Positions 1-64,000 of a stretch of DNA of 64,000 nt are shown piece after piece. Numbering within the stretch: the first letter of the stretch is position 1; every line of letters begins with the position of its first letter. A program made the position numbers and the translations under genes. Under the pieces are notes generated by a model. That model did no database searches. It saw only the letters and a program-made list of their open reading frames with translations, and was not told the origin of the DNA. The stretch is taken from NCBI GenBank assembly GCA_024708885.1, contig JANJXT010000035.1, forward strand, positions 1-64,000, given 5' to 3'. Source of the DNA: Thiobacillus sp. (GTDB lineage Bacteria > Pseudomonadota > Gammaproteobacteria > Burkholderiales > Thiobacillaceae).

Positions 1-317
1 GCGCGGCCAGCCACTGCGTGCTGCTCTACCACGCGCCGCTGTCGCAGCTGGGCCGCGAGCGGCTGGCGATCATGCGCGAAACCTGCGACGGCTTCCTGAT
101 TGCCGAAAAGGACCTGGAGCTGCGCGGCCCCGGCGAGGTGCTGGGCACACGCCAGACCGGCATGTGGCAGCTGCGCATCGCCGACCTGCAGCGCGACCAG
201 TCCCTGCTGGCCGAGGCCAGCGTGAGCGCCGACCTGCTGCTCCAGCGCTGGCCGCAGCAGGCGGCCTTGCTGATCCGCCGCTGGGTCGGTGCGGCGACCC
301 GCTACGGCGAGGTATGA
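1..317 (+). CDS. recG: ATP-dependent DNA helicase RecG, C-terminal fragment
   Basis: This is the last ~105 codons of RecG, the helicase that remodels stalled forks and Holliday junctions. The reading frame starts at base 3 and is cut by the window edge. The visible part holds the end of the second RecA-like domain and the C-terminal tail. Typical RecG motifs can be read: DGFLIAEKDLELRGPGE followed by LGTRQTG, and a final helix around PQQAALLIRRW. The stop is TGA at 315-317. It is followed by an inverted repeat and then ubiC. The start in the ORF track at base 18 is only an internal GTG. Identification is strong; nothing can be said about the missing N-terminal wedge domain. Confidence 0.93.
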   Translation, partial: AASHCVLLYHAPLSQLGRERLAIMRETCDGFLIAEKDLELRGPGEVLGTRQTGMWQLRIADLQRDQSLLAEASVSADLLLQRWPQQAALLIRRWVGAATRYGEV

Positions 318-417
318 TGCGTCACCTTAAGTTGCAAGTTTCAAGTGGCAAGTGACAAGAGTAACCCCGCCTCACTAGCCGCTTGCAACTTGCAACTTGT
401 CACTTGGAACTGATTCT
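318..417. repeat. Imperfect inverted repeat of TTGCAAGTT type between recG and ubiC
   Basis: The recG-ubiC gap is filled by two arms. The left arm (about 330-358) reads AAGTTGCAAGTTTCAAGTGG and runs on to GTGACAAG. The right arm (about 380-411) reads GCTTGCAACTTGCAACTTGT and runs on to CACTTGG. Each arm also contains a short internal direct repeat (TTGCAA). The right arm overlaps the proposed TTG start of ubiC. It could act as a hairpin or weak terminator after recG. The same type of palindromic filler, with other sequences, occurs in later gaps of this region. Confidence 0.7.
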
Positions 418-978
418 TTGGACAACTACGGCAAACACAGCAGCGAACCCGTCTGGCACGCCCCGCGCCGCCTGCTGCGCAGCGCCGTGCCGGCGCCCAT
501 CTGGCCCTGGCTGCTCGACGCCTCCTCGCTGACCCGGCGCCTGCAGCAGGCCTGCGGTGGTGGTTTTCGGGTGGAGGTGGTGAGCCAGCGCTGGGAGCTG
601 CCGCTGCTGAGCGAGGCGCGCGTACTGGGCATCAAGGCCGGGCGCCATGCCCTGGTGCGCGAGGTGCGCCTGCTGTGCGGTGGGCAGCCCTGGGTCTTCG
701 CCCGCACCGTGATCCCCGCCGCCACCCTCACCGGTCCGCAACGCCGTCTCGGTCACCTCGGCACGCGCCCGCTGGGCGGCCTGCTGTTTCGTGACCGCAG
801 CATGCGCCGCGGCGCGCTGGAGGTGGCCCGCATCGCGCGTGGTCAGCCTCTGTTCGCGCTGGCCTGTGCCGGCCTGTCTGCGCCGCCGCCGAGCCTGTGG
901 GGGCGGCGTTCGCTGTTCTTCCTGCGCGACAAGCCGCTGCTGGTGTGCGAGATGTTTCTGCCGGGGGTGGGCGAATGA
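397..978 (+). CDS. ubiC: Chorismate pyruvate-lyase UbiC
   Basis: UbiC removes pyruvate from chorismate to give 4-hydroxybenzoate, the first committed step of ubiquinone synthesis; it is cytosolic. Family landmarks are present: LVREVRLL with the substrate-binding arginine, PWVFARTVIP, TRPLGGLLF, a LWGRRS motif and the C-terminal LLVCEMFLP with the conserved glutamate. The length (about 190 residues) is normal. There is no ATG; the frame opens with TTG at 397, and a second TTG at 418 is equally possible, so the first seven residues are uncertain and lie inside the upstream repeat. The stop overlaps the ATG of the next gene (ATGA), so the two are translationally coupled. Confidence 0.88.
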   Translation: MSLGTDSLDNYGKHSSEPVWHAPRRLLRSAVPAPIWPWLLDASSLTRRLQQACGGGFRVEVVSQRWELPLLSEARVLGIKAGRHALVREVRLLCGGQPWVFARTVIPAATLTGPQRRLGHLGTRPLGGLLFRDRSMRRGALEVARIARGQPLFALACAGLSAPPPSLWGRRSLFFLRDKPLLVCEMFLPGVGE

Positions 979-1853
979 TGGGTCTCGGGCAACAGGTGAA
1001 GCAGATGCTGCCGTGGTTGCGTCTGGCGCGGCTGCATCGGCCCGCCGACCTGGGCCTGCTCTGGCTGCTCGGCCTGTGGGGGCTGTGGCTGGGCAGCGAC
1101 GGTAAACCCGCCCCCGCGGCGCTGTCGCTGCTGTTGCTGGCCCTGCTGGCCCTGCGCGCGCTGGCCTGGTTGGTACACGACCTGGCTGCCGCGCTGCTGG
1201 CCCACCCGCGCCACAGCACCGTCGAGGTCCTGCGCGGGATGCCGCTGCCGCTGCGCTGGCTGGCCGGGGCGGAGCTGGCGCTGGCCGTGGTGCCGCTGCT
1301 GCTGCTCGGCTGGCCGAGCCTGATCATCGCCCTGTGCGCCGCCGTGCTTGGTGCGACGTTCCTGCTGCTGCGCCTGCGCACCTTTCTCGGTGAACTGCTG
1401 CTGGCCCTGGCCCTCGCCTCGGCCACCCTGGCCGGTTTTACTGCCGCCGGTGTGTTGCCCGGCAAGACGGCCTGGCTGGTCTATACCGCCGCCGTACTGT
1501 GGATCGGCGCCGCCCTGATCCAGTACGCCGCGCTGCACCTGCAGCAGCATGCCCGTCTCGGCATCAAGAGCATCACCATGCTGTTCGGCCGCGCCGATCG
1601 CTGGCTCATCGCCCTGCTCCAGCTCTTTGCCCTGGCCGCGCTCGGGCTCGCCGGGCACCAGGAAAAGCTGGGCGTCTTCATGCACATCGCCCTCGCCGTC
1701 GGCGCCGTCCTCGGCCTGTACCAGCAGTACCTCATGGCCAGTGCCAGCGACCCGGGCTACCGCCGCGCCTGGCTCAACAACCTCTGGTTCGGCCTCGCCG
1801 TGTTCTGCGGCATCGCCTTTTCCTATCTGTGCCGCTGCGCGCCGGCCGGCTGA
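975..1853 (+). CDS. UbiA-family membrane protein lacking the catalytic aspartates
   Basis: Polytopic membrane protein of 292 residues that aligns along its whole length with 4-hydroxybenzoate polyprenyltransferase UbiA (for example RLHRPADLGLLWLLGLWGLW at the start, LGIKSITMLFG and LYQQYLMA later). In active UbiA proteins two Asp-rich motifs, NDxxDxxxD and YxxxDxxxD before the GIKST segment, hold the Mg-diphosphate. Here the first reads VHDLAAALLA and the second YAALHLQQH, so all but one Asp are gone. The frame is intact and coupled to ubiC, so it is not an obvious pseudogene. It is unlikely to be a normal prenyltransferase. A role in a ubiquinone complex, or a non-metal-dependent activity, is only inference. 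A standard UbiA would be expected elsewhere. Confidence 0.8.
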   Translation: MMGLGQQVKQMLPWLRLARLHRPADLGLLWLLGLWGLWLGSDGKPAPAALSLLLLALLALRALAWLVHDLAAALLAHPRHSTVEVLRGMPLPLRWLAGAELALAVVPLLLLGWPSLIIALCAAVLGATFLLLRLRTFLGELLLALALASATLAGFTAAGVLPGKTAWLVYTAAVLWIGAALIQYAALHLQQHARLGIKSITMLFGRADRWLIALLQLFALAALGLAGHQEKLGVFMHIALAVGAVLGLYQQYLMASASDPGYRRAWLNNLWFGLAVFCGIAFSYLCRCAPAG

Positions 1854-1869
1854 GGTCGGCCATCCACCG

Positions 1870-2400
1870 CTACAATCCCGCCCACCACAGGCGCAGGCGC
1901 AGACCCCAGCCGGTGGTATAGCCGCGCGTGACGAAGCGGATCTCGCCCGCGCCGTCCAGCACGAACAGCGCCGGCACGCCGCTGACGCCCCACTGCCGCG
2001 CCAGGTCGCCGTATTCGTCGGCCACCGTCGCCCAGCGCAGGCCGTGCTGCGTCAGGTAGTGCTGCACCTCCGCTGCCGTACCCGACTGCATCGCCACCGT
2101 CAGCAGCGGCACGTCCTGGGCCAGATGGTCGATGGTACCTTGCTGCGCCCGGCACACCGGGCACCAGCTGCCCCAGAAATACACCAGCGCGGGCGTGCCG
2201 TGGAACTGGTGCAGGGTGAAGCTGCGGCCATCGCTCAAGGTGGCCGTGAGGGGTGGCGCCGGGCCGCGGGCGGCGTCGCGGGTGAGAAAGGCCTCGACGG
2301 CCAGCAGCAGGGCCAGCAGCAGCACCAGCTCGCCGCCGAGCCGCAGCAGGCGGCGCGGGGCGAGCCAGGCGCGCAGACGGGAAGGGGACAACGGGGACAC
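1870..2400 (-). CDS. Membrane-anchored TlpA/DsbE-like thiol-disulfide oxidoreductase
   Basis: A 176-residue protein with an N-terminal hydrophobic anchor (ELVLLLALLLAVEAFL, about residues 24-39) and a periplasmic thioredoxin fold. The active site is YFWGSWCPVCRAQ, and the cis-proline loop reads VSGVPALFVLD. Family members reduce or oxidise protein thiols, for instance in cytochrome c maturation. It begins with GTG, and its start overlaps the stop of cbbR by one base, so the two genes are cotranscribed. The link with the RuBisCO regulator is conserved only as far as this window shows. The substrate is unknown. It faces ubiA convergently with a 16-bp gap. Confidence 0.82.
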   Translation of the reverse strand: MSPLSPSRLRAWLAPRRLLRLGGELVLLLALLLAVEAFLTRDAARGPAPPLTATLSDGRSFTLHQFHGTPALVYFWGSWCPVCRAQQGTIDHLAQDVPLLTVAMQSGTAAEVQHYLTQHGLRWATVADEYGDLARQWGVSGVPALFVLDGAGEIRFVTRGYTTGWGLRLRLWWAGL

Positions 2401-3353
2401 TAGGCGCTGCTACGGCTCTTTTTTTCCACGCGACCGGGCAGTCGCTGTTCGCCCTTGCCGAGCAGCAGCGGGCTTTCCTTGATGAGGTAATCCTTGAAGG
2501 CCTGCGCCACCACCGACAGGCGCTTGCCATGCCGGTTCACCACGTACCAGTAGCGCATGATGGGGAACTCGGCGACGTTGAGGATCACCAGGCGGCCGAG
2601 GGCCAGTTCCATTTCCACGGTATCGCGCGACAGCAGGCCGAGGCCGAGGCCGGCCTGCACCGACTGCTTGATGGCCTCGTTGCTGCCCACCTCCATGCCG
2701 GTGGTGATGCGTACGTCGTGCTGGGCGAAGAAGCGCTCCATGGCGATGCGGGTGCCGGAGCCCGGCTCGCGCACCAGGAACACCTCCTGTTCCAGGCGCT
2801 GCAGCGGGATCTTCTTTTCCTTCGCCAGCAGATGTTCCGGCGGGGCGACGATCACCAGCGGGTTTTCCAGAAAGGCCTCGTAGCCGAGGTCCATGTCCTC
2901 CGGCGGCTGGCCCATCACCACCAGGTCCACCTCGTTGTCCGCCAGCTGGGTCAGCAGGGTCTCGCGGTTGGTGACGTCGAGGCTGACGGTGACGCCAGGA
3001 TAGCGCTGGCAGAAGCCGGCGAGCAGGACCGGGATGAAGTAGTTGGCGGTGGAGGCGACGGAGATCTTCAGGCGGCCCTTGCCGAGGCCCTTCATGCTGT
3101 TGAGCACGCCCTGCAGTTCATCGATCTGCTGCAGGATGCTGCGGCTGTAGTGGTAGACTTCCTTGCCCATCTCGGTGAGGAAGATCTTCTTGCCCAGGTG
3201 CTCGAACAGCGGTACGTCGAGCTGGTTTTCCAGTTGCTTGACCTGCATGGACACCGCCGGCTGCGTCAGGCACAGCTCCTCGGCGGCGCGGGTGAAGCTG
3301 AGATGGCGGGCGACGGCAGAGAAGACCCGCAGTTGGCGCAGAGTGATATTCAT
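2400..3353 (-). CDS. cbbR: LysR-type regulator of RuBisCO genes, CbbR
   Basis: A 317-residue LysR-type regulator with an N-terminal winged helix ([20 protein letters not shown], then [10 protein letters not shown]) and a two-lobed effector domain. The effector domain shows features of CbbR, such as [23 protein letters not shown] and [14 protein letters not shown]. CbbR activates Calvin-cycle operons in response to metabolites such as NADPH or RuBP. It is divergent from a promoter at 3390-3417 that nearly duplicates the cbbL promoter. An inverted repeat overlaps its own ATG, which suggests autoregulation. The gene lies 2 kb from cbbL instead of directly next to it because purC and an unknown ORF sit in between. 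Assignment rests on family features plus context. Confidence 0.9.
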
Positions 3354-3417
3354 AAGTGTTTTCTTATGTAATCCATTACAACAATTTAATTTACATTATG
3401 TCTTCGCAGTCTACACT
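3351..3417 (+). promoter_or_regulatory. cbb-type promoter P1 with LysR-type inverted repeat next to cbbR
   Basis: An inverted repeat CATAAG-N6-CTTATG (3351-3368) overlaps the cbbR start codon. It is followed after 21-22 bp by a -35 box TTTACA (3390-3395), a 16-bp spacer and a -10 box TACACT (3412-3417). The cbbL promoter at 5221-5248 has the same layout, and 22 of 28 bases from -35 to -10 are identical. By analogy with other CbbR-controlled divergent regions, the inverted repeat is the likely CbbR site. P1 fires away from cbbR, but no gene starts before the terminator at 3522. Confidence 0.72.
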
Positions 3418-3423
3418 AGTTCC

Positions 3424-3554
3424 AGTGCACGATTCAAAGCGAGAAGTGTAGACCGCGGCGGCCGATTCAAAAAACCAGTCAGCGCCCCGCGCGGTAGTCG
3501 AATATCTGTGAGGGAGCCCGGGGCGGCGCATCGGCAACGATGCGCCGCCTTTTT
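3424..3554 (+). ncRNA. Candidate ~130-nt RNA between promoter P1 and its terminator
   Basis: The expected start is about 7 bp after the -10 box of P1, and the intrinsic terminator ends at about 3554, giving a transcript of roughly 130 nt. No credible ORF lies inside; the longest reading is an 8-codon GTG frame without a ribosome site. A direct repeat GATTCAAA occurs twice in it. The RNA would be produced under the same control as RuBisCO if P1 is CbbR-dependent. I do not recognise it as a known RNA family. It could also be a dead-end leader left when purC was inserted. Confidence 0.55.
3522..3554 (+). terminator. Strong intrinsic terminator upstream of purC
   Basis: A perfect 12-bp stem (GGCGGCGCATCG paired with CGATGCGCCGCC) closed by a GCAA tetraloop and followed by five T. 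The T-run is on the plus strand only, so it stops transcription coming from P1 and not from purC toward cbbR. Confidence 0.9.
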
Positions 3555-3654
3555 AATTCCCCGGTTATCGACAGCGCCGCTGCAAATACGCATCATTAGC
3601 CCCTTTCCGGCCGGGTCAATGCGACTCGGCGCCACAGCCCGCGAGAACAAGGCC

Positions 3655-4548
3655 ATGTCCGAAGTCGTTTTCAACTCCGAACTGAAAAGTCTCCCACTGA
3701 TCCAGCGCGGCAAGGTGCGCGACATCTACGCCATCGACGACAGCAAGATGCTGTTCATGGCCACCGATCGCCTGTCGGCCTTCGACGTGGTGCTGCCCTC
3801 GCCGATCCCCGGCAAGGGCAAGGTGCTCACCGGCATGTCCAATTTCTGGTTCGCGCGCACGCAGCACATCGTCGCCAATCACCTCACCGGCATCGACCCG
3901 GCCAGCGTGGTGACTGCCGCCGAGGCAGGTCAGGTGGCGGGGCGTGCGGTGGTGGTGCGCAAGCTGAAGCCGCTGCCGGTGGAGGCCATCGTGCGCGGCT
4001 ACATCGTCGGTTCCGGCTGGAAGGAATACAAGACCAGCGGCACCGTCTGCTCCATGCCGCTGCCCGCCGGGCTGCGCGAGGCCGACAAGCTGCCCGAGCC
4101 CATCTTCACGCCGTCCACCAAGGCGGCGGTGGGCGACCACGACGAGAACATCTCCTTCGAGCGCATGGTCGAGCTGGTGGGCCAGGAGCTGGCCGAGCAG
4201 GTGCGCGATGTCGCCATCAGGCTGTATGTGTTTGCCGCCGAATACGCGCTGACCAAGGGCATCATCATCGCCGACACCAAGTTCGAGTTCGGCCAGGACG
4301 AGGCCGGCAACCTGGTGCTGATGGATGAGGTGCTGACCCCCGATTCCTCGCGCTTCTGGCCGATGGAGTCCTATGCCCCCGGCGCCAATCCGCCCAGCTT
4401 CGACAAGCAGTACGTGCGTGACTATCTGGAGAGCCTGGGCTGGAACAAGAAGCCGCCCGCGCCGGAATTGCCCGCCGAGGTGGTGCAGAAGACCGTGGAG
4501 CGCTATCGCGAGGCCCTGCGCCAGCTCACCGGCAGCGACATCGAGTAA
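3655..4548 (+). CDS. purC: Phosphoribosylaminoimidazole-succinocarboxamide synthase
   Basis: PurC joins aspartate to CAIR using ATP to give SAICAR in purine synthesis. The 297-residue protein is of the long type. Visible landmarks are [12 protein letters not shown] at the N-terminus, [39 protein letters not shown] and the late [10 protein letters not shown]. The start ATG at 3655 fits the family; the longer frame in the ORF track (from 3163) runs through the promoter and terminator and is not real. It sits alone between a terminator and a REP-like pair. A purine gene between cbbR and cbbL is unexpected and suggests later insertion. Confidence 0.95.
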
Positions 4549-4556
4549 ATCACGGC

Positions 4557-4615
4557 AGGAGCGCATCGTATTCGCGATATGCCGGTGATGGCGATCGCGA
4601 ATGCGATGTGCTCCT
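4557..4615. repeat. REP-like inverted pair downstream of purC
   Basis: Left arm 4557-4578 reads AGGAGCGCATCG then TATTCGCGAT; right arm 4594-4615 is its near-complement, ATCGCGAATGCG then ATGTGCTCCT. Only two or three mismatches occur over 22 bp. The arm resembles the GGAGC-to-GCGAT layout of proteobacterial REP elements. It would form a long hairpin in the purC transcript and may protect or end it. Confidence 0.72.
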
Positions 4616-4710
4616 ACGATCAATAAATGCCTGGCGCGCATTTGCGCGCGCTGCGATCAGCGACTATGTATATGCAGTACATGGTCATGCTGCGCAGGAA
4701 TCCTCCAGGC

Positions 4711-5103
4711 ATGAAATCCAGTCTGCCCAATCTGCCGATCCTGAAGACGCTGCCCCTGCGCATGGAGGCGGTGCATTACAACAATGTCTTTCTCGCCCTG
4801 CGTCGTCTCGGCGATCCCCTGCGCCTGATGCTGCCGGGCATGCGCGGCTTCGAGATGCAGCTCGACCATGAGGCCTGGGTCTGCCTGGACCGCACCAGCG
4901 ACAACCATCCGCTGCTGGCCTGGACCGGCTTTCGCGGCAATGCGCGCAGCGGCCTGTACGAGCCGGTGCCCTGCCGCCTGCTGCTGTATCACCCCTATGC
5001 CTCGCTGCTGATGCGCAATCTGCCGGAAGAGATCAGCCGCCTGCTGATCCGGCGCCTGAGCCAGCGCTCCGAGCCGGTTCAGGCGCGGGTCATCTGCCTG
5101 TAG
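4711..5103 (+). CDS. Hypothetical protein, 130 residues
   Basis: I do not recognise this family. The proposed start is ATG 4711 (MKSSLPNLPILKTLPLRM); the ORF track start at 4627 is unsupported because those codons lie next to the REP pair. The protein looks soluble, without a signal peptide or membrane segment. It has regularly spaced hydrophobic stretches such as NNVFLALRRLGDPLRLMLPGM and a basic C-terminal helix (EEISRLLIRRLSQRS). Several Trp, Tyr and His residues in the middle suggest a folded domain. It is transcribed toward cbbL and ends about 117 bp before the cbbL promoter. No function is proposed. Confidence 0.6.
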   Translation: MKSSLPNLPILKTLPLRMEAVHYNNVFLALRRLGDPLRLMLPGMRGFEMQLDHEAWVCLDRTSDNHPLLAWTGFRGNARSGLYEPVPCRLLLYHPYASLLMRNLPEEISRLLIRRLSQRSEPVQARVICL

Positions 5104-5175
5104 TTCCCCCTGCCGCGGCCGCGTCATGCGGCCTGATGGTTATCCATAGTCCATCAGTCAAGAATGATGCTTGCA

Positions 5176-5248
5176 TAAGTCGATAAATAATATCTTATCG
5201 TTCCGGCAATTATTATTGAATTTACTTTATGTATCGGCGGCCTACACT
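5176..5248 (+). promoter_or_regulatory. cbbL promoter P2 with inverted repeats
   Basis: -35 box TTTACT (about 5221-5226), 16-bp spacer, -10 box TACACT (about 5243-5248). About 21 bp upstream lies an AT-rich dyad in which ATAAG pairs with CTTAT (about 5176-5199) and CGATAA pairs with TTATCG (about 5182-5201). Location and form fit a CbbR operator. The leader to the cbbL ATG is about 120 nt and contains a good ribosome site, GGAGG, about 10 bp before the start. Coordinates may be off by one base. Confidence 0.75.
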
Positions 5249-5374
5249 AGCCTCCAACAAGGGATACGCCTTGCTGAACGACACCCGGCCTGACCCCTGC
5301 CATCGGGGACGCGCCACGGGGCGTCAATGGATACCACCTGTGTAATCGCTAACCGATCGTGGAGGGCAAGCGAA

Positions 5375-6796
5375 ATGGCAGTTAAGACCTATAACGCGGG
5401 CGTGAAAGAGTACCGCGAGACCTACTGGATGCCCAACTACACCCCGTTGGACACCGACTTACTGGCCTGCTTCAAGGTCGTGCCGCAGGCGGGCGTGCCC
5501 CGTGAAGAGGCCGCCGCCGCCGTGGCCGCCGAGTCTTCCACCGGTACCTGGACCACCGTGTGGACCGACCTGCTGACTGACCTGGACTACTACAAGGGCC
5601 GCGCCTACGCCATCGAGGACGTGCCGGGCGACGATGAGGCCTTCTACGCCTTCATCGCCTACCCCATCGACCTGTTCGAGGAAGGCTCCGTGGTCAACGT
5701 GCTGACCTCCCTGGTGGGCAACGTGTTCGGCTTCAAGGCGGTGCGTTCCCTGCGTCTGGAAGACGTACGCATCCCCATCGCCTACGTCAAGACCTGCGGC
5801 GGTCCCCCGCACGGCATCCAGGTCGAGCGCGACATCATGAACAAGTACGGCCGGCCGCTGCTGGGCTGCACCATCAAGCCCAAGCTGGGCCTGTCGGCCA
5901 AGAACTACGGTCGTGCGGTGTACGAATGCCTGCGCGGCGGTCTGGACTTCACCAAGGACGACGAGAACGTCAACAGCCAGCCGTTCATGCGTTGGCGTCA
6001 GCGCTTCGACTTCGTGCAGGAGGCCATCGAGAAGGCCGAGCGCGAAACCGGCGAGCGCAAGGGCCACTACCTGAACGTGACCGCGCCGACGCCCGAAGAG
6101 ATGTACAAGCGCGCCGAGTACGCCAAGGAAATCGGCTCGCCGATCATCATGCACGACTACCTCACCGGTGGTCTGTGCGCCAACACCGGTCTGGCCAACT
6201 GGTGCCGGGACAACGGCATGTTGCTGCACATCCACCGCGCCATGCACGCCGTGCTCGACCGCAACCCGCACCACGGCATCCACTTCCGCGTGCTGACCAA
6301 GGTGCTGCGCCTGTCCGGCGGCGACCACCTGCACTCGGGCACCGTCGTCGGCAAGCTGGAAGGCGACCGCGACGCGACCCTGGGCTGGATCGACACCATG
6401 CGCGACGAGTTCATCAAGGAAGACCGTTCGCGCGGCCTGTTCTTCGACCAGGACTGGGGCTCGATGCCCGGCGTGATCCCGGTTGCCTCCGGCGGCATCC
6501 ACGTGTGGCACATGCCCGCGCTGGTCAACATCTTCGGCGACGACTCGGTGCTGCAATTCGGCGGCGGGACACTTGGACATCCCTGGGGCAACGCCGCCGG
6601 CGCCGCCGCCAACCGCGTCGCGCTGGAAGCCTGCGTGGAAGCCCGCAACCAGGGCCGTCAGCTGGAGAAGGAAGGCAAGGAGATCCTGACCGCCGCCGCC
6701 GCCAACAGCCCGGAACTGAAGATCGCCATGGAAACGTGGAAAGAGATCAAGTTCGAGTTCGACACCGTCGACAAGCTGGACGTCGCCCACAAGTAA
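5375..6796 (+). CDS. cbbL: RuBisCO form IA large subunit
   Basis: Carboxylates ribulose 1,5-bisphosphate in the Calvin cycle; eight large and eight small subunits form the cytosolic enzyme. The 473-residue chain has all catalytic landmarks: GCTIKPKLG with the base lysine at about residue 168, [15 protein letters not shown] with the carbamylated lysine at about 194, [11 protein letters not shown] (loop 6 lysine at about 327) and GGIHVWHMP. The real start is ATG 5375 ([13 protein letters not shown]) behind GGAGGGCAAGCG; the track start at 5327 lies in the leader. The sequence type and the CbbQ/CbbO genes downstream point to the non-carboxysomal IA branch. No carboxysome genes are in the window. 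Transcription starts at P2. Confidence 0.98.
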
Positions 6797-6797
6797 G

Positions 6798-6888
6798 CAG
6801 GATTAAGGATTCAGGGATCAGGATTCAGGGAAAAAAGCGCGGCGCAGCCGCACCACCCCTGAATCCTGAATCCCGACCCCTGACCCCT
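6798..6888. repeat. GGATCAGGG-type inverted repeat between cbbL and cbbS
   Basis: The left arm (about 6806-6830) reads AGGATTCAGGGATCAGGATT. The right arm (about 6856-6885) reads CCCCTGAATCCTGAATCCCG and continues with CCCCTGACCCC. The two pair over about 25 bp with a GC-rich loop. The same word (CAGGGAT) forms a pure tandem array at 52659-52749. In the cbbLS message the hairpin could affect the relative yield of the two subunits; this is inference. Confidence 0.75.
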
Positions 6889-6910
6889 CATCAATTTGAA
6901 AGGAACCCAA

Positions 6911-7267
6911 ATGTCTGAAGTGATGGATTACAAAAGCCGCCTGAGCGATCCCGCCAGCCGCAAATTCGAGACCTTCTCCTACCTGCCCGCCATGACCGCG
7001 GACAACATCAAGAAGCAGGTCGAGTACCTGGTGAAGAAAGGCTGGAACCCGGCGATCGAGCACGTCGAGCCCGAGCACATGATGGACTCGTACTGGTACA
7101 TGTGGAAGCTGCCGATGTTCGGTGAAACCGACGTCGACCGCGTGCTGGCCGAAGCCGAAGCCTGCCGCAAGGCCAACCCCGACAACCACGTCCGCCTGAT
7201 TGGCTACAATAACTTCAACCAGTCGCAGGGCGCGGCGATGGTGATTTTCCGCGGCAAGACCGTTTAA
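6911..7267 (+). CDS. cbbS: RuBisCO small subunit
   Basis: A 118-residue small subunit that caps the large-subunit octamer. Family motifs are visible: [10 protein letters not shown] near the N-terminus, [25 protein letters not shown] and [14 protein letters not shown]. The start ATG 6911 is preceded by AAAGGAAC; the track start at 6896 is a TTG in the leader. The 114-bp gap to cbbL contains a repeat hairpin. An intrinsic terminator follows 17 bp after the stop. Confidence 0.97.
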
Positions 7268-7284
7268 GCCGCGACGGGTGACCG

Positions 7285-7316
7285 CCCCCGTCGCCCGCAG
7301 GGCGCGGGGGCTTTTT
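7285..7316 (+). terminator. Intrinsic terminator after cbbS
   Basis: CCCCCG-T-CGCCC, loop GCA, GGGCGCGGGGG, then CTTTTT. There is one bulged base in an 11-bp stem. It separates cbbLS from cbbQO, so the activase genes receive only read-through or their own transcription. Confidence 0.82.
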
Positions 7317-7326
7317 GTTGGCTTGT

Positions 7327-7454
7327 TTATCCGCGAAGGACGCGAAGGACCACGAAGAAAATCTTCGGGCTGGCTTTCCGGCACTTTGTCTGGACGTGGC
7401 TTCTGGCCTTTATCGTCTTTCCTTCGCGCCGCTTCGCGTCCTTCGCGGATGAAT
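7327..7454. repeat. Inverted repeat of CGCGAAGGACGCGAAG type between cbbS and cbbQ
   Basis: The left arm (about 7329-7356) reads ATCCGCGAAGGACGCGAAGG. The right arm (about 7421-7450) is its complement, GCTTCGCGTCCTTCGCGGAT. The loop is ~65 bp of ordinary sequence. Similar direct and inverted CGCGAAGG words are common fillers in environmental proteobacteria (from memory). It may hide a promoter for cbbQ, but none is clear. Confidence 0.72.
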
Positions 7455-7469
7455 AAAAAAGGAATTGAA

Positions 7470-8273
7470 ATGAGCACGATCGTCGATCAATACCGCATCA
7501 CCAAAGAACCCTATTACCGTCCCGTCGCCGACGAGGTCGAGTTGTACGAAGCGGCCTATTCGGTGCGCATGCCGATGATGCTGAAGGGGCCCACCGGTTG
7601 TGGAAAAACGCGCTTCGTCGAATACATGGCGCACAAGCTCGGCAAGCCGCTGATCACGGTGGCGTGCAACGAGGACATGACCGCGTCCGACCTGGTCGGC
7701 CGTTTTCTCCTGTCCGCCCAGGGCACCGAATGGCAGGATGGGCCGCTCGCCATCGCCGCGCGCCACGGCGCGATCTGCTACCTCGACGAAGTGGTCGAAG
7801 CGCGCCAGGACACCACCGTGGTGATCCACCCGCTGACCGACAACCGCCGCGTGCTGCCGCTGGAGAAGAAGGGCGAGCTGGTCAACGCGCACCCCGACTT
7901 CCAGATTGTGATTTCCTACAACCCCGGCTACCAGAGCCTGATGAAGGATCTCAAGCAGTCGACCAAGCAGCGCTTCGGCGGTCTCGACTTCACCTATCCC
8001 GAGCACGCCATCGAGACCGAGATCGTCGCGCACGAATCGGGCGTCGCCGCCGACATCGCCGGCAAGCTGGTTTCGATCGCCGAGCGCAGCCGCAACCTCA
8101 AGGGCCACGGCCTCGACGAGGGCCTGTCGACCCGCATGCTGATCTACGCGGGATCGCTGATCGCCAAGGGCGTCAATCCGCAGGCCGCGTGCCGCGTCGC
8201 GCTGGTGCGTCCGATCACCGACGACCCGGATATGCGCGACGCGCTGGATGCGGCGGTGAGCACGTTCTTCTGA
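7470..8273 (+). CDS. cbbQ: RuBisCO activase AAA+ subunit CbbQ
   Basis: CbbQ is a MoxR-type AAA+ ATPase that, with CbbO, strips inhibitory sugar phosphates from form I RuBisCO. The 267-residue protein shows a Walker A motif (GPTGCGKT, about residues 40-47), a Walker B motif ([11 protein letters not shown]), sensor residues around [11 protein letters not shown] and the C-terminal lid. The start ATG 7470 follows AAAAAAGGAATTGAA; the 64 extra codons in the track ORF come from the repeat region. It is followed by cbbO after a 90-bp gap filled by another repeat element. Confidence 0.96.
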
Positions 8274-8275
8274 TT

Positions 8276-8356
8276 TGAACCACAGAGGCACAGAGACACA
8301 GCGCAAATCTTCTGTCTCGAATGAGTTTTCCCTGTGCCTCTGTGTCTCTGTGGTGA
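8276..8356. repeat. Short copy of the CACAGAG-ended repeat element (copy R1)
   Basis: About 80 bp with near-perfect terminal inverted repeats: AACCACAGAGGCACAGAGAC on the left and CTCTGTGTCTCTGTGGT on the right. It shares its ends, but not its middle, with the ~145-bp copies at 16993 and 38703. It ends 8 bp before the cbbO start codon and makes up nearly the whole cbbQ-cbbO gap. Confidence 0.8.
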
Positions 8357-8363
8357 GAAAAAA

Positions 8364-10733
8364 ATGTCTGTAAAGCTCGAAGACTACGCCGAACTGCTGG
8401 AAGACCTGTCGCCGCACAGCCGGGAGGCGCTCGATGCCAACTGGCACGAAGCCACCAAGGTGTTCTCGCCGCGCGGGCTGGACAACTACCTGAAGGGCAC
8501 TTCGGCGATCCGCGGTCTCGGGCGCGGCGATCTCCTGGTCGAAACCTGGATCGTGCAGGCGCCGCAGGTGGCCAAGGAAGTGGGCGAGGACGTGGTCGCC
8601 GATCTGGCGACGGCCTCGCTGATGCTGGCGTCGAAAACCTCGGGCGCGGTGATCGAGCTCCTGCTCGCCAGCGCGCCGACCGCAGCCAGCCGGCTGGGCG
8701 ACGCCGAGCTGTTCCTCAAGTACCTGCAGTTCATCAACACCCTGGTCGCGCAGGCGCCGCGCGGCGTGCGGCCGATGCTCGACAAGCTGGAAGTGCTGTT
8801 CCAGCACCTGACCTTGGGCGGCCTGCGGCGCTGGGCGCTGTGGGGCGCGCACGCGCATCGCACCAACTACGAAGAGCAGATCAAGTACTTCGGCCTCGAA
8901 TCGAAAGAGTCGCTGGCGATCCTGCAAAAGGAGCGCAAGGGTACGCTGCTGGTCGACGTGCAGCGCCGCATCAACATGTACCTGCGCGCGCTGTGGGCGC
9001 GCGATTTCTTCATGCGGCCGACCTCGGGTGACTTCGAGTCGCGCGAAGGCTACCGTCCCTACATCGAGGACTATCTGCTGCATGTGCCGGACGCCTTCGA
9101 CGACTGGACGGTGGAAGGGCAGGAGCCGGTATCCGGGCTGGAACTGTATCGCGCCACCGCCGCGCACTGCGCCGCGCACGTGATGGAGACGAAGCAGCCG
9201 ATTTCCGCCGAGGCGCTGAATCCGATGCAGATGGCGGTGATTTCCGTCATCGAGGACGCGCGCGTGGAAACTCTGGCGATCCGCCGTTTTCCGGGGCTGA
9301 AGCAACTGTGGTGCAAACTGCACAGCGCCACGCCGGAGATGGGCGACAGCGTGGGCGACTACCTCAACCGGCTGGCGCGCGCGCTGCTCGACGAGCGCTA
9401 TCAGGACAGCGACCCGTGGATCGCCGAGGGCCGCGCGCTGTTTGCCGCCGCCCGCGATGCCGAGGCCGGCACGCTCGACGGCAACCTCATCGCGTGGGAA
9501 ATCGGCGTGCAGCTGGCGCACAGCCTCACCCGGAAAAAGATCCCGTTCAACGCGCGCACCGACGTGCTGAGCGCGCCGTATCGCGACGACAACCGCTACT
9601 TCTGGGAATTCGAGGAATTCGATTTCGACAAGGCGGCGGGCGCCGGCTACGACTCCGTCAAGCAGGTCAGGAAGTACGTCAGCGTGATGGAGATGGCCAA
9701 CGAGATCGACGTCGAGACCGCCGGCGACGACGCCGAGGAAATCTGGGTGCTCGGCAGCGAGCTGTTCCCCTACGAGAACATCGGCGACGAGAGCAACGGC
9801 AAGAGCTTCAACGAGCTGGAGGGCAAGGAGCCGGTGTCCGATCCTTTCCATTATTCGGAATGGGACTACCAGATCCAGCTCGAACGTCCGGCCTGGGCCA
9901 CGGTGCTGGAAAAGCGCGCCAAGTCGGGCGATCTCGCGGTCATCGACGAGATCACCGCGAAGTACAAGCGCGAAATCCACCGCATGAAATTCCTCCTCGA
10001 CGCCATGCAGCCGCAGGGCGTGCAGCGCATCCGCAAACTGGAAGACGGCGACGAGATCGACATCAACGCGGCGATCGCCAGCCTCATCGACATCCGCCTC
10101 GGCAACCAGCCCGACCCGCGCATCATGATGCGCAGTGTGCGGAAAACGCGCGACTTCTCGATCCTGGTGCTGCTCGATCTGTCCGAGTCGACCAACGAAA
10201 CGGTGCAGGACCAGGAATACTCGGTGCTCGATCTCACCCGCCAGGCCTGCGTGCTGCTGGCCGACGCGATCAACAAGGTGGGCGATCCGTTCGCGATCCA
10301 CGGTTTCTGCTCGGACGGCCGCCACGACGTCGAGTACACCCGCTTCAAGGATTTCGACCAGCACTGGGACGAGGGGCCGAAAGCGAAGCTCGCCGGCATG
10401 ACCGGGCAATTGTCGACCCGCATGGGCGCGGCGATCCGCCACGCCGGGCATCATCTGAAGCTGCAGCGCTCGGCGAAAAAACTGTTGATCGTCATCACCG
10501 ACGGCGAGCCGGCCGACATCGACGTGCGCGACCCGCAATACCTGCGCTACGACACCAAGAAGGCGGTCGAAGAAGTCGCCCGCGAGGGCGTGACGACCTA
10601 CTGCATGAGCCTCGACCCGCGCGCCGACAACTACGTGTCGCGCATCTTCGGGCAGAAGAACTTCATGGTGGTCGACCACGTGCAGCGGCTGCCGGAGAAG
10701 CTGCCGCTGCTGTATGCCGGATTAACCCGCTAG
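8364..10733 (+). CDS. cbbO: RuBisCO activase VWA-domain subunit CbbO
   Basis: CbbO bridges the CbbQ hexamer and RuBisCO through a C-terminal von Willebrand A domain. The 789-residue chain has a long helical N-terminal part and a VWA domain from about residue 590. The MIDAS signature there is LLDLSESTNE (DxSxS), and the later LLIVITDGEPAD supplies the other metal ligand. The start ATG 8364 (MSVKLEDYAELL) lies just behind repeat R1; the track start at 8334 is inside the repeat. A huge antisense ORF (7410-10679) is a composition shadow. Nine bases separate it from the next small ORF. Confidence 0.95.
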   Translation: MSVKLEDYAELLEDLSPHSREALDANWHEATKVFSPRGLDNYLKGTSAIRGLGRGDLLVETWIVQAPQVAKEVGEDVVADLATASLMLASKTSGAVIELLLASAPTAASRLGDAELFLKYLQFINTLVAQAPRGVRPMLDKLEVLFQHLTLGGLRRWALWGAHAHRTNYEEQIKYFGLESKESLAILQKERKGTLLVDVQRRINMYLRALWARDFFMRPTSGDFESREGYRPYIEDYLLHVPDAFDDWTVEGQEPVSGLELYRATAAHCAAHVMETKQPISAEALNPMQMAVISVIEDARVETLAIRRFPGLKQLWCKLHSATPEMGDSVGDYLNRLARALLDERYQDSDPWIAEGRALFAAARDAEAGTLDGNLIAWEIGVQLAHSLTRKKIPFNARTDVLSAPYRDDNRYFWEFEEFDFDKAAGAGYDSVKQVRKYVSVMEMANEIDVETAGDDAEEIWVLGSELFPYENIGDESNGKSFNELEGKEPVSDPFHYSEWDYQIQLERPAWATVLEKRAKSGDLAVIDEITAKYKREIHRMKFLLDAMQPQGVQRIRKLEDGDEIDINAAIASLIDIRLGNQPDPRIMMRSVRKTRDFSILVLLDLSESTNETVQDQEYSVLDLTRQACVLLADAINKVGDPFAIHGFCSDGRHDVEYTRFKDFDQHWDEGPKAKLAGMTGQLSTRMGAAIRHAGHHLKLQRSAKKLLIVITDGEPADIDVRDPQYLRYDTKKAVEEVAREGVTTYCMSLDPRADNYVSRIFGQKNFMVVDHVQRLPEKLPLLYAGLTR

Positions 10734-10742
10734 AATCCCCGC

Positions 10743-11039
10743 ATGAACAACACCTACGTAGGACTCGACAAGGACCACCACGGCATCACCCAGCTCGGCC
10801 GTATCGTGCTGGACGGCCGGGTGTTCGGCTTCATCCCCGATTCCGAAGACTGCGCCGGCTGGGACCTGGGCCGCATGCAGATGCTGATGGACCGGATCGG
10901 CGCGGAATGGGACAAGTACAGCAACCTGCCCAGCCGCCTGCCGCCGGACCTGCAGCAGCGCCACACGGAAATCTATGCCCGGGCCATGGCGGATGCCCGC
11001 GCCAGGGGCTGGGACCCCGAGCTCGGCGACGACGACTGA
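10743..11039 (+). CDS. Small conserved-looking protein downstream of cbbO
   Basis: A 98-residue acidic, soluble protein starting MNNTYVGLDKDHHGITQLGR. It has no signal peptide, membrane segment or known catalytic motif. The N-terminal half (QLGRIVLDGRVFGFIPDSED) could form a small beta domain and the C-terminal half is helical (YARAMADARARGWDPELGDDD). It starts 9 bp after cbbO and is clearly in the same transcript. It ends 6 bp before the convergent SulP-1 gene. I recall short ORFs at this place in other autotrophic betaproteobacteria but assign no function. A role with RuBisCO activation is a guess from position. Confidence 0.75.
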   Translation: MNNTYVGLDKDHHGITQLGRIVLDGRVFGFIPDSEDCAGWDLGRMQMLMDRIGAEWDKYSNLPSRLPPDLQQRHTEIYARAMADARARGWDPELGDDD

Positions 11040-11045
11040 GCGTCG

Positions 11046-12683
11046 TCAGGCGCCGGCGCTGTCCGCGATGGCCTGATCGAGCGCGTCGGCCAGGGACAGC
11101 CGCGCGTCGGCCTGGTCCACGCGTTCGAGCAGACCGAAGTTCGCCAGCTTGCCGTTGATGCGGGCGTTCGCCTCGCACAGCATGACCTTCACCCCGCGCT
11201 GCTGGAAGCGGCGCGTCAGATCGGCGAGCGCCTGCATCGCGGTGGCGTCGATGATCGGCACTTCGCCCAGGCGCAGGATCAGCACCCGCGTGCCGTCGTG
11301 CAGGCCGGCGAGCGTGCGCTCGAAGGTCGCGGCGGCGCCGAAGAACAGCGGCCCGTCGATCGAGTAGACCTGCACGCCTTTCGGCACCCCGACCGGGCAC
11401 ACGCCGGCGAGGCTGGTGTCGGTCTCGCCCTCGATCGTCACCGTCTCGCTCATGCGCTTCATGAACAGGAGCGCGGCCAGCAACACGCCGACGTTGACCG
11501 CGATCACGAGATCGGCGAACACCGTGAGCAGGAAGGTGATGAGCAGCAGCGCGCGGTCGTTGAGCGGTGCGTGGCGCAGCAGGTCGACGAAATGGCGCGC
11601 CTCGCTCATGTTCCACGCCACCACGAACAGGATCGCCGCCAGCGCGGCGAGCGGCACGTGTGCCGCGAGCGGCGCCAGCGCGACGATCACCGCCAGCAGG
11701 AACAGTGCGTGCACCACGCCGGCGAGCGGGCTGTTGCCGCCGTTGCGGATGTTGGTGGCGGTGCGTGCGATCGCGCCGGTGGAGGCGAAGCCGCCGAATA
11801 CCGGCGCGGCGAGGTTGGCGATGCCCTGGCCGACCAGTTCCTGGTTGGGGTCGTGGCGGGTGCCGAGCATGCCGTCGGCGACCACCGCGCACAGCAGCGA
11901 TTCGATCGCGCCGAGCATGGCGATGGTGACCGCCGGGCCGATCAGCTCCAGCACGCGTGCGAAGCTGACCGCGGGCAGGTGCAGTTCGGGCAGCCCCGCG
12001 GGAATGCCGCCGAAGGCGCTGCCGATGGTGGCGACGCCGTCGAACTGGAAGTATGCCTGCACCAGCGTCGCCGCGAGCATGGCGACCAGCGGGCTGGGAA
12101 TGCGGCGCAGCACACGCGGCAGCAGCACGACGATGACAAGCGCGCCGAGCGCGAGCAGGGTCGTGGGCAGATGCAGGCCGGGCATCGCCTCGACGAGGGC
12201 GGGCAGTTTTTCGTGGAAGTGCTGGCCGGACGCTGCGGGTGCGAGTCCGAAGAAATCCTTCCACTGCCCGACGAAGATGATGACCGCGATGCCGGTGGTG
12301 AAGCCGGTGACCACCGGGGTGGGAATGAAGCGGATGATGCCGCCGAGTTTCACCAGCCCCATCGCCAGCAGGATGAGGCCCGCCATCAGGGTGGCGATCT
12401 GCAGGCCGTCGATGCCGTATTTGGCGGTGATGCCGGCGAGGATCACGATGAAGGCGCCGGTCGGGCCGCTGATCGACACGCGCGAACTGCCGAACAGCGA
12501 GGCGAGCAGGCCGGCGACGATGCCGGTGTAGATGCCCTGTTCCGGACGCGCGCCGCGGGCGCTGGGGAAGGCCAAAGCCAGCGGCCGCGCGACGAGGCCG
12601 CCCACGAGGGCCGCGCCGAGGGTGCGCAGGATGTGGTGCCGGCCGAACAGCCCGGCTTTCCAGGATTCCAGTGCGGCGATCAT
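11046..12683 (-). CDS. SulP/SLC26 anion transporter with STAS domain (SulP-1)
   Basis: A 545-residue inner-membrane transporter. The transmembrane part (about residues 15-400) carries SulP hallmarks: RPEQGIYTGIVAGLLASLFGSS, SGPTGAFIVILA, GFTTGIAVIIFVGQ and NQELVGQGIANLAAPVFGGF. The C-terminal STAS domain starts near YSIDGPLFFGAA. SulP proteins import sulfate or bicarbonate, or exchange anions; the substrate cannot be read from sequence. It lies directly downstream of a carbonic anhydrase gene on the same strand, 10 bp apart, and next to the RuBisCO operon. That favours bicarbonate. The first helix is somewhat unusual (GGLVARPLALAFPSARG), with charged residues where the family has hydrophobic ones. 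Confidence 0.88.
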   Translation of the reverse strand: MIAALESWKAGLFGRHHILRTLGAALVGGLVARPLALAFPSARGARPEQGIYTGIVAGLLASLFGSSRVSISGPTGAFIVILAGITAKYGIDGLQIATLMAGLILLAMGLVKLGGIIRFIPTPVVTGFTTGIAVIIFVGQWKDFFGLAPAASGQHFHEKLPALVEAMPGLHLPTTLLALGALVIVVLLPRVLRRIPSPLVAMLAATLVQAYFQFDGVATIGSAFGGIPAGLPELHLPAVSFARVLELIGPAVTIAMLGAIESLLCAVVADGMLGTRHDPNQELVGQGIANLAAPVFGGFASTGAIARTATNIRNGGNSPLAGVVHALFLLAVIVALAPLAAHVPLAALAAILFVVAWNMSEARHFVDLLRHAPLNDRALLLITFLLTVFADLVIAVNVGVLLAALLFMKRMSETVTIEGETDTSLAGVCPVGVPKGVQVYSIDGPLFFGAAATFERTLAGLHDGTRVLILRLGEVPIIDATAMQALADLTRRFQQRGVKVMLCEANARINGKLANFGLLERVDQADARLSLADALDQAIADSAGA

Positions 12684-12693
12684 GCGGGGTGGA

Positions 12694-13254
12694 TCAGAAC
12701 TCGTTGCGGATGCGCTTGTAGCCCTTGACGAGTTCCTTGTTGGCCGCGATCACGCTTTCGGAGAAACTCGCGGCGTCGGGTGTGACGCGCTCGATGTTTT
12801 CCAGATCCTTGCACGACTTGATGTTCACGGTCGAGGGGATGTAGAAGCTGTGCGGCACTTCGCAGCCTTCCACCACCGAATTGTGGCGGATCACCGAGTG
12901 GCTGCCGACCACGCAGTTGAACAGCACCGAGTTGAAGCCGACGAAGACGTCGTCGCCGACGGTGCAGGGACCGTGCACGATGGAACGGTGGGCGATCGAG
13001 GTGCCGCGGCCGATGTTGACGCCGCCGCCCGCCTTGCAGTGAATCACCACGCCGTCCTGGATGTTGGAGTTCGCACCGATGACGATGGGCTCCATGTCGC
13101 CGTTCTCGTCGACCTCGTCGGCGCGGATGACCGCGTAGGGCCCGATGAAGACGTTCTCCTCGACGACGACCCGGCCGCACAGGATGGCGGTGGGGTCGAC
13201 GAAGGCGGTTTCGTGCACGACGGGCAAATGGCCGGTGGGATTTCTGCGGATCAT
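12694..13254 (-). CDS. Gamma-class carbonic anhydrase-like hexapeptide protein
   Basis: A 186-residue left-handed beta-helix protein of the CamH/YrdA type. Three candidate zinc histidines are present: VVIHC (H72) and IAHRSIVHG (H89, H94). Repeated hexapeptide turns such as IGRGTSIAHRSIV and VGDDVFVGF are followed by a C-terminal helix (FSESVIAANKELVKGYKRI). It would interconvert CO2 and bicarbonate. The start is ATG 13254 (MIRRNPTGHLPVVHETAFVD); the longer track ORF reads through a palindrome. It is followed by SulP-1 after 10 bp, so the two form a likely carbon-supply pair. Some family members lack measurable activity, so the enzyme role is inferred. Confidence 0.85.
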   Translation of the reverse strand: MIRRNPTGHLPVVHETAFVDPTAILCGRVVVEENVFIGPYAVIRADEVDENGDMEPIVIGANSNIQDGVVIHCKAGGGVNIGRGTSIAHRSIVHGPCTVGDDVFVGFNSVLFNCVVGSHSVIRHNSVVEGCEVPHSFYIPSTVNIKSCKDLENIERVTPDAASFSESVIAANKELVKGYKRIRNEF

Positions 13255-13281
13255 GATGGATCTCGGTGGGTTGCAGAATAG

Positions 13282-13309
13282 GGAAGAGCCGGGTGCACCC
13301 GGCTCTTCC
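13282..13309. terminator. Perfect 28-bp palindrome between the exporter gene and the carbonic anhydrase gene
   Basis: Arms GGAAGAGCCGGGTG and CACCCGGCTCTTCC pair fully. No T-run follows on either strand. In the minus direction it sits 33 bp after the TauE-like stop and 27 bp before the carbonic anhydrase start, so it can act as a weak terminator or an RNA-processing hairpin that separates the two units. Confidence 0.6.
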
Positions 13310-13342
13310 ATGATACCACCGTGCCCGGCCGCCGCCGGGGGC

Positions 13343-14434
13343 TTACTCGGCGACGCCGATCTGGTCGGTGTGCGCCGCGTGTGTCTTCTTGTGTTCGTGG
13401 ATGCCCTTGAACAGCGCGGACAGCACCGTCCATGCACCGACGATCAGCGCCAGCGCAAGCACGCCGTCACCGACCAGCTTCAGCATCTTGACCGTCGATT
13501 CCTGCATCGGCGCGATCAGGCCGAGGTGCGAGAGGTAGCCGGGGATGTAGAAGAAGCGCGAGAACAGCACCGTCAGCATGATGACCGCCATGGTGAACTT
13601 GACCTGGTAGTCCTTCACGTACGTCGTGCCGATGGCGCCGACCTGGATGCCGAACAGCGAGCCCAGGAGGATCAGCATCGCCAGGCGGATGTCGACCACG
13701 CCTTCGAGGCCGTAGAAGATCGTGCCGCCCAGGCCCATGATGAAGGCGATGACGAGTTCGGTGGCCGAGGCCATGATCGCCGGCACGCCGAGAATGTAGA
13801 TCATCGCCGGCACGCCGATGAAGCCGCCGACCGCGATCGCCGAGGCGAGGAAGCCGGTGGCGAAGCCGATCGGCACCAGGAACAGGATCGACACCCGCGC
13901 CTGCGCAGCCTTGGAGTAGATCATGGTGCCGGGGATGTTCACCGACTGCACCCAGCGCGCCAAGCGGGTGATCGGTGCGGCCTGCTCGCTGCCGTCGCCC
14001 GCATCGTCGAGCGCCTTCAGCTTCCTGTAGTCCTTCAGCACGAAGCCGCCGACGATGGCCAGCGTGACGACGAACATGGCGGACACATAGAGGTCGGTGC
14101 CGACCGCGCCGAAGGCGTTCTTGATATCGGTCATCACGTGCTTGCCGAACAGCACGCCGGCTTCGGCGAACAGGCCGAGGATCAGACCGAGCTTGACGTC
14201 GACCTGGCCGTATTTGTTGCGCTTGACCGCGCCGACCAGCGCCTTCGGAAACTTGTGGCAGATGTTGGAGGCCACCGCGACGATGCCGGGCGCGCCGAGC
14301 GTCATCATGGCGGGCGTCAGCACGAAGGCGCCGCCCGAGCCGATGAAGCCGGACACCATGCCGCCGACGAAGCCGACCAGGATCAACAGGATCGCGGTCA
14401 GGGGAGTGATTTCGATGAAATTGATGAGTTCCAT
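13343..14434 (-). CDS. TauE/SafE (TSUP) family anion exporter
   Basis: A 363-residue polytopic membrane protein with the two repeated TSUP halves: GFVGGMVSGFIGSGGAFVLTP near the N-terminus and GFLASAIAVGGFIGVPAMIY in the second half. Members move sulfite, sulfoacetate or other small anions. About eight membrane helices and a charged cytosolic loop (KDYRKLKALDDAGDGSEQ) are visible. It is the last gene of a four-gene minus-strand operon with a 2-TM protein, a USP-like protein and a 64-residue ORF. The operon has a sigma-54-like promoter. In a sulfur oxidiser, export of sulfite or sulfate is plausible but not proven. Confidence 0.87.
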   Translation of the reverse strand: MELINFIEITPLTAILLILVGFVGGMVSGFIGSGGAFVLTPAMMTLGAPGIVAVASNICHKFPKALVGAVKRNKYGQVDVKLGLILGLFAEAGVLFGKHVMTDIKNAFGAVGTDLYVSAMFVVTLAIVGGFVLKDYRKLKALDDAGDGSEQAAPITRLARWVQSVNIPGTMIYSKAAQARVSILFLVPIGFATGFLASAIAVGGFIGVPAMIYILGVPAIMASATELVIAFIMGLGGTIFYGLEGVVDIRLAMLILLGSLFGIQVGAIGTTYVKDYQVKFTMAVIMLTVLFSRFFYIPGYLSHLGLIAPMQESTVKMLKLVGDGVLALALIVGAWTVLSALFKGIHEHKKTHAAHTDQIGVAE

Positions 14435-14461
14435 GATGGTCTTGATCTCGTTATTGAAGTC

Positions 14462-14776
14462 TTACTTCCTGGCCTTCAGGCCGACGATGTCCCAGAACAG
14501 GCCGGTGAACGTGCCGTGCGTGTAGGACAGCGCGAAGGCCATGGCGATGGGGGCGAACACGTACCACCACACGCCGTTGATGAAGGTGCCGCCCTCGGCT
14601 GCACAGAGCTCGGGCGTGGCCTTGTTGTAGTAGTCGCTGCCGGCCACGCAGGCATCCAGCGTGGTGTGCGCCAGCACCTGAAACGCGTCGGCGTACCGGA
14701 ACAGCAGCCAGTACAGCGCGAAGGTGATGCCGCCCCAGAGGAGGGCGGGACCGAGTTTGGAGATGTCTTTGATCAT
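14462..14776 (-). CDS. Small two-helix membrane protein with two periplasmic-loop cysteines
   Basis: A 104-residue protein of unknown family. Helix 1 is LLWGGITFALYWLLFRYA, helix 2 is WWYVFAPIAMAFALSY. The loop between them (TLDACVAGSDYYNKATPELC) carries two cysteines that could form a disulfide. It is flanked in the operon by the exporter (27-bp gap) and the USP-like gene (31-bp gap). The setting suggests an accessory subunit of the exporter. No function is known to me. Confidence 0.75.
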   Translation of the reverse strand: MIKDISKLGPALLWGGITFALYWLLFRYADAFQVLAHTTLDACVAGSDYYNKATPELCAAEGGTFINGVWWYVFAPIAMAFALSYTHGTFTGLFWDIVGLKARK

Positions 14777-14807
14777 TGGAAATTCCCTAAACGTGGAGGA
14801 TGAAAAA

Positions 14808-15182
14808 TCAGGGTTCGTGGGGCTGGCCGGGCGAATCCGATGCGGCGACGAGCGGGCATTCCAGGCGCGTCCAGTGGTCGGCGCCGTGCTCGCCCGACCA
14901 CGCGCCGGGGCGCCCCACGACGACGGAAACGATGCCTTCGTGGCCGCGCGCGTAGTCGACGACCTGGCGGATCTCGAGTCCGGGCATCGGCGTCAGGCGG
15001 CAGCCGAGGCCGCCGCGCGACAGTTCGGTCAGGCGGGTGACGATGTCCACCCAGCGCGGATGGTCGGGGTCGGCCAGCACTTCGAGATCGGCGTCCATGC
15101 GCCGCGCGAGCGCCGCCCCCGCCCCGAACAGGCGTTCGACGGGAGAGACGGGGCGCAGGGCCAGCAGGACGCGGCGGGACAT
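14808..15182 (-). CDS. Small universal-stress-like protein of the exporter operon
   Basis: A 124-residue protein whose start (MSRRVLLALRPVSPVERLFGAGAALARRMDADLEVL) has the alternating beta-alpha pattern of USP domains. The later VSVVVGRPGAW corresponds to the strand before the nucleotide loop, but the full G-x2-G-x9-G(S/T) ATP motif is not evident. So it is probably of the non-ATP-binding kind. Its ATG overlaps the stop of the upstream 64-residue ORF (ATGA). Two other USP-like genes (20841 and 25292) accompany SulP transporters, which suggests a shared regulatory role beside anion carriers. Confidence 0.65.
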   Translation of the reverse strand: MSRRVLLALRPVSPVERLFGAGAALARRMDADLEVLADPDHPRWVDIVTRLTELSRGGLGCRLTPMPGLEIRQVVDYARGHEGIVSVVVGRPGAWSGEHGADHWTRLECPLVAASDSPGQPHEP

Positions 15183-15376
15183 CAGGCCGGCTCGGCGAAC
15201 GGCGCCACGGCGAGCGCTTCGCCGGCCGCGTCGCGGCTGGCTTGCCGCTGCGCCGCGTGGCGCGGTTCGTGGGCGGGCAAGGTCCAGCCCAGGCCGGCGG
15301 CGGATTGCAGGCGCTCTTCCAGATAGGTCTGGTGCGGCGTGCGCGGGGTGAGAACCGTGATTTCAAGTTTTGACAT
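15182..15376 (-). CDS. 64-residue protein, first gene of the exporter operon
   Basis: A short soluble ORF, MSKLEITVLTPRTPHQTYLEERLQSAA and on, of unknown family. It is supported by its position: it begins 27 bp after a predicted sigma-54 start site and is translationally coupled to the USP-like gene (overlapping ATGA). Its start codon overlaps the first of four TTGAC repeats. The C-terminal half is alanine-rich and low in complexity. Confidence 0.6.
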   Translation of the reverse strand: MSKLEITVLTPRTPHQTYLEERLQSAAGLGWTLPAHEPRHAAQRQASRDAAGEALAVAPFAEPA

Positions 15377-15407
15377 GACGTTGACTCGCTTTTGACAGAA
15401 CGTTGAC
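15370..15407 (+). promoter_or_regulatory. Four TTGAC direct repeats with exact 11-bp period
   Basis: TTGAC begins at 15370, 15381, 15392 and 15403. One DNA turn separates each pair, as in sites of OmpR/PhoB-type regulators. The same words with the same period lie upstream of the OmpR-type regulator gene (21381) and of SulP-3 (23388-23436). Here they lie between the sigma-54 start site and the first codon of the minus-strand operon, where a bound protein would more likely block than activate. They read toward the kinase gene at 15530. Confidence 0.68.
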
Positions 15408-15414
15408 GTGTCCC

Positions 15415-15432
15415 AAGCAGGTTGCGTGCCAA
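15415..15432 (-). promoter_or_regulatory. Sigma-54-type promoter of the exporter operon
   Basis: On the minus strand the sequence is TTGGCACGCAACCTGCTT. The -24 GG and -12 GC are separated by exactly 10 bp, and the TTGGCACG half matches consensus fully. The predicted start is near 15403, giving a leader of about 27 nt to the ATG at 15376. The divergent genes encode a kinase and a GAFTGA-type activator, the obvious partners. Confidence 0.78.
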
Positions 15433-15493
15433 AACATAAAATAAATAAAAAACAATACGATACGATATCCTGCTCGGCTTGGCGGGTATGGAG

Positions 15494-15511
15494 TTGTTAC
15501 ATTTTGCAACG
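15494..15511. promoter_or_regulatory. Candidate enhancer site for the NtrC-type regulator
   Basis: TTGTTACATTTTGCAACG is an imperfect palindrome about 100 bp upstream of the predicted sigma-54 start, a usual place for an enhancer. The reverse complement of 18526-18543, upstream of SulP-2, reads TTGTTTCATAATGCAACA and matches at 14 of 18 positions. It also lies just before the kinase gene. Confidence 0.5.
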
Positions 15512-15529
15512 ACGGGTTAGACTGCAACG

Positions 15530-16978
15530 ATGCACTCGCTCCAGGCCAAGATCGCCCTTGCCTACCTCTCGCTCGCAGCGCTGGTCGTCGGCCTGTCGGC
15601 CGTGGCGCTGTTCGAGCTCGCGCGCATCGAGGCCAAGGTGAACGAGGGCGGCAAGGTCACGGAGCTGTTCGATGCGGCACTGGAGATGCGGCGCTTCGAG
15701 AAGAACTACTTTCTGTATGCGCAGCCCTCCGATCTGGAGGAGCATGGCCGTTTCGTCGCGCGCCTGCGCGAGCTCGCCGAGCGTGACGCAGCCGTGATCG
15801 ACGCCGTCGCGGCGCCGGGCGCGGCGGCGCAATGGGTCGATGCGCTGTCGAGCTATGCGGTCGCGATGGACGCGTACGTGCAGGCGCCGCTCGACGAGGC
15901 CCTCGCGGCGGCGGTGCGCCGCGACGGCTACCGCATCGTCACGCTCGGCGAGCACCTCGCCCAGCGCGAGCGCCGCTCGGTCGACCTCGCGCTGCGCAAG
16001 CACCGGCAGAATTTCAAGTATTTCCTGGTGGCGGTGGCGACCATCCTGGTGCTGACCGGATTCTTTCTCGCGCGCCTCGTCACGCGTCCGCTCAAGGCCA
16101 TGGAGGAGCACATGGAAGCGGTGGCGAGCGGACGGCTGAAGCGGCTGGAGCCGGACAGCCGCGACCGTGAATTCGTTTCCCTCACGGAGGCCTTCAACCA
16201 TGTGCTCGAGGAGCTGGAACGCCGCCAGCACACCCTGGTGCGCTCGGAAAAGCTGGCCTCGCTCGGCACGCTGCTTTCTGGCGTCGCGCACGAACTCAAC
16301 AATCCGCTGTCCAACATTTCATCGTCGGCGCAGATCCTGCGCGAGGATCCCGACCTCGACGCGGGCCTGCGCACCGAGCTGATCGGCGACATCGACGACG
16401 AAACCCTGCGCGCGCGGCACATCGTTCGCGCCCTGCTCGACTATTCGGGCGACCGTGAATTCCGGCCCGCCCCGCTTGCGCTTCCCGAGCTGGTCGAGGA
16501 GACGCTGCGCTTTCTCAAGAACAAGCGCCCGACGGCGGTCGAGGTGCGGGTCGACATCACGCCCGGCCTTGCCATCGTCGCCGACCGCCCGCGCCTGCAG
16601 CAGGTGCTCCTCAACCTCATCCTCAACGCCTACGATGCCATGGGCAGCGCGGGCGTACTGGAAATTTCGGCGCGCCGGCTGAAAACCGGCGAGCGCGACG
16701 ACGATTTTCCCGCGGCGCTCGATGGCTGCCGTGCAGGCGTGCCGGTTGTCGAGATCGAGATCGCCGACGATGGCCCGGGCATTCCGCCGGAGCTCCTCGA
16801 GCGCGTGTTCGACCCCTTCGTGACCACCAAGCCGGTGGGGCATGGCAGTGGACTGGGGCTGTTCGTTGCCTTTGAAATCATCGAAAAACACGGCGGCTGC
16901 ATGGCCGCCGACAACCGGCCCGGCGGCGGGGCGCGTTTTCGCATCCGCCTGCCGGCCGAGCGGAAAGACCTGCCATGA
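15530..16978 (+). CDS. NtrB-type membrane sensor histidine kinase
   Basis: A 482-residue kinase. An N-terminal membrane helix (residues ~7-28) and a second (YFLVAVATILVLTGFFLARLV, ~163-183) bracket a periplasmic helical sensor of about 130 residues. A HAMP segment, the phospho-acceptor site VAHELNNPLSNISSS (His about 254) and a HATPase domain with NLILNAYDAM, DDGPGIPPE and GHGSGLGLF follow. The HELNNPL type usually pairs with NtrC-family regulators, and such a gene lies next, separated by a ~145-bp repeat. The helical sensor resembles those for small ligands. The ligand is unknown; an anion or redox cue is suggested by the neighbours. Confidence 0.87.
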   Translation: MHSLQAKIALAYLSLAALVVGLSAVALFELARIEAKVNEGGKVTELFDAALEMRRFEKNYFLYAQPSDLEEHGRFVARLRELAERDAAVIDAVAAPGAAAQWVDALSSYAVAMDAYVQAPLDEALAAAVRRDGYRIVTLGEHLAQRERRSVDLALRKHRQNFKYFLVAVATILVLTGFFLARLVTRPLKAMEEHMEAVASGRLKRLEPDSRDREFVSLTEAFNHVLEELERRQHTLVRSEKLASLGTLLSGVAHELNNPLSNISSSAQILREDPDLDAGLRTELIGDIDDETLRARHIVRALLDYSGDREFRPAPLALPELVEETLRFLKNKRPTAVEVRVDITPGLAIVADRPRLQQVLLNLILNAYDAMGSAGVLEISARRLKTGERDDDFPAALDGCRAGVPVVEIEIADDGPGIPPELLERVFDPFVTTKPVGHGSGLGLFVAFEIIEKHGGCMAADNRPGGGARFRIRLPAERKDLP

Positions 16979-16992
16979 ACCTGGAAAAATCG

Positions 16993-17138
16993 ATTGAACC
17001 CCAGAGACACGGAGCACAGCGGGCAAAGCCATATGCTTGTTTCGCGGCTCACCCGATGGCTGCGCGGGGAAAAGCGTGGGGATGCCCTGTTTTTCGGGTT
17101 TCTCTGTGCTGCTGTGTCCCTGTGGTGGGGAATGCAGG

Positions 17139-17140
<2 letters not shown>
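16993..17140. repeat. Full copy of the CACAGAG-ended repeat element (copy R2)
   Basis: It runs from ATTGAACCCCAGAGACACGG to CTGTGGTGGGGAATGCAGGA and separates kinase and regulator genes. The whole ~145 bp aligns with the reverse complement of 38703-38853, including a shared internal core (CTCACCCGATGG, CGGGTTTCTCTGTG) and the final GGAATGCAGGAT. The start codon of the regulator lies in its last bases, so the element provides the translation start context. Confidence 0.83.
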
Positions 17141-18491
<1,351 letters not shown>

Positions 18492-18515
18492 AAGGTCTTT
18501 GCAATATCCGGGATT

Positions 18516-18543
18516 TTGGATAAACTGTTGCATTATGAAACAA
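18516..18543 (+). promoter_or_regulatory. Sigma-54-like promoter and overlapping palindrome before SulP-2
   Basis: TTGGATAAACTGTTGCA has GG at 18518-18519, a 10-bp gap and GC at 18530-18531, with a consensus TTGCA at -12 but a weaker -24 box. The predicted start lies near 18543, about 40 nt before the SulP-2 ATG. The palindrome TGTTGCATTATGAAACAA (18526-18543) overlaps the -12 box. Either the palindrome is an operator that competes with RNA polymerase, or one of the two readings is chance. Confidence 0.5.
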
Positions 18544-18583
18544 TCGCGTTTCTTTTCTCAACGTTAGCCCGCCCCCCGTTGCC

Positions 18584-20752
18584 ATGAACCCGCTGCTTTA
18601 TCGACTGTTCCCGTTCCTTCACTGGTTCCCGATCGGCAGCGTCGTGCTGCGCGCGGATCTGATCGCCGGGATCACGGGCGCGCTGGTGCTCGTTCCCAAG
18701 GCGATGGCGTACGCGCAGCTGTCCGGCCTGCCGGTCTACTTCGGCCTGTACACCGCGCTGGTTCCCGCCATCCTCGGCGCCCTGTGGGGCTCGTCGCGCC
18801 AGCTCGCCACCGGCCCGGTGGCGATCATCTCGCTGATGACCGCGGCGGCGCTGACGCCGCTGGCCATCCCCTTCAGCGAGGAGTACATCGGGCTTGCCCT
18901 GCTCTTGACGCTGATGGTCGGCGTCATCCAGTTCGGCCTCGGCGCGTTCAAGCTCGGCGCCATCGTCAACTTCGTCTCGCATCCGGTGATCCTCGGCTTC
19001 ATGAACGCGGCGGCGATCATCATCGCCCTGTCCCAGCTCGACCTCCTGCTCGGCATTACCAAAGGCCGCAGCGACTCCTTCCTGGTCGACATCTGGGAGA
19101 TGTTCGGCAACCTGCCGCAGACCCACCTGCCGACGCTGGTGATGTCGGTGTTCGCGCTCGCGCTGATGCTGGTGCTGAAGAAGATCAAGCTGCTGTCGAA
19201 GCCGAGCGTGCTGGTCGCGGTGGTGATCACCACCCTGGTCAGCTACGCGATCGGTTTCGCCCACAAGACCTCGGGCACCGATGCGCACATCGCCGACCCC
19301 GCGACGCGCACGCTGGTGGCCGACTACGTCGTGGCGCAGGAGCGGGCCGCGGCCTTGCAGGCCGACATCACGGAAAAGGGCACGCAGCTGCGCCAGATCG
19401 AGAAGACGGGCGACGCGTTCGCCGCCACCGAACTGCGCTACCGCATCGACATGATGAAGCTTGAAGCCGGCACGCTCGAAGCCCAGAACAAGCAGAGCCT
19501 CGCCCACCTGCGCAAGCTCAACTTCGTGCGCGCCGACGCCCCCGAAACGCAGAGCGCGATGCTGTATCTGGAGGGTCAGGTGCCGGCGGGGCTGGCCACC
19601 GACGGCAACCACTGGCACATCAAGAAAATCGAGGACGGCAAGATGAACCTCACCGGCGGCGGCGACGTCGTCGGCAACATCCCGGCCGGCCTGCCGTCCT
19701 TCCGCCTGCCGACGCTGTCGTTCGACGCCGTGCTGCAACTGCTGTCGGCGGCGTTCATCATCGCGCTGGTGGCTTTCATGGAGTGCATTTCCATGGCCAA
19801 GGCACTCGCGGCACGCACCAAGCAGCGCCTCGACCCCAACCAGGAACTGATCGGCCAGGGCATCGCCAACATGGGGGGTGCGTTCTTCCAGTCCTACCCC
19901 GCGACCGGCTCCTTCACGGGCTCGGCGATCAACCTGCAGGCGGGCGCGCAGACCGGCTTCGCCATGGTGTTCAACGGCCTGTTCGTCGGCCTGACGCTGC
20001 TGTTCTTCACCCCCTACCTCTACCACCTGCCCAAGGCGACCCTGGGTGTCATCATCCTGCTCGCGGTCACCAGCCTCGTCACCCCGGCGGCGTTGAAGCA
20101 CACGTGGAAGGCGAACAAGGCCGACGGCTTGGTGGCGGGCGTGACCTTCGTCGTCACCCTGCTGGCCGCGCCGCATCTCGACAAGGGCATTCTCATCGGC
20201 GCGGCGCTGGCGCTGGCGCTCTACCTGTACCGCACCATGAAGCCCAGGGTTGCCCAGCTTGGCCGCTATTCCGACGGCACCCTGCGCGACGTCAAGGTCA
20301 ACCCCGACCTGCCGACCAGCGAACACGTCGTCGCGATGCGCTTCGACGGCCAGCTCTACTTCGCCAACGTCGCCTACTTCGAGGAGACGGTGCTCGAAAC
20401 CATGGCCGCCCATCCGAAGGCGAAGTACCTCCTGGTGGTCGCCGACGGCATCAACCAGCTCGATGCCACGGGCGAGGAAGCGCTGCGGCAGATCTACGAG
20501 CGCCTGCACGAGAACGGCGTCGCCCTGGTGTTCTCCGGTCTCAAGCGCCAGGTGCTCGACGTCATGCGCAATACCGGCCTGCTTGTCGAGATCGGCGAAA
20601 AGCACGTCTTTCCGAACGAAGATTTCGCGCTGGCCGCGATCTACGAGTGGCTGGGGGACGCCGGCAAGGGCGACCTGTTCTGCCCGGTGAAGCCGGCAGA
20701 GCTTTCGGCGGGGGGCGCGTCCGCCGAGCCGGCGCTGGCGGTCAAGGTCTAG
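18584..20752 (+). CDS. SulP/SLC26 transporter with a large coiled-coil insert (SulP-2)
   Basis: A 722-residue SulP protein, longer than usual. The N-terminal transport domain shows GLPVYFGLYTALVPAILGALWGSS and SHPVILGFMNAAAI. Then residues ~226-363 form a hydrophilic segment that is rich in charged heptads (VAQERAAALQADITEKGTQL, ATELRYRIDMMKLEAG) where other SulP proteins have a short loop. Transport motifs resume with GNIPAGLPSF and DPNQELIGQGIANMGGAFFQ. A STAS domain lies at about 575-690. It follows the NtrC-type regulator and is probably its target. The insert is likely on one side of the membrane and may act as a sensor or dimerisation device. The substrate is not known. Confidence 0.88.
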   Translation: MNPLLYRLFPFLHWFPIGSVVLRADLIAGITGALVLVPKAMAYAQLSGLPVYFGLYTALVPAILGALWGSSRQLATGPVAIISLMTAAALTPLAIPFSEEYIGLALLLTLMVGVIQFGLGAFKLGAIVNFVSHPVILGFMNAAAIIIALSQLDLLLGITKGRSDSFLVDIWEMFGNLPQTHLPTLVMSVFALALMLVLKKIKLLSKPSVLVAVVITTLVSYAIGFAHKTSGTDAHIADPATRTLVADYVVAQERAAALQADITEKGTQLRQIEKTGDAFAATELRYRIDMMKLEAGTLEAQNKQSLAHLRKLNFVRADAPETQSAMLYLEGQVPAGLATDGNHWHIKKIEDGKMNLTGGGDVVGNIPAGLPSFRLPTLSFDAVLQLLSAAFIIALVAFMECISMAKALAARTKQRLDPNQELIGQGIANMGGAFFQSYPATGSFTGSAINLQAGAQTGFAMVFNGLFVGLTLLFFTPYLYHLPKATLGVIILLAVTSLVTPAALKHTWKANKADGLVAGVTFVVTLLAAPHLDKGILIGAALALALYLYRTMKPRVAQLGRYSDGTLRDVKVNPDLPTSEHVVAMRFDGQLYFANVAYFEETVLETMAAHPKAKYLLVVADGINQLDATGEEALRQIYERLHENGVALVFSGLKRQVLDVMRNTGLLVEIGEKHVFPNEDFALAAIYEWLGDAGKGDLFCPVKPAELSAGGASAEPALAVKV

Positions 20753-20840
20753 CAGCCTGTCGGGCCTCCCGCGCCCCGCGTGAAGACCGGCCGGCTTGTG
20801 CCAGAATGAACGATCCTGACGTACTGATGCGGAGGTGACC

Positions 20841-21332
20841 ATGCCTGAGCTACAGCCTTACCGACGGATACTTGCCTTGATCCGCTTCGACGCCACCGAT
20901 GGCGTCACGGCCGAGAAGGCCCTGCTGCTGGCGCGTCTGAACCGGGCTCAGCTGGATTTTCTTCACCTCATCGAACCCGATGGCGCACTCGACGGTGGCT
21001 ATGCCCGCAGCGGCACCGAGGCCGCCGCGCGCGCGCTCGAAGCCGCCTCGCTGCGGCGGCTGAACTTCCTTGCGGCCCAGCTCGGTGCCGGGGAAACCGG
21101 CTGCAACGCGGTCTACGGCCCGCCCCGGCAGGCCTTCCAGCGCCATGTCGCGGCCTGGCAACCCGACCTCGTCGTGGTAGGCGAGCCGTCGGACTATGTC
21201 GATGGCCCGCACGACGTCCTCGTGCTCTCGGCCGCCAGACCGCCGCGCCGCGGACGCTGGCGCGACCTGCTGATGGGGCTGTTCGGCGCGCGCCCCCTGC
21301 TGCGGGTGCACACCATGTTCTGGCGGGGGTAG
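20841..21332 (+). CDS. USP-like protein paired with SulP-2
   Basis: A 163-residue soluble protein with a USP-like start (YRRILALIRFDATDGVTAEKALLLARLNRAQLDFLHLI) and a central strand (PDLVVVGEPSDYVDGPHDVLVLS). The strong ribosome site GGAGGTGACC precedes ATG 20841, which I prefer to the GTG at 20835. It lies 88 bp after SulP-2. Its first ~50 residues are nearly identical to the protein encoded at 25292 behind SulP-3, so these are paralogues. No ATP-binding glycine loop is obvious. It probably modulates or reports on the transporter; this is inference from repeated pairing. Confidence 0.72.
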   Translation: MPELQPYRRILALIRFDATDGVTAEKALLLARLNRAQLDFLHLIEPDGALDGGYARSGTEAAARALEAASLRRLNFLAAQLGAGETGCNAVYGPPRQAFQRHVAAWQPDLVVVGEPSDYVDGPHDVLVLSAARPPRRGRWRDLLMGLFGARPLLRVHTMFWRG

Positions 21333-21380
21333 GGGCCGGGGGCGCGGCCCGCGGTTTCAACGCGAAACGCGCGAAGCGTC

Positions 21381-21413
21381 TTGACGTTTTCTTGACGGAG
21401 GATGCCCTACACT
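21381..21413 (+). promoter_or_regulatory. TTGACG direct-repeat promoter of the OmpR-type system
   Basis: TTGACG at 21381 and again at 21392 (11-bp period), then exactly 10 bp to a -10 box TACACT (21408-21413). No proper -35 box exists at 17 bp. This is the geometry of PhoB-type activated promoters, in which the second repeat replaces the -35 box. The gene start is at 21445. The most likely protein is the regulator encoded here (autoregulation). Confidence 0.7.
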
Positions 21414-21444
21414 GACGGGGGTTTCACGCGTTTATTCCTCCGCC

Positions 21445-22146
21445 ATGACATCGAGCCGTTCCCTGCGCATCCTCGTCATCGAGGACAACCCCGACCTCGC
21501 CGCCAACGTGTGCGACTTTCTCGAGGCCAAGGGCCATGTCGCCGATGTCGCGGGCGACGGCATCACCGGTCTGCACCTGGCGGTGACCCACGACTACGAC
21601 GCCATCGTGCTCGACATCGTGCTGCCGGGCATGGATGGCTTCACGCTGTGCCGCAAGTATCGGGAAGAGGCGCGGCGCAGCACGCCGGTGCTCATGCTCA
21701 CCGCCCGCGATGCGCTCGACGACCGCGTGGCCGGTCTCGAATGCGGGGCCGACGACTATGTGCTCAAGCCCTTCGCGCTGCGCGAACTGGAAGCGCGCCT
21801 GCTGGCGCTGGTGCGCCGCTCGAAAAGCGCGATGACGCCGTCCGCGCTGCGGGTGGGCGACCTGGAATTCGACCCCGCGCTGGTGCGTGCGCGGCGCGGC
21901 ACACGCGTGATCGCGCTCTCGGCCACACCGTTGAAGCTCTTGGACACCCTGATGCGCGCGTCGCCGCGCGTGGTCCGGCGCGAGGAACTGGAACGCGCGG
22001 TATGGGGCGAGGCGCCGCCTGATTCGGACGCGCTGCGCTCGCACATGCACACGCTGCGCGCGGCGGTCGACGGCGCGGATGAGGTGCCCCTGATCCATAC
22101 CGTCCGCGGCATCGGTTACCGCATCGCTGCACCCGATGCGCTTTAG
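21445..22146 (+). CDS. OmpR-family response regulator
   Basis: A 233-residue regulator. The receiver has ILVIEDNPDLAANV, the phospho-acceptor in AIVLDIVLPGMDG and the conserved lysine in VLKPF. The C-terminal winged helix includes LSATPLKLLDTLMRASPRVVRREELERAVWG and the end motif HTVRGIGYRI. Its stop lies inside the following kinase gene (11-bp overlap). TTGACG direct repeats in front of it and of SulP-3 are the best candidates for its binding site. It is distinct from the NtrC-type system 3 kb upstream. Confidence 0.93.
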   Translation: MTSSRSLRILVIEDNPDLAANVCDFLEAKGHVADVAGDGITGLHLAVTHDYDAIVLDIVLPGMDGFTLCRKYREEARRSTPVLMLTARDALDDRVAGLECGADDYVLKPFALRELEARLLALVRRSKSAMTPSALRVGDLEFDPALVRARRGTRVIALSATPLKLLDTLMRASPRVVRREELERAVWGEAPPDSDALRSHMHTLRAAVDGADEVPLIHTVRGIGYRIAAPDAL

Positions 22147-23401
22147 CCGCAGCCTGCGCTTTCGCGTCGCCACCGCGTTTGCCGTCACCGGCGGCATCAT
22201 CAGCCTGGTCGCGGCCTTCGGCCTCTATCTCGGGGTGCGCGACGCCGGCGAGCGTCTCATCGACGAAACGCTGAAGGCGGAAATCCAGGATTACCTCGCG
22301 CGCCGCAGCCGCAATCCGGACTCGCATCCGCCTTCGACCGCCACCCTGCTCGGCTATGCGCTGCCGGGGCGAGCGGGCGAGGCGCCGCCGCCGGACGCCA
22401 TCGCCCGGCTGCCGCCCGGAATGCACGAAATCGGGCTTGACGGCGTGTTCTACCGCGTCGCCATCGCCGAGCGCGATGGCAGCCGTTATTTTCTGCTCTA
22501 CGACGAAACCTATTTCCGCAAGAAGCAGGCCGGCCTCATTCTCTATCTCGCCGTCTTCGTCACGCTGATGACGCTGCTTTCCGGGGCCCTGGCGCTGTGG
22601 CTCGCCGAGCGCGTGATCGAGCCGGTGAAGGAACTGGCGCGGCGGGTGCGCAGCGTGCGGCCGGACGCCCACCCCGAACCGCTCACCGAGGATTTTCCCC
22701 ACGACGAGGTGGGCGAGCTGGCGCATGCCTTCGAACAGGCGTTCGAGCGGCTGGCAAGCTTCATCGACCGCGAGCGCGCCTTCACCGCCGACGTCTCGCA
22801 CGAACTGCGCACGCCCATCGCGGTGATCCGCGGCGCGGCGGAGGTGCTGCTCGCCGATGCCGCGCGCCCGCAAAAGGACCGCCAGCGCATCGAGCGCATC
22901 GAGCGCGGCGCGGCCGACATGGCCGACCTGTCGACCGCGCTTCTGGCCATGGCGCGCGAGCGCGACGACGAGCGGCGCGAGCCGGTCGATCTGGCCGCGC
23001 TCGTCGAGGCATCGGTCGACAAGCATCGGCATCTGCTGGGCACGCGGCCGGTGGACGTGATCCTTGAATTCGACGCGCAGCCGCGCGTTGCCGCCGACGC
23101 GAACCTGCTTGCGATCGTCGTCGCCAACCTGCTGCGCAACAGCTTCACCTATACCGAGCGCGGCAGCGTGAAGATCCGCCTCGCCGCCGGCACGCTCGCC
23201 ATCGAGGATACCGGTCTCGGCATTCCGCGCGAGGCGCTCGGCAAGGTATTTCAGCGCCTCTACAAGGGCGCGCACAGCGAGGGCGCGGGCATCGGCCTGT
23301 CGCTGGTGAAGAAGATCTGCGAGCGGTACGGCTGGTCGGTCGCGCTCGACAGCACGGAGGGGCAGGGCACCCGCGCGGTACTGAAATTTGACGGCGTTTG
23401 A
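22136..23401 (+). CDS. Sensor histidine kinase of the OmpR-type system
   Basis: A 421-residue kinase with two membrane helices (about residues 12-33 and 138-160) around a ~100-residue periplasmic sensor. A HAMP segment, the site FTADVSHELRTPIAVI (His about 222) and a HATPase domain with NLLRNSFTYTERG, IEDTGLGIP and GAGIGLSL follow. It overlaps the regulator gene by 11 bp, so both are made together. The sensor part has no motif I recognise. The next gene, SulP-3, has its own repeat-type promoter inside and after the end of this gene. Confidence 0.9.
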   Translation: MRFSRSLRFRVATAFAVTGGIISLVAAFGLYLGVRDAGERLIDETLKAEIQDYLARRSRNPDSHPPSTATLLGYALPGRAGEAPPPDAIARLPPGMHEIGLDGVFYRVAIAERDGSRYFLLYDETYFRKKQAGLILYLAVFVTLMTLLSGALALWLAERVIEPVKELARRVRSVRPDAHPEPLTEDFPHDEVGELAHAFEQAFERLASFIDRERAFTADVSHELRTPIAVIRGAAEVLLADAARPQKDRQRIERIERGAADMADLSTALLAMARERDDERREPVDLAALVEASVDKHRHLLGTRPVDVILEFDAQPRVAADANLLAIVVANLLRNSFTYTERGSVKIRLAAGTLAIEDTGLGIPREALGKVFQRLYKGAHSEGAGIGLSLVKKICERYGWSVALDSTEGQGTRAVLKFDGV

Positions 23402-23452
23402 CGCGTTCATCACGCGCGCTTGACGTGCCCGTGACGCGGGTCGGGATATATA
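23388..23452 (+). promoter_or_regulatory. TTGACG repeat ladder and promoter of SulP-3
   Basis: TTGACG at 23388 and 23398, a weak ATCACG at 23409, TTGACG at 23420 and GTGACG at 23431. The last four are in 11-bp phase. Exactly 10 bp after the last repeat comes the -10 box TATATA (23447-23452). The layout is the same as at 21381-21413, so the same regulator is expected to activate SulP-3. The start codon is at 23473. Confidence 0.72.
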
Positions 23453-23472
23453 TGTCAGGGTTTCCCTGACGC

Positions 23473-25299
23473 ATGCGATCCGCGATGTCTTTGCCCGCCT
23501 CTCCTGCCCTGCCTGTCTGGCTCAGGCCATTCACCGCATTCCTCCTGTGGTGGCCGCGCGTCAATCGCGCCACCGTGCGGGTCGACGCCATGGCGGGTCT
23601 CACCGGCGCGCTGGTCGCGTTGCCGCAGGGGGTGGCGTTTGCGACCATCGCCGGCATGCCGCCCGAATACGGGCTCTACGCCGGCATGGTGCCGGCGATC
23701 GTCGCCGCCTTGTTCGGATCCAGCTGGCACCTCGTGTCGGGGCCGACCACCGCGGCGTCGATCGTGCTGTTCTCGGTGCTCGCGCCGCACGCCGAACCGG
23801 GCAGCGCCGAGTACGTGCGGCTGGCGCTGACGCTGACCTTCATGGTCGGTGCGATCCAGCTCGTCATGGGGCTCGCCAAGCTCGGCACCCTGGTGAACTT
23901 CATCTCCCATTCGGTGGTGACCGGCTTCACCGCCGGCGCGGCCATTCTCATCGCCACCAACCAGGTCAAGCATTTCACCGGCCAGGCGATCCCGCGCGGG
24001 GCGTCGTTCGCCGACACCTGGACGCACGCCTTCACGCGCATGGATGAAATCAATGCCGCGATCGTCGCCACCGGCCTCTTCACGCTGCTGCTCGGCATCG
24101 CGGTCAAGCGCTGGCTGCCGAAGCTGCCCTACATGATCGTGGCCATGCTGGGCGGCGCGATCGCCGGCGCCGTGCTCGCCGCCTGGTTCGGCGTTGCGCT
24201 CCCAACTGTCGGGGCGCTGCCCGCGAGCCTGCCGCCGCTGTCGATGCCGGCATTCGACGCGGAGAGCATCCGCGCGGTCGCCTCGGGCGTGATCGCCGTC
24301 ACCTTGCTGGCGCTGACCGAGGCGGTATCCATTGCGCGGGCGCTTGCCGCGCGCTCCGGCCAGCACGTCGACGGCAACCAGGAATTCGTCGGGCAGGGTC
24401 TGTCCAACATCGCCGGCGCGTTCTTCTCCGGCTACGTCGCCACCGGTTCGTTCAACCGCAGCGGCGTCAACTATGCAGCCGGCGCGAAGACACCGGTGGC
24501 GGCCATGCTGGCGGGGGTGTTCCTGCTGGTGCTGGTGCTGTTCGTCGCCCCCTGGGCGCAATACCTGCCGAACGCCGCGATGGCGGGCATTCTCTTCCTG
24601 GTCGCGTGGGGCCTGATCGACTTCGACGAGATCGCCCATACCATCCGGAGCAGCCGCCAGGAAACCGCGATCATGGCCGCCACCTTCGCGGCGACGCTCT
24701 TCCTTACCCTGGAGGAGGCCATCATCATCGGCGTGCTGGCTTCGCTGGCGATCTACCTGTCGCGCACCTCCAAACCGCAGGTGCGGGTGCGCGCCCCCGA
24801 CCCGCACCACACGAAGCGCCATTTCACCGACGCCCAGAATGCGCCGCAATGTCCGCAGCTGCGCTTCGTGCGCATCGACGGCTCGCTGTTCTTTGGCGCC
24901 ACCTCGCACATCCGCGAAGCGCTCGCGCAGCAGGATCAGCACGCGCCCGGCCAGAAGCACGTCGCGGTGGTCGCGCATGCGATCAACTTTGTCGACCTCG
25001 CCGGCGCCCACTATCTTGCCGAGGAAGCCGAGCGCCGGCGCAGCGAGGGCGGCGGCCTGTACTTCATCCGCGTGAAGGACACGGTGCAGGAACAGCTCGC
25101 GGAGAGCGGCGCGTTGAAACACATCGGTGGCGTCAACATCTTCGATTCCAAGACCGAGGCGATTGCCGCGATCCACAAGCGGCTCGATCCCGCCGTATGC
25201 CGCACCTGCCAGGCGCGCATCTTCCGCGAGTGCCAGGGCGGCAGCGTGGCGCAAGCGCATGTTTCCGATGTCCTCTTGAGGCCCCTGTCCCATGCCTGA
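23473..25299 (+). CDS. SulP/SLC26 transporter with STAS domain and cysteine tail (SulP-3)
   Basis: A 608-residue SulP protein. Motifs include GMPPEYGLYAGMVPAIVAALFGSS, SHSVVTGFTAGAAILIATNQ and DGNQEFVGQGLSNIAGAFFSGY, followed by a STAS domain (about 455-560). The last 35 residues carry a cysteine cluster, CRTCQARIFREC (C576, C579, C587), that could bind metal or sense redox state. Expression is probably under the OmpR-type system. Its stop overlaps the ATG of the USP-like gene, so transporter and USP partner are translationally coupled. It lacks the coiled-coil insert of SulP-2. The substrate (sulfate, bicarbonate or other) is open. Confidence 0.88.
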   Translation: MRSAMSLPASPALPVWLRPFTAFLLWWPRVNRATVRVDAMAGLTGALVALPQGVAFATIAGMPPEYGLYAGMVPAIVAALFGSSWHLVSGPTTAASIVLFSVLAPHAEPGSAEYVRLALTLTFMVGAIQLVMGLAKLGTLVNFISHSVVTGFTAGAAILIATNQVKHFTGQAIPRGASFADTWTHAFTRMDEINAAIVATGLFTLLLGIAVKRWLPKLPYMIVAMLGGAIAGAVLAAWFGVALPTVGALPASLPPLSMPAFDAESIRAVASGVIAVTLLALTEAVSIARALAARSGQHVDGNQEFVGQGLSNIAGAFFSGYVATGSFNRSGVNYAAGAKTPVAAMLAGVFLLVLVLFVAPWAQYLPNAAMAGILFLVAWGLIDFDEIAHTIRSSRQETAIMAATFAATLFLTLEEAIIIGVLASLAIYLSRTSKPQVRVRAPDPHHTKRHFTDAQNAPQCPQLRFVRIDGSLFFGATSHIREALAQQDQHAPGQKHVAVVAHAINFVDLAGAHYLAEEAERRRSEGGGLYFIRVKDTVQEQLAESGALKHIGGVNIFDSKTEAIAAIHKRLDPAVCRTCQARIFRECQGGSVAQAHVSDVLLRPLSHA

Positions 25300-25876
25300 A
25301 CTGCAACCCTACCGGCGCATCCTTGCGCTGGTACGCTTCGATGCGTGCGACGGCGCCATCGTCGAGAAAGCCCTCCTGCTCGCGCGCCTGAACCGGGCGC
25401 AACTGGATTTCCTCCACCTCATCGAGCAGGACGGCGAACTCGATGGCGGCTATTGGCGCGGCAGTCGCCGCGAGGCGGCACGCGCACTCGAGGCGGCCGC
25501 GCTGCGGCGCCTGGCGTTTCTTGCGGCCAGCATGGGGGCAGGCGAAGCATGCTGCCACGCCCGCCACGGCCCGCATCGACAGGGCTTCGCGCGGCACATC
25601 CGACACCTGCCGCCCGACCTCGTCGTCACCGGCGACGCGTCGGCCAGCGTGGACGGCCCGCACGACGTGCTCGTGCTGTCAGGCGGCCGGCGCCGCGGCG
25701 GACGCGGATGGCCCGCATGGCTGGCGAGGGTCTTCGGCCTGCCGGGGTCCGGCATGGCCAATACCCGTTTGCCTATCCCGCGCCATGCTGCGGATGCGGC
25801 AGCCGACTGCTCAGATCGAGCACGCGTGCCGGGGTGTCTGGTTTCAGGCGTTGATCGAGCAGGCGCAAGGCCTTGA
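25292..25876 (+). CDS. USP-like protein coupled to SulP-3
   Basis: Paralogue of the protein at 20841; the first ~50 residues (MPELQPYRRILALVRFDACD and on) match almost fully. The ATG overlaps the end of SulP-3. The paralogue ends soon after the DVLVLS strand and a short basic tail, but this frame runs on for about 40 extra residues without USP features. Those codons (25773-25876) overlap the 3' end of the convergent minus-strand gene. So the tail is probably read-through sequence gained by stop loss, or the stretch is used by both genes. Confidence 0.68.
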   Translation: MPELQPYRRILALVRFDACDGAIVEKALLLARLNRAQLDFLHLIEQDGELDGGYWRGSRREAARALEAAALRRLAFLAASMGAGEACCHARHGPHRQGFARHIRHLPPDLVVTGDASASVDGPHDVLVLSGGRRRGGRGWPAWLARVFGLPGSGMANTRLPIPRHAADAAADCSDRARVPGCLVSGVDRAGARP

Positions 25877-26198
25877 GGAACTCGCCGGGCAGGCGCCGCA
25901 TGGTCTGGGCCGCCTGTGGCAGATAGTGCACCACTTCGAAGGGCACCGGGTCGTCGAGCGCGGCGCGTGCCTGCGGGCGGAAACGCTGCCACGCCAGTTC
26001 GACCCAGGCGCGATGCTGGCTGTCCACGAAAATGAATTCCTCGGTATCGAGCACGGCCATGTACTGCAAGCTGCGGATCGGCACGAACAGACACTTGCCG
26101 GCATGCATCCGCAGCGTGTGCGCGAGGTTGTAGGTGAGCGCGGGCAGCGCGGCGGGCAGGCGCGCAATGGCTTCTTCGCGATAGAAACGCTCTTCCAT
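25773..26198 (-). CDS. Hypothetical protein, 141 residues
   Basis: Soluble protein of unknown family, MEERFYREEAIARLPAALPA and on. A central beta-like part (GKCLFVPIRSLQYMAVLDTEEFIFVD) is followed by a helical C-terminus (MRRLPGEFLKALRLLDQRL). No catalytic motif, signal peptide or membrane helix is seen. It is divergent from a thioredoxin gene, sharing a 93-bp promoter region with a dyad. Its 3' end overlaps the USP-like gene by 104 bp in antisense. Codon pattern and the length of conserved-looking hydrophobic blocks favour this as the genuine frame in the overlap. Confidence 0.65.
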   Translation of the reverse strand: MEERFYREEAIARLPAALPALTYNLAHTLRMHAGKCLFVPIRSLQYMAVLDTEEFIFVDSQHRAWVELAWQRFRPQARAALDDPVPFEVVHYLPQAAQTMRRLPGEFLKALRLLDQRLKPDTPARVLDLSSRLPHPQHGAG

Positions 26199-26261
26199 GC
26201 TTTATGGAGGCTTCAAACCTGACAACGCGTCCATATCAGGATAGTCTGCTTGAGGCACAAT

Positions 26262-26285
26262 ACGAAGCATTGCTTGCTGCTTCGT
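26262..26285. promoter_or_regulatory. Dyad upstream of the thioredoxin gene
   Basis: ACGAAGCA and TGCTTCGT, perfect 8-bp arms with an 8-bp spacer, end 6 bp before the thioredoxin ATG. It may be an operator for the divergent pair or a hairpin that covers the ribosome site. No clear -35/-10 pair was found. Confidence 0.45.
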
Positions 26286-26291
26286 TTCGTC

Positions 26292-26657
26292 ATGACCCAA
26301 CCGCACACCGCTTCCGATCCCATTTTCGACACCCACCTCGAACGCTTCGACCATGAAGTCATCGAGGCCTCGCGCACCCAGCCGATCCTGGTGGACTTCT
26401 GGGCCGACTGGTGTCCGCCGTGCAAGGCGCTGACGCCGGTGCTCGAACGTGTCATTGCGCACTACGCCGGGCGCATCCGCATGGCCAAGGTCGAAGTCGA
26501 CGAAGGCGACAACATGAAGCTTGCCGGACGCTACAGCCTGCGCGGATTTCCCACCGTGCTGCTGTTCGTCGGCGGCGAGATCGTCGGCCGCTTCGCCAGC
26601 GCCAAGCCGGAGCACTGGGTGCGCGAGTTCATCGCCGAGCATGCGAATATTGAGTAA
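26292..26657 (+). CDS. Thioredoxin-family protein with WCPPC active site
   Basis: A 121-residue cytosolic thioredoxin fold without signal peptide. The active site is DFWADWCPPCKAL and the cis-proline region is LRGFPTVLLFVGGE. WCPPC in place of WCGPC shifts the redox potential in related proteins and is found in several non-canonical thioredoxins. The start ATG 26292 (MTQPHTASD) gives a usual length; the 14 earlier codons in the track cover the dyad. The stop lies inside the next gene (overlap 17 bp), so both are cotranscribed. Confidence 0.87.
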   Translation: MTQPHTASDPIFDTHLERFDHEVIEASRTQPILVDFWADWCPPCKALTPVLERVIAHYAGRIRMAKVEVDEGDNMKLAGRYSLRGFPTVLLFVGGEIVGRFASAKPEHWVREFIAEHANIE

Positions 26658-27093
26658 ACCGGTCTGGGTGCTCGATACCAACGTCGTCCTCGACCTGCTG
26701 CATTTCGCCGATCCGCGGGCGTTGCCGATCCTGCACGCACTGGAGACGAAACGCATCGAATGCCGTGCGAGTGCGGCGACGCTGGCGGAGTTGCAGCGCG
26801 TGCTCGACTATCCGGAATTCGGCCTCACGCGGCCGGTGCAGCAGGCGCTGCTGGCGCGCTACCGCACGCTGGCCCCGGGCATCGAAGCACCGCCGGTCGC
26901 GGACCTGCCGCGCTGCCGCGACGTCGACGACCAGAAATTCCTCGAGCTCGCCGCCGCTGCCGCTGCCTGCGTGCTGGTGAGCAAGGATCGCGCGCTGCTG
27001 AAACTTGCGGGGCGTGCTCGCCTGCCATTCCGCATTCTGTCTCCGCAACAGGGCGTCACTGAACTGGCCGGGCCGGACGCGCGGCGTCCCTGA
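26641..27093 (+). CDS. PIN-domain protein (putative RNase toxin family)
   Basis: A 150-residue PIN-like protein of the family often annotated as toxin component. Acidic residues expected for the metal site are visible: VLDTNVVLDLL (Asp near residue 10), ATLAELQRVL with Glu, and CRDVDDQKFLELA with Asp residues. Members cleave RNA. The start ATG 26641 overlaps the thioredoxin gene. No antitoxin-like gene is next to it, so it may be a housekeeping or orphan nuclease. It overlaps the convergent NhaR-like gene by 38 bp. Confidence 0.8.
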   Translation: MRILSKPVWVLDTNVVLDLLHFADPRALPILHALETKRIECRASAATLAELQRVLDYPEFGLTRPVQQALLARYRTLAPGIEAPPVADLPRCRDVDDQKFLELAAAAAACVLVSKDRALLKLAGRARLPFRILSPQQGVTELAGPDARRP

Positions 27094-28024
27094 GCGCGGC
27101 CGATGCATCCGCTCGGTCCGTCGTCGGTGGCCGCGCGAACAGCGTCAGCCGTGCCGCCTCGCTGATCGCCAGCACGGCCGGGTGACGCAGGCGGCGCTCC
27201 ACCGAAATGGCGAAAAAGCGCTCGCGCACCTCCTGCGTCTCGCCCAGCAGGCTCAGACGGGGCGGCAGCGCAGCCGCCACCTCGTGCGTCATCGGCACCG
27301 GGAATGCGCCGGCCCCGGCGGCGCCGAACGCATGCATCAGGGCGCTGTCGTCGAACTCGCCAACGACCGTGGGCGCGATGTCCTGGCGTTCCAGCCAGCG
27401 CAGCAAGGGTGCGCGCAGCGCGCTTTCCTCGCCCGGCAGCAACAGTGGCGCCGCGTGCAGGCAGCGCGGGAAGCTTCCCTGCAATTGCGCGGCAAGTTCT
27501 GGCGTGGAAAAGAAGCCGATGCCGCACTCGCCAAGCAGGTGGCTGTAGCCGCGCACGTCCGTGTTGGGCGGTAGCGGCCGGTCGGCGAGCACCATGTCGA
27601 GGCGGTGAATGGCGAGATCGGCGATGAGGCGTTCCAGGCGGTTTTCCGAGCACACCAGGCGCGCCGCTTCGGGGAGCGCGAGCGCCGGCGCGATGAGCTG
27701 GTGCGCGACGCCCTTGGGCACCGCGTCCGCCACCCCCACGCGGAACGGTGCGCGCAGCGTGCCGCTGCGGTGCAGCAGCGCATCTTCCAGTTCGGCGCCG
27801 ACCTGGAAGATTTCGTCGGCGTAGGCGAGCGCCATGCGCCCGGCATCGGTCAGTTCGAGCCGTCGCCCGCTGCGGCGAAAGAGCGGTGTGCCGAGGCGCG
27901 CCTCGAACGCGCTGATCTGCCCGGACAGGGTCTGCGGCGTCAGGTGCAGCTTTTCCGCGGCGCGGTTGACGGCACCGGTTTTTGCGACCGTACGGAAATA
28001 ATGCAGGTGCTTGAAATTGAGCAT
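27056..28024 (-). CDS. NhaR-like LysR-type regulator
   Basis: A 322-residue LysR-type protein. The N-terminal part (LNFKHLHYFRTVAKTGAVNRAAEKLHLTPQTLSGQISAFEARL) matches the NhaR branch closely (LTPQT-x-x-GQI). NhaR proteins respond to sodium and alkaline stress and activate antiporter and envelope genes. The effector domain is complete. It is divergent from htpX with two palindromes between them, so htpX and the genes after it are the probable targets. The gene symbol is withheld because no nhaA is present. Confidence 0.83.
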   Translation of the reverse strand: MLNFKHLHYFRTVAKTGAVNRAAEKLHLTPQTLSGQISAFEARLGTPLFRRSGRRLELTDAGRMALAYADEIFQVGAELEDALLHRSGTLRAPFRVGVADAVPKGVAHQLIAPALALPEAARLVCSENRLERLIADLAIHRLDMVLADRPLPPNTDVRGYSHLLGECGIGFFSTPELAAQLQGSFPRCLHAAPLLLPGEESALRAPLLRWLERQDIAPTVVGEFDDSALMHAFGAAGAGAFPVPMTHEVAAALPPRLSLLGETQEVRERFFAISVERRLRHPAVLAISEAARLTLFARPPTTDRADASAALRDAARPARPVQ

Positions 28025-28036
28025 GGCAGCGCAAAT

Positions 28037-28076
28037 ATTCGAAAAACTCGAATCATATTCGCATAAAATTCGAATT
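28037..28076. promoter_or_regulatory. Palindromes in the regulator-htpX intergenic region
   Basis: ATTCGA-N5-TCGAAT (28037-28053) and AATTCGAATT (28067-28076) share the half-site ATTCGA and are spaced about two DNA turns apart. They lie 13-52 bp upstream of the LysR-type gene and 68-107 bp upstream of htpX. They are the best candidates for the regulator's binding site. The surrounding DNA is much richer in AT than the genes. Confidence 0.68.
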
Positions 28077-28143
28077 TTGTTGGGATGGATGTGGGCGTAT
28101 CCTGTGTCTGTCGTGATGCCGTTCGTCCAAGGAGAAGCTTTTC

Positions 28144-29022
28144 ATGAAACGCATCGTTCTGTTCCTCGCCACCAACCTGGCCATCGTGCTGGTGCTCTCG
28201 GTCACCATGCGCCTGCTCGGTGTCGAGCCCTATCTGACCGCGAATGGCCTCAATCTCGGCTCGCTGCTGATTTTTGCCGCGGTGATGGGTTTTGGCGGCT
28301 CGCTCATCTCGCTGGCGATCTCGAAGTGGATGGCCAAGAAATCGATGGGCGTGCAGGTGATCGAAACGCCGTCGAATTCGACCGAGCTATGGCTGGTGGA
28401 CACGGTGCGCAAGTATGCGAAGGACGCCGGCATCGGCATGCCCGAGGTCGGCATCTTCCCCTCGCCCGAGGTCAACGCCTTCGCCACCGGCGCCAACAGG
28501 AACAACGCGCTGGTCGCGGTGTCGGCGGGCCTTTTGAACAGCATGACGCGGCAGGAGGCCGAGGCGGTGATCGGCCACGAGGTCGCCCACGTCGCCAACG
28601 GCGACATGGTGACGCTCGCGCTGATCCAGGGCGTGGTCAACACCTTCGTCATGTTCCTGTCGCGCGTCATCGGCCACACGGTTGACCGCGTGGTGTTCAA
28701 GAACGAGGGGGGCCACGGCCCCGCGTTCTTCGCCACCATGATCGTCGCCGAACTGGTGCTGGGCATTCTCGCCTCGATCATCGTCATGTGGTTCTCGCGC
28801 CAGCGCGAATTCCGCGCCGACCGCGGCGGTGCCAGCCTTGCCGGGCGCGGCGCGATGATCGCCGCGCTGGAGCGTCTGGCGAGCGTGCACGGGCAGCCGC
28901 TGCCGGACAAGATGGCGGCCTTTGGCATCAATGGCGGCACGCCGCAGGGCTGGAAGCGCCTGTTCATGACGCACCCGCCGCTGGCGGAGCGCATCGCCGC
29001 GCTGCGCGCGATCAACGGCTGA
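28144..29022 (+). CDS. htpX: Membrane zinc metalloprotease HtpX
   Basis: HtpX is an inner-membrane M48 protease that degrades misfolded membrane proteins. The 292-residue chain has N-terminal membrane helices ([20 protein letters not shown] and [20 protein letters not shown]), the zinc motif [12 protein letters not shown], a second pair of helices and the third ligand in [21 protein letters not shown] precedes the ATG. It heads a run of plus-strand genes for membrane proteins (yqhA-, TerC- and AI-2E-type) that may form one envelope-stress unit. Confidence 0.95.
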
Positions 29023-29068
29023 AAACACGGGGGGCGCAGGACGCCCCCCATTTCGATCTGGAGGCACG

Positions 29069-29572
29069 GTGCAGCAACTCGAGCATTTTCTCGAACGTTT
29101 CATGTTCGCCAGCCGCTGGCTGCTGGCGCCGTTCTATATCGGGCTGGTGCTGGCCATCGGCCTGCTTCTGGTCAAGTTCGCAAAGGAGTTCTATTCGCTC
29201 TTCCAGGTGCTGGCGAGCGGAGACAGCGGCAACCTGATGGTGGGCGTGCTCACGCTGGTGGACGTGGTGCTGGTGGCGAATCTCCTGCTCATCATCGTGT
29301 TCGCCGGTTACGAGAACTTCGTCTCGAAAATCAACACGGGCGGCAGTGAGGATCGACCGGACTGGATGGGACACGTCGGCTTCTCGGATCTGAAGATCAA
29401 GCTCATCGGTTCCATCGTGGCGATTTCGGGGATCGAATTGCTGAAAGCCTTTGTCAACGTCGACGCCTACACGAATGAACAGCTTGCCTGGAAGCTCGGA
29501 CTGCATTTGACCTTCGTGGTCTCGGGCGTGATGTTCGCGGTCATGGACCGGCTCTCGTCGAAGAACCATTGA
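29069..29572 (+). CDS. UPF0114/YqhA-family membrane protein
   Basis: A 167-residue protein with three to four membrane helices (LLAPFYIGLVLAIGLLLV, GVLTLVDVVLVANLLLIIVFAGY, a C-terminal helix). The motif GYENFVSKI is typical of YqhA proteins, whose function is unknown. GTG start at 29069 behind GGAGGCACG. It follows htpX by 46 bp and precedes a TerC-type gene by 44 bp. Confidence 0.85.
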   Translation: MQQLEHFLERFMFASRWLLAPFYIGLVLAIGLLLVKFAKEFYSLFQVLASGDSGNLMVGVLTLVDVVLVANLLLIIVFAGYENFVSKINTGGSEDRPDWMGHVGFSDLKIKLIGSIVAISGIELLKAFVNVDAYTNEQLAWKLGLHLTFVVSGVMFAVMDRLSSKNH

Positions 29573-29616
29573 CCAGCCTGTTTTTGTTTGGCCATCGCTG
29601 ACGCGGAAGAACAAGA

Positions 29617-30585
29617 ATGAACGAGGCCCTCACCGTCGGTGAACCCTGGATGTGGGCGGCATTCGTCGGCTTCGTGCTGGCGATGCTGGCGGTCGATCTT
29701 TTCGCGGCGGGCGGCAACAAGGCGCACAAGGTCGGCTTCCGGGAGGCGGCGGCGTGGTCCGGCGTGTGGATCACGCTCGCCATGCTGTTCAACTTCGGGC
29801 TGTGGTGGTATCTCGATGGTGCCTACGGCCGCGCGGTCGCCGACGACAAGGCGATGGAGTTCCTCACCGGCTATCTCATCGAGAAGGCGCTCGCGGTCGA
29901 CAACATCTTCGTGTTCCTGATGATCTTCGGTTTCTTCGCCGTGCCGGCGGAGTACCAGCGGCGCGTGCTGATCTACGGCGTGGTTGGCGCGATCGTGATG
30001 CGCGCGGCGATGATCCTGGCGGGCGCCTGGCTGGTGCGGGAATTCCACTGGGTGCTCTATCTCTTCGGTGCCTTCCTCGTCGTCACCGGCGTGAAGATGC
30101 TGATGTTCGCCGAGGCCGAGCCGGATCTTTCGAAGAACCCGCTGCTCAACTGGATCAAGCGCCACATGCGCCTGACGTCCGGCTATCGCGGCGAGAAGTT
30201 CTGGGTCATCGAGAACGGCGTGCGCGTGTTCACGCCGCTGTTTCTGGTGCTGGTGATGATCGAAGTTTCCGACCTGATTTTTGCGGTCGATTCGATTCCG
30301 GCGATCTTCGCCATCACCACCGACCCCTTCATCGTGTTCACCTCGAACATCTTCGCCATCCTCGGCCTGCGCGCGATGTATTTCCTGCTTGCCGGCGTGG
30401 CGGACCGTTTCCATCTGCTGAAATACGGGCTGGCGATGGTGCTGGTCTTCGTTGGCGTGAAGATGCTCATCGTCGACTTCTACAAGATTCCGATCGGGTT
30501 CTCGCTCGGCATCGTCGCCCTCATCATCGGCACCTTCATGTTTGCCAGCCTGTGGGTGACGCGGACGCCGACCGGCCGCCACTGA
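29617..30585 (+). CDS. TerC/Alx-family membrane protein
   Basis: A 322-residue TerC-type protein with about nine membrane helices. Conserved acidic motifs are FLTGYLIEKALAVDNIFVF and VLVMIEVSDLIFAVDSIPA. Family members handle manganese or other metals; Alx of E. coli is induced at alkaline pH. The upstream gap is only 44 bp and cannot hold a yybP-ykoY riboswitch. The neighbouring NhaR-like regulator suggests a pH or cation stress context. Confidence 0.9.
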   Translation: MNEALTVGEPWMWAAFVGFVLAMLAVDLFAAGGNKAHKVGFREAAAWSGVWITLAMLFNFGLWWYLDGAYGRAVADDKAMEFLTGYLIEKALAVDNIFVFLMIFGFFAVPAEYQRRVLIYGVVGAIVMRAAMILAGAWLVREFHWVLYLFGAFLVVTGVKMLMFAEAEPDLSKNPLLNWIKRHMRLTSGYRGEKFWVIENGVRVFTPLFLVLVMIEVSDLIFAVDSIPAIFAITTDPFIVFTSNIFAILGLRAMYFLLAGVADRFHLLKYGLAMVLVFVGVKMLIVDFYKIPIGFSLGIVALIIGTFMFASLWVTRTPTGRH

Positions 30586-30642
30586 GTCGCAAGCGGACTC
30601 CGATCTGCGGATTACTGGATAATCCAGGCTGAAAGGACATCC

Positions 30643-31698
30643 ATGCCAGTGAAGATCGAATCTCCTCGTGCGCGCCGGGTGGTGACGTTCGCCTTTCTCG
30701 TCTTCATCTTCGGGCTCACCTTCTGGGTGCTGTCGCCGTTTCTCGCCGCGCTTGCGTGGGCGGGGATCCTCGCCTACGTGACCCGGCCGCTGCATCAGTG
30801 GCTGTGCCGCCGCCTGCCGGGACGCGACACCCTTGTCGCGCTCCTGATGACGGTGGGGGTGGCGGCGACGCTGTTGCTGCCGATGGCGTGGGTGCTGTTC
30901 ACCCTGGTGGGGGACATCGCGGCGGCATCGGCGGCGATCAGACACCTCGCGGCGCACGGTTTGCCGCCCCTGCCTTCCGGCGTGGCGGCGTGGCCCGGCG
31001 GCGAATGGATCGCCGCGCAGTACGCCCGCGTAGCGGGCGATCCGGCGTGGGTGCGCGCGCAGATCGTCGCCCTCGGACTGACCGACGTGGTCAATATCAA
31101 GCTGGTGGCCGGAGGCGTCGGCCGCAATGTGGCGAAATTCGGCCTCGCCGTCTTCGCGCTGTTCTTTCTGTACCGGCACGGTGACACCGTGCTGACGCAG
31201 TTCCGCCGCGTGGCGACGCGCTGGCTTGGCGAGCCGGCACGCGGCTATATCAATGCGGTCGGCGTGACGGTGCGCGCGGTCGTGTTCGGCATCGTGCTCA
31301 CGGCACTCGCGCAGGGCGCGCTCGCGGGACTTGGATACTGGGTGGCGGGGATCACCGCGCCAGCGCTGTGGGGGGTGGCCACGGCGCTGATCTCGATGAT
31401 CCCCTTCGTCGGCCCCGTGGTGTGGATCGGCCTGTCGCTGGGGCTTCTGGCCAACGGCGAGACCCAGGCCGCACTGGGCCTTTTCCTCTGGGGGGCGCTG
31501 GTGGTGAGCTGGGTCGACAACCTGATCCGCCCCCTGGTCATCAGCGGGCCGACGCGGATTCCCTTCCTGCTCGTGTTCCTCGGCGTGCTCGGAGGCATCA
31601 ACGCCTTCGGCCTCATCGGCCTCTTCCTGGGGCCGGTGTTGCTGGCGGTGTCGCTGGGAATCTGGCGCGAGTGGCTGGGCCATGCGCGTTTGGCCTAG
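30643..31698 (+). CDS. AI-2E family transporter (PerM/YdiK type)
   Basis: A 351-residue membrane protein with the family pattern of paired N-terminal helices (RVVTFAFLVFIFGLTFWVLSPFLAALAWAGILAYVTRPL), a long soluble loop and C-terminal helices containing GIYWxP-like and SMIPFVGPVVW segments, then FLGPVLLAVSLGIW. Substrates differ across the family (autoinducer-2, Na/H exchange and unknown), so a specific role is not assigned. It lies 57 bp after the TerC-type gene. Confidence 0.85.
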   Translation: MPVKIESPRARRVVTFAFLVFIFGLTFWVLSPFLAALAWAGILAYVTRPLHQWLCRRLPGRDTLVALLMTVGVAATLLLPMAWVLFTLVGDIAAASAAIRHLAAHGLPPLPSGVAAWPGGEWIAAQYARVAGDPAWVRAQIVALGLTDVVNIKLVAGGVGRNVAKFGLAVFALFFLYRHGDTVLTQFRRVATRWLGEPARGYINAVGVTVRAVVFGIVLTALAQGALAGLGYWVAGITAPALWGVATALISMIPFVGPVVWIGLSLGLLANGETQAALGLFLWGALVVSWVDNLIRPLVISGPTRIPFLLVFLGVLGGINAFGLIGLFLGPVLLAVSLGIWREWLGHARLA

Positions 31699-31790
31699 TC
31701 CGGGTGTTATTCTGTCACGGCCGACTTTCATGGCGATTCGCCACCCCGGAACATGAACCGACGACTCGCCATTCGCGATGTTTCACGCTA

Positions 31791-33038
31791 ATGGAAATCT
31801 CCCCACCCCTGCTGCAGCTCACCACCCACGCGCTCGACCTCGTGCTCGATTTCAAGCGCCCGGCCGACGCGGTGCTGTCGGCGTTCTTCCGCGAGAATAA
31901 AAAGCTCGGTGCGCGCGACCGCGCCTTCATCGCGGAGGCGGTGTTCGGTGTGCTCAGGCGCTGCCGTTATCTTTCGGTCGTGGTGCCGGCGGCCAACCCG
32001 CGCACGCTGATCGTCGCCTGGTTGATCAAGGTGCGCGGCATGAGCGGCGCGGCACTGGAGAAATTCGCCAAGCCCGAGTTGATCCAGCACATCCGCACGG
32101 CGGCGACCGACGCGCTGCCGCTCGGCGTCGCCGCCGAACTGCCCGACTGGGTGCTGGAGAAGCTCCAGGGCACGATGAGCGATGCCGACATCCTTGCGCT
32201 TGGCCGCGCGCTGCAGCAGCCGGCGCCGCTCGACGTCCGCGTGAACACGCACCGGACGAGCCGCGAGGCGGTGCTGGCGCAACTGCAGGCCGAGGGCCAT
32301 GCGGTGGAGGCGACGCCGTATTCACCGTGGGGCATCCGTTTTCGTGACAACCCGGCGATCAACCGCCATCCGCTGTTCCTCGACGGCAGCCTCGAAGTGC
32401 AGGACGAGGGCAGCCAGTTGCTCGCGCTCCTGCTCGGCGCCCGACGCGGCGAAATGGTGTGTGATTTCTGTGCCGGCGCCGGCGGCAAGACGCTGGCGAT
32501 CGGCGCGATGATGGCGTCGACCGGACGGCTGTATGCGTTCGACGTGGCGGAGAAGCGTCTGGCCAACCTGAAGCCGCGGCTGGCGCGCTCGGGCCTGTCG
32601 AACGTCATGCCGCAACGCATCGCTTCGGAGTCCGATACGCGGATCAAGCGCCTGGCCGGCAAGCTCGACCGCGTGCTGGTCGACGCGCCCTGTTCGGGCC
32701 TGGGCACGCTGCGCCGCAATCCCGATCTGAAGTTTCGCCAGTCGCCCGAATCGGTGGCCGACCTGACGCAGAAACAGGCGGCGATCCTGCGCGCCGCCGC
32801 GCGCCTGGTCAAACCCGGCGGCCGCCTGGTGTACGCCACGTGCAGCCTGCTGCCGGAAGAGAACGAAGGCATCGTCGAGGCGTTTCTCGCGCAAGGCGGT
32901 TTCCGCCTGCACGCGGCCGCCGAGCTCCTGGCGCAGCACAAGGTGCCGCTCGACACCGGTTCCATGCTCCGGCTCTCGCCCGCGGTGCATGCGACCGACG
33001 CTTTTTTCGCCGCCGTGCTCACCCGCGACACCGCTTGA
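31791..33038 (+). CDS. RsmB-like RNA (cytosine-5-)-methyltransferase
   Basis: A 415-residue SAM-dependent enzyme of the RsmB/NOL1 type. The N-terminal half is helical and NusB-like. The catalytic half has the SAM site CDFCAGAGGKTLAIG, motif IV DAPCSGLGTLRRNP and motif VI YATCSLLPEENEG, with both cysteines needed for catalysis. It probably modifies rRNA. The start ATG 31791 gives a natural N-terminus; the track frame from 31368 overlaps the upstream transporter. It may be RsmB itself or a close paralogue. Confidence 0.88.
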   Translation: MEISPPLLQLTTHALDLVLDFKRPADAVLSAFFRENKKLGARDRAFIAEAVFGVLRRCRYLSVVVPAANPRTLIVAWLIKVRGMSGAALEKFAKPELIQHIRTAATDALPLGVAAELPDWVLEKLQGTMSDADILALGRALQQPAPLDVRVNTHRTSREAVLAQLQAEGHAVEATPYSPWGIRFRDNPAINRHPLFLDGSLEVQDEGSQLLALLLGARRGEMVCDFCAGAGGKTLAIGAMMASTGRLYAFDVAEKRLANLKPRLARSGLSNVMPQRIASESDTRIKRLAGKLDRVLVDAPCSGLGTLRRNPDLKFRQSPESVADLTQKQAAILRAAARLVKPGGRLVYATCSLLPEENEGIVEAFLAQGGFRLHAAAELLAQHKVPLDTGSMLRLSPAVHATDAFFAAVLTRDTA

Positions 33039-33098
33039 CCCGATGCCGGGTTTGCGGGTATCAATGCGAGGTTTTCCCCGGCCGGACCGCCTTGCGAC

Positions 33099-34913
33099 AT
33101 GAGCGTTGCCCCCTTCGATCCCGATGTTCTCGGCACCTTGTGCGGCCTGTTCCGCGCACGCGTCGCGGCAAGCCCGGATGAGGTGGCCTACCGCCAGTTC
33201 GACGAGACGCAGAACGACTGGGTGAGCTTCACCTGGGCCGGGGTGGCGGCCGAGGTGGCGCGCTGGCAGGCGGCACTCGCGAAGGAAGGCCTGGTCCCGG
33301 GCGACCGCGTCGCGCTGATGCTGAGGAACTGCGTCGAATGGGTGATCTTCGACCAGGCCGCGCTGGGTCTCGGCCTCGTCACCGTTCCGCTCTATCCCGA
33401 CGACCGGCCCGACAACGCCGCGTACATCCTCGACCACGCCAACGTGAAGCTCATGCTGGTCGAAGGCCGCTTCCAGCACAAGAAGCTCGCCGAGATCGCC
33501 GGCAGCGCCCGCAGCCTGCAACGCATCGTCAGCCTCGTCGCGCCCGAGAACGGGCTCGCCGACTGGAGCGCACGTTTCGCCGTCGCGGCCGACTGGCTCG
33601 CCGCCGCCGCAGGCACGCCGGTTCCGGAGCGCCACGTGTCCGCCGACCTGCTGGCGAGCCTGGTGTACACCTCCGGCACCACCGGGCGCCCCAAGGGCGT
33701 GATGCTGACGCACGACAATATGTTGTGGAACGCTTTCTACGCCTCGCAGTGCGCCGATTTCGGCGCGCACGAGGTGTTTCTTTCCTTCCTGCCGCTGTCG
33801 CACACGCTGGAGCGCACCGGCGGCTATTACCTGCCGATGCTGCTCGGCGCCGAGGTCGCCTACGCGCGCTCGATCGCGCAATTGGCGCAGGATCTGCTGA
33901 CCATCCGGCCGAGCGTGCTGGTGTCGGTGCCGCGCATCTACGAGCGTGTGCACACGCGCATCCTGGATGGTCTGCAAAAAAAGGGCGCGGCGGCGCGTCT
34001 GCTGTTCCGGCTCGCGGTGGCGGTCGGCTGGCGCCGCTTCGAGCGCAGCCAGGGACGTGCGATGTGGACGCCCGAGCAGCTGCTGTGGCCGCTGCTCGAC
34101 AGCCTGGTCGCCGGCAACGTCACCGAGAAGCTCGGCGGGAACCTGAAGCTGGCGATTTCCGGCGGCGCCGCGCTGTGTCCCGAGATCGCACGCGTGTTCA
34201 TCGGCCTGGGCGTGCCCATCTTCCAGGGCTACGGCCTTACCGAGGCGAGCCCGGTGGTCACGGTGAACCGCCCCGATTCCAACGTGCCCGCGAGCATCGG
34301 CCAGGCGCTGCCCGGCGTCGAGGTGAGGATCGCCGAAAACGACGAGCTGCTCACCCGCAGCCGCTGCGTGATGCGCGGCTACTGGAAGAACGAGGAGGCG
34401 ACCCGCGCCATGATCGACGCCGAGGGCTGGCTGCACACCGGCGACCAGGCGCGCGTCGACGCCGAGGGGCACTACACCATCATCGGGCGCATCAAGGACA
34501 TCATCGTGCTCAACAACGGCGAGAAAGTGCCGCCCTCGGACATGGAGTCCGCCATCCTGCTCGATCCGCTGTTCGAACAGGTGATGGTCGTCGGCGAAGG
34601 CAGGCCGTTCCTGGCCGCGCTGGTGGTGCTGAACGAGGACCATTGGCGCAGCTTCGCCGCGCATCTGCACGTCGACCCCACGCACCCCGGCACCTTGCGC
34701 GACCCGAAGGTGATCAAGGCGGTGATTCGGCATATCGCGCATCAGCTGAAGCACTTTCCGGGCTACGCGCAGATCCGCCGCCTGCATCTGGAGCTGAAAC
34801 CATGGACCGTGGACGAGGGGCTTCTGACCCCCACGCTCAAGGTCAGGCGCGGCCAGGTGCTCGACCGCTATCGCACGGTGGCCGACGGGCTCTACGCCGA
34901 TCTTGCACGCTGA
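33099..34913 (+). CDS. Long-chain acyl-CoA synthetase (AMP-forming)
   Basis: A 604-residue adenylate-forming enzyme that activates fatty acids to acyl-CoA. The P-loop-like motif is LVYTSGTTGRPKGVMLTHDN, the core motif GYGLTEASPVV, then GWLHTGDQARVD and the hinge GRIKDIIVLNNGEKVPP. It is of the FadD15/long-chain bacterial type. Only 27 bp separate it from a FadL-type porin, a natural uptake-and-activation pair for fatty acids or other hydrophobic compounds. Confidence 0.92.
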   Translation: MSVAPFDPDVLGTLCGLFRARVAASPDEVAYRQFDETQNDWVSFTWAGVAAEVARWQAALAKEGLVPGDRVALMLRNCVEWVIFDQAALGLGLVTVPLYPDDRPDNAAYILDHANVKLMLVEGRFQHKKLAEIAGSARSLQRIVSLVAPENGLADWSARFAVAADWLAAAAGTPVPERHVSADLLASLVYTSGTTGRPKGVMLTHDNMLWNAFYASQCADFGAHEVFLSFLPLSHTLERTGGYYLPMLLGAEVAYARSIAQLAQDLLTIRPSVLVSVPRIYERVHTRILDGLQKKGAAARLLFRLAVAVGWRRFERSQGRAMWTPEQLLWPLLDSLVAGNVTEKLGGNLKLAISGGAALCPEIARVFIGLGVPIFQGYGLTEASPVVTVNRPDSNVPASIGQALPGVEVRIAENDELLTRSRCVMRGYWKNEEATRAMIDAEGWLHTGDQARVDAEGHYTIIGRIKDIIVLNNGEKVPPSDMESAILLDPLFEQVMVVGEGRPFLAALVVLNEDHWRSFAAHLHVDPTHPGTLRDPKVIKAVIRHIAHQLKHFPGYAQIRRLHLELKPWTVDEGLLTPTLKVRRGQVLDRYRTVADGLYADLAR

Positions 34914-34940
34914 CAATTTCAAACACTGAGGGAGAACATC

Positions 34941-36143
34941 ATGTCGTTTCGGGTCCGTCAACTGAGTGTCGCGCTGGCCCTGGCCGGCTGCGGCAGCCTT
35001 GCGCACGCCGCGGGCTTTGCGCTCATCGAGCAGAACGCCAGCGGGCTGGGCAACGCCTACGCTGGCGCCGCAGCCGTCGCTGCGGACGCGAGCACCATTT
35101 TCTTCAACCCCGCCGGCATGACGCGCTTGCCCGACAGGCAGGTGGCGGCGGCCGGACACCTCATCAAGCCGAAGGCGGAATTTTCCGGCACCTCCACCAT
35201 CGGGGGCGGTGATGGCGGCGACGCCGGCGGCCTCGCGCTGGTTCCCAATGCCTACTATGCGTTCCGCCTGACGCCCGACGTACACATCGGCGTCGGTCTG
35301 AACGCCCCGTTCGGGCTGGCGACCGAATACGATTCGACGTGGGCGGGACGCACCCAGGCGATCAAGTCCGAGGTGAAGACGGTCAACCTCAATCCCTCGC
35401 TTGCCTGGAAGGTGAACGATGCGGTGTCGCTGGGCGCGGGGGTGAGCATGCAGTACGCCGAAGCGACGCTGACCAACCTCGCGGGAGCGCCCGGTCTGGC
35501 GACCGTCAAGGGCGACGACTACGGCTGGGGCTTCAACCTCGGTGTGCTGTGGCAACTGGACGCGGCGACGCGCATCGGCCTTGCCTACCGCTCCGAAGTC
35601 GACTACACGCTGGAAGGCACGCTGACCCTGTCGGCCTTCCCGGCCGGCAACGGCCCGGTGACCGCGAACACCACCATGCCCGACTCGGCGTCGCTGTCCC
35701 TGTTCCACAAATTCAACGAGCGCTGGGACTTGCTCGCGGACGTGAGCTGGACCGGCTGGAGCGATTTCGACGAGTTGCGCATCGTCCGCACCAACGGCGC
35801 GCTCGTCGGGGTGACGCCGGAGAACTGGGACGACACCTACCGCTATTCGGTCGGCGCCAACTACCGCTGGAACGACAGGCTGACCCTGCGCGGCGGCGTC
35901 GCCTACGATGAAGCGCCGGTGTCGGATCTTTACCGCACCGCGCGCATCCCCGACGAGAACCGCACCTGGATCGCCTTCGGCGTGCAGTACCGCTTGTCGC
36001 CGAAGAGCGCGCTCGACGTGGGCTACGCGCATCTCTTCGTCAAGGATGCGCGCATCCACAAGACGGAAGGCCCCGTCACCCTCGCCGGAACCTACGACGC
36101 CTCGGTCGACATCCTTTCCGCGCAGTTGACGCTGGACTTCTAG
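34941..36143 (+). CDS. FadL/OmpP1-family outer-membrane transport protein
   Basis: A 400-residue beta-barrel with a signal peptide (MSFRVRQLSVALALAGCGSLAHA) cleaved before AGFALIEQNASGLGNAYAGAAA, the FadL hatch start. NPAGMTRLPDRQ and the C-terminal phenylalanine (LTLDF) for barrel assembly are present. GAGGGAGAACATC lies before the ATG. It imports hydrophobic molecules across the outer membrane. It forms an operon with the acyl-CoA synthetase; mscS starts 2 bp after its stop. Confidence 0.92.
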   Translation: MSFRVRQLSVALALAGCGSLAHAAGFALIEQNASGLGNAYAGAAAVAADASTIFFNPAGMTRLPDRQVAAAGHLIKPKAEFSGTSTIGGGDGGDAGGLALVPNAYYAFRLTPDVHIGVGLNAPFGLATEYDSTWAGRTQAIKSEVKTVNLNPSLAWKVNDAVSLGAGVSMQYAEATLTNLAGAPGLATVKGDDYGWGFNLGVLWQLDAATRIGLAYRSEVDYTLEGTLTLSAFPAGNGPVTANTTMPDSASLSLFHKFNERWDLLADVSWTGWSDFDELRIVRTNGALVGVTPENWDDTYRYSVGANYRWNDRLTLRGGVAYDEAPVSDLYRTARIPDENRTWIAFGVQYRLSPKSALDVGYAHLFVKDARIHKTEGPVTLAGTYDASVDILSAQLTLDF

Positions 36144-36145
36144 AC

Positions 36146-37429
36146 TTGGCCACGCCCATCCCCATCGACAACCTGCTGACGCGGCTGATCACCGACAGCG
36201 AGAATCTCGGCCTGCTGTGGCAGCTCGGCGTGCTGGCCGTGTCCGGGCTGCTGGCCTTAGGGGCGATGCGGCTGGCGAAGCCCTATTTCGCGCACCCGAA
36301 TCCGCTGTGGCCGGCAGGGCGTGCGGGACTGCGTCGGGTCGGTTTTCCGCTGGCGATGCTGCTGGCGGTGCTGGTCGGTCGGGCGATCGTCGAGCACTGG
36401 CTTGCCAACACGCATCTCCTCAACCTGGCGGTGCCGCTGTTGCTCTCGCTCGTGGGGGTGCGGCTGGCGGTGTACGTGCTGCGCTACGTATTCGAACCGC
36501 GCACCACGCTCAGGATCTGGGAACGCGGTGCGGTCTGGCTGATCTGGGGCGTGTTCGCACTGCACATCACGGGCCTCTTGCCGCGCATCCACGCGACGAT
36601 GGAGGCGCTGTCGTTCCAGTCGGGAAGCTATCGGTTCTCCCTGTTGCAGCTGTTCCAGGCAGCGGTGGTGCTCGTGGTGGCGGTGATCGTGGCGCTGATG
36701 CTGGCGCGCGTGATCGAGAACCGGCTGATGGGCGTGACGCGCATGAACCTGTCGCTGCGCATGGCCTTGTCGAAAACCGTGCGCACGGTGCTGCTGATCG
36801 TCGCGGTGCTGATAGCGCTGCCCGCCGTGGGCATCGACCTCACCGTACTGTCGGTGTTCGGCGGCGCGCTCGGTGTCGGCATCGGCTTCGGTCTGCAGAA
36901 GGTCGCCAGCAACTATATTTCGGGGTTCATCATCCTGCTCGACCGTTCGGTGCGCATCGGCGATGTCATCACCGTCGACAACAAGTATGGCGAAGTCAGC
37001 CAGATCAACACCCGCTACACCCTGCTCCATTCGCCCGACGGCGCCAAGAGCATCGTTCCGAACGAGATGCTGATCGCACAGACCGTGATCAACCACTCGC
37101 TCACCCAGCCCAACGTGCGCGTCGCGCTGTCGCTCCAGGTGGCTTATGACACCGATCTGGAACAGGCCGAAGCGCTGATGCTGGACGCCGCGCGCGAGCA
37201 CGGGCGCGTGATCCTCGACGATCCGGAAAACCCGCCCCGGGTGCTTCTGAAGGAATTCGCCGACAGCGGCATCGTGCTCGAACTGGCGGTGAGCATCGAC
37301 GGCCACAAGGGGCAGGGCGGCGTGCGCTCCGACCTCAACTGGGCGATCTGGCGCCGCTTCAAGGCGGCCGGCATCGAGATCCCCCTCCCGCAGCGGGTGG
37401 TGCACATGGTCGCACCCGCGACGGCCTGA
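36146..37429 (+). CDS. MscS-family mechanosensitive channel
   Basis: A 427-residue channel. Several N-terminal membrane helices precede the pore helix and beta domain: LSVFGGALGVGIGFGLQKVASNYISGFIILLDRSVRIGD, then VDNKYGEVSQINTRYTLL and VPNEMLI. This layout is typical. The frame opens with TTG at 36146, 2 bp after the FadL stop, and translational coupling is likely. A later start would remove the first helix. A bidirectional terminator follows. Confidence 0.9.
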   Translation: MATPIPIDNLLTRLITDSENLGLLWQLGVLAVSGLLALGAMRLAKPYFAHPNPLWPAGRAGLRRVGFPLAMLLAVLVGRAIVEHWLANTHLLNLAVPLLLSLVGVRLAVYVLRYVFEPRTTLRIWERGAVWLIWGVFALHITGLLPRIHATMEALSFQSGSYRFSLLQLFQAAVVLVVAVIVALMLARVIENRLMGVTRMNLSLRMALSKTVRTVLLIVAVLIALPAVGIDLTVLSVFGGALGVGIGFGLQKVASNYISGFIILLDRSVRIGDVITVDNKYGEVSQINTRYTLLHSPDGAKSIVPNEMLIAQTVINHSLTQPNVRVALSLQVAYDTDLEQAEALMLDAAREHGRVILDDPENPPRVLLKEFADSGIVLELAVSIDGHKGQGGVRSDLNWAIWRRFKAAGIEIPLPQRVVHMVAPATA

Positions 37430-37445
37430 ATCCTTCACGGGCAAC

Positions 37446-37472
37446 AAAAAACCCGCCGGGTCGGGCGGGTTT
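37446..37472. terminator. Bidirectional terminator between mscS and rpmG
   Basis: ACCCGCC, 6-nt loop, GGCGGGT, flanked by A5 on the left and TTT on the right. It can stop rpmBG transcription (T-run on the minus strand) and mscS transcription. Confidence 0.82.
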
Positions 37473-37511
37473 CTGCGTGTGCGGGCCCGGCTGGTCCGCC
37501 CGAAGCGCAAC

Positions 37512-37679
37512 TTATTTCAGCTTGGTTTCCTTGTACATCACATGCTTGCGAGCCTTGGGATCGAACTTGCTGATCTCCATTTTCTCGGGCATGGTTTTCT
37601 TGTTCTTGGTGGTGGTGTAGAAGTGACCGGTGCCCGCAGTGGACTCCAGCTTGATCTTTTCGCGTCCGCCTTTAGCCAT
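37512..37679 (-). CDS. rpmG: 50S ribosomal protein L33
   Basis: A 55-residue basic protein, too short for the ORF track. It starts [20 protein letters not shown], has the family core [21 protein letters not shown] and ends [11 protein letters not shown]. It is the cysteine-free type of L33, which does not bind zinc. It lies 12 bp after rpmB in the usual rpmB-rpmG operon. Confidence 0.97.
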
Positions 37680-37691
37680 GATTGCGCTCCC

Positions 37692-37928
37692 TTAAACCGC
37701 TTCGCCGCGCGCGCGCAGGTCGGCCAGCACGGAATCGATGCCGTTCTTGTCGATGGTGCGCAGCGCCGCATTGGACAGGCGCAGGCGCACCCAGCGGTTT
37801 TCGCTTTCGACCCAGAACCGGCGGTATTGCAGGTTCGGCAGGAAACGGCGCTTGGTTTTGTTGTTGGCGTGGGAAACGTTGTTCCCGACCATGGGCTTCT
37901 TGCCCGTGACGACGCATACGCGAGCCAT
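37692..37928 (-). CDS. rpmB: 50S ribosomal protein L28
   Basis: A 78-residue protein starting [20 protein letters not shown] with the family segments [11 protein letters not shown] and [16 protein letters not shown]. It is the first gene of the rpmBG operon. The promoter must lie in the 78 bp before radC; that gap is AT-richer (TTATACCATAGC on the plus strand), but no clear boxes are defined. Confidence 0.97.
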
Positions 37929-38006
37929 GATGCTGCTCCAGACTTGTTGGGGTAACCGGAAAACCGAGATTTATACCATAGCTGTGGCGGGCGAGGCAAG
38001 TCCCGG

Positions 38007-38681
38007 TCAAAGATGCCCCGCTTCCCTGAACGACAGCGCCGACGGACCGGCGACAATGAAATGGTCGAGCACGCGCACGTCGACCAGGGCCAGGGCGTCT
38101 GCAAGCTGGCGCGTCAGCTGGCGATCGGCGGCGCTGGGCTCGGCCACGCCGCTGGGATGGTTGTGCGCGAGGATCAGCGCGGCGGCGTTGTGGGCGAGCG
38201 CGCGGCGCACGATCTCGCGCGGGTAGACGCTGGTCTGGGTGAGGGTGCCGCGGAACAGCTCCTCGATTTCGATGACGCGGTGCTGCGCGTCGAGGAAGAC
38301 GCAGCAGAACACCTCGTAGTCGCGATGGCGCAGGATGAGGCGCAGGTAGTCCCGCACCGCGTCGGGTGAGGCGAGGACGTCGCCGCTGCGCGCCGATTCG
38401 CCCAGCGTGCGGCGCGCCATTTCCAGCACCGCGGCGAGGAGCGCGTACTTGGCCTCGCCGACGCCGGGTGCCGCGCAGGCCGCCTTGCGGTCGGCGCGGC
38501 ACAAGCCGCCGAGGCTGCCGAACCGCTCGATCAGTTCGCGCCCGAGGTCGACCGCGCTCTTGCCCGGCAGCCCGGTGCGCAGGAACACCGCGACCAGTTC
38601 GGCGTCGGTGAGCACGGCAGCGCCGTGCCGCAGGAGTTTCTCCCGTGGACGCGCGTCCTCGGGCCAGTCGCAAATCGCCAT
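38007..38681 (-). CDS. radC: RadC/JAB-domain protein
   Basis: A 224-residue protein with an N-terminal helix-hairpin-helix-like part ([19 protein letters not shown]) and a C-terminal JAMM metal site ([18 protein letters not shown]), with the upstream glutamate in IEELFRGTL. The role in repair is debated; the fold is that of a metallopeptidase. The start ATG 38681 ([17 protein letters not shown]) matches the family; the 39 extra codons of the track come from repeat R3. Confidence 0.92.
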
Positions 38682-38702
38682 CGTCGGTCTCCTCCCCTTG
38701 TT

Positions 38703-38853
38703 TATCCTGCATTCCGCACCACAGAGACACAGAGGCACAGAGAAACCCGAAACAGGACATCTCCGCGCTTTTTCCCGCTCATCCATCGGGTGAACCACGG
38801 CAGGAATGCAAATATATGTTTTTCTCGCTGTTCTCTGTGTCTCTGTGGTTCAA
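38703..38853. repeat. Full copy of the CACAGAG-ended repeat element (copy R3)
   Basis: On the minus strand it runs from GTTGAACCACAGAGACACAG to CTGTGGTGCGGAATGCAGGA and ends about 22 bp before the radC ATG. It aligns over ~145 bp with copy R2. It fills most of the 300-bp gap between radC and the divergent coaBC gene. Confidence 0.83.
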
Positions 38854-38981
38854 CTGCGCTTTCTAAGCTTATTCGGAACAGCGCGTGCCTTGTGCCCCCT
38901 CGCCCGCTTGCGGGAGGGCGGGCACCGGGCATGTCCGTTAGAATGGGAATTTTCCCGGAAACCGGGCAGGGAATCGAGAGC

Positions 38982-40157
38982 GTGTCGCTGACAGACAGGA
39001 ATATTCTCCTTGGCGTGACCGGCGGCATCGCCGCCTACAAGGCGGCCGAACTGTGCCGTTTGCTGGTCAAGGCCGGCGCGCGGGTGGAGGTGGCGATGAG
39101 CGAGGCGGCGACGCGCTTCGTCGGGCCGCTCACTTTCCAGGCGCTGTCCGGACGCCCGGTGTTGACCGACCTGTGGCATGCCGACGGCGCCGGCATGGCA
39201 CATATCCATGCCTCGCGCGGCGCCGATCTCATTCTGGTGGCGCCGGCTTCCGCCGACTTTCTGGCGAAGCTTGCGCAGGGGCGCGCCGACGGCCTCCTGA
39301 GCGCGCTGTGTCTGGCGCGTGCCTGCCCGCTGGCGGTGGCGCCGGCGATGAACCGTGAAATGTGGGCGGTGGCGGCCACGCAGCGCAATCTGGCGCAACT
39401 GCGCGCCGACGGCGTCCAGGTGCTGGGCCCGGCCGAGGGCGAACAGGCGTGCGGCGAAACCGGTCCCGGGCGCATGCTGGAGCCGGCGGAGCTGATGGCG
39501 GCGCTGCCCGGGCTCCTCGGCGCGGGACCGCTTGCCGGCACGCGGGTGGTGGTCACCGCCGGGCCGACTTTCGAGCCGATCGACCCGGTGCGCGGCTTGA
39601 CCAACCTCAGTTCCGGCAGGATGGGCTACGCGGTGGCGCAGGCGGCCGCCGAGGCGGGCGCGGCGGTGTGCCTGGTGACGGGGCCGACCTGCCTGGCGAC
39701 GCCGCCGGGCGTGCGCCGCGTGGATGTGCGCACGGCGAGCGAGATGCATGCGGCGGTGCTGGCCGAACTGCCGTGCGAGGTGTTCATCGCGGTGGCTGCG
39801 GTGGCGGATTACCGCCCCGCGACGAGCGCCGCGCAGAAAATCAAGAAGGGCGCGGGCGGCCTGGATTTGCACCTGGTGCCCAATCGCGACATTCTCGCCG
39901 AGGTCGCGGCACGCCCGGACGCACCCTTCTGCGTGGGGTTCGCCGCCGAGACCGAGCGCCTGGCCGAGCACGCCGAGGCGAAGCGCGTCAAGAAGAAGCT
40001 GCCGCTCCTGGTCGGCAACCTGGCGCAGGATACGCTCGGGCAGGACAGCGCCGAACTGGTGCTGTTCGACGACAACGGCGCCCACCCCCTGCCGCGCGCC
40101 GCCAAGCTGGCGCAGGCACGATCCTTGATTGCCCACTTGGCGATTCTGCGTTCCTGA
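38982..40157 (+). CDS. coaBC: Bifunctional phosphopantothenoylcysteine decarboxylase / synthetase
   Basis: CoaBC makes 4'-phosphopantetheine from 4'-phosphopantothenate and cysteine in coenzyme A synthesis. The CoaC half has ILLGVTGGIAAYKAAELCRLL, the active-site histidine region MAHIHASRGADLILVAPAS and AMNREMW. The CoaB half starts near GTRVVVTAGPTFEPIDPVRGLTNLSSG and includes AAVADYRP and KIKK. Starts are ambiguous: GTG 38982 (MSLTDRNILLG) is chosen for length (391 residues), with ATG 38943 as alternative. The track start at 38625 lies within radC. dut follows after 15 bp. Confidence 0.93.
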   Translation: MSLTDRNILLGVTGGIAAYKAAELCRLLVKAGARVEVAMSEAATRFVGPLTFQALSGRPVLTDLWHADGAGMAHIHASRGADLILVAPASADFLAKLAQGRADGLLSALCLARACPLAVAPAMNREMWAVAATQRNLAQLRADGVQVLGPAEGEQACGETGPGRMLEPAELMAALPGLLGAGPLAGTRVVVTAGPTFEPIDPVRGLTNLSSGRMGYAVAQAAAEAGAAVCLVTGPTCLATPPGVRRVDVRTASEMHAAVLAELPCEVFIAVAAVADYRPATSAAQKIKKGAGGLDLHLVPNRDILAEVAARPDAPFCVGFAAETERLAEHAEAKRVKKKLPLLVGNLAQDTLGQDSAELVLFDDNGAHPLPRAAKLAQARSLIAHLAILRS

Positions 40158-40172
40158 CGAGATTTCGACAAA

Positions 40173-40619
40173 ATGAAGATGGATGTGAAGATACTCGATG
40201 CCCGCCTGCGCGAGCAGTTGCCGCACTACGCGACGCCGGGCGCGGCCGGGCTCGACCTGCGCGCCTGCATCGACGCACCGGTGGCGCTCGTGCCGGGCGA
40301 AACGCGGCTGATTCCCACGGGTCTTGCGATCCATCTCGCCGATCCCGGCTACGCGGCCCTGATCCTGCCGCGCTCGGGGCTCGGCCACAAGCACGGCATC
40401 GTGCTGGGCAATCTGGTGGGCCTCATCGACTCGGACTACCAGGGTCAGCTCATGGTGTCGGCGTGGAACCGCGGCAGCGCATCCTTCGAACTGGCGCCCC
40501 TGGAACGCCTGGCGCAACTGGTCATCGTGCCGGTGATGCAGGCGGAATTCAACGTGGTGGAGGCGTTCGAAAGCAGCCAGCGGGGCGAAGGCGGCTTCGG
40601 CAGTACCGGCCGCGGCTAG
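40173..40619 (+). CDS. dut: Deoxyuridine 5'-triphosphate nucleotidohydrolase
   Basis: dUTPase hydrolyses dUTP to dUMP and keeps uracil out of DNA. The 148-residue chain has the five motifs of the trimeric enzyme: [41 protein letters not shown] and the glycine-rich tail [12 protein letters not shown] that closes over the nucleotide. It is coupled with coaBC (15-bp gap), a common arrangement. Confidence 0.96.
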
Positions 40620-40844
40620 GAGCCTGTCGGATTTGAGCACGATCCACAGCGCTGGTGGGGTCGCGTTTCGCCGGCGTACGGGTGTCGAAATCCTTTACAC
40701 CCATGCCGGGCGACCCCCTGGAAGGGGGCAAGGTGGTGGAGGGTACGGAACTTGCTGGTTATTGAACCAGGTTGACGGGTACCCGCTGGGGCGCCCGTTG
40801 CGGAGACACAACAATACAAGGATGGAGCCGGCTGGCGCACGCTC
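40620..40844 (+). promoter_or_regulatory. Intergenic region with sigma-54-like promoter and inverted repeat before the diguanylate cyclase gene
   Basis: GTGTCGAAATCCTTTACAC (40682-40700) is an inverted repeat with GTGT/ACAC ends. Forty bases further lies GGGTACGGAACTTGCT (40741-40756), with GG and GC exactly 10 bp apart and a perfect TTGCT, matching the sigma-54 -12 box. The predicted start is near 40768, leaving a ~77-nt leader. The spacing of an enhancer-type dyad just upstream fits control by a sigma-54 activator not encoded here. A small hairpin (CCCCCT-GGA-AGGGGG) lies between them. The 81-codon ORF in this stretch looks spurious. Confidence 0.52.
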
Positions 40845-42290
40845 ATGCCCCATACGTCGATTCTGCGGTTCGGTTTGATGCTCGTCGCTACGCTGGTCGC
40901 GCTGGCGGGCATCGTCACGGCCGTATTCTATCTGTCGCAGCCGCAGGCGCAACCGGTGGCGGAGGAGCTCGACAAGCCGGTGATGGCCACCCAGATCGAG
41001 TTTCTCGCCGATGCCATGCAGCGCAGCGCAGCGCGCATCGCCGCGCACCCGCAGACGCTGGCGTGCTTCGAGAGCCGCTCCGCGGAGGCGTGCCAGGCAC
41101 AGGCGGCGAACCTGTACGCGCTGAACCAGGACGCGACCGTGCTGTTCATCAGCGATGGGCAAAACCAGTTGCTGCCAGGCTTTCTGCCGGGCGAGACGCG
41201 CCGCCTCATTTCCGGTATCGGCACGGGTGGCGCGGGTGCGGCGGCCGCGGCGACGTTCAGTCTGTCGCTGTCGCACCCGGTGCAGGACGCTGCGGGCCAG
41301 CGCCTGGGCTTCGTCATCGTCGAGCAGAGCGTGCCGCAGTTGCAGGTGGTGTTCGACACCCTGCCGCTGCCGGATGCCGCCGCCTACGCCGAGCTGCAGC
41401 AAAGCCAGGGCGACGGTGACGTGACCGTGCTGATGCGGCGCGGCAACCAGGCGATCAAGCAGCGCAGCCAGCCCAACTGGATCGCGCTGGCCGGCACACC
41501 GTGGACCATCGCGGTGTGGCGCAACGAGAAACCGCTGATCGAAAGCGTCGCCCCCTACGTGCTGGGCTGGCTGGTGGCGAGCCTGACGATCGCGATTCTG
41601 GTGTTCGGCGTGGTGCTGACGGTGCGCAATCGCGTCACCGACAACCTGCGCACCCTGGTCAAGCTGACCAACGATGTGCGGCAGCAGCGCCTGCGCAGCG
41701 ACTATCCGGTCAGCCTCGCGGAGTTCAAGCCACCGCTCGAAACGATGCTGAAGCTTGGCAAGGTGATGCTCGGGCGACAGAAGGAGGCGAGCTCGCAGGC
41801 GCGCCTCGATCACCTGTCGCAGGTCAACAACCGGCGCGCGTTCGACGAGAAGCAGAAGGAATTGTTCGCCACGCTGAAGGACGGCTGGACCCACAGCCTG
41901 CTGATCCTCGACATCGACAATTTCAAGCAGGTCAACGACACCTTCGGCCACGAGGCGGGCGACCAGCTCATCGTCAAGTTCGGCAATGCGCTGAAGAGCA
42001 CCCTCAGGAACAGCGACTTTATCGCCCGTCTCGGCGGCGACGAGTTCTGCGTGCTGTTTCCCTACACCCCGCTCGACCGCGCACGGGAACTCGCCGAACG
42101 TCTGCGTGCAAACCTGCCGGAGAGCGTCGAGCTGATTCCGGGCGTGACGCAGAAATTGTCGTGGAGCGGCGGCATGTCCGAATACAGCCGCGACGACCGT
42201 GAGGAAAACGAGGCGCTGGCACGCGCCGACGCAGCGCTCCTGGAAGCCAAGCGCGGCGGCCGCAACGCCACCCGCATCAGGGCCGCCTGA
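40845..42290 (+). CDS. Membrane diguanylate cyclase (GGDEF)
   Basis: A 481-residue protein that would make cyclic di-GMP. An N-terminal membrane helix (about 8-30) and a second (YVLGWLVASLTIAILVFGVVL, about 240-262) enclose a ~205-residue periplasmic sensor. The GGDEF domain (about 320-480) has DHLSQVNNRRAFDEK, LDIDNFKQVNDTFGHEAGD and the intact active site RLGGDEF. An inhibitory RxxD site (RNSD) lies five residues before it. The last 14 bp overlap the convergent lnt gene. Expression may depend on sigma-54. Confidence 0.92.
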   Translation: MPHTSILRFGLMLVATLVALAGIVTAVFYLSQPQAQPVAEELDKPVMATQIEFLADAMQRSAARIAAHPQTLACFESRSAEACQAQAANLYALNQDATVLFISDGQNQLLPGFLPGETRRLISGIGTGGAGAAAAATFSLSLSHPVQDAAGQRLGFVIVEQSVPQLQVVFDTLPLPDAAAYAELQQSQGDGDVTVLMRRGNQAIKQRSQPNWIALAGTPWTIAVWRNEKPLIESVAPYVLGWLVASLTIAILVFGVVLTVRNRVTDNLRTLVKLTNDVRQQRLRSDYPVSLAEFKPPLETMLKLGKVMLGRQKEASSQARLDHLSQVNNRRAFDEKQKELFATLKDGWTHSLLILDIDNFKQVNDTFGHEAGDQLIVKFGNALKSTLRNSDFIARLGGDEFCVLFPYTPLDRARELAERLRANLPESVELIPGVTQKLSWSGGMSEYSRDDREENEALARADAALLEAKRGGRNATRIRAA

Positions 42291-43764
42291 ACGCGGCAAT
42301 CAGAAGACCGGCCGCCAGCACGCCCCACACCGCCAGCACCGGTGCATTGCCCCAGCGCACGTAGGGGGTGCTGCCGGCGTAACCCTGGATCGAGCCCGTG
42401 AGGCTGCCGGCGGCAAACATGGGCAGGTGGGCGAGCATGCGCCCCTGCGCATCGATGATCGCGGTGACGCCGGTGTTGGTCGCGCGCAGCATCATGCGGC
42501 CGGTTTCCAGCGCGCGCATCTGCGACATCTGCGCGTGCTGCCACGGTGCGAGCGAATCGCCGAACCAGGCGAGGTTGCTGACGTTGATGAGCACGCTGGC
42601 CTCGGGGAGCTGACGGATGATCTCTTCGCCGAACGCGTCCTCGTAGCAGACATTGGCCGCCACCCGCTGACCGCCGACGGCGAGCGGGCGCTGATCGATG
42701 CCGCCGCGGGTAAAATCCGACAGCGGAATATGCAGCACGTCGAGAACCCAGCCCCACACGGCCCGCTGCGGAATGTATTCACCGAACGGGACCAGGTGCA
42801 CCTTGTGGTAGCGCTGGCTGGGCGCCGTGCCAAGACTCACCACGCTGTTGTAATAGGCGCCGTCGAGCGAGCCCGTGGGCATGCCGGCGAGCAGATCGCC
42901 ACCGCGATGGCGAGCGAGTTCGGCGAGCAGGGTGCGGTCGGCGCGCGGCAAGTCGGTTTCGAACAGCGGCAACGCGGTTTCCGGCAGCACCACCAGTTGT
43001 GCGGGCGATGCGGCCGCCATGCGGTAATACGCATCGAGCGTGGCACGGATGTTTTCCGGGCGCCATTTCATGTCCTGCGGCACGTTGCCCTGCAGCAGCG
43101 CAACCGAGGTCGGTGCGCCATCCGGCGTGGTCCAGGCGATGCCGCGCAGGGCCTGACCGCCCACGCCGATGGCGGCGATGCCGACCGTGGCCCATGCCAG
43201 CGCCGCGCGGCCGCGCACCGCGACGCCCCAGGCAGCGAGGCCCGCGGCGAGCGCAAGCAGGCTGGCTACGCCGTACACGCCGACGAGCGGCGCGTAGCCG
43301 GCGAGCGGGCTTCCCGGCACCTGGGAATAGCCGATCACCAGCCAGGGAAAGCCGCTGAAAATCCAGCCGCGCAGCCACTCGCTCGCGCTCCACAGCAGCG
43401 GCAACAACAGCAGTGCGCGCAGCCCAAAAGATCCCGGCCAGCGTGCTTGCACGGCACCCACCGTGGCCGGGAACAGGGCGAGGAAGGCGCAGAACAGCAG
43501 GGTTGCGAGCGCCGCCAGCCACGGCATCATGTCGCCGTAGACCGACAGGCTGACATAGATCCAGCTCACGCCGACGAGAAAAAACCCCAGGCCCCAGGCG
43601 AAACCGACGAGAAAGCCGGCGCGGCTGGATGCGGTGCGCAGCAACAGGGCGAAGAGCAGGGCGAGGCTCGCGGCGGCGAGCGGCCAGGCGCCCAGAGGGG
43701 CGAAGCCTGCGACGCCCAGCGCGCCGGCGGCAAGACTCGCCGCGAGCGTGCGCAGCGACGGCAT
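42277..43764 (-). CDS. lnt: Apolipoprotein N-acyltransferase
   Basis: Lnt adds the third acyl chain to lipoproteins in the inner membrane. The 495-residue chain has six N-terminal membrane helices and a periplasmic nitrilase-like domain with the triad Glu (VVLPETALPLF), Lys (YHKVHLVPFGEY) and Cys (NVCYEDAFGEE). The start ATG 43764 (MPSLRTLAASLAAGALGVAGF) is the first good one; the track frame continues far into pyrC' in antisense. It lies 35 bp after pyrC' on the same strand. Confidence 0.95.
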   Translation of the reverse strand: MPSLRTLAASLAAGALGVAGFAPLGAWPLAAASLALLFALLLRTASSRAGFLVGFAWGLGFFLVGVSWIYVSLSVYGDMMPWLAALATLLFCAFLALFPATVGAVQARWPGSFGLRALLLLPLLWSASEWLRGWIFSGFPWLVIGYSQVPGSPLAGYAPLVGVYGVASLLALAAGLAAWGVAVRGRAALAWATVGIAAIGVGGQALRGIAWTTPDGAPTSVALLQGNVPQDMKWRPENIRATLDAYYRMAAASPAQLVVLPETALPLFETDLPRADRTLLAELARHRGGDLLAGMPTGSLDGAYYNSVVSLGTAPSQRYHKVHLVPFGEYIPQRAVWGWVLDVLHIPLSDFTRGGIDQRPLAVGGQRVAANVCYEDAFGEEIIRQLPEASVLINVSNLAWFGDSLAPWQHAQMSQMRALETGRMMLRATNTGVTAIIDAQGRMLAHLPMFAAGSLTGSIQGYAGSTPYVRWGNAPVLAVWGVLAAGLLIAAFRRP

Positions 43765-43799
43765 GGAGCGGTGCCTCTCCCGCGCAGACTGCACGCGGA

Positions 43800-45080
43800 T
43801 CAGCGTGGCGCCTCGAAATCGATGTGGCCGTCGATCACGGTGTAGCGCACGCGGCCCTGCATCGGATGGCCAAGGAACGGCGTGTTGTCGCCCTGGCTCG
43901 CCAGAGCCTGCGGCGTGACCACCCATTCGGCGGCTTCGTCGAAGATGCAGATGTCGGCGCAGGCGCCGACCGACAGATGCCCGCCTGGCACACCGAGAAC
44001 CTGGGCGGGCTTCCAGGTGACGAGGTCGAGCGCCTGCAGCAGGGGCACGCCCATTTCGCGCGCCCATTTCAGGGTGAGCGGCAGCAGCAGTTCGACGCCC
44101 GAGGCCCCTGCTTCGGATTCGCCGAAGGGCACTTGCTTGGCGTCCTCGTCGACCGGAGTATGGTCGGAACACAGCGCGTCGATCGAGCCGTCGCGCAAGG
44201 CCTCGCGGATGGCGTCGCGGTCGCGCAGGCTTCTGAGCGGCGGCACCAGATGCATGTGCGCGTCGAAACCGACCAGATCGTTTTCCGACAGGTGCACGTG
44301 CGTCGCCGCGACGTCGCAGGAGATCGCCAGCCCCTGTGCCTTGGCGGCGCGCACCATGGCGATGCCCTCGCGCGTCGACAGGCGGGCGAGGTGGATGCGC
44401 GCACCGGTTTCGCGCGCCAGCTGCAGGATGGTCGCCAGCGCCACCGTCTCGGCGAGTGCCGGAATGCCGGCCAGACCCAGGCGCGACGCCACCGCGCCAT
44501 CGTGCGCCACGCCTTCGCGGGCGAGCGCGACATCCTGCGGACGCAGCCACAGGCTGAAGCCGAAGGTGGCGGCGTATTCCATCGCGCGCAGCAGCACCAG
44601 GGTGTCGGTGAGCGGCGCGTCGGCCTGGGTGAAGGCACGGCAGCCGGCCTCGGTGAGTTCGGCCATTTCGGTCAGCGCGCGGCCTTCGAGTTTCTGCGTC
44701 AGTGCGCCGATCGGGTACACGCGCGGCCCCGGCAGGTTCTTGGCGCGGAATTTCAGCATCTCGACCAGCCCGGGTTCGTCCAGCGGCGGGTCGGTGTCGG
44801 GCGGGCAGGCGAGCGAGGTGATGCCGCCCGCCGCGGCAGCGAGCATTTCCGATTCCAGCGTGGCCCTGTATTCGTAGCCGGGTTCGCGCAGGCGTACCGA
44901 GAGGTCGACCAGTCCCGGGCAGACGACGAGGCCGCTGGCGTCGAGGGTGCGGTTGGCGTGGAAATCGGCCGGGGCCTGGCCGTTGCCGACGATCTTGCCG
45001 GCGGCGATGTAGAGATCGCCGATTTGGTCGCGTGCGTTCATCGGGTCGATGATGCGACCGTTCCTGATGTGGATCTTCAT
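43800..45080 (-). CDS. pyrC': Inactive dihydroorotase-like partner of aspartate transcarbamoylase
   Basis: A 426-residue amidohydrolase-fold protein that aligns with class I dihydroorotase. The zinc motif of the active enzyme, DxHxHLREPG, reads [11 protein letters not shown] here, so both metal histidines are lost. Later parts such as [19 protein letters not shown] are kept. In Pseudomonas and relatives such a pseudo-dihydroorotase is required to assemble the PyrB dodecamer. The ATG overlaps the end of pyrB by 4 bp, which fits a structural subunit. A true PyrC must exist elsewhere. Confidence 0.9.
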
Positions 45081-46030
45081 GCCGATGGCCCCCCTGCGAG
45101 CATCGCCATCACCGCCATGCGCACCGCGATGCCGTAGGTGACCTGCGGCAGGATCACCGACTGCGGGCCGTCTGCGACTTCGGAGGCGATCTCCACGCCG
45201 CGGTTCATCGGGCCGGGGTGCATCACGATGGCACCGGGTCCCGCCAGCGCGAGCTTCTCCGGTGTCAAGCCGAAAAACTTGAAGTATTCCTGCGCGGACG
45301 GCAGCAGCGCGCCCTTCATGCGCTCGTTCTGCAGGCGCAGCATGATGACCACGTCGCAGCCGCGCAAGCCCGCTTCCATGTCGTGGAACACCTTCACGCC
45401 CATCTGTTCGACGCCGGTGGGGAGCAGCGTCTTCGGCCCGATCACGCGCACCTCGGGCACGCCGAGCGTGGTCAGCGCATGGATCTGCGAGCGCGCCACG
45501 CGCGAGTGCAGCACGTCGCCGACGATGGCCACCGTCAGGTTGTGGAACGCGCCCTTGTAGCGCCGGATGGTGAACATGTCCAGGAGGCCCTGCGTCGGGT
45601 GCGCATGGCGCCCGTCGCCGGCGTTGACCACCGAGATGTGGGGGGCGACGTGGCGCGCGATGAAGTGCGCGGCACCGGACTGCGCGTGGCGCACGATGAA
45701 CATGTCGGCGTGCATCGCGGCGAGATTGTCGACGGTGTCGAGGATGGCCTCGCCCTTGGTCTGGCTGGAGGTGGCGATGTTGAGGTTGACGACGTCGGCG
45801 GACAGGCGCTTGGCGGCGATCTCGAAAGTCGTGCGGGTGCGGGTCGAGGGTTCGAAGAACAGGTTGAAGATCGACTTGCCGCGCAGGAGCGGCACTTTCT
45901 TCACCTCGCGCGCGCCGACGTCCATGAAGGATTCGGCGGTGTCGAGGATCTGCGTGATGATGGCGCGCGGCAGACCGTCAAGCGTCAGCAGATGGCGCAG
46001 CCTGCCGTCTTCGGTGAGTTGGAGGTTCAT
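45077..46030 (-). CDS. pyrB: Aspartate carbamoyltransferase catalytic subunit
   Basis: PyrB makes carbamoyl-aspartate, the committed step of pyrimidine synthesis. The 317-residue chain has the carbamoyl-phosphate site [12 protein letters not shown], the loop [16 protein letters not shown] and the late [13 protein letters not shown]. No pyrI regulatory subunit is present; the partner is PyrC'. It overlaps pyrR and pyrC' by 4 bp on either side, giving a tightly coupled operon. Confidence 0.97.
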
Positions 46031-46521
46031 GCGATGGAGAGCGTGAGGTGGCCGTCGTCGAGGCGCGACAGGTTGACGTTCTGGTGTTCGGGGATGTCGA
46101 CGGTGAGGCCGACGAAATCGGGGCGGATCGGCAGCTCGCGGCCACCGCGGTCGACCAGCACCGCGAGGCGGATCGACGCCGGGCGGCCATAGTCGAACAG
46201 CTCGTTCATCGCCGCGCGCACCGTGCGGCCGCTATGCAGCACGTCGTCGACGAGGAGGATGGTGCCGCCCTCGAGCTCGAACGGCAGGCTCGACGGTTTG
46301 ACCTGCGGATGCAGGCCGATGCGCGAGAAGTCGTCGCGATAGAACGAGATGTCGAGCACGCCGAGCGGCTGCCTGCAGCCGAGCAGCGCATGCAGGCGCT
46401 CGGCGACCCACGCCCCGCCGGTGTGGATGCCGACGATGAACGTGTCAGGGGTGAGTGTCGGGGCGATGGCATCCGCCAGCCGGGCGATGAGGGTGTTGGC
46501 GTCAGGCAGTGAGGCGGGCAT
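46027..46521 (-). CDS. pyrR: Bifunctional PyrR: pyrimidine regulator / uracil phosphoribosyltransferase
   Basis: A 164-residue PRTase-fold protein. It contains the PRPP-binding motif [23 protein letters not shown], the start [17 protein letters not shown] and the C-terminal [17 protein letters not shown]. In Gram-positive bacteria PyrR regulates by binding mRNA; in proteobacteria its enzymatic or regulatory role is less clear. No PyrR-type attenuator was recognised upstream. The start ATG 46521 ([16 protein letters not shown]) overlaps ruvX by 20 bp. Confidence 0.93.
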
Positions 46522-46939
46522 CGAAAAATCCTTGCAGGATGAGTTGCGCGGCAACGGCGTCGGTGAGCGCCTGCCTTTTCTTGCCGTGGATGCCGCGCGC
46601 GCGCAGTTCGGATTCGGCTGCGGTGCTGGTATGGCGCTCGTCGACCAGGAAGACCGGCAGTCCGAAACGCGATTCTAATTTGTACGCGAAGTTTTTGGCC
46701 ACCCGCGTCATTTCGTGCTCGCTGCCGTCAGCGTGGGTGGGCAGCCCCAGCACCAGCAGCACCGGCTGCCATTCGGCGACGAGCCTGGCGATCGCGTCGA
46801 GCCGTGCGGCCGTCGACTCGGCCGCAACCACAGTGAGCGCGTGGGCGATGCCGAGCGCCAGTTCGCCGGACGCGACACCGGTGCGCTTCAAGCCAAGGTC
46901 GAAGGCCAGCACCGTGCCGTGAGTGTCGACAAAGCTCAA
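46502..46939 (-). CDS. ruvX: Putative pre-16S rRNA nuclease YqgF/RuvX
   Basis: A 145-residue RNase H-like protein that matures the 5' end of 16S rRNA. Family motifs are [14 protein letters not shown] at the start, [13 protein letters not shown] in the middle and [13 protein letters not shown] with the catalytic acidic residues. It overlaps yqgE by 4 bp and pyrR by 20 bp. The order yqgE-ruvX-pyrR-pyrB-pyrC' is common in betaproteobacteria and pseudomonads. Confidence 0.95.
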
Positions 46940-47493
46940 GCGTGCCCGGCTTCTTCGGAAAGATTGGCGAAATCGATGCCCAAAAGCTTCATCGCCGCGG
47001 GCAGACGGGCTTCCGCCGGCAGGTCGAAAATGACCTGTGGGTCCGCCGCCACCGACAGCCAGGTGTTCTGCTTCATCTCCTCTTCGAGCTGGCCCGCCGA
47101 CCAGCCGGCGTAGCCCAGCGATACCATGAATTTCTCCGGCCCCTCGCCCTGGCTCACCGCCTCGAGCACGTCCTTTGACGTGGTGAGGCTGACCGCGTCG
47201 TTCACGGTGAGCGTCGAGCTGTAGGTGCGCGGTGGCGTATGCAGCACGAAGCCGCGCTCGGTCTGCACCGGGCCGCCAAAGTACACGGCCTGGCGGTGCA
47301 GGGGTTCGGGCAGCGACAGACCGAGCTGCTCGAACAGCGTCGACAGTTCCAGCTCGATCGGGCGGTTCACCACGACCCCCAGCGCCCCCTGCTCGCTGTG
47401 GTCGCAGATGTAGGTGAGGGTGCCATTGAAGTTCGGATCGACCATGCCGGGCATGGCGATCAGAAAGTGGTGGGTGAGGTTGACGGTATCCAT
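46936..47493 (-). CDS. YqgE/AlgH family protein
   Basis: A 185-residue cytosolic protein of unknown biochemical function. Family motifs are [38 protein letters not shown] and [16 protein letters not shown]. The start ATG 47493 is preferred; the 73 extra codons of the track ORF lie upstream and look non-coding. It heads the operon, so the operon promoter should lie in 47494-47700. Confidence 0.92.
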
Positions 47494-47980
47494 GATTGCT
47501 TTTTCATTGTAATCCGCAGCGGCAAGGGCAGACAGGTCTTTCTCAACCCGGATTGTCCATTTCTCGGTGGAAGATTCGCGTGCACGGTGCAATGGACGGA
47601 CGAAACCCCGCCTCGTCCGGCCCGGGGTGATCCTGCTGCAACGGTACGCCCGATGGTGCGATGATCCGTATCGCGCCACAGGAGAGCGTGCGAGGCACGC
47701 TGCCATGGGCATGAGGAAGCGCTCACTTTCGGATGCTGCGGCAAGGTCAGGCCATCCTGTGTTTCCGGCTTGTCCACGTCTTGAGGCCGCACGGCGTTTC
47801 GTGCCACGCGATGGCCGAATGCAACGGCGCGGGCTTCAAGACAGCCGCCGTATCGCCGTAACTACACGTGCGGTGCGCGCCGGGTCGGGTGTGCAAATCG
47901 CCGATGTTGTGCCAAATTGAACGAGGGGGACGAGGTGCGTCGCGGGTGACGGCCTCCACGGGGCAATCAGGGTCTTGTCG
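47494..47980. other. 487-bp intergenic region between yqgE and the GGDEF-EAL gene
   Basis: Divergent region. The part next to yqgE (47494-47520) is AT-rich, with CTTTTTCATTGTAATC, and may hold the yqgE promoter. The 117-codon plus-strand ORF at 47567-47920 has arginine-rich composition and no family features, so I treat it as chance. A minus-strand TTGGCACAACATCGGC (about 47909-47924) has the GG-N10-GC spacing of a sigma-54 site but a poor -12 box. No riboswitch for cyclic di-GMP was recognised. Confidence 0.5.
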
Positions 47981-50095
47981 ATGCAAACGCCACACGCGAA
48001 CACACGCCGGATCGCCGGGACGCTGCTGCTGACGCTGAGCGTGCCCCTGCTGCTGTGGCAGGTGACCCCCGACAACCAGTTCACCATCACCCAGCCGCAA
48101 TTCCTGGTCGTCCACTCGCTGATGGAAATCTTCGCGGTGATCGTGGCGATGCTGGTTTTCTTCACCGGCCACGGCGCGGCGCAGGCGGAACGCTCCACCC
48201 GGGCGGTGGCGCTGGGAAGCGCCTTTCTCGCCGTCGGCGTGTTCGACATGCTGCATTTCCTGTCCTACATCGGCATGCCGGACGTGGTCAGTGAGAATTC
48301 GCCGCACAAGTCGATCGTGTTCTGGCTGCTCGGCCGTTTCGCGGCGGGGCTGGGCCTGCTGGTCTACGTGCTGCTTCCCGAACGCCCCCTGCGGCATTCG
48401 CCGTTGCAACGCCACGCCTGGCTCGGCGTGTTGCTCGTGGCCTGCGTGATCTCCTGGGCCTTGTTGAAGAGCCCCGAGCTTGCGCCCCGGATGTACGAGA
48501 CCGGGGTGGGGCTGACGCGGCTCAAGGTGGCGCTCGAATGGGGCGTGGTCGCGCTCTATCTGGGCGCCGCCGTACTGCTTGCCCTGCGGCGCAAGCAGAT
48601 CACGAATTGCGACTTCGACAGCCTGATGCTCGCCATCCTGCTGATGGCGGTGGGCGAGCTCTTCCTCGCCGTATACGTCCAGGTGACCAGCACCGCGAAC
48701 ATGCTGGGCCACGTCTACAAGGTGGCGGCCTACTATTTCCTTTACCGCGCCATCTACGCCGAAGCGGTGAGCCGGCCGTTCCGGCAGATGCGCCACATGC
48801 TCACCCATGACGATCTCACCGGGCTGCCCAACCGCACCGCATTCGGTGAACGCCTCAGGCAGTCGCTCGCGCGTGCGCGCGAGACGCAGCGCGCGGGTGC
48901 TGTGCTGCTGCTGGACCTCGATCACTTCCAGACCGTCAACGACACGCTGGGTCACGAGCAGGGCGATCTGCTGCTGGTCGCCGTCGCCGAGCGAATCCGG
49001 GCGACCCTGCCGGCGGATGCGTTCCTCGCCCGGTTCAGCGGTGACGAGTTCGTGATCCAGTTGGAAAATGCATCGGATGAGCGTGTGAAAGCGGTGGGGG
49101 AGAACCTGCTGCAGGCGCTGTCCCGCGAGTTCGACATCGGCAGCGACCGGCTCGGCATCAGTGTGAGCATTGGCATCGCCGTCTATCCGTCGGCTGACGA
49201 AACGGCCAGTGTCCTCATGCGCCATGCGGACCTCGCCCTGCACCGCGCCAAACAGACCGGACGCAACTGTCTGAGCGTGTTCAGCCGTGCGCTGGCGGAG
49301 GAAATGCAGCGCCGCGTCCTGCTCGAAGCGCGGCTCAAGCACGCACTCCAGCGGCGCGAACTGGTGCTGCACTACCAGCCCAGACACGAGATCGGCAGCG
49401 GCCGGCTGACGGGCTGGGAGGCGCTGCTGCGCTGGCAGTCGCCGGAGCTTGGCCACGTCAGCCCGGATGAATTCATCCCGCTGGCGGAGCGCAGCGGCCT
49501 GATCCTGCCGATCGGCGACTGGGTGCTGCGCGAAGCCTGCCGCCAGATGCGTGCGTGGCAGGACGCCGGACTGACACGTGGCACCATGGCGGTCAACCTG
49601 TCGGCGCGCCAGCTGCGCCAGATGGACCTCGCCGAAAAAGTCGCCATGGTCCTGCGCGATACCGGCCTTGCCCCCAGCGACCTCGAACTCGAGATCACCG
49701 AATCCTCCCTGATGGACAACCTCGCAAGCGCCGCCGCCGTGCTGCGCGAGCTGGAACGGCTCGGGCTGCGCATCGCCGTGGACGACTTCGGCACCGGCTA
49801 TTCGTCGCTGAGCTACCTGAAGACCTTCCCCATCCATTGCCTGAAGATCGACCGTTCGTTCATCCGCGACATTCCCGGCGACGAGGACGACGCCGCCATC
49901 GTGCGCACCATCATCGCGCTGGCGGAAAGCCTGGATCTGGACGTGGTTGCGGAGGGCGTGGAAACGGAGGCGCAGCTCGCCTACCTGCGCGCCAACCGCT
50001 GCGACCAGGCGCAGGGTTATCTGTTCAGCCGTCCGTTGCCGCCCGATGCGTGCCTTGGCCTCATGCGTGCCGAACAGCGCGCGGCGGTCGCGTAA
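47981..50095 (+). CDS. MASE3-like membrane GGDEF-EAL protein
   Basis: A 704-residue cyclic-di-GMP protein. The N-terminal ~260 residues form about seven membrane helices with MASE3-type residues (QFLVVHSLMEIFAVIVAMLV, FDMLHFLSYIGMPD). The GGDEF domain has LTHDDLTGLPNRTAFGE, but its active site reads RFSGDEF (one G replaced by S). The EAL domain (about 450-700) has all phosphodiesterase residues: WEALLRW, VNLSARQL, LEITESS, VDDFGTGYSS, LKIDRSFI and AEGVET. It is therefore probably a phosphodiesterase. ATG 47981 is preferred over TTG 47975. Confidence 0.92.
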   Translation: MQTPHANTRRIAGTLLLTLSVPLLLWQVTPDNQFTITQPQFLVVHSLMEIFAVIVAMLVFFTGHGAAQAERSTRAVALGSAFLAVGVFDMLHFLSYIGMPDVVSENSPHKSIVFWLLGRFAAGLGLLVYVLLPERPLRHSPLQRHAWLGVLLVACVISWALLKSPELAPRMYETGVGLTRLKVALEWGVVALYLGAAVLLALRRKQITNCDFDSLMLAILLMAVGELFLAVYVQVTSTANMLGHVYKVAAYYFLYRAIYAEAVSRPFRQMRHMLTHDDLTGLPNRTAFGERLRQSLARARETQRAGAVLLLDLDHFQTVNDTLGHEQGDLLLVAVAERIRATLPADAFLARFSGDEFVIQLENASDERVKAVGENLLQALSREFDIGSDRLGISVSIGIAVYPSADETASVLMRHADLALHRAKQTGRNCLSVFSRALAEEMQRRVLLEARLKHALQRRELVLHYQPRHEIGSGRLTGWEALLRWQSPELGHVSPDEFIPLAERSGLILPIGDWVLREACRQMRAWQDAGLTRGTMAVNLSARQLRQMDLAEKVAMVLRDTGLAPSDLELEITESSLMDNLASAAAVLRELERLGLRIAVDDFGTGYSSLSYLKTFPIHCLKIDRSFIRDIPGDEDDAAIVRTIIALAESLDLDVVAEGVETEAQLAYLRANRCDQAQGYLFSRPLPPDACLGLMRAEQRAAVA

Positions 50096-50110
50096 GGCGG
50101 GGAGGAAACG

Positions 50111-50136
50111 AAAAAACCGGGCAGCGCCCGGTTTCT
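50111..50136. terminator. Bidirectional terminator between the GGDEF-EAL gene and fbp
   Basis: AAACCGGGC-AGC-GCCCGGTTT is a perfect 9-bp stem. A run of A on the left makes T6 for the minus-strand fbp transcript, and TTTCT follows on the plus strand. It lies 20 bp after the fbp stop in the minus direction. Confidence 0.87.
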
Positions 50137-50155
50137 CCAGTCCGCATCAAGGTGC

Positions 50156-51169
50156 TTACGCCGCTTTTTCGTGGTGGTAAGCGCTCACCGTGTCGACCTC
50201 GTTCTTCGAGCCGAGAATCACCGGCACGCGCTGGTGCAGGCCGTCCGGCGCGATGTCGAGGATGCGCTGATAGCCGGTGGTGGCCGCGCCGCCGGCCTGC
50301 TCGACGATGAAGGCCATCGGATTGGCCTCGTACAGCAGGCGCAGCTTGCCGGCCTTGGCGGGATCCTTGGTGTCGCGCGGATACATGAAGATGCCGCCGC
50401 GGGTGAGGATGCGGTGCACTTCGGCGACCATCGAGGCGACCCAGCGCATGTTGAAATCCTTGCCGCGCGGACCTTCCTTGCCGGCGAGGCACTCGTCGAC
50501 GTAACGCTGCACCGGCGCTTCCCAGAAACGCCGGTTCGACGCATTGATGGCGAATTCCCGCGTGTCGACGGGGATCGTCATGTTGGGGTGGGTGAGCACG
50601 AATTCGCCGACGTCGCGGTCGAGCGTGAAGCCATTCACGCCGTTGCCCAGGGTCAGCACCAGCATGGTCGAGGAGCCATAGATCGCGTAGCCCGCGCACA
50701 CTTGCGTCGTCCCCGGCTGCAGGAAATGCTCCGCCTGCGCCGGGCGGTTCGGCACGGGGGCCTTGAGGATGGAAAAGATGGTGCCGACCGAGATGTTGAC
50801 GTCGACGTTGGAGGAGCCGTCGAGCGGGTCGAACACCAGCAGGTACTTGCCGAGCGGATACTGCGTGGGAATGTCGTACACCGTGTCCATTTCCTCGGAG
50901 GCCATGCCGGCGAGGTGCCCTGCCCACGCGTTGGAGCGGATCATGATGTCGTTGGTGATGACGTCGAGCTTTTTCTGCGTCTCTCCCTGCACGTTCTCGG
51001 AATCGAGCGAACCCATCACGCCGAGCAGCGCACCCTTGTTCACGGCATTGGAAATGGCCTTGCAGGCGGTGACGACGTCGTTGAGCAGCGAGGTGAAGTC
51101 GCCGGTGGCGCCGGCGGCGCGACGCTGCTCCTCGATGATGAACTGGGTGAGGGTGGTGCCGGTGTGCAC
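50156..51169 (-). CDS. fbp: Fructose-1,6-bisphosphatase class I
   Basis: Removes the 1-phosphate of fructose 1,6-bisphosphate in gluconeogenesis and the Calvin cycle. The 337-residue chain has the metal site [19 protein letters not shown] with metal acids, and the C-terminal [12 protein letters not shown]. The start is GTG 51169 ([17 protein letters not shown]) with AAGGAG 9 bp upstream; the 16 earlier codons of the track are leader. AT-rich DNA with TATGAT upstream may be the -10 box. It lies 44 kb from cbbL and so is a separate Calvin-cycle locus. Confidence 0.95.
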
Positions 51170-51281
51170 GGTGAAGCTCCTTTTTCCATGTCGATAAACA
51201 ATTTTTATATCATACACGAAAAAAGTTTGGATTCATGCTGCGGACGCAGCGGCGGGCCGCCGATCGCGGGCCGCGGCGCGA

Positions 51282-52652
51282 TCAGCCCGCGTTGCCCGCG
51301 CCGCGCTGTCGCAGCACGTCCAGCAGCCTGCCGTGGAGGCCGCCGAAGCTGCCGTTGCTCATCACCAGCACCTGGTCGCCTGCCTGCGCGTCGTCTGCCA
51401 GCTGCGCGATGAGGGCGTCGAGATCGTCGAATACGCTCGCCTTGTCACCGAGCGGGGCGAGCGCCGCGCGCGCATCCCAGCCCAGATCGGCGCCATGGCA
51501 ATAGACCCGGTCGGCCCCGGCGAGGCTGCCCGGCAGCTGCGCTTTCATCACGCCGAGCTTCATCGTGTTGGAGCGCGGCTCCAGCACGGCGAGAATGCGC
51601 GCCGCACCGACCTTGCGGCGCAGGCCCTCGATGGTCGTGGCGATCGCGGTGGGATGGTGGGCGAAGTCGTCGTACACGGTGATGCCGTGCACGCTGCCGC
51701 GCACTTCCATGCGTCGTTTCACGTTCTCGAAGCGCGCCAGGGCGTCGATCGCCGCCGCGGCGGGCACGCCGGCGTGACGCGCGGCGGCGATGGCAGCGAG
51801 GGCGTTCATGCGGTTGTGCTCGCCGAATGCCGTCCAGTTCACGCGCCCCTGCAAAACACCGCCCAGGCTGACGTCGAAGCTGCCGTCAGCGTCGGGGGGA
51901 CCGGCCTGCCAGCCCGCGGCACTGCCGAAACGCTCCACCGGTGTCCACGCACCGCGCGCCAGCACGCGATCGAGCTTGCCGTCCTGCGCGTTGGCGATGA
52001 TCAGGCCGTTGCCGGGCACGGTGCGCACCAGATGGTGGAACTGCGTTTCGATCGCCGCGAGATCGGGAAAGATGTCGGCGTGATCGTATTCGAGATTGTT
52101 GAGGATGGCGGTGCGCGGCCGGTAGTGGACGAACTTGGAGCGCTTGTCGAAGAACGCGGTGTCGTATTCGTCCGCTTCGATGACGAAGAACGGGCTGTCG
52201 GTCAACCGTGCCGACAGGCCGAAATTCTGCGGAATGCCGCCGATGAGAAAACCCGGCGCCAGCCCCGCGTCTTCGAGGATCCACGCCAGCATCGCGCTGG
52301 TGGTGGTCTTGCCGTGGGTGCCGGCGACCGCGAGCACCCATTTGTCCCGCAGCATGGTGTCGGCGAGCCATTGCGGCCCGGAGGTGTACGGCAGGCCGCG
52401 GTCGAGGATGGCCTCCATCAGCGGCTGCTTGCCGCGGGCGACGACGTTGCCGACCACGAAGATGTCGGCACCGATGTCGGCCTGGCGCGCGTCCCAGCCT
52501 TCGATGAGCTCGATGCCGAGCGCGCGCAGCTGGTCCGACATGGGCGGGTACACGTTGGCGTCGCAACCGGTGACGGAATGTCCCGCGGCGCGGGCAATGG
52601 CGGCAATGCCGCCCATGAAGGTGCCGCAGATGCCGAGAATGTGGAGGTGCAT
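51282..52652 (-). CDS. mpl: UDP-N-acetylmuramate:tripeptide ligase Mpl (murein recycling)
   Basis: Mpl joins recovered L-Ala-gamma-D-Glu-meso-DAP tripeptide to UDP-MurNAc in cell-wall recycling. The 456-residue Mur ligase has the N-terminal MHLHILGICGTFMGGIAAIARA, the ATP loop AVAGTHGKTTTSAML, NNLEYDHADIF and the late DDFAHHPTAIATTI. A 91-bp tandem array of CAGGGAT units lies directly upstream of its ATG, leaving no clear ribosome site. Confidence 0.95.
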   Translation of the reverse strand: MHLHILGICGTFMGGIAAIARAAGHSVTGCDANVYPPMSDQLRALGIELIEGWDARQADIGADIFVVGNVVARGKQPLMEAILDRGLPYTSGPQWLADTMLRDKWVLAVAGTHGKTTTSAMLAWILEDAGLAPGFLIGGIPQNFGLSARLTDSPFFVIEADEYDTAFFDKRSKFVHYRPRTAILNNLEYDHADIFPDLAAIETQFHHLVRTVPGNGLIIANAQDGKLDRVLARGAWTPVERFGSAAGWQAGPPDADGSFDVSLGGVLQGRVNWTAFGEHNRMNALAAIAAARHAGVPAAAAIDALARFENVKRRMEVRGSVHGITVYDDFAHHPTAIATTIEGLRRKVGAARILAVLEPRSNTMKLGVMKAQLPGSLAGADRVYCHGADLGWDARAALAPLGDKASVFDDLDALIAQLADDAQAGDQVLVMSNGSFGGLHGRLLDVLRQRGAGNAG

Positions 52653-52658
52653 GATTTT

Positions 52659-52749
52659 CAGGGATCAGGGATCAGGGATCAGGGATCAGGGATCAGGGAT
52701 CAGGGGTCAGGGGTCAGGGATCAGGGATCAGGGATCAGGGATCAGGGAT
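52659..52749. repeat. Tandem array of 13 heptamers (CAGGGAT)
   Basis: Thirteen 7-bp units CAGGGAT fill 52659-52749; two central units are CAGGGGT. The array fills the whole gap between the stop of the hybrid kinase gene and the mpl start codon (6 bp away). The unit is the same word as in the cbbL-cbbS inverted repeat. Such arrays change copy number by slippage, here with possible effect on mpl translation. Confidence 0.92.
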
Positions 52750-54665
52750 TATCCCACGGCGGGGGCGCGCGGCTGCTGGACGAGATGGGTCAGCAGCGCG
52801 CGCAGTTTGGCGGGGCGCAGGGGCTTGTGCAGCAGGGGCAGGCCGGCCTGGGCGATGCGTTGCAGACTTTCCGGTGCGGTGTCGCCGGTGATGAGGATGG
52901 CGGGGATGCCGGGGCCGAATTTCTCGCGCAGGCGCGCGATCGCCGCGATCCCGTCGGTGTCGCCGGGCAGGCGATAATCCGAGATGATGACGTCGGGCGC
53001 GCATTCGAGGCTGTCGAGCCACTGCTCGGCTTCGTCGGCGTTGCGGGCGGTGACCAGACCGATGTTCCAGTTGTCGAACAGCTCCGCCATGCCGTGCAGG
53101 ATGGCGTTTTCGTCGTCGACCAGCAGCACCAGGGTGTCGGGCGGAATCACGTCGGTGACGGCACTGGCGCTGACGGATGGGCTCGCACGCACGCGCGCGG
53201 GGTCGCCAAGCGGCACATCGATGCTGAACCTGGAGCCGTGGCCCGGGCGCGAGACGAGGTCGATGCGGTGGCCCAGCAGACGCGCCAGGCGCGAGACGAT
53301 GGCCAGTCCCAGGCCGAGCCCCTTGTTGCGGTTGCGTGCCGGATTGTTGAGCTGGACGAATTCCTGGAACACGCTTTTCTGCAGCTCGGGCGGAATGCCC
53401 CGCCCGCTGTCGATGACGCTGATGCGCAGCATGCGGCCGCGGCGCCGGCAGCCGACCAGTACCCCGCCGTCGTCGGTGTAGCGGATGGCGTTGGTGATGA
53501 GGTTGGCGAGTATGCGTTCGATCAGCAGCGGGTCGCTGCAGATCACCGCATTGCAGGGGCGGATGCGCAGCTTGAGGTGTTTCTCCCCCGCCAGCGCGCC
53601 GAACTGCTTGCCGAGGACGTCGAACAGGGGCTGTAGCGCGATGTGCTCCGGGTGCGCCGCGATCGCGCCGGCATCCAGCCGCGAGATGTCCAGCAGCGCA
53701 TTGAACAGCAGCTCCATGGCGGCGGTCGATGCCTCGATGTTCTCCACCAGCGTCTGCGTCTCGGGCTCGCGGCTGCGCGTTTTCAGCGCGGCGACGAACA
53801 GCGACAGCGCGTGCAGCGGTTGGCGCAGGTCGTGGCTGGCCGCCGCGAGAAAACGCGATTTGGCCTGATTCGCGCGTTCGGCCTGGTCCTTCTTCGCGGC
53901 GAGGTCGGCGGTTGCGTCGAGAATGCGCAGCTCAAGCTCGGTGCGGTGTGCCTGCAGCGCTTCGGCCATGCGGTCGACGCCGCGCGACAGCTGGCCGATT
54001 TCGCCGGCCGTGGTCAGCCGCGCACGCGCGCCGAGATCGCCCTGCGCCAGGCGCTCGACCGCGTCGCCGATCTGTCCCAGCTGTCCGGCAAGCCGGTTGG
54101 ACAGCCGCCAGGCGAGCACGGCGCTCAGGGCCAGCGCCGCCACCATGAGGAATGCGGCATGCAGCAGCGTGGTGTGCCGGAAGGCCCGGATCTCGTCGCG
54201 CGAGACGGTGATCTCGACTTCGCCGAGCAGGGGGCTTGCCGCCACGCCGGAATCCAGGGTGGCGGACAGGTTGGCGGTGGGCAGCACGATGGGGACGCGC
54301 CGGTGCAAGCGCCCGTCGTCGTCCGCTTCCTGCGGCGGCGCACCCAGTCCCACGATCAGGCGCTGCTGCGGATCGAGTACGCGTGCCGACGTGAGCCGGT
54401 TGTCCTTCATCTCGCCTTCCAACTGGCTGTGCACCCTGGCGAAATCGCCTGCCACGAGCGCGTAGGGCAGCACGTCGGCGAGATGGTGCGCGGCGCTGTT
54501 GGCGCGTGCCTGCAATTCCGCATCCGCCTGCGACAGGGTGCGCGTGGTGAAATGGGCGACCATGCCGAACGCCGTGAGCAGCGCCGGCAGCAGCGCGATC
54601 GGCAGGATGCGGCGGCGGATGCTGCCGCCCCGGCCGGGCAGCCGCGTGACGCTGGTGTGCGTCAC
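52749..54665 (-). CDS. Hybrid sensor histidine kinase with receiver domain
   Basis: A 638-residue protein. Two membrane helices (ILPIALLPALLTAFGMVAHF and LLHAAFLMVAALALSAVLAW) enclose a ~130-residue periplasmic sensor. A HAMP segment, the phospho-acceptor AASHDLRQPLHALSLFVAAL, a HATPase domain (NLITNAIRYTDDGG, GLGLGLAIVSRLA) and a C-terminal receiver (LLVDDENAILHG, VIISDYRLPGDTDG) follow. The HDLRQPLHAL type pairs with LuxR-family regulators. It starts with GTG 54665, overlapping the stop of the regulator gene (GTGA). The signal is unknown. Confidence 0.9.
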   Translation of the reverse strand: MTHTSVTRLPGRGGSIRRRILPIALLPALLTAFGMVAHFTTRTLSQADAELQARANSAAHHLADVLPYALVAGDFARVHSQLEGEMKDNRLTSARVLDPQQRLIVGLGAPPQEADDDGRLHRRVPIVLPTANLSATLDSGVAASPLLGEVEITVSRDEIRAFRHTTLLHAAFLMVAALALSAVLAWRLSNRLAGQLGQIGDAVERLAQGDLGARARLTTAGEIGQLSRGVDRMAEALQAHRTELELRILDATADLAAKKDQAERANQAKSRFLAAASHDLRQPLHALSLFVAALKTRSREPETQTLVENIEASTAAMELLFNALLDISRLDAGAIAAHPEHIALQPLFDVLGKQFGALAGEKHLKLRIRPCNAVICSDPLLIERILANLITNAIRYTDDGGVLVGCRRRGRMLRISVIDSGRGIPPELQKSVFQEFVQLNNPARNRNKGLGLGLAIVSRLARLLGHRIDLVSRPGHGSRFSIDVPLGDPARVRASPSVSASAVTDVIPPDTLVLLVDDENAILHGMAELFDNWNIGLVTARNADEAEQWLDSLECAPDVIISDYRLPGDTDGIAAIARLREKFGPGIPAILITGDTAPESLQRIAQAGLPLLHKPLRPAKLRALLTHLVQQPRAPAVG

Positions 54666-55330
54666 CCCTGCGTGCGGCGCTGCATGGCCAGAACGGCCTC
54701 GGCGCGGTTGTTGACCCCGAGGGCGCGGAAGATTGCGGCGACGTGGATCTTCACCGTGGATTCGGACAGCGCAAGCAGCTCGGCAATGGTCTTGTTGGGG
54801 CACCCGCGTGCCAGCAGGCGCGCCACCTCGAATTGCCGCGCCGTCAGGCCGGCGTGCTGCAGCCCCGGAATCTGTGCTCCGGGCGCTGCCGCCGTGACTT
54901 CGGCGTCGCTGCCGAAACGGGGTATGAAAACGTAGCCGGCGAGGACCTGACGCAGCGCCCGCAGCATGATTTCAGTGGAGGACGATTTGGGAATGTAGCC
55001 GAGCGCACCGGCGCCGATCACCTGGCGCACGTCCTGCGGCGCTTCGGAGGCCGACAGCACCACCAGGGGAATGTCGGGAAAGCGGCTGCGAAACTGCGCG
55101 ATACCCTGGATGCCGACGAAGCCGGGCATGTTGAGGTCGACCAGCGCGAGATCGAGGTCGGTGTGCAGCGCCGCCTGGGCGAACAGGCTCGGATAGTCGT
55201 GCGCGTCGAGAATGATGGTGCGCGGCGCGAGTCGTGCGACCACGTGGCGCACGCCTTCGCGGATCAGCGGATGGTCGTCGGCCAGCAGCGCTTTGAAAGT
55301 GACGCTTGACGGCGCCGTTCTCGCATTCAT
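54662..55330 (-). CDS. LuxR/NarL-family response regulator
   Basis: A 222-residue regulator. The receiver has LLADDHPLIREGV, the phospho-acceptor ALVDLNMPGFVG and a conserved YIPKSS. The C-terminal GerE helix-turn-helix is LTARQFEVARLLARGCPNKTIAELLALSESTVKIHVAAIFRALGV. It is cotranscribed with the hybrid kinase (4-bp overlap). Targets are unknown; its own leader (55331-55372) is too short to show an operator. Confidence 0.92.
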   Translation of the reverse strand: MNARTAPSSVTFKALLADDHPLIREGVRHVVARLAPRTIILDAHDYPSLFAQAALHTDLDLALVDLNMPGFVGIQGIAQFRSRFPDIPLVVLSASEAPQDVRQVIGAGALGYIPKSSSTEIMLRALRQVLAGYVFIPRFGSDAEVTAAAPGAQIPGLQHAGLTARQFEVARLLARGCPNKTIAELLALSESTVKIHVAAIFRALGVNNRAEAVLAMQRRTQG

Positions 55331-55372
55331 GCGCGCGATTTTACCAGCCCGGCGGCCCGGTCGCGCCGGGCT

Positions 55373-55870
55373 TCAGCGGCCGCGTACCCTGCGCAGGCCT
55401 TCGTCGATGGCGGCCTCCAGGTAACCGAAGTAGTAGTCCGGCGTCAGCAGGCCGACAAGCGGGTCGCCGGTCTCGTTGCCGCGCGTGTCGTAGACCTTCA
55501 CCGTCGGCACCATGATCACCTTGCTTGCCGCGGCGAACGCGCCCTCGGTGGTCGGCTTGCCGTCGAAGCCGGTGAGCGGCCGGGTCGAGCTCATCTCGAC
55601 CTCACGGATGATGACACGCTTGCGATAGGCGCGGTCCTTGTGCATCGGCACCAGGTATTCGCGCTTGACGCGCTCGCAGAAATGGCAGAACGCGCTGGAG
55701 TACAGGATGAGAATCGGCACCTGACGGCGCGCGGCTTCGCGCGCGTCGGCTTGCAGGTTCGCCGCACGCACCAGGCCGTCGTCGGCACGGACGTTCAGCG
55801 TGAGCCCCCATGCTAGAATCAAAGCCCATGCCGCGAGTCGCCGCATGGTGCTGCGTGTGTGCTGTCGCAT
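55373..55870 (-). CDS. Periplasmic thioredoxin-like protein (SoxW/DsbC-like fold)
   Basis: A 165-residue exported protein with signal peptide [21 protein letters not shown] and a thioredoxin fold with the CxxC site [18 protein letters not shown]. The later [11 protein letters not shown] supplies the cis-proline. Such proteins often keep periplasmic enzymes reduced, for instance in sulfur oxidation. The start may be ATG 55870 or 55846; neither has a good ribosome site. It is divergent from hemC with only 58 bp between. The two-component genes upstream share its strand. Confidence 0.8.
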
Positions 55871-55928
55871 GCCGCCCACCGAATCCCTCTGTCGCGTTTC
55901 CACCGCCCCGATTACCTTGCCTGCCGAC

Positions 55929-56846
55929 ATGCAAACCCTGACCATCGCTTCCCGTGAAAGTGCCCTTGCCATGTGGCAGGCCGAGCATATCCGCGATCGC
56001 CTGCGCGCACTCCACCCGGGATGCGACGTCGACATTCTGGGCATGACCACGCGCGGCGACCAGATTCTCGACGTCACGCTTTCCAAGATCGGCGGCAAGG
56101 GCCTGTTTGTCAAGGAGCTCGAGGTGGCGCTGGAAGCCGGCCGTGCCGATCTCGCGGTGCATTCGATGAAGGACGTGCCGATGGAACTGCCGCCGGGCTT
56201 CACGCTGGCGGTGATCGGCGAGCGCGAGGACCCGCGCGACGCCTTCGTCTCCAGCCGCTACGCGCATCTGTCCGACCTGCCGCCGGGCGGCGTCGTCGGC
56301 ACTTCCAGCCTGCGCCGCGAAGCCCAGCTGCGCGCGCGCTATCCGCATCTCGCGGTGAAACCCCTGCGCGGCAACGTCGGCACGCGCCTGAAAAAGCTCG
56401 ACGAAGGCCAGTTCGATGCCATCCTGCTGGCGGCTGCCGGCCTCAAGCGCCTCGGCCTGGGCGCGCGCATCCGCAGCCTGCTGTCGGTGGAGGACAGCAT
56501 CCCCGCCGCCGGCCAGGGGGCGCTCGGCATCGAAATCCGCAGCGGCCGGGACGACGTCGCCGCGCTGCTCGCGCCGCTCGATCATCCCGCGACCGCGGTC
56601 TGCGTACGTGCCGAGCGCCAGGTCAGCCGCGTGCTCGGCGGCAGCTGCCAGGTGCCGCTCGGCGCGCATGCCGTCCTCGAAGGCGGCATCCTGCGCATCG
56701 CCGGCTTCGTCGCCCGTCCCGACGGCAGCGCATTCATCCACGAGCGCGCCGAGGGCGATGCCGCCGACCCGGAGGCGGTCGGCCAGGCGCTCGCCGACAA
56801 GCTGCTTGCGCAGGGCGCGCGCGCCGTCCTCGACGCCATCGCATGA
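55929..56846 (+). CDS. hemC: Porphobilinogen deaminase (hydroxymethylbilane synthase)
   Basis: Joins four porphobilinogens to hydroxymethylbilane in tetrapyrrole synthesis. The 305-residue chain has [50 protein letters not shown] and the cofactor-binding cysteine in [10 protein letters not shown]. The start ATG 55929 gives the natural N-terminus. hemD overlaps its stop (ATGA). The order hemC-hemD-hemX-hemY is the usual operon. Confidence 0.97.
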
Positions 56847-57610
56847 CCGGGCCGCTCGCCGGGCGTACCGTGCTGGTCACCCGCCCCACGCACCAGGCGC
56901 AGGGGCTGGCCGAGCGGATTCGCGCGGCGGGCGGCGACGCCTTCGTCTTCCCTGCGCTCGCCATCGAGGCCGTGCCGCACGCCGAGCTCGCGGCCGCCCT
57001 CGCGCGGCTCCCGGCCGCCGCTGTGCTGGTTTTTGTCAGCCCCAATGCCGCACGATTCGGCATGGCGGCGATTCGCGCCGCAGGGGGCCTGCCGCCGTCG
57101 GCGCAGGTGTTCGCGGTGGGGCCGGGCACGGCACGCGCGCTGGCCGCCGCCGGCCTTGGCAGCGCAATCGTTCCGGACGGACAGGACAGTGAAGCGCTGC
57201 TCGCGCTGCCCGCGTTGCAGGACGTGGCGGGGCGGCAGGTGCTGGTCGTGCGCGGCGTCGGCGGGCGGCCGCTGCTGGCCGACACGCTCGCGGCGCGCGG
57301 CGCGCAGGTCGCCTTCCTCGAATGTTACCGGCGCAGCTGCCCGCACGACGATCCTGCGCCGTTGCTGGCGCGCTGGCAGGCGGGCGGCATCGACGCGGTG
57401 ACCGTCGCCAGCGCCGAGACCCTGCACAACCTGGCCCAGCTGCTGGGGCAGGCGGGCATGCCGCTGCTTCTGAATACCCCGGTTTTCGCGCCGCATGCGA
57501 AAATCGCCGAGGCCGCCCGCCGTTTTGGCGTCGCACGCGCGATCACCACTGAAGGGGGCGACGCCGGTCTGGCGGACGGCCTGGTGAACTGGTTCAGGGA
57601 CAACACATGA
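56843..57610 (+). CDS. hemD: Uroporphyrinogen-III synthase
   Basis: Cyclises hydroxymethylbilane with inversion of ring D. The 255-residue chain is of low conservation, as is normal, with [20 protein letters not shown] at the start, [22 protein letters not shown] and [15 protein letters not shown] 56843 overlaps the hemC stop; its own stop overlaps hemX. Two Rossmann-like halves can be traced. Confidence 0.93.
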
Positions 57611-58635
57611 GCGACATTTCCGAGACGATTGCAGCGCCAGCGGCCCCTGCACCGACGCGGCCGCAGACCAGTCATGGTCCGATGTGGCTCGCGCTGATGC
57701 TTGCGGTGCTGGCGCTCGCCGTCGCCGCGTGGTCGTGGTCCGACAGCCGCGAGCGCATCCGCGATCTCAAGGCCGAACTCGGCCGCCGCCTCGCCGAAAC
57801 CGGACAGACGGCGAGCGAGACCCGGCTGCTCGCGCGCAACGCCGACGACGCGATGCGGCAGGCCACTGAAAAACTCGCGCAGCTGGAAGCGCAGCTGGCC
57901 ACCTCGCAGCAGCAGCAACTCTCGCTTGAAGCCCTGTACAAGGACCTGTCGCAGGGGCGCGACCAGTGGACGCTGGCCGAAATCGAGCAGGTGCTGCTGA
58001 CCGCGGCGCAACAGCTGCAACTGGCCGGCAACGTGCGCGCCGCCATCATTGCGCTGGAAGGCGCCGACACCCGCCTGCAGCGTCTCGACAAGCCGCAGTT
58101 CACCCCGCTGCGGCGCGCCATCGCCGTCGACCTCGCCAACCTGCGTGCGGTCCCCTCGGTCGACGAAGTGGGCGCCAACGCGCGCATCGAGGCACTGGCG
58201 GCGCGCCATGCAGGCTGGCCGCTCGCGAGTGCGCAGGCATCCGAAGCCACGGCAGCGGCACCGCGCGGTGCGGGGCGCGCCGCCAACCTCGGTCAGGAGC
58301 TGTGGACGGAAATGAAGCGCCTGGTGCAGATCCGCCGCGCCGAAGGCAATGAGGCGGTGCTGCTGCCGCCTGATCAGGCCTATTTCCTACGCGAAAACCT
58401 GCGCCTGCGCCTGCTCTCCGCGCGCCTCGCCCTGCTCTCGGAAGACCAGGCCGCGTTCAAGGCCGATCTCCAGGCGGTGGCCGACATGCTGACGCGCTAC
58501 TTCAACACGCGCGACGCGGGCGTGGTCGCCGCGCTCAAGGAAGTGCACCGCCTGGCGAGCCTGCAGATCGTGCACAAGTTGCCCGGCATCGATGCCAGCC
58601 TTGCCGCGCTGGACGCGTTGAAGGGCACGCCCTGA
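57607..58635 (+). CDS. hemX: HemX-family membrane protein
   Basis: A 342-residue protein with a short cytosolic Ala/Pro-rich start, one membrane helix (MWLALMLAVLALAVAAWSW, about 26-44) and a long periplasmic coiled-coil part (SRERIRDLKAELGRRLAETG). It is often annotated as uroporphyrin-III methyltransferase, but it lacks the SAM-binding core of CobA; a structural role in haem synthesis is more likely. It overlaps hemD by 4 bp and hemY by 1 bp. Confidence 0.9.
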   Translation: MSDISETIAAPAAPAPTRPQTSHGPMWLALMLAVLALAVAAWSWSDSRERIRDLKAELGRRLAETGQTASETRLLARNADDAMRQATEKLAQLEAQLATSQQQQLSLEALYKDLSQGRDQWTLAEIEQVLLTAAQQLQLAGNVRAAIIALEGADTRLQRLDKPQFTPLRRAIAVDLANLRAVPSVDEVGANARIEALAARHAGWPLASAQASEATAAAPRGAGRAANLGQELWTEMKRLVQIRRAEGNEAVLLPPDQAYFLRENLRLRLLSARLALLSEDQAAFKADLQAVADMLTRYFNTRDAGVVAALKEVHRLASLQIVHKLPGIDASLAALDALKGTP

Positions 58636-59807
58636 TGCGCTGGCTGGTAAGCCTGCTGATCCTTGCCGTGCTGGCGGTGGCGCTCGCGCTGGCGGGGCGT
58701 TACGACCCCGGCTACGTGGTGCTGGTGTACCCGCCGTGGCGCATGGAAATTTCCTTCATCAGCTTCGTGCTGATGCTGGTCGCCCTCGTGGTCGGCGGCG
58801 TCGTGCTGCTGCGCGTGGCGGCGCTGACCCTGGCGCTGCCGCGCATCGTGCGCGAGCAGCGCGCGCGTCGCGCCGCGCGGAAGCGCGACCAGCAGTTCGT
58901 CGACGGTCTGCGCGCCTTCACCGAAGCGCGCTGGAAAGACGCCGAGCAGATCCTCGGCGCCTGGCAGGGCGAGGCGGGGCGCCTTGGGCTTGCGCGCGTG
59001 CTGGCCGCGCGCGCCGCCAATGAAATGCGCGCGCCTGCGCTGCGCGAGCGCCATGTGAGCGATGCGGCGGCGCAGGGCAGCGAACTCGCAGCGCAGCTGC
59101 TGGAGGCGGAAACGCGGCTCGACCTCAAGGATGCGTCCGGCGCGCTGGTGGCCATCGACACCGCCCGTGCGATCGCGCCGCAGCACACCACCCTGCTGCG
59201 CATGGAACTGAAGGCGCGGCAGCTCGTCGGCCAGTGGGACGAGGTCGACCGCCTGCTCGACGCGCTGGCGCGCAGCAACGCGCTGGAACCCGCCATCGCC
59301 ACGCAGATGCGGCGCATCGCCTACGCCGAGAACCTCAAGCGCCGCGCCGAGGACGACCGCGCGCTCCTCGAATACTGGAAAAAAATACCCGGCGATTTCC
59401 GTACCGATGCCTTCGTCGCGCGCGCCGCGGCGCGCGCCTTCATGCAGCGGGGCGGTCACGACACCGCGCTCGACATCCTGGAAGCGGCGCTCGATGCGTC
59501 GTGGGACGAGGATCTGGTCGCGCTGTACGGCGAAGTGCGCGGCAGCAAGCCGCTGCGACAGATCGAACGCGCGGAGAAGTGGCTGCACGCGCAGCCGCGC
59601 GACGCGCAGCTGCTGCTGACGCTGGCGCAGTTGTGCAGCGTCGAGTCGTTGTGGGGCAAGGCGCAGAGTTATCTCGAAGCGAGCCTTGCCATCGCGCCGA
59701 GCGCGGATGCCCACATCCGCATGGCCGAACTCAAGGTCCAGAGCGGACAGCCGGGCGAGGCCTGCCAGCACTACCAGAAGGCGCTGGAGCGCTGCCGGCT
59801 CGCGTAG
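58635..59807 (+). CDS. hemY: HemY N-terminal-family TPR membrane protein
   Basis: A 390-residue protein with two N-terminal membrane helices (WLVSLLILAVLAVALALAG and ISFVLMLVALVVGGVVLL) and a cytosolic helical repeat part of TPR type (RALLEYWKKIPGDFRTDAFV, DALLLxx-type helices near the end). It is distinct from protoporphyrinogen oxidase HemY of Bacillus. Its role is thought to be in assembly of late haem or envelope complexes. It is the last gene of the hem operon. Confidence 0.92.
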   Translation: MRWLVSLLILAVLAVALALAGRYDPGYVVLVYPPWRMEISFISFVLMLVALVVGGVVLLRVAALTLALPRIVREQRARRAARKRDQQFVDGLRAFTEARWKDAEQILGAWQGEAGRLGLARVLAARAANEMRAPALRERHVSDAAAQGSELAAQLLEAETRLDLKDASGALVAIDTARAIAPQHTTLLRMELKARQLVGQWDEVDRLLDALARSNALEPAIATQMRRIAYAENLKRRAEDDRALLEYWKKIPGDFRTDAFVARAAARAFMQRGGHDTALDILEAALDASWDEDLVALYGEVRGSKPLRQIERAEKWLHAQPRDAQLLLTLAQLCSVESLWGKAQSYLEASLAIAPSADAHIRMAELKVQSGQPGEACQHYQKALERCRLA

Positions 59808-59827
59808 CCGCGGCCGACGACGCGGGC

Positions 59828-60865
59828 TCAGCCGGCCGCTGCGCTCACCGCGTCGACGGCGTAGGCGAAGGAATCGGCAAAGAACTGGTCTTCAGGCAGC
59901 GCGCGGGTATGGATGAATGTCTCGCGCGCGCTGTCGATCATCGCCGGTGCGCCGCTGGCGTAGACCTGATAGCCCGCAAGGTCCGCGAAATCGGCCAGCA
60001 CCGCGGCATGCACGTTGCCGGTGCGGCCCTGCCAGGCGTCGTCCGGCGCGGGCTCCGACAGCACCGGGACAAAACTGAAGTTGGGGTGTTCGGCCGCCCA
60101 GCGCTGCGGCAGTTCGGCCATGTAGAGATCCTTCCGCGCGCGCGCCCCCCAGTAAAGCACCATCTCGCGGTCCATGTGCGCGGCGAAGGCATGTTCCAGC
60201 ATGCCCTTGATCGGTGCGAAGCCGGTGCCGCCCGCGACGAAGATCATCGGCTTGTCCGAATCCTCGCGGATGAAAAAGCTGCCCAATGGACCCTTCAGGC
60301 GCAGGATGTCGCGCGCCTTCATCGCGGAAAATACCTGCGTACTGAACAGCCCGTCCGGCACGTGACGGATGTGCAATTCGAGCAGCGCGTCGTCGTGCGG
60401 CGGGTTGGCGAGCGAGTAGCTGCGCGACCGGCCATCCTTCAGCTGGAAGTCGATGTACTGCCCGGCGAGGAACTGCAGACGTTCGTTGGCCGGCAGCTTG
60501 ATCTTCAGCAGCATGACGTCGCCGGCGCGTTGTTCCATCTGCTCCACCCGGCACGGCAGCGTCTTCACCACGATGTCCCGGGCGGCGCCGATTTCCTTTG
60601 CCTCGAGGCTCAGGTCCGACAGCGGCCTGGCGCGGCAGAACAGTGCGCGGCCGCGCGCCTTCTCCTCGTCCTTCAGGATTCCGGCCTGGTAGTCGCCGTG
60701 CTCGACCGTGCCGGCGAGCACCGTGCCCTTGCACGCGCCGCACGCGCCGTTGCGGCAACCATAAGGCAGTGCGAAGCCTTCGCGCAGCGCCGCTTCGAGT
60801 ATGGTTTCGCCGGCTTCGACAGTGAACTGGTGCCCGCTGGGCTGGAGGGTGACCTGATACGGCAT
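59828..60865 (-). CDS. 2Fe-2S ferredoxin-type NAD(P)H-flavin reductase (AscD-like)
   Basis: A 345-residue reductase. The N-terminal ferredoxin domain has the cluster ligands CRNGACGACKG and LFC. The FAD domain has SRSYSLANPP, and the NAD domain has MIFVAGGTGFAPIKGMLEH and YASGAPAMID. This layout is that of CDP-6-deoxy-glucoseen reductase and many phenol or methane monooxygenase reductases. No sugar cluster or monooxygenase is near, so the electron acceptor is unknown. It converges with hemY with a 20-bp gap. Confidence 0.88.
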   Translation of the reverse strand: MPYQVTLQPSGHQFTVEAGETILEAALREGFALPYGCRNGACGACKGTVLAGTVEHGDYQAGILKDEEKARGRALFCRARPLSDLSLEAKEIGAARDIVVKTLPCRVEQMEQRAGDVMLLKIKLPANERLQFLAGQYIDFQLKDGRSRSYSLANPPHDDALLELHIRHVPDGLFSTQVFSAMKARDILRLKGPLGSFFIREDSDKPMIFVAGGTGFAPIKGMLEHAFAAHMDREMVLYWGARARKDLYMAELPQRWAAEHPNFSFVPVLSEPAPDDAWQGRTGNVHAAVLADFADLAGYQVYASGAPAMIDSARETFIHTRALPEDQFFADSFAYAVDAVSAAAG

Positions 60866-60965
60866 GATGGCGAACGCTTACAATGCAGAACTGAAGCTCG
60901 GGATTATCCCCCGCGCACCCGTGTATTTCACCCCTGCCGGACCAGGGTTGCAAGCTGCGTGCTCC

Positions 60966-61850
60966 ATGAAAACCATCCTGATCGTCGGATTCGGCGACAT
61001 CGCCGAGCGGCTGGTGCGGCGCTATGCGCACCAGGCCACGTTCATCGGCCTCACCCGCCAAGCCGGGCGCGCCGCCGAACTGCGCGCGCTGGGTGTGATT
61101 CCGCACGTCGCTGATCTCGATGCGCCGGCCACGCTGCGGCGCCTGCCGCGCGTCGACGCCGTGTTCCATTTCGCGCCGCCACCCGGCACGGGGACGACCG
61201 ACCCGCGTACCGCCTCCCTGCTGCGCGCGCTCGGCCGGCGCTGCCCCGGCGCGCTGGTCTACATCAGCACGAGCGGCGTGTACGGCGATTGCGCCGGCGC
61301 CTGGGTGGCCGAGACGCGGCCGCTGGCCCCGGTCAGCGGCCGCGCGGTGCGCCGCGTCGACGCCGAGCGTCGGCTGCGTGCCTGGGGCCGCCGCCAGGGC
61401 GTGCCGGTGACGGTGCTGCGCGCACCCGGCATCTACGCTGCCGACCGCCTGCCGCTGGAGCGCATCCGTCGCGGCACGCCGGCACTGCTGCGCGAGGCGG
61501 ACAGCTACACCAACCACATCCACGCCGACGACCTCGCCCGCCTGGCGTGGGCCGCGTTGTTCCGCGGTCGTGCCGGACGCGTCTATCATGCGGTTGATGC
61601 GTTGCCGCTGAAAATGGGCGACTGGTTCGACAGCTGTGCCGATGCCTTCGATCTGCCGCGTCCGCCACGCGTGACGCGCGCCGAGGCGGAACACGTGCTG
61701 TCCGAGGCGCTGCTGTCTTTCCTGCGCGAGTCGCGCCGCCTGTCGAACGTGCGGACCGTGCGCGAATTGCGGCTGAAGTACCGCTACCCGACGTCGGACC
61801 ACCTGCTGCGCGAGCTTCGCCGCGCGCGCGGGCAGCTGCCGCTGTTTTAA
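60966..61850 (+). CDS. NAD-dependent epimerase/dehydratase-like (SDR) protein
   Basis: A 294-residue extended-SDR-like protein similar to YeeZ. The nucleotide loop is ILIVGFGDIAERL, with alanine in place of the last glycine. VFHFAPPPGTG and the catalytic-type Tyr region LVYISTSGVYGDCAG follow. The classical YxxxK pair is not evident, so activity is doubtful. ATG 60966 is used; the 34 codons before it overlap the divergent promoter region of the reductase gene. Its end overlaps fxsA by 4 bp. Confidence 0.8.
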   Translation: MKTILIVGFGDIAERLVRRYAHQATFIGLTRQAGRAAELRALGVIPHVADLDAPATLRRLPRVDAVFHFAPPPGTGTTDPRTASLLRALGRRCPGALVYISTSGVYGDCAGAWVAETRPLAPVSGRAVRRVDAERRLRAWGRRQGVPVTVLRAPGIYAADRLPLERIRRGTPALLREADSYTNHIHADDLARLAWAALFRGRAGRVYHAVDALPLKMGDWFDSCADAFDLPRPPRVTRAEAEHVLSEALLSFLRESRRLSNVRTVRELRLKYRYPTSDHLLRELRRARGQLPLF

Positions 61851-62299
61851 CGGTCGCGCAATCGTTCGTCGGCAACGTGCCGGTATTCGCCGTCGAGGGT
61901 GCGCCCCGCGCGGTCGACGTCCCCGGGCCACGGCGAGGCGGGGGCGTCGTCGCCCGGCGGGGGCATCGTCGCCGGGCGGCGCCAGGTGCCCGGCACCAGC
62001 AGCAGGCCGAGTGCGATGACGTCGCTGATGAAGCCGGGGAACACCAGCAGCCCGCCGGCGATCAGCATGCGCCCGCTGGCAAGCAGTGCGGCCAGGGGAT
62101 GCGTGCCGGACTGCACGGAAAACAGCAGGCGCGCGCCCCAGGCAAGGCGCTCGAAGCGGATCAGCGCGGCGCCGGCGAGTGCGGCAACGAGAAGCCACAA
62201 CAGCACCCAGGCACCGATGTGTTCGGCCATCCAGAAAATACCGATGGCTTCGAGCACCGGAAACGAGAGCATCAGTAGCACGATCCAACCAAAGCGCAT
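61847..62299 (-). CDS. fxsA: FxsA family membrane protein
   Basis: A 150-residue protein with three to four membrane helices (FGWIVLLMLSFPVLEAIGIFWMA, WVLLWLLVAALAGAALI, a third near GGLLVFPGFISDVIALGLLL). The family motif PGFISD is present. FxsA affects phage exclusion in E. coli; its normal role is unknown. The tail is hydrophilic. It is divergent from cutA with a 3-bp gap, so the promoters must overlap the coding starts. Confidence 0.9.
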   Translation of the reverse strand: MRFGWIVLLMLSFPVLEAIGIFWMAEHIGAWVLLWLLVAALAGAALIRFERLAWGARLLFSVQSGTHPLAALLASGRMLIAGGLLVFPGFISDVIALGLLLVPGTWRRPATMPPPGDDAPASPWPGDVDRAGRTLDGEYRHVADERLRDR

Positions 62300-62302
62300 G
62301 AC

Positions 62303-62617
62303 ATGGAACCTTTGTTAGTCTTGACCAATGTACCCGACGCCGCGACGGCAGAAAAGCTGGCGCGCGCGCTGGTCGACGCGCATGCGGCGGCGTGCGTGAA
62401 CGTTCTGGCACCCTGCCGCTCCATATATCGATGGCAGGGCGCGGTCGAGTCCGCGACGGAAATCCCGCTGCTGATCAAGACCACGCGGGCCGCGTACCCG
62501 CGGCTTGAACAAATCGTTCGCGCCGAGCATCCTTACGCGCTGCCGGAACTGATTGCCGTACCGATTCAACAAGGCCTGCCTGCCTATCTCGATTGGCTGG
62601 CCGCGGAGACCAATTAA
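62303..62617 (+). CDS. cutA: CutA1 divalent-ion tolerance protein
   Basis: A 104-residue trimeric cytosolic protein. Family motifs: VLTNVPDAATAEKLARALVDAHAAACVNVL, IYRWQGAVESATEIPLLIKT and HPYALPELIAVPI. Its binding function is not well defined. It starts 2 bp before the dsbD ATG region (gap of 2 bp between stop and ATG), the common cutA-dsbD pair. Confidence 0.96.
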   Translation: MEPLLVLTNVPDAATAEKLARALVDAHAAACVNVLAPCRSIYRWQGAVESATEIPLLIKTTRAAYPRLEQIVRAEHPYALPELIAVPIQQGLPAYLDWLAAETN

Positions 62618-62619
62618 GC

Positions 62620-64000
62620 ATGAAAACCTGGACGCTCAAACTCCTGGCCTTACTTTGGGGCGTGCTGGCGCTTTTTCCAGCGGCACACGCCGAAGAATTC
62701 CTGGACCCCGAAGTCGCCTTCAAGTTCTCGGCGCGCGCGCTCGACGCCGACACGCTGGAAGCGCGCTGGCAGATCGCCGACGGCTACTACATGTACCGCG
62801 ACAAGTTCAGGTTCGAAGTGGCCGGCGGCACGCTGGCCGCGCCGAAGTTTCCCGCCGGCAAGATCAAGGAAGACGAGTACTTCGGCAAGACCGAGGCCTA
62901 TGTCGGCGACGTGCGCATCGTGCTGCCGTTCCAGCGCGCGCCGGGCACCACCGCGGTCACCCTCAAGACCGTGTCGCAGGGCTGCGCCGAAGCGGGACTG
63001 TGCTACACACCGCAGACGGTGAGCGCGACCATCCAGCTGCCCGCGCCGGTGGCGGCCGCGCCCGCTGCGGCAAAGCCTGTGGCCTCCGTGCTCGACGGCC
63101 TGCGCAGCCTCGCCGGCGACTTCGGCATGCCCAAGGTGCTGCCCGCAGAGGAGGCCTTCCTCGTCGATGCCACGCTCGCCGACGCGCAGACCGTGAAAGT
63201 CGCCTACACGCTGACGCCCGACACCTATCTGTATCGCGACAAGCTCGCCTTCGTCGTGACCTCGCCCGCCGACATCCAGGTGGCGCAGGCCGAAACACCG
63301 GCGGGCGAGGTCAAGGACGATCCGAATTTCGGCCGCACCGAGGTGTATCACGCCGACTTCGCCGCCAGAGTGACGCTGTCGCGCGCGCTCGTCGAAGGCG
63401 AAACCCTGGTGCTGCAAGCCGGCTGGCAGGGCTGCAACGAGGCCGTCGGCATCTGCTATCCGCCGCTCGACCGGGCCTTCACACTCACCGGCGGGACCGC
63501 CGCCGCGAGCGGTACCGCGGTGGTCACCGCGCCGACCGAACCCGCGGGGGAATCAGACACTTCGAAAATCGAGCAGGTATTGAAGGGCGGCAGCTTCTGG
63601 GGGGTGGTCGCCACCTTCTTCGGCCTCGGCCTGCTGCTGTCGCTGACGCCCTGCGTGTTTCCCATGATTCCGATCCTGTCGGGCATCATCGCCGGGCAGA
63701 AGAAAGACCTCACGAAGACCAGCGGTTTTCTGCTCTCCTTGGCCTACGTGCTCGGCATGGCGATCACCTACGCGCTCGCCGGCGTGGCCGCGGCGCTGTC
63801 GGGTACCCTGCTGTCGAATGCCATGCAGAATCCGTGGGCGCTCGGCGTCGGGGCCGGCATCTTCGTGCTGCTCGCGCTTTCCATGTTCGGCTTCTTCGAG
63901 ATCCAGCTGCCGAGCGCGCTGCAAAGCCGGTTCTCGGATGCGTCGAACAGGATGAAGGGCGGAAACTTTGTGGGCGTATTCGTCATGGGCGCGCTCTCCG
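62620..64000 (+). CDS. dsbD: Thiol:disulfide interchange protein DsbD, 5' part, with two N-terminal domains
   Basis: DsbD carries reducing power from cytosolic thioredoxin to the periplasm. The frame is open to the window end (460 codons seen), so it is not in the ORF track. A signal peptide (LKLLALLWGVLALFPAAHA) is followed by two related alpha domains: residues ~25-150 (WQIADGYYMYRDKFRFEV, CAEAGLCYTP) and ~170-300 (YTLTPDTYLYRDKLAFVV, CNEAVGICYPP). Usual DsbD has one. The membrane domain then starts with LLLSLTPCVFPMIPILSG (Cys about 345). The C-terminal thioredoxin domain lies beyond the window. Confidence 0.93.
   Translation, partial: MKTWTLKLLALLWGVLALFPAAHAEEFLDPEVAFKFSARALDADTLEARWQIADGYYMYRDKFRFEVAGGTLAAPKFPAGKIKEDEYFGKTEAYVGDVRIVLPFQRAPGTTAVTLKTVSQGCAEAGLCYTPQTVSATIQLPAPVAAAPAAAKPVASVLDGLRSLAGDFGMPKVLPAEEAFLVDATLADAQTVKVAYTLTPDTYLYRDKLAFVVTSPADIQVAQAETPAGEVKDDPNFGRTEVYHADFAARVTLSRALVEGETLVLQAGWQGCNEAVGICYPPLDRAFTLTGGTAAASGTAVVTAPTEPAGESDTSKIEQVLKGGSFWGVVATFFGLGLLLSLTPCVFPMIPILSGIIAGQKKDLTKTSGFLLSLAYVLGMAITYALAGVAAALSGTLLSNAMQNPWALGVGAGIFVLLALSMFGFFEIQLPSALQSRFSDASNRMKGGNFVGVFVMGALS

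Follow-up and report, generated by a model that had tools for sequence, protein, structure and literature searches.

The window analysed here, a 64,000-nucleotide stretch of Thiobacillus sp. DNA, carries four TTGAC half-sites in exact 11-bp phase across the start of an operon for a TSUP (TauE/SafE) transporter, and comparative evidence strongly supports this array as the operator of the OmpR/PhoB-type response regulator encoded at 21445. From the sequence, conservation, geometry and co-occurrence of the array we infer that the 21445 protein binds it, as well as the sign of the regulation. The whole model, in which the regulator occupies this operator, blocks the TSUP operon and activates its own gene and SulP-3, is one that we hold with moderate confidence.

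A phased TTGAC array at the start of the TSUP operon

The array and the operon that it overlaps consist of the following features:

15370..15407, + strand, candidate operator of four TTGAC half-sites in 11-bp phase, across the predicted +1 and leader of the TSUP operon and antisense to the operon
15431-15416, - strand, sigma-54 -24/-12 element TGGCACGCAACCTGCT, the only perfect match in the window and conserved in relatives
15183..15376, - strand, orf64, first gene of the operon with a 64-aa product, its ATG overlapping half-site 1
14808..15182, - strand, 124-aa protein with a likeness by eye to universal stress proteins and no Pfam match
14462..14776, - strand, 104-aa small protein, probably of the membrane, accompanying TSUP
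13343..14434, - strand, TSUP (TauE/SafE) transporter, Pfam TauE at 1.8e-35 over residues 17-289

The initial annotation had placed TTGAC copies in exact 11-bp phase at 15370, 15381, 15392 and 15403 of the + strand, and the sequence confirms every one of these positions. The 64-kb window has 85 TTGAC words, and the expected number of four-copy arrays with an 11-bp phase is 2.5e-8. When any 5-mer and any period from 9 to 13 were allowed, 60 simulated 64-kb sequences contained one array in total, and the array at 15370 was the sole one in the actual window. It was also the single match in the 2.56-Mb genome to three phased TTGAC copies with at most one mismatch. Four phased copies with at most three mismatches were found genome-wide at only one other place, 23398, before SulP-3; a matrix built from the sites of other genomes gave 15370 the top rank in the window and 23398 the next. 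Across five genomes the half-sites were less variable than the spacers, but only by 3 of 20 columns versus 8 of 18 (p about 0.05). With four head-to-tail TTGAC copies at 11 bp, the array has the form of a direct-repeat operator of the OmpR/PhoB type, in which half-sites follow each other at 10-11 bp. A scan of the genome with TTGAC-N6-TTGAC for a wider regulon gave only two further places (C43 and C44), neither with clear target genes, and these matches were about equal in number to those of a reversed-pattern control.

Because the -24/-12 element lies at 15431-15416, transcription is predicted to start near 15405, and therefore copy 4 (15403-15407) straddles the start site. Relative to this predicted +1 the array extends from about -2 to +36 and reaches into the start codon, copy 1 (15370-15374) beginning inside the ATG at 15376-15374. 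The placing of the whole array between transcription start and start codon consequently holds for copies 2 and 3 and needs correcting for copies 1 and 4. The start and sequence of orf64 are conserved at 64-84% in four other Thiobacillus genomes (L003-L006), and its predicted leader has no clear Shine-Dalgarno sequence. On the same strand, 3' of the operon, are genes for a gamma-carbonic-anhydrase-like hexapeptide protein and then SulP-1. Farther beyond lie the RuBisCO large subunit, CbbQ and a VWA-domain protein, which we take to be CbbO from its position and general knowledge.

A divergent kinase/NtrC module beside the sigma-54 promoter

The promoter combines a GG-N10-GC element with a nearby NtrC-type activator that contains GAFTGA, as NtrC/sigma-54 promoters do. 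The module on the other side of the intergenic region comprises:

15497..15509, + strand, likely NtrC-type enhancer TTACATTTTGCAA (consensus TTGCAN3TGCAA), centred near -98
15530..16978, + strand, sensor histidine kinase of an NtrC-type system, divergent from the TSUP operon
17139..18491, + strand, NtrC-family response regulator that contains GAFTGA and presumably activates the sigma-54 promoter

The + strand then continues, so that the full order is histidine kinase, NtrC-family regulator, SulP-2, Usp, OmpR/PhoB-type regulator, HK2, SulP-3 and another Usp. Among named sequences, those closest to the 15530 kinase come from Thiobacillus assemblies, which places the genome with Thiobacillus. An enhancer match of at least 9 of 10 precedes the kinase in 64 of 70 related loci, a match that in the window alone is not above chance, and in 40 of the 70 loci having a homologous kinase a sigma-54 element scores 10 or more. 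The TTGAC array is not part of the general kinase/NtrC module. We found no name for a kinase/NtrC module preceding TSUP or SulP.

Several further observations concern this module. With its TTGCAN3TGCAA enhancer and sigma-54 promoter, the module (homologues in L003-L082) is placed divergently ahead of TSUP or SulP in Thiobacillus, Sulfuricella-like bacteria, Nitrospirae, Beggiatoa relatives and Desulfobacterota. Just downstream of the presumed enhancer, a TTAGACT (within 15497-15523 of the window) may be the -10 of the kinase gene; an enhancer so placed would suggest autoregulation of the kinase/NtrC pair. Elsewhere in the window, at 332-402, several TTGCAA- or TTTCAA-like words are closely spaced, including a perfect TTGCAACTTGCAA.

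The same half-sites at the regulator gene and at SulP-3

The second two-component system and its neighbourhood contain two more sites of the same kind:

21381..21396, + strand, two TTGAC half-sites before the regulator gene, 11 bp ahead of TACACT
21445..22146, + strand, OmpR/PhoB-type response regulator, the candidate for binding the array; Pfam Response_reg and Trans_reg_C
22136..23401, + strand, HK2, sensor kinase partner of the 21445 regulator
23398..23435, + strand, four half-sites (TTGAC, ATCAC, TTGAC, GTGAC) in 11-bp phase, 11 bp ahead of TATATA, at the SulP-3 promoter
23473..25299, + strand, SulP-3 anion transporter, a proposed activation target of the regulator; Pfam Sulfate_transp and STAS

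At both SulP-3 and the 21445 gene the site ends 11 bp before the -10, which is the geometry of a class II activator site. No TTGAC copy at either promoter has the spacing of a sigma-70 -35, and so both promoters look activator-dependent. The regulator thus has the same site at its own promoter, in the box at 21381 and also in orthologues. Orthologues with at least 72% identity occur in about 23 genomes of the family. In all 16 readable promoters of the regulator gene, from two genera, two half-sites end exactly 11 bp before TA(A/C/G)ACT, and where SulP-3 lies behind HK2, most genomes with an orthologue have four phased half-sites that stop 11 bp short of a TATA-like box. Judged by sequence, the sites at SulP-3 and at the regulator gene are of PhoB/PhoP-type activator geometry, conserved in related genomes.

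The array accompanies the regulator across genomes

We searched 117 genomes for the four-copy pattern with at most two mismatches. All 12 places found lie at SulP-3 or at the start of the TSUP operon, one SulP-3 being assigned only by its position behind HK2. At the TSUP operon the array is kept at 18-19 of 20 positions in L003-L006; in a genome of another genus (G116, locus L089) it is weaker (16 of 20) and shifted by 1 bp. All of these genomes carry the regulator. Other relatives of the module score at most 14, at other places, and the array is absent where there is no close regulator. Among other genera with regulators of 73-77% identity, no clear TSUP site was found in G021 and G023; G028 is weak here, and in G051 the place falls at a contig edge. 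The assignment of the array to the OmpR-type regulator of 21445, already proposed in the initial annotation, is well supported by the recurrence of the motif ahead of SulP-3 and ahead of the regulator gene itself, together with this co-occurrence. Separately, a degenerate array of four half-sites (L175, G109:C51:43825-43862) precedes another SulP, 57% identical to SulP-3 and next to a CamH-like gene, and possibly marks a related regulon.

A second arrangement was found in G053, G093, G074, G089 and others. Here the kinase/NtrC/SulP-2 block is missing, and the regulator gene has the 104-aa gene and TSUP as its immediate divergent neighbours. The two-half-site box of the regulator overlaps TGTTAA(A/T/G)AT facing TSUP in all nine divergent genomes, and in G071, versus none of seven genomes with TSUP at another place. 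We regard TGTTAAAAT, facing TSUP, as a putative extended -10 of a predicted promoter. The second half-site in the divergent genomes is TTAAC, not TTGAC, the change one would expect of a half-site that doubles as part of a -10. Overall, half-sites lie antisense over the TSUP start in 15 of 15 genomes, from two genera, with a close regulator and TSUP (the G071 regulator being partial), a count that, like the other genome counts, overstates the support since the genomes are related and not independent, the regulator tree needing only two changes of arrangement. Two genomes with TSUP and no close regulator (G113 and G078) have no half-sites over the TSUP start. Multiple independent gains of the array were considered and rejected, as the two changes in the tree are compatible with a single origin. 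Where TSUP is divergent from the regulator, L181, L179, L185 and L188 have a G+C-rich hairpin that separates the regulator box from the 104-aa gene, followed by a T run in L181 and L179; in the predicted 104-aa/TSUP leader it is a possible attenuator.

Position and orientation suggest repression of the TSUP operon

The 15370 half-sites face away from the TSUP operon and straddle its predicted +1. For PhoP, a box located downstream of the transcription start is expected to act in repression, and activation is lost when an activating box is turned round (PMC3335776). In none of six genomes is there a -10 box 11 bp beyond the 15370-type array, which argues that it is not an activator site of the class II kind. 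A sigma-70 promoter reading from the array in either direction was ruled out on similar grounds, there being no -10 at the right distance. The presence of half-sites antisense over the TSUP start in two promoter architectures supports TSUP repression together with SulP-3 activation, and the support for this pair of effects is good but indirect. The initial annotation had the 15376-13343 operon and SulP-3 switched in opposite directions: the position and orientation of the array fit repression and the activator geometry stands at SulP-3, while the labels of import and export that went with the proposal were not supported.

The phosphorylated 21445 regulator would probably bind the array as two head-to-tail dimers, at about -2 to +36. 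Bound there, it would block initiation or early elongation at the sigma-54 promoter of orf64-usp-m104-TSUP, that is, the transcription presumably driven by the NtrC-type regulator (17139-18491) from the enhancer near 15497-15509. At its own gene and at SulP-3 the 21445 protein would act as an activator, from half-sites that stop 11 bp short of the -10. Expression of the TSUP operon would then require an active NtrC system together with an inactive OmpR-type system.

Alternative explanations

The array is upstream of the kinase gene, with its half-sites oriented toward that gene, so the regulator might bind the array and activate the divergent HK-NtrC pair (15530 onward) from a distance, raising TSUP indirectly. 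We consider this unlikely: the end of the array is about 110 bp from the presumed kinase -10, versus exactly 11 bp for the sites at SulP-3 and the regulator gene, and genomes with divergent TSUP have no kinase gene beside the box, yet the box covers the TSUP start. The array could also serve a different OmpR-family regulator of the cell. Members of this family often have direct-repeat sites that resemble each other, and the genome encodes at least one other homologue, at 43%. That the motif stands at the promoter of the 21445-type regulator and at SulP-3 of its operon in all close orthologues, and that the array occurs only with the regulator, makes such an exchange decidedly unlikely.

Control of translation by GUCAA repeats around the start codon is conceivable in view of an array that lies in the predicted leader, overlaps the ATG and has no clear Shine-Dalgarno sequence nearby; however, 11 bp is a phase of DNA, and at SulP-3 and the regulator gene the motif is upstream of the -10 and hence not transcribed, leaving an RNA-level site very improbable. 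An array without function is hardly credible. Five-base words do recur, and conservation within the clade is partly shared descent, but the expectation is 2.5e-8 per window, the array is conserved in five other genomes, and the matrix predicted it independently.

Discussion

The opposition of import and export was not supported, TauE/TSUP being a family name. Among the 70 loci, the one divergent slot beside the kinase/NtrC module is taken by TSUP in 35 and by SulP in 24, and this interchange suggests similar rather than opposite roles. The TauE/SafE domain of sulfite exporters is present (1.8e-35), and the interchange with SulP calls for caution over sulfite export; a survey of sulfate reducers considered TSUP function at present not predictable from sequence (PMC5840216). 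The protein may be a sulfite exporter or a bicarbonate transporter, and we favour neither. On the bicarbonate side, the operon has RuBisCO and a gamma-carbonic-anhydrase-like gene in its neighbourhood. On the sulfur side, the relatives of the kinase include many groups known for dissimilatory sulfur metabolism.

The array resembles PhoP/PhoB boxes in its head-to-tail half-sites and 11-bp phase, and the sites at SulP-3 and the regulator gene share their activation in direct orientation from a fixed 11-12 bp upstream of the -10 (PMC3335776). It differs in the half-site, here TTGAC(G), in having four half-sites rather than two at TSUP, and in its sigma-54 target there. With enhancer-dependent NtrC/sigma-54 promoters the TSUP promoter shares the -24/-12 element, the GAFTGA activator and an enhancer about 100 bp upstream; unlike them, it has an array for a second two-component system across the start site. 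Literature word searches, which are a weak test, gave no earlier case of a sigma-54 promoter repressed by an OmpR-type regulator.

Two two-component systems may meet at one promoter, the NtrC-type turning TSUP on and the PhoB-type vetoing it while activating SulP-3, with the veto kept whether the promoter is of the sigma-54 type or has a sigma-70-like extended -10; on this broader proposal our judgement is evenly balanced. The results provide a candidate operator and a small regulon for a transporter-control circuit beside the RuBisCO-CbbQ genes of Thiobacillus. They would show how a transporter operon can stay under one regulator although its type of promoter differs between lineages. They also caution against reading "TauE exporter" as export, since one sigma-54 module appears to drive TSUP or SulP across sulfur bacteria.
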